Below, piece by piece: positions 1 through 31,868 of a DNA stretch of 31,868 nt. How positions within the stretch are numbered: position 1 is the first letter of the stretch; each line of letters begins with the position of its first letter. The position numbers were made by a program, and so were the translations under genes. Under the pieces are notes generated by a model. The model was given only the letters and a program-made list of their open reading frames with translations. It was not told where the DNA came from and ran no database searches. The stretch comes from a virus. The stretch spans positions 1 through 31,868 of IMG/VR virus record IMGVR_UViG_3300048672_000452, one strand, 5' to 3'.

Positions 1-168
1 GCAGCAGCCTTTGCAGCCCATGCAGCCCATGCAGCCCCCGCAGCAGCCTTTGCAGCCCATGCAGCCCCCGCAGCCCATTCAGCCTCCGCAGCAGCCTTTG
101 CAGCCTCCGCAGCAGCCCATGCAGCCTCCGCAGCCCATGCAGCCTCCGCAGCAGCCTTTGCAGCAGCT
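1..168. repeat. Tandem low-complexity repeat encoding the Ala-rich tail
   Basis: This is an imperfect tandem array of short units such as cagcctccgcagcagcctttg and cagcccatgcagcc. It lies in the coding frame of the leftward Imm-5-like gene, where it encodes AAEAAKAAAEAAW-type helical repeats. Units vary in multiples of three bases, as expected of a repeat that expands and contracts under reading-frame selection. The same bases read Pro/Gln/Met on the plus strand, but that frame has no ribosome binding site. Confidence 0.8.
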
Positions 169-572
169 TTATTTTTTTCTGAGGGATATTTTGACCATAC
201 TATAGCGGCGTTTATGGCGTTTCGTGGACGTTTATCACAGGGAAATTTTTTCTCAAAAATATCAATAACCAGTTCAGCAGAAAATATCGCTAGGGCAATA
301 CTATCTTTTTTTGTCCAGTTCCACGCCCTTAATATTTTCATTTCTTCATGCGTAGATTTATCATCCCCGACAAAAGATTTCCCTCTGACCTCAACTTCTG
401 CAAGTATTTCACCCTGGATATAAGAAAGCGCAGCAAGGATGCTTTCTGAGCAATTAAATCCGTGGCATAATTCTTTACAATCCGTTTTATGCCATTCTCC
501 CATTATCCATTGGTAGTTATTGTATTCCGATATCAATCCTGATCGCAAAAATTTGAACCTTCTCGTTTTCAT
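1..572 (-). CDS. Imm-5-like phage protein with Ala-rich repeat tail (C-terminus beyond window)
   Basis: This frame is open from an ATG at 572 to the window edge, giving 190 complete codons and no stop. A strong ribosome binding site (AAGGAG, about 8 bases upstream) supports the start. Residues about 35-90 carry a stretch (HGF, then EVEVRGKS, then LRAW) that resembles an N-terminal domain often fused to these proteins, DUF7666-type by recollection. Residues about 91-125 read AELVIDIFEKKFP, then DKRPRNAINAA, which is the signature I associate with phage 'putative immunity protein' (Imm-5-like) genes. From residue 136 the protein becomes an Ala-rich repeat of AAWAAE and AAKAAAEAA units, predicted to be a long helix. 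The family has no established phage function. It may be an anti-toxin or superinfection-type factor, but that is inference. The frame is convincing; the role is unknown. Confidence 0.85.
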   Translation of the reverse strand, partial: MKTRRFKFLRSGLISEYNNYQWIMGEWHKTDCKELCHGFNCSESILAALSYIQGEILAEVEVRGKSFVGDDKSTHEEMKILRAWNWTKKDSIALAIFSAELVIDIFEKKFPCDKRPRNAINAAIVWSKYPSEKNKAAAKAAAEAAWAAEAAWAAAEAAKAAAEAEWAAGAAWAAKAAAGAAWAAWAAKAA

Positions 573-619
573 AGTGTATACTCCTTTTTATGTTAGTGTG
601 GAGGTATATTTCCTGATTT

Positions 620-874
620 TCAAACCGTCAACATGTAAATGATCCCTGCCAATATCAGGCCGCAAAAAATTCCTATACCCAACCAAACAATGACACATAT
701 AATGTCCGGTTTTCCATCTGGACTGGAATTTTCGCCCTTTTCCATTTCAAGATTTACAATCCGGTGTTCCTTTTCCTCAATTATTCTATATAACTTAGTG
801 ATTTTTTCTTGAGGATTAAGAGGCGAATTTTCGATAATCTTAACCGCCCTGTCAATTTCTTGTTTTGTCGGCAT
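620..874 (-). CDS. Small C-terminally anchored membrane protein
   Basis: The product has 84 residues. The ATG at 874 is preceded by an excellent AGGAGG ribosome binding site. Residues about 5-50 are charged and helical, with a coiled-coil look (KITKLYRIIEEKEHRIVNLE). Residues about 58-82 form one strongly hydrophobic segment (IICVIVWLGIGIFCGLILAG) followed by only a few residues. The inferred topology is a cytoplasmic N-terminal coiled coil with a tail anchor in the inner membrane. A short holin or spanin-like role is conceivable, but there is no endolysin gene nearby to support it. No family was recognised. Confidence 0.7.
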   Translation of the reverse strand: MPTKQEIDRAVKIIENSPLNPQEKITKLYRIIEEKEHRIVNLEMEKGENSSPDGKPDIICVIVWLGIGIFCGLILAGIIYMLTV

Positions 875-884
875 AATTCCTCCT

Positions 885-904
885 GCCCGTTTTACCCGAC
901 GGGC
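885..904 (-). promoter_or_regulatory. Hairpin abutting the ribosome binding site of the membrane-protein gene
   Basis: GCCCGT and ACGGGC form a perfect 6-bp stem with an 8-base loop in the leftward transcript. It sits directly before the AGGAGG site of the gene starting at 874. There is no U-tract, so a translation-level effect or mRNA stabiliser is likelier than termination. Confidence 0.4.
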
Positions 905-917
905 GGCGGGAGAATGG

Positions 918-1193
918 TTAGTTATTGTTTAAACCAGCGATAAACGCCTGCATTCTATTGTAAAGATCGCGTTTTGTGACATAACCGCAGCCAAAAACTG
1001 AATTGACTCCTCCGTGAATGTTGACCATTTGTTCCAGCGCCACCCCACCATAAGCATAGTCAAGGTGGTAATTTCCGATTTGTGCGGAAAACTTTCCGGT
1101 TTCGTCCTTTTTATAAGGAGTTAAAGGATTACCGGTTTTCTTATTGATAATTTCCGCCAAATTCTCAAGGTCCACTTCTCTGATTCTTTCCAT
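918..1193 (-). CDS. Small conserved-type phage protein
   Basis: The product has 91 residues. The ATG at 1193 has a GGGGAGA ribosome binding site. The middle section (TGKFSAQIGNYHLDYAYGGVALEQM) and the end (KRDLYNRMQAFIAGL) match a pattern I recognise from short uncharacterised phage proteins that begin with a predicted helix and end in an amphipathic helix. There are no catalytic motifs and no membrane segment. It belongs to the leftward accessory operon and was probably transcribed with its neighbours from the region near 2400. Function unknown. Confidence 0.75.
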   Translation of the reverse strand: MERIREVDLENLAEIINKKTGNPLTPYKKDETGKFSAQIGNYHLDYAYGGVALEQMVNIHGGVNSVFGCGYVTKRDLYNRMQAFIAGLNNN

Positions 1194-1297
1194 GATATTC
1201 TCCCCTTTCCTTGTTAATTAGTCCTGTTTATTTTTCGCCATTTTTGGCCCTTTATCCTTTCCACTAGCAGCTAATGGAAAGGAAAAAGGTCAAGCCA

Positions 1298-1504
1298 CTA
1301 TTTGATTAGTCTATCTAGTTTTCTCGCTACCTCACACAGATAATGCGTAGGTTGACACCCGTCATCAACGAAAACCAGTGGTCCAGGTTTCGCACATTCT
1401 GCGCATGTTGTAACGTGGTCATAATACGAGAAAAAAGCATCTAAATGTTCCTGATTTCTAAATCCCTGTTGTTTCCGTGCGTCATCAAATAATCGTCCTA
1501 ACAT
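1298..1504 (-). CDS. Small Cys-containing hypothetical protein
   Basis: The product has 68 residues. An in-frame ATG lies five codons upstream (at 1519), but the bases coding for that extension are themselves the ribosome binding site GGAGGTG at the right distance from the ATG at 1504, so the shorter form starting MLGRLFDDAR is preferred. The centre has a CAEC pair and two further cysteines (DDGCQPTHYLC), which could hold a metal. N-terminal residues look helical. No family was recognised, and the role within the leftward operon is unknown. Confidence 0.65.
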   Translation of the reverse strand: MLGRLFDDARKQQGFRNQEHLDAFFSYYDHVTTCAECAKPGPLVFVDDGCQPTHYLCEVARKLDRLIK

Positions 1505-1583
1505 AATATTCACCTCCATAGTTTAGTTTGTTTAATCCTTTTAATCCTGCTATTTATCCTCAGTAAATAGCAGGGTAAAGGGA

Positions 1584-1745
1584 TTAGAATTCGTTCTCAT
1601 GTTCACTTCCGACATACAGAAGCGCGTCGTTGTAAGTATCAAACAATTTTCGCTTATCTCCTGATAGGACATTAAACCGGTATGCTGCGTTCTGGTATGT
1701 TAAGTAATACTTTCCGTCACTTGTTTTCTTAATTTCATAGTCCAT
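1584..1745 (-). CDS. 53-residue hypothetical protein
   Basis: A short frame starts at 1745 with a near-perfect ribosome binding site (AGAGGAGG, 6-7 bases upstream) and ends at a TAA. The product begins MDYEIKKTSDGKYYLTYQNA and ends in an acidic tail. The pattern of alternating aromatic and polar residues suggests a small beta-sheet fold. It is in line with its leftward neighbours and spaced normally from them. No family was recognised. The strong binding site and codon pattern make it likely real despite its size. Confidence 0.65.
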   Translation of the reverse strand: MDYEIKKTSDGKYYLTYQNAAYRFNVLSGDKRKLFDTYNDALLYVGSEHENEF

Positions 1746-1789
1746 GATAAACCTCCTCTTAAGTTAAATGGTTAGTGATCTATTGCCGC

Positions 1790-1924
1790 CTATAATATGC
1801 CAGTGATTGATTGATTAAACTGTACGTAAATCTCTTCAGTGATTAGTGTTTCGCCATCAAATGCAATCGCATTCAGGCCTGCTTCTGGCAATGTTTCTCG
1901 TATTTATGATCTTATATATTTCAT
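1790..1924 (-). pseudogene. Small gene interrupted by an in-frame TAA
   Basis: The ATG at 1924 has a good AGAGG ribosome binding site five bases upstream. The frame runs six codons (MKYIRS), meets a TAA (1904-1906), then continues in the same frame for 37 codons with protein-like sequence (IRETLPEAGLNAIAFDGE, then TEEIYVQFNQ) to a TAG at 1790-1792. One base change (CAA, AAA or GAA to TAA) would explain it. Neighbouring genes end normally at TAA, so recoding of TAA genome-wide is unlikely. A sequencing error is also possible. The intact product would have been 44 residues. Confidence 0.5.
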
Positions 1925-1968
1925 AATATCCTCTCTTTCTTCACTGGCATATTACACAAGGCAATAGT

Positions 1969-1997
1969 CTTTACAGGTTCAAATGATATGACGGCGG
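1969..1997 (+). repeat. Left copy of a 29-base imperfect inverted repeat
   Basis: CTTTACAGGTTC followed by AAATGATATGACGGCGG matches the opposite-strand bases 2264-2236 at 25 of 29 positions. The first 12 bases are identical. The pair brackets the small leftward gene at 2009-2221. No transposase is present, so its origin is unclear. Confidence 0.55.
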
Positions 1998-2008
1998 CTA
2001 GTGGGTTA

Positions 2009-2221
2009 TTATAACATTTGAAAAATCGGGGTTCGTCCGCCATAATTCTTTTGTTTTTCAATGCATCCCCAGGAAACCTTATAATCAGGATGTTTCCATT
2101 GAGACGGAAAACCTTGTTCGCAGAAGTATTTATCCGCTTGAGCTAAACAAGATTGGGGACCAAGATCGACGCCGGCGACGCCATACCATTTCGATTTTAT
2201 TTTTTTCGCTAGTATATACAT
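2009..2221 (-). CDS. 70-residue hypothetical protein
   Basis: The frame extends to an ATG at 2245. However, a GGAG ribosome binding site lies about 7 bases before the internal ATG at 2221, so the 70-residue form starting MYILAKKIKSKWYG is preferred; the 78-residue form cannot be excluded. Composition is aromatic and lysine-rich with three Cys, including CEQGFPSQW and SWGCIEKQ. No family was recognised. It is the first gene of the leftward operon and is bracketed by a 29-base inverted repeat. Confidence 0.55.
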   Translation of the reverse strand: MYILAKKIKSKWYGVAGVDLGPQSCLAQADKYFCEQGFPSQWKHPDYKVSWGCIEKQKNYGGRTPIFQML

Positions 2222-2235
2222 ATCAATTCTCCAAT

Positions 2236-2264
2236 CTGCCATCATACCATTAGAACCTGTAAAG
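2236..2264 (-). repeat. Right copy of the 29-base imperfect inverted repeat
   Basis: Read on the minus strand, this is CTTTACAGGTTC followed by TAATGGTATGATGGCAG. It matches 1969-1997 at 25 of 29 positions. It overlaps the alternative start of the gene at 2009-2221 and one arm of a 6-bp hairpin. Confidence 0.55.
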
Positions 2265-2439
2265 GTTCTGTCCGGCGACCTGCGCTTATCAGGTCCAAAG
2301 GGTGCTCAAGGGAGGTTTACCCTAACCGCGTAACGGTCTACTCTATTACTCCGCATACTACCCAACCGGTTTTCTAATTAGATTGTCAATGAACTTTGTC
2401 TTATATAGAGCAAATGGTATGCCAAATGTAAATGATACC

Positions 2440-2470
2440 TTGACAGAACATTATAAGTATATGATATGAT
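2440..2470 (+). promoter_or_regulatory. Possible rightward sigma70-type promoter
   Basis: A consensus TTGACA (2440-2445) is followed by TATGAT (2465-2470). The spacing is 19 bases, longer than ideal. The overlapping ATATGATATGATATGG gives other -10 choices at 14-17 bases. It faces the packaging genes. Confidence 0.4.
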
Positions 2471-2622
2471 ATGGAGTAATTATTTTATGTTTCCAATCAA
2501 ATGGAAAAACGAGCCGAAGATATAAGGAAAAACGTCGCTAAATCCTGTAAACATTCCTGTATTACTCCGTTAAAATCCCATATGAGAAGGAATGATACGA
2601 TATTATGTATACTAAAAACGAG

Positions 2623-2631
2623 TTATCCACA
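2623..2631 (+). promoter_or_regulatory. Perfect DnaA-box match
   Basis: TTATCCACA matches the bacterial DnaA consensus exactly and lies in the non-coding divergence region. Related TTATCAAC-type 9-mers cluster 0.5-1.1 kb downstream. A single exact match in 32 kb could be chance. Confidence 0.35.
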
Positions 2632-2749
2632 TGGTAAAAATCGCTGTAAATCAATACCAGTGCCGTGCGGAAAGATTCCATCCACAAAAGCGAAAAACCC
2701 GGCAAAATCACGGATTGGATCATTTATATCTAGGTATTACAATTTCCGC

Positions 2750-2778
2750 TTGACATATTAAAAGAATAAGAGTATGGA
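2750..2778 (+). promoter_or_regulatory. Possible promoter directly before the small terminase gene
   Basis: TTGACA (2750-2755), a 17-base spacer and TATGGA (2773-2778, a weak -10). If used, transcription would begin near 2785. That lies beyond the upstream in-frame ATG at 2774 and fits translation from 2801. Confidence 0.3.
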
Positions 2779-2800
2779 AAAACCAAACGAGGAGCAAAAT

Positions 2801-3268
2801 ATGACTCCCGAACAAACTGCAATCGTCATCCAAAGATCAATTCAAGGCGTGTCATCCCGTGACATAGCTGAAGAGATCGGAACAAGTCACACCTCAGTAT
2901 ATCGCGTTAAGCAAAAAGACGACGTTAAGGCAATAGTGGAAAAGGGAATCTCCAAACTAATGAAGCGCGGACTAAATCCCTCTGTTAATACCCTCTGCCG
3001 ATTCGCTGCGCTCGGTAACTCTAAGAACATAATGAGAGACAAAGACTTTGCCAAGATATCCCTAGATGCCTCAAAGACTATCCTATCTCACGTAAATGGA
3101 TCAGGTCCACAGACGATCATAAACCAACTTATCTATTCTCAAGGCGCACACCGGTCTGTTGATAAATGTGCGATAGATATGCTATCTAAGGCTTTAACGA
3201 TGTCAATTCACCAGGTTGATGAGAATATAGTTGATATAGAGCCTGTTGATAAACCTGTTGACAACTAA
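2801..3268 (+). CDS. Putative terminase small subunit (HTH protein)
   Basis: The product has 155 residues. The ATG at 2801 has a strong GAGGAG site 6 bases upstream; the in-frame ATG at 2774 has none. Residues about 8-40 form a helix-turn-helix (QGVSSRDIAEEIGTSHTSVY). This is followed by a helical section (KLMKRGLNPSVNTLCRFAAL, then LDASKTILSH) of the type seen in small terminase subunits that bind packaging sites and recruit the large subunit. The acidic, Val-Asp-rich tail (VDIEPVDKPVDN) would suit contact with a partner protein. Position ahead of the large terminase supports the call. Alternative: a sequence-specific transcription regulator. The DNA-binding fold is well supported; the packaging role is inferred from fold and context. 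Confidence 0.6.
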   Translation: MTPEQTAIVIQRSIQGVSSRDIAEEIGTSHTSVYRVKQKDDVKAIVEKGISKLMKRGLNPSVNTLCRFAALGNSKNIMRDKDFAKISLDASKTILSHVNGSGPQTIINQLIYSQGAHRSVDKCAIDMLSKALTMSIHQVDENIVDIEPVDKPVDN

Positions 3269-3412
3269 AGTTATCAACCTAAATGAGAGTTATAAACAAT
3301 AAATACTTAATGATATCATACATGTTAACATAATAACTCTTACGAGACATGGATAATGGATGCCGGGAATAGGTCGAATAGGTTTAGTGGAGAGGTGGGG
3401 GGAGGAGCGGAC

Positions 3413-3484
3413 ATGGGACTCCGACCCGGACCCGATAGCGATTCTTATTCCACAACACACGTGGTAGAAATAGGGGGTATATAA
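3413..3484 (+). CDS. Possible 23-residue leader peptide coupled to the next gene
   Basis: An ATG at 3413 follows a very strong GGAGGAG site by about 5 bases. The frame encodes 23 residues (MGLRPGPDSDSYSTTHVVEI and three more) and stops at a TAA whose last base is the first base of the next gene's ATG. That arrangement is typical of translational coupling. It is too short to judge by codon use. It may be a genuine microprotein or simply a translated leader. Confidence 0.4.
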   Translation: MGLRPGPDSDSYSTTHVVEIGGI

Positions 3485-3708
3485 TGACGTCTAATTACGG
3501 ATTTGTGTGTAGGAAGTGTGGTGGTTGGTATCATTCGGCTGATAGGGTGAAGGTAAGTACGGTGAGAAAGGATCACCGTAAGCATGGGTGTACGTTTATC
3601 ACGGGGAAGGATGGGATTCTTAGGCGGCCTGGATTGGAGGGGGGTGGTCTTCCTGTGGGTGATTTGGGGAATATAAAAAGGCGATTTTTAAAAACACAGG
3701 GGAGTTAA
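3484..3708 (+). CDS. Small zinc-binding-type protein
   Basis: The product has 74 residues. The ATG at 3484 has a GGGGG-rich binding site. Residues 9-12 are a CRKC pair. A histidine at 17 and a later HRKHGC (32-37) supply further potential zinc ligands, so the first half resembles a small zinc finger. The second half is Gly- and basic-rich (LRRPGLEGGGLPVGDLGN, then KRRFLK), which may bind nucleic acid. Its start overlaps the stop of the 23-residue leader. It is convergent with the HNH gene that ends at 3766. Function unknown; comparable short zinc-finger proteins are common in phage genomes. Confidence 0.6.
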   Translation: MTSNYGFVCRKCGGWYHSADRVKVSTVRKDHRKHGCTFITGKDGILRRPGLEGGGLPVGDLGNIKRRFLKTQGS

Positions 3709-3765
3709 ATTTGGGATTTAGGTTGTTGATAACACCGCTTTTTGGGTTAGTGGAAAAATCTGGTA

Positions 3766-4272
3766 TCACTTAGGATGTATATAGCCAAATGGTATTACTT
3801 CAAATCCCATTGGCTTATGTGGTGGCACTAAAGGTTTTGGCATCACTTGTTCTTTTGGTTTCTTTTCTACCGTTGTTTTGGATGGTTTTGGGAGAATGAG
3901 GTTGATTTCTTTGCGGATGTCTTTTAGGAGAGATATAGGTAGGCGAGACAGAGATTCTTTAAGGAATCGCCCTCTTGCTATATTTGATCCGATATCTGTA
4001 AGTTCGTGCGCCTTTTTCTGTCGCGTGACCAATACTTTTCTTATTGGTTTTAACCGTCTATGGATGAGCATGTGGCAATTAAAACAGACAATTTCACACT
4101 TCAGAAACTCTCTATCGATTCGTTCTTTCGTTAAATGCGGACCAATATCGCAAGACTTAGTTTCGGGGTTTGTATGGTGAAAGACAAGAATATCGGGATT
4201 GTCAGCACCACAACGATTGCACACTGTTCGCAGGGAGCGAATGTATTCTTTCATATCAGTTGTGTCTCTCAT
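3766..4272 (-). CDS. HNH endonuclease on the opposite strand inside the packaging region
   Basis: The product has 168 residues. The ATG at 4272 has a perfect AGGAGGT binding site. The first 72 residues carry the HNH pattern with a structural zinc site: C18-x2-C21, the catalytic HH at 32-33 in VFHHTNPE, and C63-x2-C66 in VCFNCHMLIH with N65, H67 and H71. Residues 75-168 are a basic tail rich in Lys and Pro with no recognised domain, perhaps a DNA-recognition arm. It is the only leftward gene between 2801 and the right end and has its own consensus promoter. It may be a free-standing homing-type nuclease that entered this locus. A packaging-assisting HNH protein is the alternative, but its orientation argues against co-expression with the terminase. 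Confidence 0.85.
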   Translation of the reverse strand: MRDTTDMKEYIRSLRTVCNRCGADNPDILVFHHTNPETKSCDIGPHLTKERIDREFLKCEIVCFNCHMLIHRRLKPIRKVLVTRQKKAHELTDIGSNIARGRFLKESLSRLPISLLKDIRKEINLILPKPSKTTVEKKPKEQVMPKPLVPPHKPMGFEVIPFGYIHPK

Positions 4273-4310
4273 AATGACCTCCTGTATGGGGTTTTTGAAT
4301 TATGACAGAC

Positions 4311-4337
4311 ATTATATCTTATTGCAAATATTGTCAA
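4311..4337 (-). promoter_or_regulatory. Consensus sigma70 promoter for the HNH gene
   Basis: On the minus strand TTGACA (4337-4332) and TATAAT (4316-4311) are both perfect consensus hexamers, separated by 15 bases. The spacing is short of the ideal 17 but within the usable range. It lies about 40 bases before the HNH start codon. Confidence 0.65.
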
Positions 4338-4359
4338 GTATTGTGTGGAGGGGTGGGCT

Positions 4360-4731
4360 ATGATTTTTGGTACGGTGGGTAGGAAGACGAATCCAGCGGA
4401 GAAATGCCCGGTATGTAGGAGGGTAGATGTTCCGTTTATGGATTTGGGTGAGGGTGTTCTGGGGTGCTACGACTGCGGGTGTGCGTTTGTGGCGAAGAGG
4501 AGCAGGGTTAAGGTGGGGATAAATCCAAGTGTCAAGGAGTTCATTGACAGCCAGACGGTAGCGGCTCCGGTTGTCCCGATGGAGGTGGGGATACCGGGTA
4601 GGGAACCAGACCCGCCTATACCGGAAGCTACAACGGAACTAAGTGGGCATACCTGTCATATCTGCGGCAAGACGTTTAAGAACAAGATTGGGCTTGCTGG
4701 TCATTCAAGGAGCCATAAAGATGCGGCATAG
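4360..4731 (+). CDS. Double zinc-finger protein (zinc ribbon plus C2H2 finger)
   Basis: The product has 123 residues from the ATG at 4360, which follows GGAGGGG by a good distance; a GTG at 4345 in the same frame overlaps that binding site and is rejected. Residues 16-39 give C16-x2-C19 and C36-x2-C39 (CPVC, CYDC), a zinc-ribbon pattern. Residues 99-119 give C-x2-C-x12-H-x3-H (CHICGKTF, then GLAGHSRSH), a canonical C2H2 finger. The linker (about 65-95) is Pro-rich and flexible. The protein probably binds DNA or RNA, possibly the packaging substrate, given its place just before the lipoprotein and large terminase genes. That role is inference. C2H2 fingers of this type are known from other phages and archaea. 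Confidence 0.75.
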   Translation: MIFGTVGRKTNPAEKCPVCRRVDVPFMDLGEGVLGCYDCGCAFVAKRSRVKVGINPSVKEFIDSQTVAAPVVPMEVGIPGREPDPPIPEATTELSGHTCHICGKTFKNKIGLAGHSRSHKDAA

Positions 4732-4963
4732 ACTGATTGTGATCGTTTTAGTGGGTGTTCTGTGTGGATGTTGTGGGCCAAGGATGAGTGAATACCGTAA
4801 GGCGTATGACCGTGGTGCGATAAGTTACGATATGTATCAGCGGTTGGAGAACGGCCCCCCGGCTTATTACGATGACAGTTATGGGGATATGGTGAGGCAA
4901 CAGCGGTTCACGAACACGATTCTGCTTTGGAACACGCCGATGCATGAGATGAACAGGAAATGA
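4721..4963 (+). CDS. Short lipoprotein-like protein
   Basis: The product has 80 residues from the ATG at 4721, preceded by AAGGAG; it overlaps the end of the zinc-finger gene. Residues 1-17 (MRHRLIVIVLVGVLCGC) form a basic start, a hydrophobic core and a plausible lipobox ending at a Cys. The mature part (YRKAYDRGAISYDMYQRLEN) resembles small bacterial lipoproteins with a short helical hairpin. Its TGA overlaps the ATG of the large terminase (ATGA). A membrane lipoprotein gene coupled to a terminase gene is unusual. It could be a spanin component or a host-surface factor, but no partner is visible here. Confidence 0.65.
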   Translation: MRHRLIVIVLVGVLCGCCGPRMSEYRKAYDRGAISYDMYQRLENGPPAYYDDSYGDMVRQQRFTNTILLWNTPMHEMNRK

Positions 4964-6570
4964 CTGAAGCGGCAGATTTGGCGCAAGATCCTGAGATTCG
5001 GGAGACGATGGAACAGGTGGCGAACACCTTCTCTGGTCTTCTGGGGTTCAAGCGCACTGAGATTGTGGAAATTTTGGATAGTCTGCAAGCCGATATAATT
5101 GCTTTGTTCTTTGGCAACAGAGGCGGAAAAACTTCAAGTGTCGCCAACCACTACGTAAAGCGGGTGCTTGGGATTGCCCCCATCAAGAAAAAGAATCTCT
5201 TGGCGAAGAAGATTCGGTGCATGAGTTCGTCGCTCCCAGAGGGAAACGACCCCGAGATGCAGGACAACGCTCAGTATATTGAGCTTCGGAAACTGATTCC
5301 TTACGAGCTGATTGAGAAGGACATCACTGCCCGAAGTCAGAACTTAGTTGTGCGCCGACCTCTGGGTTTGAACTCACCTAGAGTGGTGTTTGAGTTTAGG
5401 TCAAGCAAACAGGAACTTCAGGATTTGGGTAAGATCAACCTTTCTTCGGTGTGGCACGATGAGGAAACACCGGAGGACAAGAGGACAGAGTGCCAGATGA
5501 GGCTCATTCAGGAGGGGGGAGATGAGATATTTACTCTTACGGCTACGAATCCGTTTAGCTATACTTACGATAAGGTTTTTAAGTTGGCTTCTTTTGTATA
5601 TAGAACCAAGACTGTCTGCGAATATACCGGACTACCGCAGAAAGAATTTCATAAAACAGGTGCAAACATTTCTTGCATCTTTGGATCAACTTATGACAAT
5701 CCGACTCTTCCTGTTGAAGTTATCGACCGAATGAAATCTGAGATGGACCCTGCCGAGATTCCGCTTAGAATTTACGGTGTGTTCACTCAGGTTACGGGGA
5801 GGGTTCACAAAACCTACGATCCGTCTATCTGTTACATATCATACAAGAAGTATTTCCCTAATGACATCCCGTACAAGTGGATTCACGCGAGAGGGATTGA
5901 CTACCATGAGAGCAGAATCCCGTGGTCTGTGGGGTGGGTGAGCGCATCAGCAGAGGATGAGTGGTTCTTGTGGAAGGAATTTCACCCTGCAATAGATGGG
6001 CCAAATGCCTACAACACCTATGAAATAGCAAAGAGCATCGCCAGAAGCAGCGGGAATTATTACTATACCGTGAACCTGATTGACCCTCTGGCGAATAAAA
6101 AGCAACCCAACACATTGTTTTCGGCAACGGATGACCTTAATCGGTATTTTGACCAGTTGAGAAGGGAGGATGGACTTGGTACACCGTGCTATTGGCAGGG
6201 GTGGGACACGAAAGGGACGGGGGGAAGGGACCACATCGCAGAGCGATTCAAGAACGCCGTACGCTGCGGTAAGCCTTTTAACAATACCATTAGGGATCGT
6301 GGGACCGTCAAACGCCTACCTACTCTCTGGATCTGCGATACTGCACCTAAGTTTCATCGCTCCCTCCTTGATTGGAGCTATGGAGAGTATGTGGCCCAGA
6401 GTACGAAGGCTGTAAATGATCTTAAACCCACACCGCAGCAGAAAAATTCCCATGATAACATGGTATTAGAGTGTCTAGCGAAGGACTCAAGACTCCGTTT
6501 TGCGGCACAGATTATGTCCAATCCACCGCGTCAGGAAACGCATAGGCATCATAGTGTGGCGGGGAGATGA
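4960..6570 (+). CDS. terL: Terminase large subunit (packaging ATPase and nuclease)
   Basis: The product has 536 residues, normal for the family. It drives ATP-dependent DNA packaging into the prohead and cuts the concatemer. Residues 52-58 (GNRGGKT) are the Walker A loop; 164-169 (VWHDEE) are Walker B with the catalytic Glu; 194-198 (TATNP) fit the coupling motif. The C-terminal nuclease has Asp residues in RGIDYHES (D314) and NLIDPLAN (D375), and a late HDNMVLECLAKDSR segment that may carry the third acidic residue. The start overlaps the lipoprotein stop. The nearest well-studied relatives would be podovirus terminases. The product is followed by a promoter-terminator pair rather than being fused to the head operon. 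Confidence 0.93.
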   Translation: MTEAADLAQDPEIRETMEQVANTFSGLLGFKRTEIVEILDSLQADIIALFFGNRGGKTSSVANHYVKRVLGIAPIKKKNLLAKKIRCMSSSLPEGNDPEMQDNAQYIELRKLIPYELIEKDITARSQNLVVRRPLGLNSPRVVFEFRSSKQELQDLGKINLSSVWHDEETPEDKRTECQMRLIQEGGDEIFTLTATNPFSYTYDKVFKLASFVYRTKTVCEYTGLPQKEFHKTGANISCIFGSTYDNPTLPVEVIDRMKSEMDPAEIPLRIYGVFTQVTGRVHKTYDPSICYISYKKYFPNDIPYKWIHARGIDYHESRIPWSVGWVSASAEDEWFLWKEFHPAIDGPNAYNTYEIAKSIARSSGNYYYTVNLIDPLANKKQPNTLFSATDDLNRYFDQLRREDGLGTPCYWQGWDTKGTGGRDHIAERFKNAVRCGKPFNNTIRDRGTVKRLPTLWICDTAPKFHRSLLDWSYGEYVAQSTKAVNDLKPTPQQKNSHDNMVLECLAKDSRLRFAAQIMSNPPRQETHRHHSVAGR

Positions 6571-6579
6571 AAATAATTC

Positions 6580-6607
6580 TTGACAGATCATTTGACTTGT
6601 GCATAAT
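6580..6607 (+). promoter_or_regulatory. Strong sigma70-type promoter after the large terminase
   Basis: TTGACA (6580-6585), a 16-base spacer and CATAAT (6602-6607, five of six consensus bases) lie immediately after the terminase stop. Transcription would start near 6614. It precedes an intrinsic terminator by only about 30 bases, then the head operon. Confidence 0.6.
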
Positions 6608-6613
6608 GAGAAT

Positions 6614-6684
6614 CAACAGAACTTTTCAGGATACTGTCTTGAAGAAGCCCTGGCCCGTTATGCGCGGTCTAGGGCTTTTCTTTT
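6614..6684 (+). ncRNA. Candidate short RNA between promoter and terminator
   Basis: A transcript from the promoter at 6580-6607 would run about 70 bases to the U-tract of the terminator. No open frame of note lies inside. It may be a stand-alone small RNA or the leader of the head operon that is attenuated at the hairpin. No known RNA family was recognised. Confidence 0.3.
6645..6684 (+). terminator. Rho-independent terminator before the head operon
   Basis: AAGCCCT (6645-6651) pairs perfectly with AGGGCTT (6671-6677). Further inner pairs can form between GGCC and GGTC. A TTTTCTTTT tract (6676-6684) follows at once. It would end terminase transcripts and attenuate readthrough into the portal gene. 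Confidence 0.75.
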
Positions 6685-6693
6685 AGGTGCTAT

Positions 6694-6852
6694 ATGCCAG
6701 TAAGAACGAGAAAAGTTAAAGGCGGCTACCAAAACAGCACACCTAACGGCGTGAAGGGAAAGCGGATGACGAAGAAGAACGCCATGCGTCAGAAACGGTT
6801 GCTAAATGCGATTGACCGCGGCTGGACTCCTACCAAACGGAAGAAGAAATGA
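6694..6852 (+). CDS. Small basic protein upstream of portal
   Basis: The product has 52 residues. The ATG at 6694 has an AGGTG site; its TGA overlaps the portal ATG (ATGA). The protein is strongly basic (begins MPVRTRKVKGGYQNS and ends TKRKKK). Short basic proteins with an N-terminal VKGGY-type motif are commonly encoded at this place in podovirus genomes and have no known function. DNA binding in the capsid or at the portal is conceivable. Tight coupling to the portal gene makes it likely real. Confidence 0.7.
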   Translation: MPVRTRKVKGGYQNSTPNGVKGKRMTKKNAMRQKRLLNAIDRGWTPTKRKKK

Positions 6853-8822
6853 GCGAATACAATGAGCAGGAAGAGAGTGATTCTGTAGAGAAGGGGACCG
6901 CCGAGGCTGAGGCGAAGGCAAGTACCGAACTCCCTCAGTGGCAGATAGACCTTGCCAACCATGTGATGACGGAATGGGACAAGGGCAAGTCATTCGTTAC
7001 CACGATGGATCAGTTGTATGACGATTTGTATGACATGATCCGTGGGGGACGACCTCAGAAGAACTACGATTGGGAATCAAATATCGTCATTAACAAAGTC
7101 TTTCAGGTAGTTTGGACGGCAATTCCTTATCTTACAGCAAAAATCTTCGGTTCTAGTCCCATTATCGGGGTGACTTCATTCGACAAAAAAGGGGCGTGGC
7201 AAAGGGAGAAGATACTGGAATTTTGGTATAACCTCCAAGCACCGCCCGACAAGACGCATACTCCGTTCTTCCTTGTGGTCACGATGTTACTACTTCGGGG
7301 ACTTCTAAATGGTGTCGCAATCGTAAAAAAGAGCTGGCATCAGAAAGTAAAGAAGGTCAGTAAGCCGATTCCAATCAAGATCCCCAAGGGCGTTGATGAA
7401 AATGGGGAAGTGCAGTACGAAGATAAGACCAAGAATTTCAACACTTCTATCCCCCTTGAGGATTGGCCTGTCAATCTAGTCTGCAATAACAAGGATGTGG
7501 TTGTGGATTGGATGCTTCAGCCGGGTCAGAGTATCCGTCAAGGTAGATTCGTAATACACCGTAGCATCTATGACTTGGATTCGTTATACAATTCAGATAT
7601 AAATTATATCAATCTTGACTATCTCAACCGTGACGCAGATCCTTCGTCCCTTTCACAGAGTCAGGACCATTCTCAGGCGGCATCGAAGGATGGTCTTGAC
7701 TCCCCTCCATCTGCCGATATTTATGCCGATGTTGAAGTGTACGAGCGTCAGGGTGAGATGCTTGTCTATAAGGACAAAGAGGATGGGTTATGGAAGCCCT
7801 GCCTGGACAAAGCGGATATAGGGGGCGAAGAAGTTGTCAGGAAACAGATGATTGTGGCGGTGGCAAACACGGACGGTGCGCCCATCTTGATCCGCTGCGA
7901 AGAGAATCCTGCGAACCAGATAACCTACATCGACCTGCACGTTTACTTCGACGAAGAAAGATGGCAGTCGATGGGGATGGTGGAGCCGTTCAAGGACATC
8001 CAGACCGCCCTGAATGACAACATCAACGCCATGTTTGACGAAATCTGGCAAAACCTCATGCCTCCGGTTGTGGTGAACAAGTTTGCTTTGTGGGATTGGG
8101 ACACCATGACCCGTGCGCCGGGGCAGAGATGGCTTGTGGGCGGCAATCCAGCTGATTCCTTGCTACCGATGCCACCGCAGAACATCACCCGTGACGCTTG
8201 GAACAAACATTCACTTCTGGACACGGAAATTCAGTTGACTTCTGCCATTACCCCGCCAATGCAGGGGAGCGGAAAGGAAAAAACCGCCACTCTTGCGACG
8301 TTAAACGCTCAGTATTCTATGGGGAAACTGGATTTCTTAGTTAAAATGATCGAACAGACTTTCTTGATTCCTTCGGCACAGATGGACATCATGTTGGCGA
8401 AGAAATTTGCTCACCCTCTGACCTTCCAGACCATCATAGGATCGCCGTTTGTCTATGGGGATTGGGAGGAAGTGTATAAATATCAGCCATGTGCAACCAC
8501 CGTAAAATTGGAAGCGCAAAAAGAGGTTGAAGTCGCACAGGATATGCAGATGATCCAGATGTTCACTCAGGTGAACAACCCTAATACGCCGAAGATTCTC
8601 AATGTTTTGTGGGGGAATATACTTAGAAACAGGAATATGCCTAAAGAAGCGGCAATGTTCGATGAGAACTGGTATGAACCGAATAGTGAATCTGGACAGA
8701 TAGAGATGATGCGCCGGCGGGTGAGCGGTAACGCACCAAGCAACCAGAACGGAGTCCCGATGGGACAAGACCAAGCAAATGTAAGAGAGGCGACATTTCA
8801 GTCGGGGGGGATGAATGGCTGA
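6849..8822 (+). CDS. Portal protein
   Basis: The product has 657 residues, fitting podovirus portals. The portal is the dodecameric ring at the capsid vertex through which DNA enters and leaves and to which the terminase docks. The acidic N-terminus is followed by WQIDLANHVMTEWD and later NKVFQVVWTAIPYLTAKIFG, typical of the helical clip and wing regions. ITPPMQGSGKEKTATLATLN and the helices after it match the region of the central channel helices. The C-terminal tail (GNAPSNQNGVPMGQDQ) is low-complexity. Position after the large terminase and before the scaffold is as expected. The ATG is coupled to the small basic gene. Identity rests on length, context and these segments. Confidence 0.88.
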   Translation: MSEYNEQEESDSVEKGTAEAEAKASTELPQWQIDLANHVMTEWDKGKSFVTTMDQLYDDLYDMIRGGRPQKNYDWESNIVINKVFQVVWTAIPYLTAKIFGSSPIIGVTSFDKKGAWQREKILEFWYNLQAPPDKTHTPFFLVVTMLLLRGLLNGVAIVKKSWHQKVKKVSKPIPIKIPKGVDENGEVQYEDKTKNFNTSIPLEDWPVNLVCNNKDVVVDWMLQPGQSIRQGRFVIHRSIYDLDSLYNSDINYINLDYLNRDADPSSLSQSQDHSQAASKDGLDSPPSADIYADVEVYERQGEMLVYKDKEDGLWKPCLDKADIGGEEVVRKQMIVAVANTDGAPILIRCEENPANQITYIDLHVYFDEERWQSMGMVEPFKDIQTALNDNINAMFDEIWQNLMPPVVVNKFALWDWDTMTRAPGQRWLVGGNPADSLLPMPPQNITRDAWNKHSLLDTEIQLTSAITPPMQGSGKEKTATLATLNAQYSMGKLDFLVKMIEQTFLIPSAQMDIMLAKKFAHPLTFQTIIGSPFVYGDWEEVYKYQPCATTVKLEAQKEVEVAQDMQMIQMFTQVNNPNTPKILNVLWGNILRNRNMPKEAAMFDENWYEPNSESGQIEMMRRRVSGNAPSNQNGVPMGQDQANVREATFQSGGMNG

Positions 8823-9156
8823 TAACACTGCGATAGCATGGAAGATTCTCTTTGGGGAGGACTTTCAAACGATTCTCGACCCGAATGAGCCGTCCAATTT
8901 ACCACGTATCAAGGCTGATAACCTTGCACGGCTTGAATCTCTTGAGAGATTTATGAACGGTCAGGGTCGAGTTTTATTTGAGCAGTGGCGGGTGGCATTG
9001 AGAGTCGGGCTACTATCCCTCCTAGAGACCCCAGACGAAGCCTGCCACTGCTCTTCATGTGTCAAGTTGATGCGGCTGCGGATGATTTACAAACTGTGGT
9101 TTGAGGCTCAACAGATACTTGAGGTTGGTGATGCAAAAGCTGTTCGCAATGATTGA
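8815..9156 (+). CDS. Hypothetical protein between portal and scaffold
   Basis: The product has 113 residues. The ATG at 8815 follows GGGGGG and overlaps the portal stop by 8 bases. It is mostly helical: residues 30-95 are rich in Leu and Arg (LARLESLERFMNGQG, then RVALRVGLLSLLE). A CHCSSC cluster at about residues 77-82 could bind metal. No family was recognised. The overlap with the portal gene suggests a head-assembly role, but this is context only. The end overlaps the start of the small DUF2292-like gene in another frame. Confidence 0.65.
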   Translation: MADNTAIAWKILFGEDFQTILDPNEPSNLPRIKADNLARLESLERFMNGQGRVLFEQWRVALRVGLLSLLETPDEACHCSSCVKLMRLRMIYKLWFEAQQILEVGDAKAVRND

Positions 9157-9256
9157 GAAATTGGTTGCGGATAAATTCTTTGGAAGCCTAGAGATAACTT
9201 TCCAGAATGGGAAGATAATCATGTTGAAGAAGGTGCAGACGATCAAGGTAGATTAG
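9131..9256 (+). CDS. 41-residue DUF2292/YezD-like protein
   Basis: The ATG at 9131 has a GAGG site 6 bases upstream. The product reads MQKLFAMIEKLVADKFFGSL, then EITFQNGKIIMLKKVQTIKV: a short helix followed by a beta hairpin with the pattern F/Y-G-x-L-x-I-x-F-x-(N/D)-G-K that marks the DUF2292 (YezD) family. The family is widespread in bacteria and phages, is about 40 residues long and has no known function. It overlaps the preceding gene by 26 bases in another frame. The motif makes it likely real. Confidence 0.65.
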   Translation: MQKLFAMIEKLVADKFFGSLEITFQNGKIIMLKKVQTIKVD

Positions 9257-9279
9257 GACATAAGCCAACGGAACAACCG

Positions 9280-9316
9280 AGGCGCATTTCACTCAGACGG
9301 GTGGTGCGTCTTTTTT
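9280..9316 (+). terminator. Rho-independent terminator before the scaffold gene
   Basis: AGGCGCA (9280-9286) pairs with TGCGTCT (9305-9311, one G-U). An alternative inner stem AGACG/CGTCT (9295-9299 and 9307-9311) is also possible. A run of six T (9311-9316) follows. It sits between the portal block and the scaffold-capsid block and may adjust their relative expression. Confidence 0.75.
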
Positions 9317-9345
9317 ATTACATCTAAACGAAGGGAGAAATGAGC

Positions 9346-10104
9346 ATGGCAGAGCAGGATACCGGAACGGCCCAGGCTGCTGCCCAGACGGAATCTGGAC
9401 AGGCTGCGGGAGAGGGAGCAAGCACCCAGGCGGGAGATGGTGGTGGGAACGGTAATGGAGTTGACAAAGGGAAACCATTCACACCGGAACAGGAACAGTA
9501 CATTGGGTCATGGATGGGGAGAATCATCAAGAAGCAGTTTGAGGAGAACGTGATTCCCCATTTGAAGACGGCGCAACCAGATCCCGTAGTTCAACCGGGA
9601 GGGGTTGATGACGCAATGAAGGTGTTCAACGAGAAAGTTCAGGAGAAGTTGTTTGGTGGTGATGTGGTTGGTGCAATGAATATGGTCAACGACTTGCGGG
9701 AGCGGGCAAAGTCGAACCTTACCCAACAGCAGAACCTTAACCTGATGAAAGGGCTTACGACCTACAGCGACCAACCGTACTACGAGGACATTCAGCCTGA
9801 CTTTCAGAAGTTGGCAAGAGAGAAGATGGCAGAGGGCGCACCGGTAGACAAGGCTCTAAAGTGGGCTTACGCAGAGGCGAAGGCCAATTTTCTTGAGGGG
9901 AAACTTACCGGAGGCGGTGACAAAGGTGGTGGGTTGAATCTTTCCGGTGGAGGACGGCAGAGTACGACACGGCAGAAGGTTGTCAATCTACCCCCGAAGT
10001 TTGAGGCGCAGTGCAAGAAAGACATTTCGGATGGTCTTTACAAGACCCGTGCAGAGTGGATAAGTTCACTTAACCCGAAGATCAAGGAGCAGTACGGACT
10101 TTAA
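9346..10104 (+). CDS. Scaffold-like protein
   Basis: The product has 252 residues from the ATG at 9346; GGGAG lies 8 bases before it and only 2 before the in-frame ATG at 9340. Scaffolds direct prohead assembly and leave before DNA entry. The first 45 residues are Ala/Gln/Gly-rich and disordered. A long helical section (about 50-190) holds PQ-rich and acidic stretches. The basic C-terminus (RQSTTRQKVVNLPPKFEAQC, then WISSLNPKIKEQYGL) is where scaffold-capsid contact is usually made. Residues about 98-185 share a module with the next protein. Position between portal and major capsid protein supports the call. Confidence 0.75.
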   Translation: MAEQDTGTAQAAAQTESGQAAGEGASTQAGDGGGNGNGVDKGKPFTPEQEQYIGSWMGRIIKKQFEENVIPHLKTAQPDPVVQPGGVDDAMKVFNEKVQEKLFGGDVVGAMNMVNDLRERAKSNLTQQQNLNLMKGLTTYSDQPYYEDIQPDFQKLAREKMAEGAPVDKALKWAYAEAKANFLEGKLTGGGDKGGGLNLSGGGRQSTTRQKVVNLPPKFEAQCKKDISDGLYKTRAEWISSLNPKIKEQYGL

Positions 10105-11033
10105 TGGACGCTAACGACACCTCGATGGGTGGGTACGACAGTGAAGGCGGGGACAATAGAGGAACCGAAACAGACTATGGTTCTTCTTTTGAGAACATTG
10201 GTATCTCTGGATACGGCAATACAGGTCTTTCCAATCCTAATTATGGATGGGAATCTCCGATGTCCGGCAGAGACGTATTCACCGCTGCCGCATTAGCCGA
10301 CCCTACGTTTGAAAGCAAACTTGACAGCCCATTGGGTGATCTTACCCCTACCATGTGGGACAGGATAGGGAATGCCATAGAAAACAAGTCCCTTCTTGAA
10401 ATATTGGGGATGGGATTGAAAGCCGTAGGAATCGGGGCAAACATCGTTTCCGGTAATTTACCGGGTGCGGTTCAAGGTCTTGTTTCGTGGGGGTTCAATA
10501 CGCAAGGTATGCCGACAAGTCCTGTGGGGATGGCATATGCAATGGGGAAGGGTGCTTATGACAGGTTAACGGCAACCCCGGAAGAATTTGCATCAAAATA
10601 TGAAACATTGGATAAAGAAGATTGGGCTTCCAGAGCGAAAGAAGCAACATCAACATTTCCCGATTATGCAGACCTGTCCAACACCGTCGCTTCAGTTTCG
10701 CGTGAAAACGAGAAGGAGCTGGACAAGTTATTCACAAAACTAGGTGAAACTGGGGATTACGCTGGCGCAATCGAAGCCGCCAAGGGATTCCACGAAACCA
10801 CGTTCAAGCAAGCCGACCTTGAATCAGCATTATTCAAATACTCCACCGACCCTGAATATCAGGTCATCGAGCCGGAGTTGCGGGTATTGGCTGACAAGGC
10901 GGTTAAGGAAGGCATGGAGCCGAAGGAAGCAGCAAAGTTTGCTTACGAGAAAGTGAAGCAAGCGTACAAAGCAAAGAACTTCCTGAAGGACTTCATTGCG
11001 AAGAAAAAGTTGGAATTGGAGGCCACCGCATAA
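10104..11033 (+). CDS. Head-region protein sharing the scaffold-like helical module
   Basis: The product has 309 residues; its ATG overlaps the scaffold stop (TAATG). The first 60 residues are Gly/Ser/Asp-rich and disordered. About residues 95-140 hold a hydrophobic, glycine-rich stretch (LLEILGMGLKAVGIGANIV) that could be membrane-active or buried. The C-terminal 85 residues align by eye with the scaffold: FKYSTDPEYQVIEPEL against TTYSDQPYYEDIQPDF, then AAKFAYEKVKQAYKAKNFL against ALKWAYAEAKANFLEGKL. This suggests a duplicated scaffold-type module fused to a new N-terminus. It may be a second scaffold, an internal head protein or a regulator of scaffold release. Function unproven. Confidence 0.7.
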   Translation: MDANDTSMGGYDSEGGDNRGTETDYGSSFENIGISGYGNTGLSNPNYGWESPMSGRDVFTAAALADPTFESKLDSPLGDLTPTMWDRIGNAIENKSLLEILGMGLKAVGIGANIVSGNLPGAVQGLVSWGFNTQGMPTSPVGMAYAMGKGAYDRLTATPEEFASKYETLDKEDWASRAKEATSTFPDYADLSNTVASVSRENEKELDKLFTKLGETGDYAGAIEAAKGFHETTFKQADLESALFKYSTDPEYQVIEPELRVLADKAVKEGMEPKEAAKFAYEKVKQAYKAKNFLKDFIAKKKLELEATA

Positions 11034-11251
11034 TGCGACAACGGACTCCGAGCGGAAATGAGGATAGGGATTTTGTCAGGTGCAAACGGTGCGGCTTTCC
11101 ATGTGATTTATCACGTGACAAAAGCGGTCCGGGCAGTGGGGTTCGCCATGAGGCCATTACCCATACTGCGTCAACGGCTCCCGATAATCCCGTACACGTT
11201 GCAGGATGCGGTTTCTGCAACACGAAAAATTATTTGAATTGGCAACGATAG
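11033..11251 (+). CDS. Zinc-ribbon protein
   Basis: The product has 72 residues; its ATG overlaps the previous stop (TAATG). Residues 17-24 (CKRCGFPC) and 59-62 (CGFC) form a two-knuckle zinc ribbon with about 34 residues between. The central part is Gly/Ser/His-rich. Comparable zinc-ribbon proteins are often encoded directly before phage decoration or capsid genes and have no defined role. Tight coupling to both neighbours points to a virion assembly function, which is inference. Confidence 0.7.
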   Translation: MRQRTPSGNEDRDFVRCKRCGFPCDLSRDKSGPGSGVRHEAITHTASTAPDNPVHVAGCGFCNTKNYLNWQR

Positions 11252-11263
11252 GAGAAAAATAAA

Positions 11264-12091
11264 ATGAAGGTTATCTATGACTTGATAGCCGGTGGCGCAC
11301 CTCCTCCAATCGACCTCTGGTATAACGGCGACCTTGCGGCAGATTCAACTACCAAAAGGTATAAGGGTTCTCTTGTCAAGATGATGGACTACGATGACGT
11401 AGACCACGGGAAATTCTTGACCTTTGCTGGTCTTACGACCGCAATGGAGAACGTCGTCGGTATTCTTGAGGAGGAGCAACCTACCTCCGGCAACTATCTT
11501 CCCGATGACGGGACGTATTCTTGTGCGTATCGCAAGATCACACCCATCTTTCCCTCGTCCGTGATTGAGGCAGAGTATGCCCGTGCGGATGCGGCAGGGA
11601 CGGCGAATACGGACACTTCGGCAACGGGATCGGCGGCAAGTTCCACTTTCACCAACACGGTGACTGACAACGAGCCGATTGGTGGATGGGTGTATTTTTT
11701 AACCGGGGCGAATACGGGATTCCTGCATTACATCACCGACACGACTTCCACGACTTCAGCCACGCTTTCACCAGTGCTGAATTACACGGTCGCTTCTGCG
11801 GATACGTTCCTGTACGTCGCACCACCGATGACTAACTACCTGCTTTTCGATGCGACCTACACCGGTCTGAAATCCGAGCTTACGGTTGCGTCACGACCTA
11901 GTCCAGTTACCGGGCTTTCGACATGGATCGAAGCTCCGGGGATTGGTAAGACGAAACTCGATTTCGCCAAACACGCCGGCCTGAAGATTCCTGGTGCGAA
12001 GTTCTATCACCAGTTCTGTATGGCTGGATCGACTAACACTACGGTAGCCACGGGAAGCAACCTGTGGATTGCCGGAATTAGACTGACCTAG
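11264..12091 (+). CDS. Putative capsid decoration or stabilising protein
   Basis: The product has 275 residues, with an AGGAG binding site. It lies directly before the major capsid gene. It is beta-rich with many Thr/Ser and a spaced set of hydrophobic strands (GGWVYFLTGANTGFLHYITD, then DTFLYVAPPM), no catalytic motif and no membrane segment. The middle segment resembles the 'residue-clearance' beta barrel of head decoration proteins. The Thr-rich loop (TANTDTSATGSAASSTFTNT) is surface-like. Uncharacterised proteins of this length at this position are usually virion components. It may decorate the capsid or act in the neck. Moderate support from context and composition. Confidence 0.55.
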   Translation: MKVIYDLIAGGAPPPIDLWYNGDLAADSTTKRYKGSLVKMMDYDDVDHGKFLTFAGLTTAMENVVGILEEEQPTSGNYLPDDGTYSCAYRKITPIFPSSVIEAEYARADAAGTANTDTSATGSAASSTFTNTVTDNEPIGGWVYFLTGANTGFLHYITDTTSTTSATLSPVLNYTVASADTFLYVAPPMTNYLLFDATYTGLKSELTVASRPSPVTGLSTWIEAPGIGKTKLDFAKHAGLKIPGAKFYHQFCMAGSTNTTVATGSNLWIAGIRLT

Positions 12092-12104
12092 AAGGAGGAA
12101 CCCC

Positions 12105-13016
12105 ATGCCTAGTATTATGCTTCAGGAAAATTTTGGGGACCTCCTTGATCCGAGGTTTTCCAAAATTTACGAAAAAGAGTATGCCGAAAGAATCTCCCAG
12201 AGCATGATTTCCATGCTATTCGGCATGAAGACATCGACCCGTTCAACTGAAATGATGAGCGGCGTTGGTGGGTTGGGCGACGTTCAGGATTTCGACGGGA
12301 CGATTTCGTATGACGGTTTCAGCCAGCTTTATGATTCTTCCGTGACCTTCCCTGAGAAGGCACTTGGAATCAAGGCTGAACGGAAACTCGTTGACGATGA
12401 ACTGTTCGGGATTCTGGATGGTCGTCCGTGGCAGTTGGCTGTTTCCGTTGCCCGTACCCGCGAGAAGGCGGGTGCGTCTGTGTTCGCCAATGCGTTCACC
12501 GACACGGCGGGTATGCCTGACGGTGTAGCCCTCTGCTCCGCTTCACATCCTTATTCCCCGGATGATTCAACCACGCAGTCCAACACGGGGACATCCCCAT
12601 TGTCGGCTACTTCCGTGGAAGCAACACGGAGACTTGGGTTCACCTCTATTTACAACGATAGGGGACAGCTCATGGATGTGAACTACGATACGCTCATTAT
12701 CCCCGTTGCCCTTGAGGAAACGGCTTATGAGCTTATCAATTCCAAGGGAAAGGTTGACGATGATGTGAACAACGTCAACTTTCATTATGGTCGGTACAAG
12801 ATGGCTGTGTGGCCTCGCCTGACCGACAGTAACAACTGGTTCTTCGTCGATTCCAAGATGCTCAAGCAGTTCATCCTGTGGTGGGATCGGATTAAACCAG
12901 AGTTCGCTTATGACCGCGACTACGACACGCTGGTTGCCAAGTGGTCCGTGTACTACAGAAGCAACACCCAGGTCGCGGGTTGGCAGCCTGTCTACGGACA
13001 TAATGTAACAGGCTGA
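12105..13016 (+). CDS. Major capsid protein (HK97 fold, gpT-like)
   Basis: The product has 303 residues, preceded by a consensus AAGGAGG. It would build the icosahedral shell. The N-terminal arm is followed by SYDGFSQLYDSSVTFPEKAL, an E-loop-like stretch. KAERKLVDDELFGILDGRPW, then ARTREKAGASVFANAFT and CSASHPYS, match the spine-helix and P-domain pattern of Mu gpT-type capsid proteins. The C-terminal half (LIIPVALEETAYELINSKGK, then WSVYYRSNTQVAGWQPVYGH) fits the A domain. No protease gene is nearby, consistent with a scaffold-dependent shell without a maturation cleavage. The family is assigned by eye; position after the scaffold is as expected. Confidence 0.85.
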   Translation: MPSIMLQENFGDLLDPRFSKIYEKEYAERISQSMISMLFGMKTSTRSTEMMSGVGGLGDVQDFDGTISYDGFSQLYDSSVTFPEKALGIKAERKLVDDELFGILDGRPWQLAVSVARTREKAGASVFANAFTDTAGMPDGVALCSASHPYSPDDSTTQSNTGTSPLSATSVEATRRLGFTSIYNDRGQLMDVNYDTLIIPVALEETAYELINSKGKVDDDVNNVNFHYGRYKMAVWPRLTDSNNWFFVDSKMLKQFILWWDRIKPEFAYDRDYDTLVAKWSVYYRSNTQVAGWQPVYGHNVTG

Positions 13017-13031
13017 TATTTTTAATTAATT

Positions 13032-13059
13032 GTAGGGGGTGGGGAAACCTGCCCCCTAC
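13032..13059 (+). terminator. Strong hairpin after the major capsid gene
   Basis: GTAGGGGG (13032-13039) and CCCCCTAC (13052-13059) form a perfect 8-bp GC-rich stem with a 12-base loop. No T-tract follows. It may be a partial terminator or a processing/stability element that keeps capsid mRNA abundant. Confidence 0.5.
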
Positions 13060-13099
13060 CAACCATAGGCAACGCCAATAAGACCTTTAGGGGGTTAAA

Positions 13100-14083
13100 A
13101 TGAAACTTAAACGAATGATTGGGGCCGGAAGGCTTTCCGATATGTGGGCCGCAGACAGGATGTACTTTGTCGATGGCGACAACGGAAATGTCAGTAACAC
13201 TGGCCTTGGGTATCCTGAGTATGCGCTTACATTGCCCTCTGCGGCGGTGAATGCGGCAAACTCAGCGGGATACAGGGATGCGGTGATTTACATCCGTCCT
13301 CGTTCAACCGCAACGGGGAACCAGACCTATTACATCGACAACATCACGATTCCTATTGGCCTTGCGGGGCTTTCCATGATTGGTGCGGGTAGCAACCCGA
13401 AACGCCCGTACATGGGGGTTGACATCAAGGCATCCGCTTCCACTTCTCATGTGGTCAATGTGAAGGCTCCTCATGTGACATTGGAAGGGATGCGTCTTGC
13501 CGGTACAGGACAGAATGCAACCGATGCAGTGGCGATTGTGAATGCCTACAACTATGGCAATAGTTCCGGCGCACCCTATGGCCTGACTATCCGTGGTTGC
13601 CGTCTGGACAATGCGAAAACAGGTGGGGCTGTTCGTATGGACAGTCCTGTTGGAGTTCTTATTGAGGACTGTAGTTTCCATGACAACGTCAAGGGAATTT
13701 ACTCTACTTTGTCGGAAATGTCCGGTGCTTCATTCGGTCCGAGGGTCGAGAACTGCGACTTCGGCGGTGCGGTGGCAACGAGAGGCGTTGATATTTATGT
13801 CTCTCAGGGCGGCTTGGGAAATACCACCGGTGCAGACAGTTGGTTGATTGTCCGCTGCAACTTCCTTGATGGACTTCCCAATGGTGGGGATAACAGGTTC
13901 ATCAAGATTGCCAATGGAGACATGGGGCATATTGCCTTCTGTTCGTTCCCTGTTGATCCTGGTGCGAACATGATCGACACCTTTGGGGCGGCGGGTAGCC
14001 AGTGCATCCTTCCGACCACATGGACTATGGCGGGTTGCTACGGGTCCAGCGACGCTGATCCGATTCACCCGATTCTTGCGTAG
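13100..14083 (+). CDS. Right-handed beta-helix protein next to the capsid gene
   Basis: The product has 327 residues, with a GGGGG binding site. The sequence shows repeated short strands and Asn/Asp/Cys turns typical of a pectate-lyase-type beta helix: HVVNVKAPHVTLEGMRLAG, APYGLTIRGCRLDNA, GVLIEDCSFHDNVKG, GPRVENCDFGGA, WLIVRCNFLDGL, MGHIAFCSFPVD. The Cys residues recur at each coil and probably stack. Beta helices usually serve as tailspikes or polysaccharide-binding or -cleaving domains. Here the gene directly follows the major capsid gene and lacks a recognisable virion-attachment domain, so a capsid-surface decoration protein is as likely. No catalytic residues can be assigned. Confidence 0.7.
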   Translation: MKLKRMIGAGRLSDMWAADRMYFVDGDNGNVSNTGLGYPEYALTLPSAAVNAANSAGYRDAVIYIRPRSTATGNQTYYIDNITIPIGLAGLSMIGAGSNPKRPYMGVDIKASASTSHVVNVKAPHVTLEGMRLAGTGQNATDAVAIVNAYNYGNSSGAPYGLTIRGCRLDNAKTGGAVRMDSPVGVLIEDCSFHDNVKGIYSTLSEMSGASFGPRVENCDFGGAVATRGVDIYVSQGGLGNTTGADSWLIVRCNFLDGLPNGGDNRFIKIANGDMGHIAFCSFPVDPGANMIDTFGAAGSQCILPTTWTMAGCYGSSDADPIHPILA

Positions 14084-14096
14084 ATTCATATTGGGG

Positions 14097-14119
14097 GGGG
14101 CCGTCTGGCAAACGGCTCC
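14097..14119 (+). terminator. Hairpin after the beta-helix gene
   Basis: GGGGCCGT (14097-14104) pairs with ACGGCTCC (14112-14119, one G-U) around a 7-base loop, followed by a pyrimidine-rich but not T-only tail. It probably attenuates transcription ahead of the enzyme cassette. Confidence 0.45.
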
Positions 14120-14140
14120 TTCCTCATGATAGGAGGATTT

Positions 14141-14296
14141 ATGCCGGAGTACAAATGTGATATTTGTAAGGACACGGGGAAGATCCCTCAGTTTGTGGGT
14201 GGAGAAGACGATACTCCATCAGTAAGGGTTGAAGACAGGGATTGTGAGTGTCAAATAAATGATGTTACTCCTAAAAAGGTGAAGAAAAGCAAATGA
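14141..14296 (+). CDS. 51-residue Cys-rich small protein
   Basis: The ATG at 14141 has a consensus AGGAGG site. The product begins MPEYKCDICKDTGKI and later has DRDCECQIN, giving two Cys pairs (6/9 and 35/37) that could hold zinc. The tail is Lys-rich (PKKVKKSK). Its TGA overlaps the ATG of the next gene (ATGA). No family was recognised. Confidence 0.65.
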   Translation: MPEYKCDICKDTGKIPQFVGGEDDTPSVRVEDRDCECQINDVTPKKVKKSK

Positions 14297-14487
14297 CCAT
14301 TCAAATCATTATAAAAGGCGAAAATAAGTTCAAGGGGAAAACAATCTCCGAATTTCAGGATAACCTTACCAGTTGCGGATACCCCTCTGAAATGGGGGAC
14401 AGAGAACGTGATAAGGTGAGGTGGTACGAGAAAAAGCAAGGGAGACGGGTAAGAAAGGAAGAGTTAAAAAAACTCGATGAAATGTAG
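14293..14487 (+). CDS. Small basic hypothetical protein
   Basis: The product has 64 residues; the ATG overlaps the previous stop. The N-terminus is a short beta strand (MTIQIIIKGENKFKG). The C-terminal half is highly charged and helical (KKQGRRVRKEELKKLDE), suggesting nucleic-acid or protein contact. No family was recognised. It leads into the enzyme cassette with a 19-base gap and is presumably co-transcribed with it. Confidence 0.6.
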   Translation: MTIQIIIKGENKFKGKTISEFQDNLTSCGYPSEMGDRERDKVRWYEKKQGRRVRKEELKKLDEM

Positions 14488-14506
14488 ATTCATTCAGGAG
14501 GGATGA

Positions 14507-15178
14507 ATGAAGAAAACATTGTTCACGTTGTCAGTTGACAACTATGCACCGGAAATAACAGCGATCACGTTTCCGATGCTCAAGAGGTATGCGGATAAGA
14601 TTGGTGCAGAGTTCTTTGTCATAAAGGAAAGAAGGTATCCCGACTTTCCCCCTGTATATGAAAAGTTGCAGATTTACGACCTTGGCAAAGAGAACGATTG
14701 GAACATCTTCGTTGATGCCGACACGATGCTGAGAGTGGACCTTCCCGATGTGACCGCCCTCGTTCCAAAGGACACGGTGTTGTTCCACGGGAAAGACTTC
14801 GCTTCTTCACGATGGAAGTATGACGGGTATTTCATGCGGGATGGAAGGCACATAGGGGCTTGCAACTGGTTTGCGGTGGCAAGTAACTGGTGCTTGGATT
14901 TATGGCATCCCCTAGATATCCCACTAAGTAATGCGGTTGAAAACATCACTCTCGTACCGGCAGAAGAGAAAACGGTGGTCACCAACGACCATTTGATTGA
15001 TGACTACACGCTCTCTAGGAATATAGCACGGTACGGGTTAAAGCATCAGACGATTGAAAGCATTATGGCGAGTTACAACTTGAGAAGTGCTGATTACCTG
15101 TGGCATGACTACTTAATCAGCGTAGACGAAAAGGTGCAGTGGATGTTGAAAATAAAGAAGGCGTGGGGGTTGAAATGA
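14507..15178 (+). CDS. GT-A type glycosyltransferase
   Basis: The product has 223 residues, with a GGAGGG binding site. The N-terminal TLFTLSVDNYAPEITAITFP and the DxD motif at 70-72 (NIFVDADTMLRVD) are hallmarks of GT-A fold, nucleotide-sugar-dependent glycosyltransferases. The Asp pair binds the metal that holds the sugar nucleotide. TNDHLIDDYTLSRNIARYG (about 158-176) gives the acidic region expected near the acceptor site. The length is compact, one domain. There is no signal peptide or membrane segment, so it acts in the cytoplasm. The target is unknown: virion protein, DNA base or host sugar. It is first in a tightly packed four-enzyme cassette; its TGA overlaps the next ATG. Confidence 0.8.
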   Translation: MKKTLFTLSVDNYAPEITAITFPMLKRYADKIGAEFFVIKERRYPDFPPVYEKLQIYDLGKENDWNIFVDADTMLRVDLPDVTALVPKDTVLFHGKDFASSRWKYDGYFMRDGRHIGACNWFAVASNWCLDLWHPLDIPLSNAVENITLVPAEEKTVVTNDHLIDDYTLSRNIARYGLKHQTIESIMASYNLRSADYLWHDYLISVDEKVQWMLKIKKAWGLK

Positions 15179-16065
15179 GACCTCTACGAGATTGCGACAC
15201 GTTGCAGATTGAAATTACCAACGTCTGCCAAAACCAGTGTTCAAACTGCACAAGGTTGATTGGTCATCATCCAAATCCCTATTTCATGGGAATGGAAGAT
15301 GTTCAGAGGGCGGTGAACTCTCTGGTGGATTTTCCACGGATGACGGGAATAATGGGCGGTGAGCCTCTCTTGCATCCAGATTTTATTGAGATATGCGAGT
15401 ACCTTCACAGCAAGATTCCCCCCATCCGGTGCGGATTGTGGACATCATTTCCAGAGGGGAAGGAACATTACCGGGAGATCATCGTCAAGACATTCGGACA
15501 TATCTTCTTGAACGACCACACAAGGGATGACGTTCAGCACTGCCCGGTTCTAGTTTCGGCAGAGGAAGTGTGGAAGCAAGACACATACCATATGTGGTAC
15601 TTGATCGAACATTGCTGGGTACAGGAAGGATGGAGCGCATCAATCAATCCCAAGGGTGCGTTCTTCTGTGAGGTGGCGGGGGCATTGTCGATGTTGTTGG
15701 GGGAAAATGAAGCATGGCCCGTCGAGCCGGGGTGGTGGAAGAGGACACCGAAAGATTTTGTGAAGCAGATGGAAACCTACTGCCCTAGATGCGGATGTGC
15801 GATGCCCTTGGGTTCAAGGAAAAGTACGGATGGGGTAGACGATATATCACCGTGTATGCTGGAACGGATAAAGGAGATCTCTCCGAAAGTGAAGCATGGA
15901 AAGTATGAGATCCATAACTTGAAACTGAATTTGAATCAGGAACCGATGGCGACTTACAAGGATGAGCAGTACAGGAAGGAAATAGCGGCAAGGTACGGTA
16001 TGTTTTTAATGAATAACACAGTAGGATTCCAGACCCCATATCTTAAAAAAGACTGGAAACAGTGA
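15175..16065 (+). CDS. Radical SAM enzyme
   Basis: The product has 296 residues from the ATG at 15175 (GGGGG site; ATGA overlap with the glycosyltransferase stop). Residues 18-25 (CQNQCSNC) are the C-x3-C-x2-C iron-sulfur motif that, with S-adenosylmethionine, makes the radical. GGEP (61-64) binds the methionine amino group. C-terminal Cys at 165, 203, 206, 208 and 227 (FFCEV, YCPRCGC) could hold an auxiliary cluster, as in SPASM-type enzymes that modify peptides or sugars. The substrate is unknown. Similar genes occur in uncultured phage contigs in my recollection. It acts in the cytoplasm of the infected cell and needs host iron-sulfur supply. Confidence 0.85.
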   Translation: MRPLRDCDTLQIEITNVCQNQCSNCTRLIGHHPNPYFMGMEDVQRAVNSLVDFPRMTGIMGGEPLLHPDFIEICEYLHSKIPPIRCGLWTSFPEGKEHYREIIVKTFGHIFLNDHTRDDVQHCPVLVSAEEVWKQDTYHMWYLIEHCWVQEGWSASINPKGAFFCEVAGALSMLLGENEAWPVEPGWWKRTPKDFVKQMETYCPRCGCAMPLGSRKSTDGVDDISPCMLERIKEISPKVKHGKYEIHNLKLNLNQEPMATYKDEQYRKEIAARYGMFLMNNTVGFQTPYLKKDWKQ

Positions 16066-16620
16066 ATGGGTAAACTTGGTGGTCATTGCAACATGACGAA
16101 CATGGATAAGGGTTCTCTTGATTACATTGTTCGTAATTTGGGAATCAAAACAATGGTTGATGTGGGATGTGGCCCGGGTGGGATGGTGACTCTGGCAAAG
16201 GAAATGGGTGTTGATGCGGTTGGGATTGATGGAGATCCCACGGTAATTTCTGATATCAGGCACGACTTTGAAAATGGTCCTTTTGTAATCGAACCGAAAG
16301 ACCTTGCGTGGTCGGTGGAGTTTCTGGAACACATTGAGGAGCAGTATCTTGATAATGTGTTCAGTGTTTTCGGGAACTGTAAATATGTGTTCTGCACTCA
16401 CAATCCCAAACCCGGACCGTGGCATTCCAACTGTAAGCCAAATGAGTATTGGGTAAAGGAATTTACAAAGAGAGGGTTTAAGTACGCACCACTGACAACA
16501 CAGGGGATTAAAGAACATAGCACAATGGTAAGGGAATTTGTTCAAAACACGGGGATGTTTTTTATAAATGAAAATTACGATAATCGGCAAGGGAACGGGG
16601 TGGGAACTAGCCCCTCTTAG
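16066..16620 (+). CDS. Class I SAM-dependent methyltransferase
   Basis: The product has 184 residues; the ATG follows the radical SAM stop with no gap. Residues 31-39 (VDVGCGPGG) are methyltransferase motif I, followed by AVGIDGD (51-57, the acidic residue that binds the ribose). WSVEFLEHI (82-90) is motif IV in the style of small-molecule or sugar O-methyltransferases. There is no DNA-methylase catalytic motif (DPPY or PC), so DNA modification is unlikely. It may cap or decorate a sugar added by the glycosyltransferase two genes upstream. Its last 53 bases overlap the next gene. Confidence 0.8.
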   Translation: MGKLGGHCNMTNMDKGSLDYIVRNLGIKTMVDVGCGPGGMVTLAKEMGVDAVGIDGDPTVISDIRHDFENGPFVIEPKDLAWSVEFLEHIEEQYLDNVFSVFGNCKYVFCTHNPKPGPWHSNCKPNEYWVKEFTKRGFKYAPLTTQGIKEHSTMVREFVQNTGMFFINENYDNRQGNGVGTSPS

Positions 16621-17083
16621 CGGAGAGACACTAGGCATAACCCAACTGATTCTCAGGAGGCTTGTAGCAAGGGTAATCGACATGAACGATTATTCCTTGT
16701 GGGGAGAAGCGGAATTGGCAGAGGCTATAAAGGCCAGGAAGGTAGCGAATGATTTAAGTATCCCTTACATTGATCGTGAAAATTACCCGCTTCAAAAGAT
16801 CATTAAAAAGTTTGGGACGGATTACTTTTCTAGCACGGCTGATTATGCGATTGCTCTCTGCATTGACGAAGGATACACCGAAATTGACCTGTATGGGGTT
16901 AATATGAGCGACTCCGGTGAATATGCCTATCAGAAGCCAGGGGTTGATTTTTGGTGCGGCATGGCAATGGGGAGGGGAATTAAGGTCAATGTTTTTGGGA
17001 GGGAGTCACGCATTATGAAGACCCGTGACAATAAACTTTATGGATATGGAATACCACAGGGGGGATTATGCGAAAGAAGATAA
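16568..17083 (+). CDS. Rossmann-like protein of the enzyme cassette (DUF115/MptE-like)
   Basis: The product has 171 residues. The start at 16568 lies inside the methyltransferase gene and has a poor binding site, but the first residues (MKITIIGKGTGWELAP) are a normal beta strand and glycine loop (GKGTG) of a Rossmann-type fold, so a later start would remove the fold. The C-terminal part (IDLYGVNMSDSGEYAYQKPG, then GMAMGRGIKVNVFGRES, then YGYG) follows a pattern I recall from phage proteins distantly like DUF115/MptE-type enzymes, some of which handle nucleotide-sugars or pterins. Catalytic residues cannot be named. It probably works with the three enzymes before it. Confidence 0.55.
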   Translation: MKITIIGKGTGWELAPLSGETLGITQLILRRLVARVIDMNDYSLWGEAELAEAIKARKVANDLSIPYIDRENYPLQKIIKKFGTDYFSSTADYAIALCIDEGYTEIDLYGVNMSDSGEYAYQKPGVDFWCGMAMGRGIKVNVFGRESRIMKTRDNKLYGYGIPQGGLCERR

Positions 17084-17559
17084 AGGGTCCGAAGGTGTAC
17101 GCCTCTGAATCCGTCCTTCGGGAAAAGAAGGAAGAAGTAAAAGAACTTGAATCCATGCTCCAGGGCGGTCAGGTTGACCGTGGGGTGAGCTTCAGGAATG
17201 ACAAGATTCAGGAACCGGAGTTGATTAAGCACCAAATCGCCAAAGCGAAAAGGTTCATTGAATCAAACACACCTAAGAAGTTGAAGGGTGAGGAAGCGAA
17301 CAGGGCCTATAAACGGGCGAAGGAACTCGCCGCGGAATTGAAGGAAGCCATGCCTACTCAGAAGTTGTTCTCACAGAGGTATCCTAAGAGTTCCGACAGG
17401 GCATCAAGGGCAACGGATTTTGAGTCGGCGGTGCGACAACAGATGGAATTTCAGCAGAAGATGGGATCGAAAGCGATTGAATATAGATCGCTTATGGCAC
17501 GGCTAGACCCCTCTAATCCGATGGTGCGAAACATTGAGGCATTGAGAAGGGCAAGATAA
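17068..17559 (+). CDS. Helical charged protein before the head-tail adaptor
   Basis: The product has 163 residues. GGGGGG precedes the ATG at 17068, which overlaps the previous gene by 16 bases. It is almost wholly helical and charged, with coiled-coil character at about 14-30 (ESVLREKKEEVKELESML) and 75-100 (KGEEANRAYKRAKELAAELK). There are no Cys or catalytic motifs. It sits between the enzyme cassette and the adaptor and is coupled to the latter (TAATG). A role in neck assembly or as an internal head protein is possible. No family was recognised. Confidence 0.65.
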   Translation: MRKKIKGPKVYASESVLREKKEEVKELESMLQGGQVDRGVSFRNDKIQEPELIKHQIAKAKRFIESNTPKKLKGEEANRAYKRAKELAAELKEAMPTQKLFSQRYPKSSDRASRATDFESAVRQQMEFQQKMGSKAIEYRSLMARLDPSNPMVRNIEALRRAR

Positions 17560-18431
17560 TGTCCACGACAACGATTGAGCAAAACGTGATTTACGGGCTT
17601 GGTGAGGGAGCGCAGGTATCAGACTCCACAATGCTCTCCTACGCTCTCCGGTGGGCCAATGCGTCTTACCGGGAGATGTATCTCCGCTATCGGTTTAAGA
17701 CGCTCAGAACAAAGTCCATCTTCAGGACAACGGCGGGGCAACAGACCTATCAAGCCCCATCAGACTTTTCAGGATTTCTTACATTAAAGGATGAAAGCAA
17801 TGACCAAATCATATCTCAGATTACGCCAGAAGAAATGCAAAGGAAAATCCAAGAAACAAAAGTAACCGATGAATCCGTGACGGTGGTTTCGGGAACGGCG
17901 GTTGACTTGGATCATGGTGGAATCCAGCAGTATTCAGAAACGGTGACAAACGTGGCGGGAACAACCACTTATGTTCGGGATACAGATTACACGATGGACT
18001 ATGTGGCGGGAACGATAACGATGCTAGGTACTGGCTCGATGACAACGGCAACAGCGCATTACATCGACTACCTCTATATTGAGGATGACATGCCGACGCA
18101 TTTCTGTATTGAATTTGACATCAATACAAACCAGTATCTTTTCCGACTCTACCCGACACCGGACGCAACGTACATCGGGTCAATGGTCTATTCGGCGTAT
18201 CCTTCGGCACTGTCGGGTTCCGTGAATCCCATGTGGGACCAGTTTGAGTTTTGTCTTGAGCGTGGGGGGATCTATTATGGTGCGCTTGAGATAGTGGCAG
18301 ACCCGCAGAAGAGGGTTGAGTACAGGGCAAACTACGAAACGGCGTTACAGGCATTGATTCAGTTGGATTTGGAACTGATCCCCAAGCGGAACACGATACC
18401 AATTATTATGCGGAAATCGGACTATAAATAA
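17559..18431 (+). CDS. Putative head-tail adaptor
   Basis: The product has 290 residues; its ATG overlaps the previous stop (TAATG). Adaptors form the ring beneath the portal. The N-terminus (QNVIYGLGEGAQVSDSTMLS, then RWANASYREMYLRYRFKTLR) is the helical pattern common to adaptor proteins of short-tailed phages, followed by FRTTAGQQTYQAPSDFSGFL, a segment frequent in that group. The middle inserts a beta domain (TAVDLDHGG, then TDYTMDYVAGTITML). The C-terminus returns to helix (FEFCLERGGIYYGALEIVAD). Its place before the nozzle gene is as expected. Identified by eye. Confidence 0.7.
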   Translation: MSTTTIEQNVIYGLGEGAQVSDSTMLSYALRWANASYREMYLRYRFKTLRTKSIFRTTAGQQTYQAPSDFSGFLTLKDESNDQIISQITPEEMQRKIQETKVTDESVTVVSGTAVDLDHGGIQQYSETVTNVAGTTTYVRDTDYTMDYVAGTITMLGTGSMTTATAHYIDYLYIEDDMPTHFCIEFDINTNQYLFRLYPTPDATYIGSMVYSAYPSALSGSVNPMWDQFEFCLERGGIYYGALEIVADPQKRVEYRANYETALQALIQLDLELIPKRNTIPIIMRKSDYK

Positions 18432-19966
18432 TGCCACAGCTAACTTACGGAATAGGCGCATACGGAGTTGATTACAGTGTTCCCCCACCAACACTTCCCC
18501 CTGGGTTTCTGGCAGACGCGGCGAATTGTGTTGTTACTGAATCCGGTTTGATTACCGGAAGGGGTGGGACGCTTAAACTCAACAATGCCGCCGTCGATTA
18601 TGGAAATTCCCGAATGACTGGACTATTTGAGTATCGTTCCGGTTCTACATTGAAAAAGGTTTGTTCTTATAAGACATTCCTTGCTTATTATGACGTTACG
18701 ACAAATGACTTCATTAACTTCGTAACCGGATTGACAAACGACAAGATGACTCAATGGGTCAACTTTGCGGGTAAGGCAATCTGTGTGAATGAGGGCGCTG
18801 ATCATCCCCAATACTTTGATGGTACTTCGGCGGGTGGGGATCTGGCGGGTAGCCCTCCGCATGGTCTGACGATAGCGGAATGGTCTTCACGGGTTTGGTT
18901 GGGCGGTGATTCAACCAACGTGGCGTTGCTGAGTGGTTCGGTTATCAAAGATCCTACGGATTGGACAACCTCTACGACTTCGGTGGGAAGGGTTCAGCAG
19001 TATGTTGGGGATGTGAACGATCCTATCACGGCTCTTATGGGATTCTTCGATTGGCTCTTAATTGGTAAGCGGAACCAGCTTTACAAGATGAACGGAGATC
19101 CCCCGACAGACTCAAGCAAGCTGAACATCTATCCGGTCTATGACCGTAGCGGGGATTCGGTGGGATTCACTTCTCCGTGGGCGGTGACTCAGGTTGGGAA
19201 CGACTGCATCTTCTTGGATGGATTCGACATCAAGAGACTGTCTGGGATTCAGGAATACGGTGATGTTGAGAGTGCGTCGGTGATCCCGCACTTCCGTGAT
19301 TACCTGAAAGACATAGCGGACCCCGACTATCTGAAATATACCAAGTTCTTCCACTACAAGAAGAAGCACAGGATCTGGGTGAGTATTCCTACGAGCGCAA
19401 CGACACGATACGTCTTTGCGATGGATTACCGGACGTTCAAGGAAACGGGAAGATACGCAATATTCCCCATGAGTGGGATGAATATTACCGACTTCGCCGG
19501 CGTTCAGAACGGTTCTGTTGACGATATGTATGCCGCATTCCAAGACGGTATTGCACGAAAGCTGGACTGCGATACAAACGACGATTCGGGGGTAGCGATT
19601 CCACGGCACTATGTCCAAGTGATTTCAGGCGTTGGGGAAGTAAAGACGGGTAACGAATACCGCAAGCAGTTTCACAAACTCAATACCTACATCAATCCTA
19701 CCGAATCCACACTGACAATGACACCTTCATACGCCGTGGATTTGATGGATGATGAGCAGATACGGACAGGAACGTACACTTCTCTAAGTTCCGAAACGGT
19801 ATCGTCATGGACGGGAACAGGGGTTAAACGCAAGGACATCCGGTTATTCGGGATCTCTGGTAAGTCCCTTGCTTTGAAGTGGACTCATAATGCGGTTGCT
19901 GAGAACTTCGTCATGCAGCCTAGTTCGGTGGATTACGAATTTAAGCAGAAGGTCGATATAGTTTAG
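18431..19966 (+). CDS. Tail nozzle / stabilisation protein
   Basis: The product has 511 residues; its ATG overlaps the adaptor stop. It begins PPPTLPPGFLADAANCVVTE and SGLITGRGGTLKLN, a start I recognise from tail hub and nozzle proteins of podoviruses (P22 gp10-type and related), which form a beta-propeller ring below the adaptor. Repeated strands with W/Y-G-G motifs (WSSRVWLGGDS, FFDWLLIGKRNQLYKMNGD, GNDCIFLDGFDIKRLSG, FHYKKKHRIWVSIPT) fit propeller blades. The C-terminal 110 residues form a separate beta domain. No catalytic motif. The identity is likely but rests on pattern and gene order. Confidence 0.75.
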   Translation: MPQLTYGIGAYGVDYSVPPPTLPPGFLADAANCVVTESGLITGRGGTLKLNNAAVDYGNSRMTGLFEYRSGSTLKKVCSYKTFLAYYDVTTNDFINFVTGLTNDKMTQWVNFAGKAICVNEGADHPQYFDGTSAGGDLAGSPPHGLTIAEWSSRVWLGGDSTNVALLSGSVIKDPTDWTTSTTSVGRVQQYVGDVNDPITALMGFFDWLLIGKRNQLYKMNGDPPTDSSKLNIYPVYDRSGDSVGFTSPWAVTQVGNDCIFLDGFDIKRLSGIQEYGDVESASVIPHFRDYLKDIADPDYLKYTKFFHYKKKHRIWVSIPTSATTRYVFAMDYRTFKETGRYAIFPMSGMNITDFAGVQNGSVDDMYAAFQDGIARKLDCDTNDDSGVAIPRHYVQVISGVGEVKTGNEYRKQFHKLNTYINPTESTLTMTPSYAVDLMDDEQIRTGTYTSLSSETVSSWTGTGVKRKDIRLFGISGKSLALKWTHNAVAENFVMQPSSVDYEFKQKVDIV

Positions 19967-19976
19967 GGGGTAAGAG

Positions 19977-21185
19977 ATGCCTACATTTTATGATGCCGCA
20001 ACGCCTTCGCAGCAAAGGGTTATAAGGGATCTTGCGGGTGGGACGTACAATGCGGATGAAACTGATTATTTGTCCGACTTGAGTATGGGATGGACTTCGG
20101 GGAAGTATTCTTTTGAAGATTTGACAAATTCCTATGGCATCCTTGCGAAGCAATATAAACCACCAGCTCCTGCACCAACACCTACTCCCACGCCCGACCC
20201 GGAACCCGGAGGTGGAGAAGAAGGCGGAGGGGAATGGGAAAGCGGATACGAAAACACCTATACAAACCCTCTTAGCGCAGAAATTTACGGACTAGCCAAA
20301 GAACAAATCGCCTATGCTTCACGGCGATTGGGTGAGATTGAGAAAGCCCGTAAACTGGCAAACATGGCTGGTACGTTGACCTCCGATGAAAAAGCCATGT
20401 TCGATGAGATGGAAACATCTGCTGTCGCTAATCTCAAGAGCCAAGTCAATACCCAGACACAAGAGGTATGGAACACCGCACTGGCAGACCTTGTGAACCG
20501 TGGGGTGCTTCAGGGGACGGTGGGTGAGAAGATACTGGGTGAAATAGGCGGTCGCTCAAACGTAGCGATTGCGGAAGGCGTGAACACCATCCGTGGTCAG
20601 AAGAACTCCCAGATGCTTTCCATGATTGAGGGAAACAAGAACCGTGCGCTGACAGAACAGCAGATGCTTACCAACGAATCTATGGGACTCTTAGGAATGG
20701 GTTCTGGATACAGTAATATGCTTTCAACTGAGAACATTTCCGCAGAGAACAGGGCATTGCAAGCGGCACTAGGGGAGCTCAGTGCAAAAGTGCAGTATGC
20801 GGGTATCTCTTCCAACGAGGCGATTGCAGCGGCGAATAGGGAACTGACAAAAAGCATCGCTGAGTTAAATGACGCAACCTCAAGATGGCAGACTACACAG
20901 AGTTACAATCTTGGTATGTCCGGCTTGAGTAACAGTTGGAACATTGCCAACCTTGACGCAGCGACTAGACTTGCGTTGGGTAGTCAATCGGCGAGTGCTT
21001 CTAATACGGCAAGCAAGTACGGATTATATGGGAATTTGGCAGTTGCGGCGGCTGGGTTAACAACGAAATACGGCTCTGATTGGTGGAAGTATCTTTCCAC
21101 ACCCAGTAGCGGATCAAGCACATTTTCTAGTTCCATATCAGACCCTAACAGTTCTCTTAACCAATGGAATAATTTAGGATATTAA
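19977..21185 (+). CDS. Putative ejection (internal virion) protein 1
   Basis: The product has 402 residues. It would be packed in the virion and ejected with the DNA. Residues 60-85 are a Pro/Thr then Gly/Glu-rich linker (PPAPAPTPTPTPDPEPGGG). Residues 95-320 are long helices with Ala, Gln and Asn. The C-terminus holds a glycine-hydrophobic stretch (LYGNLAVAAAGLTTKYGSDW) that may insert in membrane, and then a Ser-rich tail. This design, and the place after the nozzle and before two other large helical proteins, fits P22 gp7/gp16/gp20-type ejection proteins. Sequence-level homology was not checked. Confidence 0.6.
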   Translation: MPTFYDAATPSQQRVIRDLAGGTYNADETDYLSDLSMGWTSGKYSFEDLTNSYGILAKQYKPPAPAPTPTPTPDPEPGGGEEGGGEWESGYENTYTNPLSAEIYGLAKEQIAYASRRLGEIEKARKLANMAGTLTSDEKAMFDEMETSAVANLKSQVNTQTQEVWNTALADLVNRGVLQGTVGEKILGEIGGRSNVAIAEGVNTIRGQKNSQMLSMIEGNKNRALTEQQMLTNESMGLLGMGSGYSNMLSTENISAENRALQAALGELSAKVQYAGISSNEAIAAANRELTKSIAELNDATSRWQTTQSYNLGMSGLSNSWNIANLDAATRLALGSQSASASNTASKYGLYGNLAVAAAGLTTKYGSDWWKYLSTPSSGSSTFSSSISDPNSSLNQWNNLGY

Positions 21186-21198
21186 CGAGGTAACGAAC

Positions 21199-22425
21199 AT
21201 GGCAGACGGATACCCGGTACACAATTACGGCACAGACCCGTTGGGGAAAATGGGTCTTCTGTGGATGCAACAAGGTCTTGATTGGGACGAGAAGCAGAAG
21301 GCTCTGGAAGCCAAGGCGATTCAAGATGAGGCTACTTCAAGCCGTTCTGCATTCTTGAAATCTGCCGAAGCAGGAACTGCCGACCCCAACGCCGCATACA
21401 GGCTATACGAACCTGATATTGCAAGAGGGGTTATGGGGATGAGTCAGGCGGCGAAAGTCACTAAGATTATCCAACAAGCCGGATTCCTTGCCGACAATGC
21501 CAAGAAGCAACAGGAACTTACGAATTTAGAGGTAGAGAGTGCGCTAAAGTCCGTAAGCCACTGGAAGAAGATAAAAGAACAAGCCCTAATTGCTGAAGAT
21601 ACCGACCTCATGGTTGCCGCAAACGATAACCTGAAAATACTTGGTCAGGATTTGTATAAAAAGACAGGGTATCAGCATGACTTTGTTGCTGAAACAGAAG
21701 TATCTCAGGGAGTTGATTACAAGATGGGAGCGACGATAAAAGTAATCTCTGATTTGACGGATAAACTTAACGCCGCCGTTATCACTGGTGAACTTCCTAA
21801 GATAGTTGAAGCGAATGCGGCTCTTAGCAAACAGCTTCAGTTATCAGCACTATCTCTGAAACAGAAGCCAAGTGACGCTTTCCCGGCTGCTGCTTCTCTG
21901 GCGAAAGAGACTCAGGAAAAAACGATTCCTGAACTTACGAAACAGATGTTGACTCCAAAAACTACTGTTCCCCTTGGAACTATCAAGGATGTCGATAATC
22001 CAGACGGAACCAAGTCGCAGGTACGATTCGACGGAATTCAAGACGGACAACAGGTATGGACAAATATAGGTAGATCTAAACCGGAAGAGAAGAGCGATGA
22101 CACTGCGGCACTTCAGAAAAAGACATCGTATATCGCAAAGGTTCTTGGAGTCACGGAAAAAGAAGCCCTCCCAATGGCTTTGAATGCTGAAACAAAGACT
22201 AAGTTTATTTCTAAGATAGCGGAACAGTCTTCAGCATTGGGCATTCCTGTTACTCCCGCAAAGATAAAAGAATGGGGAGATTCATACGACTTGATTAACG
22301 GGAAGCAGGGTGCGGCTCCTCCCGTGGACAAGGAACGAGAGAATGCTCAAGCGGCAATAGCGGCTGGTAAAGATCCCACTCAAGTTAAAAAGATATACAA
22401 GCAAAGGACAGGTAAGGATTTTTAA
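21199..22425 (+). CDS. Putative ejection (internal virion) protein 2
   Basis: The product has 408 residues, preceded by a GAGG site. It is almost all helix, Lys/Ala/Glu-rich (WDEKQKALEAKAIQDEATSS, QELTNLEVESALKSVSHWKK), without membrane segments, Cys clusters or catalytic motifs. A short beta insert near 265-290 (KSQVRFDGIQDGQQVWTNIG) resembles an isolated phage-type strand pair. The Pro-rich hinge (GAAPPVDKER) precedes a helical end. Its stop overlaps the start of the 1219-residue protein. Middle-of-three position suggests that it makes part of the periplasmic ejection conduit. Function inferred from context. Confidence 0.6.
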   Translation: MADGYPVHNYGTDPLGKMGLLWMQQGLDWDEKQKALEAKAIQDEATSSRSAFLKSAEAGTADPNAAYRLYEPDIARGVMGMSQAAKVTKIIQQAGFLADNAKKQQELTNLEVESALKSVSHWKKIKEQALIAEDTDLMVAANDNLKILGQDLYKKTGYQHDFVAETEVSQGVDYKMGATIKVISDLTDKLNAAVITGELPKIVEANAALSKQLQLSALSLKQKPSDAFPAAASLAKETQEKTIPELTKQMLTPKTTVPLGTIKDVDNPDGTKSQVRFDGIQDGQQVWTNIGRSKPEEKSDDTAALQKKTSYIAKVLGVTEKEALPMALNAETKTKFISKIAEQSSALGIPVTPAKIKEWGDSYDLINGKQGAAPPVDKERENAQAAIAAGKDPTQVKKIYKQRTGKDF

Positions 22426-25400
22426 TGGAAGCAAACCCATACATGGGTATTCCAGATAACCCATATATGAAAACTGAAGATAACCCGTACATGAAGGATG
22501 AACCTTCCGTGTTGTCGAGTATTACTTCCGATATCGGCAAGGGTGCGTCAAAGACATTGGGCGTTGTTGTCGGTGCGGCGAATGCACCATTAGCGTTTAT
22601 CCGTGGGATGCAGAACGCTCCTATTGACGCAAGCGGTGGATTTGAAGAGTGGAATAAACTCCCGTGGTATCAAAAGCCATTGGTGATGTTGGGTGGTGGT
22701 TTTGAATCGGCGGCAAGGTCTATCGGCAAGGAAGGTGATTGGGGGGAAAGCTATGACCGCTATTACAAGGCAACTTCGGGAAGGACACTTGAACAGGATT
22801 TCGGAAAGGGTGCGAATTATATTCGGCTTGCGCTTGACCTGACGAATGACCCTATGGTTGGACCTGCTATCGGTGCAGACTTGGCAAAGCAGGGCGTTAC
22901 AACTGCCGGTCAGTTCATGCGGTATATTAGAAGAGGGGAAGTTTCGTTAGGCGCAAAAGAGGTAGTCAAGATTCCCAAAACCATGATGTCTGATATTAAC
23001 AAGCTAGACAAACTGGACGTTGCCGAAAAAGACGCATTACGACAGAACCTTGTGGATTTATTGCGTGGGAAAGCGCAGGGGGATGCGGCGTTACAGAAAG
23101 GGGATGCGTTACGGCAGGGGAAAGTTGCATCGTTGCTTGAAGAGGGTAAAGTAGAACCAATTCCACAGGAGTTAAGTGTTGGCAAGAGTTTACCGGAATA
23201 CGGAAAGGGTTCCGTACCTGAAGAGATAGTCATTCCGCGAGGAGTTGCGAGTACGGAAGATGTATTTTCTGAAGCACCATTGCCACCTCCGAAACGGGAA
23301 AAGAGAATACGCACATTAAAAGATGATCCAGAAAAGACACCTTATTGGCTAAAACGTGTCGGGAAAGATATTCCAGAAAAAGACCGCTATACCGAAGCTA
23401 AGAGGCTACAGCAAAAATACTTAGATTCCCAAGTCGCTATGCACGGCGCGGGTGCGATTACCGGTGTCGATGTTGATGAGGAAGGAAATCCCACCTATGA
23501 CTTTGCCAAAGGTGCAGGGGGTGCGGCACTTGGCATGGCTGCGTTCAAGATGGCTCCATTCCTAAAAAAGTCAGCTGCGGCTCAGAAGTTATATGATCAG
23601 AATCCAAACTGGTCAAAAGTCCACGATATGATTGGACAGGACAAGACTCCATTCAGTTTCATGGGTTTGTGGAATGATGTCTGGAAAATGGGGATAGATA
23701 AGTTTGAGCCGATAAACAAGGTTTCCCGTGAAACATACGATGCGGCAATTAAGTATCAATCCTACAAGGATGTTGCCGCTATAAAGATGAGTGAACTTGA
23801 CCCATACTTCAAGCCGTTTGGCAAAAAAGATTCGGTCATGGTTAGCGAGTACATTGCCGCAAAACGAGCCATAAACCGTGCAGAGAATGGAATAAAGAAC
23901 CCGAATAACGTGACATTGGCTGATGCTCAAGGCGCAGTTAAAGAAATCGAGGCAACCTATCAGGCGAAAGGTGGTGACATCAACGACCTTCGCAAGGCGG
24001 CTGATGGATTCCATAATTGGGCGCAACGAAACATTTTAAAAGAGGCTTTGGATAACGGCTTTATTTCTCAAGAGGCATACAACAAGATAAAAGCGAACAA
24101 TAGTTTCTATGCCACCTTTGATGTACTTGCCCATATGCCTGAAGATATGGACAAGATTCCAATATTGGCGAGTAATGAATACTTCAGCATGAGTAACCAG
24201 AAAATCATCAAGGCAATGAAGGGGACGGAAAAGGCTATCGACGATCCCATAGAAGCGACAATAAGGAAATTCGCAAGCGCACAGGCTCAGTTTGCACAGA
24301 ATAAAGTTGCTTCTACTTTCATTGATGACATGATTTCCAATCCCGATCCCGTAAAGCAGGCGATGATTCGTCCATTGGCGCAGACTAAAAAAGAGTTCGA
24401 TATCCTCACGAAGCAGGGCATGAATCCTGTCGCTTCTGTTCCCGATGGATGGGACACCATTAATCGGATGAAGAACGGAAATGTTGAGAAATATGTCGCA
24501 CCAAAAGAGATTACGGAATCAATGAAGCAGTTGAAGCCGTGGCAAGCACCAAAGGCGGTACAGGCGATGAACTCTATATTCAGAAGTTCAGCAACTACCT
24601 TGTATCTCCCGTTCACGGTTGGTAATGCGGTGCGTGACGCATTCATGGCCTTTGTAACATCTCCGGTTTATCGTGGGGCAGAGGTCGTGAAATTCCCCGT
24701 CGATTGGTTGAAGGGTGCTTATGAGGGATTGAAGTATGAGTTTGCCAATAACTCAAAGGCAGTGGAAGGATACCTGAAACACGGTGGTGGTTTTGGATGG
24801 ACAAGTGAAGTAAGGGATGCCACGGCGACAAAGGAAAAGTTATTCAAGGGACCGCTTCAGATTGTGATGAATCAAGCCAATCTATTCAAGCAGATTGAAA
24901 AGTTGTCCGGTGCAATAGAACTTGCGCCTCGTATGGCGGTTTATGAGAGGGCAATCAAACAGGGCGGTTCGATGGATGATGCCGCTACGCTTGCAAGAAA
25001 GGCAACCATTGATTTCAACAGGTCTGGAAGCCTTCTGAAAGTATTGAATCAGTTTGTGCCATTTCTTAATGCACGGGTACAGGCGCGAACAGTTATGGCA
25101 GAGGCATTGAAGAGTGACCCCAAGGGAACGATAGCCAAGGGATTCATGGCGGCTGTCCTCCCTGGTGCGGCGTTGTATGCCTATAACCGGCAACACTTCT
25201 CTGATTTGTACGACGATATCCCTAGATACACTAGAGATAATTATTTCACGTTTATCACTGGTGAAACGAAGGATGAGAAGGGAAACACTGTCCCGACATA
25301 TTTTGTGATTCCCAAAGGTGATGTGGGGCAGATGCTTTGGAACCCCATAGAACACTTTATTGATAAGGTATGGAAAGATGACAAGAAAAGCACTACTGAA

Positions 25401-26084
25401 TTTTTAACTCAGTTTGCAAGTGACTTATCTCCGATAGCGTTTGCCAACGAAGGAAAGTTGTCTGCCAGTTTAACGGCATCTAACGTAACCCCTCCTGCGG
25501 TGAAGGCTGTTTATGAGAACATAACCAATAAGAATCTTTATACTGGTCAGGATATTGTTCCTTACTTCATGGAGAAGAACAAACCGCCAGAACTTCAGTT
25601 TAAGGAAAAGACACCAGAGACATATAAATGGATTGCAAAAGAACTGAAGGACAAAGCAAATATCAGTATGTCTCCTCTCAAGATGCAAAATTTCATGTCC
25701 AATATCATAGCGGGATATGGGCGTGAAGGTCTTGACCCTGCGGCAATGATGAAGGGATTAACGGGGAGATTCTACAAGGAACAGGGTGGGCAAAAGGAAC
25801 GTGACATATGGGATTTGATTAAGGAAATAGAAACTGGATACAACACCGCACGATCCTATGCAGAGCAATTTGTAAGGGATGGCGATAGACCTTCTGCGCT
25901 CAAGTTAATGCAGAAGTGGAATGAAGGGATGGATAAACAGGTTGAGCGGATGGGGAAAGGCGGGATTTCCGATAAGGGTGGGGTGAGAAGGGATTACTTC
26001 TTCACCTTTGAGAAGATGAAGGGCGTTATGCAGTCTGGTATGGACACTAGATCCGCACTACAGAAAAAGATATCGGTGAAATAG
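22425..26084 (+). CDS. Large ejection protein with LPD38-like region
   Basis: The product has 1219 residues, the largest here. The first 25 residues hold three NPYM copies eight residues apart (residues 4, 12, 20). A glycine-rich hydrophobic region follows (KTLGVVVGAANAPLAFIRGM). Around residues 720-745, TLYLPFTVGNAVRDAFMAF matches the N-x-x-R-D signature, and about 860-890, DFNRSGSLLKVLNQFVPFLN matches the second signature, of the LPD38 domain found in large polyvalent and ejection proteins of phages. The rest is mostly helical. Such proteins enter the host with phage DNA. No lytic transglycosylase motif was seen, so wall penetration must be by another protein or an unseen domain. Confidence 0.75.
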   Translation: MEANPYMGIPDNPYMKTEDNPYMKDEPSVLSSITSDIGKGASKTLGVVVGAANAPLAFIRGMQNAPIDASGGFEEWNKLPWYQKPLVMLGGGFESAARSIGKEGDWGESYDRYYKATSGRTLEQDFGKGANYIRLALDLTNDPMVGPAIGADLAKQGVTTAGQFMRYIRRGEVSLGAKEVVKIPKTMMSDINKLDKLDVAEKDALRQNLVDLLRGKAQGDAALQKGDALRQGKVASLLEEGKVEPIPQELSVGKSLPEYGKGSVPEEIVIPRGVASTEDVFSEAPLPPPKREKRIRTLKDDPEKTPYWLKRVGKDIPEKDRYTEAKRLQQKYLDSQVAMHGAGAITGVDVDEEGNPTYDFAKGAGGAALGMAAFKMAPFLKKSAAAQKLYDQNPNWSKVHDMIGQDKTPFSFMGLWNDVWKMGIDKFEPINKVSRETYDAAIKYQSYKDVAAIKMSELDPYFKPFGKKDSVMVSEYIAAKRAINRAENGIKNPNNVTLADAQGAVKEIEATYQAKGGDINDLRKAADGFHNWAQRNILKEALDNGFISQEAYNKIKANNSFYATFDVLAHMPEDMDKIPILASNEYFSMSNQKIIKAMKGTEKAIDDPIEATIRKFASAQAQFAQNKVASTFIDDMISNPDPVKQAMIRPLAQTKKEFDILTKQGMNPVASVPDGWDTINRMKNGNVEKYVAPKEITESMKQLKPWQAPKAVQAMNSIFRSSATTLYLPFTVGNAVRDAFMAFVTSPVYRGAEVVKFPVDWLKGAYEGLKYEFANNSKAVEGYLKHGGGFGWTSEVRDATATKEKLFKGPLQIVMNQANLFKQIEKLSGAIELAPRMAVYERAIKQGGSMDDAATLARKATIDFNRSGSLLKVLNQFVPFLNARVQARTVMAEALKSDPKGTIAKGFMAAVLPGAALYAYNRQHFSDLYDDIPRYTRDNYFTFITGETKDEKGNTVPTYFVIPKGDVGQMLWNPIEHFIDKVWKDDKKSTTEFLTQFASDLSPIAFANEGKLSASLTASNVTPPAVKAVYENITNKNLYTGQDIVPYFMEKNKPPELQFKEKTPETYKWIAKELKDKANISMSPLKMQNFMSNIIAGYGREGLDPAAMMKGLTGRFYKEQGGQKERDIWDLIKEIETGYNTARSYAEQFVRDGDRPSALKLMQKWNEGMDKQVERMGKGGISDKGGVRRDYFFTFEKMKGVMQSGMDTRSALQKKISVK

Positions 26085-26085
26085 A

Positions 26086-26226
26086 ATGACAACCACATGG
26101 ACACCGGAGCAGAACGGGAACACGGGACGGATGATATTTGTGGATAACGAAGTCCTGTACGTTGATGATGAGACACATTATGTGGATGAATCGGATGTGT
26201 TTACGAAGGAGGTAGCACCGACATGA
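26086..26226 (+). CDS. 46-residue acidic protein
   Basis: The ATG at 26086 follows the large ejection gene by one base; the TGA overlaps the next ATG (ATGA). The product begins MTTTWTPEQNGNTGRMIFVD and continues with an acidic, Val/Tyr/Asp-rich strand pair (NEVLYVDDETHYVDESD). The binding site is weak (GGTG), so coupling to the previous gene is likely. It looks like a short beta hairpin and may be an adaptor or chaperone for the fibre that follows. No family was recognised. Confidence 0.6.
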   Translation: MTTTWTPEQNGNTGRMIFVDNEVLYVDDETHYVDESDVFTKEVAPT

Positions 26227-27602
26227 GCTTAACACCTACGACAATGACGGGTGCGAGTAAGGATACCATCAAGGAAGGGTTCACGGCGATGAACCAAATC
26301 ATAACCGATCTCGCTTCCACTGCTAGTGGAAAGGGGGCATCGTGCATTGGTATCTACGACTCTGCCAATAACTTTGCGGCGGAGAATGTTGAGACAGCCC
26401 TGGCAGAGGTTTACACCGATCATGCGGCGGCATTAACCATGTCGGCTGTATTTGATGAGAACACCGCCACAACAACAGGTCTTACTTGGGGGTACAAGGG
26501 TGGTCAGTTCCGTAACGACAATACAATTACAACTGTTACAGCAGGTACGGTAAGCCTTACCGACGATACGACAAATTATATCGAAGTGGCATCCAACGGG
26601 ACAGTTTATGTTGTGGCTGGATCGTTCACCGCCGGAAGGATACCGATTAGAACGGTTGTAACCGCATCCGGTGTGCAGACCACATCGACAGACAAGAGGG
26701 CATGGTTCTCAACATGGCCCACGGCGTATTACCATCATGTGAACAACCTCAAGGTGACAAGGAATGCCACGACAAACATCCTTGACCTATTTGAAAGCAC
26801 TACTGGTGTTGACCCTACCACCACATATCCAATCAGGATTGCGATTCCAAACGGAACAGGGGTGACTTGGAGAACGAGATCGGCGGCGGTTGTTTCGGGA
26901 ACAGGTTCGTTTACCCTTGCCGATGGAACCGGGTATTGGGGATTGCCATCGTCAAATGGTTCCGACTACGAAGTATATGTCTATGCGATATGGTCAACGG
27001 CTGATTCCGGTATTGTATGGGGGATGTCAAATAGGAGCGATTATCAGCTTTGCCCGACAGGAACGACCAACACCGCAGACGGGTATATGCTTCTGGAGGA
27101 TTCAAGCACTTACACTAGGGCGGGTACGGACTATTGCGTAGCGGTGGCACGGGTTCGGTTTGAGTATGACACAGGTGACGCACCTGATTACACATTCTCT
27201 ACAAGCAACATTACGTTGATTTACGGGAACTATTCAGATGCCGTGCTACGGTACACTCGGTTCAAGGTTATTGCCGCTACAAGGGCGATGGATGCCGCCA
27301 CTGGAGATGTTAACTATGCTCACGGACTTGGGATAACTCCAAAAGCTGTATTTGCAATAGGGGCTGTTTCCACTAAGGGTGCATCTATAGGGTACGCTGT
27401 TGGAACGGCGGCGGGGGATCATGGTTCAGTAGTGTCCTCTGTTTCAGCGCAACAAAAGCTAATCTATGCCTATGAGGATGCGGGTAAGTCACAAGATGCT
27501 GTGGTTAAGACTCTTGATCCCACGAATATAACATTGACTTGGACAAGAACGGGAGCAACCGCCTCCGCTACGTTTACCTTTTATATGCTTGCAGCGGGAT
27601 AG
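26223..27602 (+). CDS. Tail fibre-like protein
   Basis: The product has 459 residues; AAGGAGG lies 10 bases before the ATG. The N-terminal ASKDTIKEGFTAMNQIITDL and CIGIYDSANNFAAENVETAL follow a pattern (I-x-I-x-D...F...NVE-x-AL) common at the base of phage fibres. The rest is Thr/Ser/Gly-rich and beta (TTTGLTWGYKGGQFRND, then TTNYIEVASNGTVYVVAGSF), ending in a small beta domain (KVIAATRAMDAATGDVNYAH). It is likely part of the host-recognition apparatus. The receptor is unknown. Confidence 0.7.
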   Translation: MSLTPTTMTGASKDTIKEGFTAMNQIITDLASTASGKGASCIGIYDSANNFAAENVETALAEVYTDHAAALTMSAVFDENTATTTGLTWGYKGGQFRNDNTITTVTAGTVSLTDDTTNYIEVASNGTVYVVAGSFTAGRIPIRTVVTASGVQTTSTDKRAWFSTWPTAYYHHVNNLKVTRNATTNILDLFESTTGVDPTTTYPIRIAIPNGTGVTWRTRSAAVVSGTGSFTLADGTGYWGLPSSNGSDYEVYVYAIWSTADSGIVWGMSNRSDYQLCPTGTTNTADGYMLLEDSSTYTRAGTDYCVAVARVRFEYDTGDAPDYTFSTSNITLIYGNYSDAVLRYTRFKVIAATRAMDAATGDVNYAHGLGITPKAVFAIGAVSTKGASIGYAVGTAAGDHGSVVSSVSAQQKLIYAYEDAGKSQDAVVKTLDPTNITLTWTRTGATASATFTFYMLAAG

Positions 27603-27611
27603 GGGGACAAT

Positions 27612-27983
27612 ATGAGAATATGCGTTGTTACAGAGACAAAGAGAATCATTGAAATGCAAGATCCAGGTGCGGAAGGGTTGTTGCTTCAGAACGCCATCAA
27701 TGCGGGATATTCCCCAGATACCATTGAAGAGAGGGAAGTGGATTATGTCGCATACCTTTCGGCAAAAGCGGAAGATCCGGTTGAGATAGCAAACGCACAG
27801 GCTGCGGATGATGAGCAATCGAAACTTGACCGTATCCGTGCCGCTGTTCTTGAAAAATTCCCCTCAAGACAATCCGTTGCTGCTGCGATAGATGCTGTTC
27901 CTAATACCGTAGCGGGATGCAAGGCAGCGATGAAGGCAGGATTTGATGTACTTTACCTTTTAGCAACGAACAAGGAAACGTAA
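27612..27983 (+). CDS. Small helical protein between fibre genes
   Basis: The product has 123 residues. The start MRICVVTETKRIIEMQDPGA is followed by acidic, Ala-rich helices (YLSAKAEDPVEIANAQAADD) and a last helix (AGCKAAMKAGFDVLYLLATN). Short proteins of this type between fibre genes often act as fibre chaperones, but I recognise no family. It has no membrane segment or catalytic motif. It is read after a 9-base gap from the fibre gene. Confidence 0.55.
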   Translation: MRICVVTETKRIIEMQDPGAEGLLLQNAINAGYSPDTIEEREVDYVAYLSAKAEDPVEIANAQAADDEQSKLDRIRAAVLEKFPSRQSVAAAIDAVPNTVAGCKAAMKAGFDVLYLLATNKET

Positions 27984-27994
27984 AGGAGAAAACC

Positions 27995-28543
27995 ATGAGA
28001 AATATGATTTTGGAAAGATTGTGCAAAGTAACGGAATTGCTTCAGTATTTCAACGGGTCAACGGTAATAACTCAAGCAGATCAGACCTACACTGCGTCCA
28101 ATATCGGATCTGGACTTACCGCCGGGGATATCATGGTCATCAGTGGTGCATCAAACTCCGCTTCCAATGGCACATTCACATTAAAGACCGTAGCTTCCGG
28201 GGCAATCGTTGTGGATGACATGGATATCGGGGCAAATGAAACTGCTACGATCACTATGAATCAAGAGTATCAAAGTGCATGGTATGAGGTGAGAGGATTC
28301 GCCGCGCTGACTGGTGTAGTGAATACCTCTGGTAATGCTCAGTTGTATGTGGATTTAAGCGACAACGGAGTTGATGTTGACTATTCCTCGGCTCCCGGCA
28401 CGAGTTCTGGAGCAATCACAGGGGGAACGGCTTTCCCGTTTGAAGTGACGAACCTCATGCCTTATGCACGGATTCGGATCAGGAACAACGGCGCAGACCA
28501 GACCACAATGAGGGCTTATCTATACGGAAGGAAGATTAGCTAG
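27995..28543 (+). CDS. Beta-rich virion protein
   Basis: The product has 182 residues, with AAGGAG before the ATG. Residues 25-85 (DQTYTASNIGSGLTAGDIMV, then GTFTLKTVASGAIVVDDMD) and 115-180 (NAQLYVDLSDNGVDVDYS, then YARIRIRNNGADQTTMRAYL) form two beta-rich halves of a jelly-roll or Ig-like type. The N-terminal 20 residues look helical and may be an attachment segment. Such proteins are common as accessory fibre or baseplate parts. The stop TAG overlaps the next gene's GTG. Confidence 0.6.
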   Translation: MRNMILERLCKVTELLQYFNGSTVITQADQTYTASNIGSGLTAGDIMVISGASNSASNGTFTLKTVASGAIVVDDMDIGANETATITMNQEYQSAWYEVRGFAALTGVVNTSGNAQLYVDLSDNGVDVDYSSAPGTSSGAITGGTAFPFEVTNLMPYARIRIRNNGADQTTMRAYLYGRKIS

Positions 28544-30087
28544 TGATTAACGTAGACCCATTGCCCCAAAATCAGAATTACGTTTGGGATACATCAACCC
28601 TCGCATGGGTGGCGATGACCCAACCACTGATCAAGACCGACACGCTTACCGTGACAGGGACGATGGATCTCACCAAATACGGCGGGTCTGTGGTGGGTGC
28701 GGGTAATGCTCTCCATGTTAGGCCAGGGACAAGTGCGGTATTCCCAGTTGACCAGAATGTTACTGCTGATGCAAATAACAGTAGCACGACAAATCTAGCG
28801 GCGGGGAATACCTATACGTTCACAGGAACAAAGACATCAACTCTTGGAATCGTCGGTATCCAAGTGGGGTTATTTGCCGACAAGAACTGCAAGGTAAGCG
28901 TCCAACAATCTCCCAATGCAACGCCGAATTGGGATATTGTCGATGACTATTTTTATACCGCAAGCTCAACCGACTTCGGAATAACGGTACAGGTAATCTC
29001 TTCTTATGTGCGGGTTGTGGTGACAACCAATTTGGAAACAACCACGGTATTTAGACTGTCAACCGCACTCTGCCCGATGGTCGAAGCGGTCCCCCGGTCA
29101 CTCGACAAGAACGGGAACTTCAAGATTTCAGCTCCAACTGATGCTTACGGTTTCAAGGCAGAGCATACGCCGATGGGGGAGATCCGCACCGTTACCCCTG
29201 CTAGACTTATAGGGACCAACTTTGAAGGTACAACTATAGACGCAAAGTTCTGGACAACAAATGCCACTGGGACGGCGGCAACTATAGCACAGGCAAACGC
29301 TCAATTATTGCTTACCTCTGGAACATCATCTGGTGCGGCAGTAACGATGTATAGCGTCAGAAGGTCACGGTATGTCAGTGGTGTAGGTGTACGTTACAGG
29401 GCGGTTATTCAAGCATCTGCGGGGATAGCGAACAATAAACGCCGTTGGGGAATCGGGTATGGTGCAAGCCTTCCGACAATTACCGATGGAGCGTGGTTTC
29501 AATTTGATGGGACAGAATTTGCGATTGTAACCTGTAAAGGTACAACGGAAGCAAAGGTTACCTCCTTCAACGGTCAGTTAGGAGCAACCTATACACCGGG
29601 AACGTCTGTAAAGACATTTGAGATTTACTGGACAAACAGCAAGGTTTACTTTGTCATTGGTGATGTTGTCTTGCACATGATTTCAGCTTCAACGGCAACA
29701 TGGGCCAATACGATGAATTTCCATATCTTCGCTGATTCGTTGAATGCTGACACTATAGCAGCCAGTGAGACTCTAGCGATAAGAGTTGCGTCAATTCACC
29801 GATTGGGGTTGATGGAAACCCAACCGATTTACTATCATATCACCGGAGCAGCGGCAACCCATACGCTTAAATTGGGGCCGGGGATTCTTCATAAAATCAT
29901 CTACAATAATACAACCGGAACATCTATCACGATTATCGACAATGTGACGGGATCAACACCGGTAATCGGAGTGATTACCACGGCAACGGCGGCTTTGGGG
30001 TCGTGGGATTATAGTCTTCCTTTTAACACGGGACTTATGTTGACAACAGTTGGTGACAACCTTGATGCTACAATTGTGTACGAATAG
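28543..30087 (+). CDS. Tail fibre-like protein with a lectin-like C-terminal region
   Basis: The product has 514 residues and uses a GTG start at 28543 that overlaps the previous TAG; GGAAGGAAG lies upstream. The N-terminal 90 residues (PQNQNYVWDTSTLAWVAMTQ) resemble fibre attachment regions. About 220-420 (EGTTIDAKFWTTNATGTAAT, WFQFDGTEFAIVTCKG, TFEIYWTNSKVYFVIGDVVL) look like a concanavalin/LamG-type beta sandwich that could bind glycans. The C-terminal region (ITGAAATHTLKLGPGILHKI) is a further beta domain. No catalytic residues can be named. Likely receptor-binding; unproven. Confidence 0.7.
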   Translation: MINVDPLPQNQNYVWDTSTLAWVAMTQPLIKTDTLTVTGTMDLTKYGGSVVGAGNALHVRPGTSAVFPVDQNVTADANNSSTTNLAAGNTYTFTGTKTSTLGIVGIQVGLFADKNCKVSVQQSPNATPNWDIVDDYFYTASSTDFGITVQVISSYVRVVVTTNLETTTVFRLSTALCPMVEAVPRSLDKNGNFKISAPTDAYGFKAEHTPMGEIRTVTPARLIGTNFEGTTIDAKFWTTNATGTAATIAQANAQLLLTSGTSSGAAVTMYSVRRSRYVSGVGVRYRAVIQASAGIANNKRRWGIGYGASLPTITDGAWFQFDGTEFAIVTCKGTTEAKVTSFNGQLGATYTPGTSVKTFEIYWTNSKVYFVIGDVVLHMISASTATWANTMNFHIFADSLNADTIAASETLAIRVASIHRLGLMETQPIYYHITGAAATHTLKLGPGILHKIIYNNTTGTSITIIDNVTGSTPVIGVITTATAALGSWDYSLPFNTGLMLTTVGDNLDATIVYE

Positions 30088-30106
30088 TTAATAAAAAAGA
30101 GGACGT

Positions 30107-30340
30107 ATGAAATCAATAGTATCAATTAGTAGGTATTGGGACAATCCACAAATCAAGACAACTATTTCAGCGGTGGGGATTTCTCTTCAGGTAGAACTCG
30201 ATGATTTTATTGAGGCATTGATACAGGAAATCGGACCTGTGACATGGACGTTCACGGAAAAGGCATTTCGTGAAAAGATAAACGTAGCGTGTAATAATAC
30301 GCTGGAAAAATTAAAAGAAGAAAGCATTAAGGCCGTCTAG
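30107..30340 (+). CDS. Small hypothetical protein
   Basis: The product has 77 residues; GAGGACGT precedes the ATG. The N-terminal half is beta (MKSIVSISRYWDNPQIKTTI, then GISLQVELDDFIEALIQEIG) and the C-terminal half helical and charged (FREKINVACNNTLEKLKEES). No family was recognised. It sits between two fibre-type genes and is co-directional with them. Confidence 0.6.
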   Translation: MKSIVSISRYWDNPQIKTTISAVGISLQVELDDFIEALIQEIGPVTWTFTEKAFREKINVACNNTLEKLKEESIKAV

Positions 30341-30350
30341 GGAGGTAAAA

Positions 30351-31868
30351 ATGAAGATTAAATTATTGGCAATTGTATTTCTTGTGAGTCTTTTTGCTGT
30401 ACCTTCGTGGGGGGCAATAAACACCGATAGTGGGGTGAATAAAGATCCAACGGCAGGGACTATTTATACGGCTACAGACTGTAATGTTGCCGCATTTTAT
30501 CCCGACGGGACTCTCTGCCAGGATACGGATGATAACAAACTCTATCTTGGAACGGGAGCGGCGGTTGTTGAAATTTATCCGGGTCTTGCCACCACCGTCA
30601 CCGTAGCCGACACCGCAGACACTACCACCTGGCCCATGCTTGCCACTGATGCTGCGGCTGATGTCGCTCCTAAGACGGATGCGGCGCTGACATATAATGC
30701 CAACACTGGTGAACTGGCGGCAACTAAGTTTAGTGGAGCATTGAATGGAACGGTAGGGGCGACTACCCCTGCGGCGGGTACGTTCACGACGCTTAATGCT
30801 GGCGGTACGGGTTTTGCGGTTGACGCAGATGGGGACGTGACGGGGAAGAGTTTTTCTACCGCAAAACAAAGCGGAGTAGCGGGACTTTCCTCTGTCTATG
30901 AAGCAAACTCCACCGATACGTCCTACATAGGTCAGATGGGGCCAGCATCTATTTCTGAATCATATTCCTTTCAGTACAGCAGTACCCAACCTACTGCTGG
31001 ACAGGCGATGGTGTATGCCGTTCCAACAGGAACAGGTGATCCAAACGGTAACAAGGTGTCGGCGCAGACATGGGTGACACCCGCCACTCTTACCGGAACC
31101 GAAACGCTCACCAATAAGACCTTGACTGCACCTATCGCCACCCTAGCCCGTGTGGATGGTTCGGCGGCAATCTCACCTCTATCGGCGGCTCAAGTCTCCG
31201 GTACGGTAATAAGGAATACGGGGCAAGCCCTCGCAGATGTCAACCACACTCTCCCACAGGCTGCCGCAGGGTACAACTTTATAGCATTTGTCGGGACTAC
31301 TCTTGCTGCAACAAACTATTGGAGATTTACAGCCGACGCTTCCCCACAGGATTATATGTGTCTTGATGGAACGTGCGGAAAGACCTATGTGTCTGTTGAT
31401 ACCCCGACAAGGGGGGATACGCTGACTTGCTATACGGAGCAGATATCTGGAACGGGAATCAAGAATGAAGCCAACTTAGCGATTGGAACAAGTGCGGCAA
31501 CCTCCGTAAAGAATACGGCAGCAGTCGAATTTGACATTGCGGGGACCGGATACAGTAAAGCCATAGCGGAAACAGCACCCGGTAATGATGTTATCCCTCA
31601 GAATAAGTTTGGTGGTGTCGGGTTTGAAGTCGGAGTTGACGGAACAATTCACGCGATGGAAGCGGCGGATAACGCTACTGGATACGATACGGCGGCGTTG
31701 GCTTTGGCAGCAGCACAGGCCGTTGCTCTTACTGATGCGAACCACACAAGACTTGGATATGTCACCGCCAGCAAAAGCGACGGGACGTTTACCTTTGGCA
31801 CTACTGAACTTAGTGCGGCTAACACTACCGTGGAATATACCGATGTAACGGTTTATACACCTCCATTC
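30351..31868 (+). CDS. Signal-peptide-bearing fibre-like protein (C-terminus beyond window)
   Basis: The frame is open for 506 codons from the ATG at 30351, which has an excellent GGGAGG site, to the window end. Residues 1-21 (MKIKLLAIVFLVSLFAVPSWG) form a classic Sec signal peptide with a basic start, hydrophobic core and small residues at the cleavage point. The rest is Thr/Ala/Gly-rich and beta, with SGALNGTVGATTPAAGTFTT and TLTGTETLTNKTLTAP, both recurrent in tail fibres. Cys pairs near 345-370 (CLDGTCGK) may form a disulfide, in keeping with export. An exported fibre-like product is odd for a virion part; it could act outside the infected cell. The function is open. Confidence 0.75.
   Translation, partial: MKIKLLAIVFLVSLFAVPSWGAINTDSGVNKDPTAGTIYTATDCNVAAFYPDGTLCQDTDDNKLYLGTGAAVVEIYPGLATTVTVADTADTTTWPMLATDAAADVAPKTDAALTYNANTGELAATKFSGALNGTVGATTPAAGTFTTLNAGGTGFAVDADGDVTGKSFSTAKQSGVAGLSSVYEANSTDTSYIGQMGPASISESYSFQYSSTQPTAGQAMVYAVPTGTGDPNGNKVSAQTWVTPATLTGTETLTNKTLTAPIATLARVDGSAAISPLSAAQVSGTVIRNTGQALADVNHTLPQAAAGYNFIAFVGTTLAATNYWRFTADASPQDYMCLDGTCGKTYVSVDTPTRGDTLTCYTEQISGTGIKNEANLAIGTSAATSVKNTAAVEFDIAGTGYSKAIAETAPGNDVIPQNKFGGVGFEVGVDGTIHAMEAADNATGYDTAALALAAAQAVALTDANHTRLGYVTASKSDGTFTFGTTELSAANTTVEYTDVTVYTPPF

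Follow-up and report, generated by a model that had tools for sequence, protein, structure and literature searches.

Gene content of the locus

The stretch of DNA analysed here (hereafter the window, at its full length) is a 31,868-base virus contig in which Pfam-level searches recognise a capsid protein together with a portal and an adaptor of SU10 type. A preliminary description of this DNA had placed four overlapping or abutting open reading frames with enzyme motifs in the middle of the virion operon; the frames, motifs and overlaps exist as claimed, and the placement is borne out by the capsid gene on one side and the adaptor gene on the other. The features are as follows.

12105..13016, + strand: major capsid protein (MCP; PF25209, E 3e-8; phrog_371)
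13100..14083, + strand: beta-helix protein between capsid and GT, a candidate substrate (PF13229, E 5e-7)
14507..15178, + strand: glycosyltransferase (GT) of predicted GT-A fold, 223 aa, gene 1 of the conserved unit (model, PDB matches, family alignments A2 and A4)
14714..14722, + strand: DAD motif (D70-A71-D72) of the GT, both Asp invariant in 56 homologs
15175..16065, + strand: radical SAM enzyme (rSAM), gene 2 of the conserved unit (PF04055, E 2e-7; family alignment A1)
15226..15249, + strand: CX3CX2C radical SAM cluster motif (C18, C22, C25) of the rSAM, invariant in A1
15613..15792, + strand: candidate auxiliary-cluster ligands C147, C165, C203 and C206 of the rSAM, a twitch-type set, all four invariant in A1
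16066..16620, + strand: class I methyltransferase (MT), a possible sugar-tailoring accessory, not conserved with the pair (PF08241, E 1e-4)
16568..17083, + strand: Rossmann-like protein (Ross), a lineage gene separable from the pair (homologs without GT or rSAM in loci L020, L281 and L282)
17559-18431: SU10-type adaptor (PF24175)

The start of the rSAM gene, given as GTG 15139 in the list of open reading frames, is best moved to ATG 15175, the start conserved in A1, which produces an ATGA overlap with the GT stop. The MT begins directly after the rSAM stop, and Ross, whose start is backed by homologs (including that in L023), overlaps it by 53 bases. Searches of Pfam and PHROGs returned no family match for either GT or Ross. 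Immediately 5' of the GT lies a 64-aa open reading frame (14293-14487), which was considered as a peptide substrate of the rSAM and set aside, its support being a single weakly similar frame (23 bits), which precedes the GT of L228. At 22425-26084 the window encodes its largest protein, of 1219 aa, which contains an LPD38 domain (PF18857).

Structure prediction and fold search, which the preliminary description had recommended, returned a GT-A fold for the GT. The AlphaFold model (pLDDT 97.4) found its best PDB matches, using Foldseek and VIA-align, in domain 1 of PBCV-1 A064R (Z 13.4-13.6 over 175-181 residues, 3.4-3.6 Å, approximately 10% identity), followed by LgtC (Z 12.7) and a xyloglucan xylosyltransferase, with STIV protein A197 also present in the Foldseek list. 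The predicted assignment draws upon similarity to GT-A enzymes in the PDB, with Z reaching 13.6 across 175-197 residues, and the sequence contains a DxD metal-binding motif, D70-A71-D72, in which both aspartates are invariant across 56 sequences. The lead of A064R domain 1 over LgtC or the xylosyltransferase is less than 1.1 Z units and, because this lead is small, the match is taken to indicate the fold of the GT and not its function. Assignment to the HMW1C-like N-glycosyltransferases (NGT, GT41), which adopt a GT-B fold and act alone, was rejected as the window GT models as GT-A. Sequence searches of the PDB with the single GT or the single rSAM gave no useful match.

The rSAM scores 31.6 bits against PF04055 (cut-off 29.5) and retains C18, C22 and C25 invariantly, placing it in the radical SAM superfamily; GGEP is present at residues 61-64, with further cysteines toward the C-terminus. 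Four of these (C147, C165, C203 and C206) are invariant among the 11 sequences of A1, as for the twitch subclass, whose single auxiliary Fe-S cluster they may bind. A CX3CX2C core followed by four C-terminal cysteines likens the rSAM to the twitch enzymes (BtrN, MoaA and SkfB), and the cysteine spacing is one that we take to equal that of BtrN. The BtrN profile itself matches weakly and in the N-terminal core alone (positions 8-93, E 0.003). A set of four such cysteines could supply all the ligands of a single auxiliary cluster, the situation in BtrN (PMC6231123). The MT, with 23.2 bits against PF08241 (Methyltransf_11; cut-off 21.2) and motif I reading VDVGCGPGG, is a class I SAM-dependent methyltransferase.

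A conserved gene pair in virion operons

Relatives were gathered from bacterial and viral collections, first with the single proteins and later with the rSAM alignment A1 and the GT alignment A2, and duplicates were removed; many of the contigs are fragments, and genes were called with a simple open reading frame picker. GT and rSAM occur together in at least 56 distinct loci, the window included, always on the same strand and with the GT upstream. Among the 56 loci listed the two genes are separated by no more than 60 bp in 27 and by no more than 1.2 kb in 25 more. Among the matches listed, the GT is present at 51 of the 54 viral loci whose rSAM scores at least 380 bits; in the remaining three the rSAM lies no more than approximately 1 kb from the start of the locus, near a contig end, and one of these keeps a GT fragment. 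More distant viral rSAMs are accompanied by a GT in 2 of 25 cases, again among the matches listed.

The pair is found behind at least four types of MCP gene, namely P22-like, SU10-like, HK97-like (a label that reflects our own reading of the sequence) and that of the window, and in 34 of the 56 loci the GT follows a recognised MCP at a distance of five genes or fewer, linking the GT to virion genes. The order MCP, beta-helix, GT, rSAM recurs in L102 and L228. In a quick tree of rSAM sequences capsid type does not track rSAM kinship, which suggests that the two genes move between phages as a unit. Additional genes beside the pair are variable, comprising, in the loci listed, a nucleotide-sugar epimerase (16 loci), a Methyltransf_24 protein (14 loci) and a GIY-YIG homing endonuclease (4 loci). 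The endonuclease gene, situated between GT and rSAM (L102:3522-4100, also L123, L142 and L150), may aid the spread of the pair. At one locus (L134:4346-10687) the pair adjoins a frame of 2114 aa with about 400 Ser-Pro dipeptides.

Relatives of the rSAM also occur in other settings. In T7-like phages or prophages a relative without a GT is located between the genes for scaffold and capsid (L160:7998-8879, L163:8001-8900, L173, L177, L017 and L086; roles assigned by eye), and in three viral contigs (L154, L161 and L172) a nonulosonic-acid-like sugar island (amidotransferase, cytidylyltransferase and synthase, by eye) includes one. In INPHARED, tblastn found no match to the rSAM, and the GT and Ross each matched one entry, a distant marine virus and a Microcystis phage, respectively. 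A literature search, with most subscription journals outside its scope, returned no title or abstract describing a phage GT-rSAM pair.

An Ala-Asn signature in virion proteins

The signature described here was spotted while reading capsid-side proteins of phages that carry the pair, i.e. post hoc, and was tested with controls afterwards. Expected counts were derived from the composition of each protein, and the totals omit GT and rSAM because the A-N-x-T excess of the rSAM is due to a conserved (S/A)-N-C-T motif of that enzyme, as read from A1. Across the pair loci the dipeptide Ala-Asn (AN) occurs 1764 times against 1098.8 expected (1.61-fold), compared with 1137 occurrences (1.03-fold) of the reversed dipeptide NA. 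Observed-to-expected ratios for AN in the comparison groups were 1.11 (GT only), 0.87 (rSAM only, viral) and 0.79 (bacterial rSAM), with the T7-like loci that carry rSAM alone also lacking the signature, and proteins with AN enriched at p<1e-4 numbered 19 in the pair loci and none in the other groups. In 14 control phages taken from a public collection (13 whose MCPs are homologs of the P22-like type and one with a homolog of c12, a post-MCP protein considered below; no GT or rSAM match in the stretches examined) the ratio was 1.05. The comparison holds within capsid families, AN ratios being 1.85 for P22-like MCPs with the pair against 1.09 in the 13 homologs without it and, from small numbers, 2.2 for HK97-type MCPs with the pair against 1.12 with the GT only.

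In an unbiased scan AN ranks first among residue pairs at gaps of 0-4. By context, the excess in the pair loci is 3.16-fold for A-N-x-T, 1.84-fold for A-N-x-S and 1.43-fold for the remaining A-N, and proline directly after A-N falls to 0.54 of expectation, as against 1.25 after other asparagines and 1.06 after A-N in the controls. This pattern, A-N-x-T/S with avoidance of proline, is similar to an N-glycosylation sequon to which an alanine has been added. An artefact of DNA sequence or local composition is ruled out, as all eight AN codon pairs are used, NA is not enriched and the excess stands out against locally shuffled sequences (z 18.3 for AN, 17.9 for A-N-x-T). Per-locus ratios separate pair from GT-only loci at p 5e-8, with only 23 of 54 pair loci individually reaching p<0.01, and pooled p-values are too small because sites in related phages are not independent. 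The controls reduce, and do not remove, the concerns attached to limited lists of loci, fragmentary contigs, simple gene calling, kinship and a signature recognised post hoc.

Within the pair phages the A-N-x-[TS] excess is concentrated in P22-like MCPs (54 observed, 10.7 expected) and in two unrelated proteins encoded after the MCP, c10 (73 against 15.5) and c12 (16 against 3.6); tail-side proteins are enriched too. The portal (0 against 2.1 expected), the GT and the epimerase are without the signature. SU10-like MCPs are depleted, with strong enrichment in the neighbouring c12. The scaffold protein c6 (e.g. in L104 and L109) carries 13 such sites against 2.4 expected even though it is expected to be internal, possibly reflecting one conserved site counted many times. 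When P22-like MCPs are aligned, AN is present in at least four of 14 pair phages at nine columns, at which the controls mostly have other small residues; since these columns were chosen on AN in the pair phages, the fair comparison is with the reverse selection, which yields three columns. In a medium-quality model of c12 built from nine sequences, 14 of the 15 A-N asparagines are predicted to lie outside strands and helices.

In the window phage the signature is weak (AN 48 against 39.3 expected; A-N-x-[TS] 11 against 5.9, p=0.04). In its beta-helix protein, which the preliminary description had named as a possible substrate, not one of the six N-x-T/S sites (against 2.8 expected) follows an alanine, and across three homologs AN occurs 7 times against 5.8 expected, which leaves this protein a candidate. 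Relatives with the same MCP and beta-helix differ, A-N-x-[TS] being enriched in L228 (11 against 2.7) and not in L102 (4 against 2.9). Given the weak excess in the window and one positive and one negative relative, the family-level reading reaches the window by homology only; on this footing the window phage may use the same A-N-x-T/S site.

Proposed reaction and relation to known systems

On balance we favour a reading in which the GT-rSAM pair modifies asparagine in outer virion proteins, probably by glycosylation. The two genes would constitute a mobile unit whose products act on these proteins in the cytoplasm of the host, probably when the late genes are expressed, the favoured site across the family being the asparagine of Ala-Asn-x-(Thr>Ser), where x is not Pro. 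The GT would most likely transfer a sugar to this asparagine or to a group built on it, and the rSAM, with its putative single auxiliary Fe-S cluster, would most likely oxidise or radically alter the asparagine or the sugar. The restriction of the signature to phages with both enzymes suggests that the rSAM step is needed for, or linked to, use of the site. Synthesis or decoration of the sugar would fall to the epimerase and methyltransferase genes that adjoin the pair, and possibly to the MT of the window.

More tentatively, we can envisage GT and auxiliary-cluster rSAM jointly installing a glycan on the asparagine of Ala-Asn-x-Thr/Ser in capsid, decoration and tail proteins, by a radical-dependent, cytoplasmic and sequon-directed process that is widespread, for which many sites have evolved, and that we could match to no described system; this fuller proposal is possible rather than probable. 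Were it correct, many uncultured phages would coat their particles with a coded asparagine modification produced by a GT and a radical SAM enzyme, and a new route of protein modification would exist in the bacterial cytoplasm, with a readable signature that predicts the modified virion proteins. The substrate and site of an otherwise unexplained gene pair would then be predictable from sequence, making its function directly testable.

The signature would also arise if the GT alone glycosylated virion asparagines and the rSAM tailored only the sugar or the nucleotide donor, for example as a BtrN-like dehydrogenase, leaving the protein untouched. We judge this unlikely; it stays alive because bacterial and some viral relatives of the rSAM have genes of sugar synthesis as neighbours (roles by eye), and the epimerase and MT genes adjoining the pair are of sugar-tailoring types, with BtrN among the weak profile matches of the rSAM. 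Against it, phages with the GT only show almost no A-N signature, and the rSAM genes of T7-like prophages are solitary, flanked by those for scaffold and MCP and, over the few kb looked at, by nothing recognisable as a sugar gene; for these lone genes action on a protein is favoured. It is more doubtful still that the signature follows some other shared trait, such as host lineage, virion architecture or habitat, with GT and rSAM directed at the host surface or another target. Such a cause would fit a signature that is weak or lacking at roughly half of the loci with the pair, including the window, and the fact that pair phages are mostly uncultured and without an assigned host; it fits poorly with the presence of the signature in several unrelated families of virion protein and on three of the four MCP backgrounds, and with its lack in homologous MCPs without the pair and in the portal and enzymes of the pair phages themselves.

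A pathway of four enzymes with MT and Ross as obligate partners, as originally proposed from this DNA, appears very improbable. The tight overlaps and common strand of the four genes and the occurrence of Ross, GT and rSAM, in that order, in L023 speak for it; this is, however, the one other place among the loci listed where these three are found together, and the four-gene order is not conserved in those loci. Ross occurs near homologous capsid genes in L020, L281 and L282 without GT or rSAM, and so belongs to the phage lineage and not to the GT-rSAM unit. The MT found no relative in a scan of the viral collection, other loci having a methyltransferase of a different family, an epimerase or nothing. 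Since GT and rSAM alone travel together, what survives of the four-gene cassette is a conserved two-gene unit in virion operons, for which modification of the virion is favoured over host-surface or nucleotide-sugar targets by its position, by an A-N-x-T/S signature absent in controls and by a GT fold nearest to that of a chlorovirus capsid-glycan GT. Separately, the control phage MW202573.1 (L264:11499-12685) has two genes in the interval from coat protein to tail adaptor, one with a methyltransferase domain and one whose annotation notes similarity to STIV A197; neither matches the GT model, and the two are perhaps an analogous cassette.

The asparagine modification that we favour can be set beside three known systems. 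In PBCV-1, A064R domain 1 acts as a rhamnosyltransferase in lengthening the capsid N-glycan, whose attachment sites read N-T-x-T in three cases out of four (PMC9614988). Both systems have a virus-encoded GT-A enzyme, and PBCV-1 has capsid asparagine glycans and a methyltransferase domain accompanying the GT; in contrast to the phages, its host is eukaryotic, identity to the window GT is approximately 10%, A064R domain 1 extends an existing glycan rather than starting one, its sites read N-T-x-T rather than A-N-x-T, and the sections seen describe no radical SAM partner. In the mycobacteriophages Che8, Corndog and Myrna, according to secondary accounts, phage GTs glycosylate capsid and tail tube proteins (Freeman et al. 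2023, cited in PMC12363180), and the glycans are reported to lie at C-termini (cited in PMC12619734). These likewise link a phage-encoded GT to virion proteins, but at C-terminal positions and not at A-N-x-T, and the accounts as seen mention no radical SAM partner. HMW1C-like NGTs glycosylate asparagine as soluble cytoplasmic enzymes with an N-x-S/T preference (cf. PMC10507012). Sequence counts find A-N-x-T/S, a candidate site, enriched in proteins of the pair phages. The window GT differs from these NGTs in being paired with a radical SAM enzyme, and the phage motif in its additional alanine at position -1.
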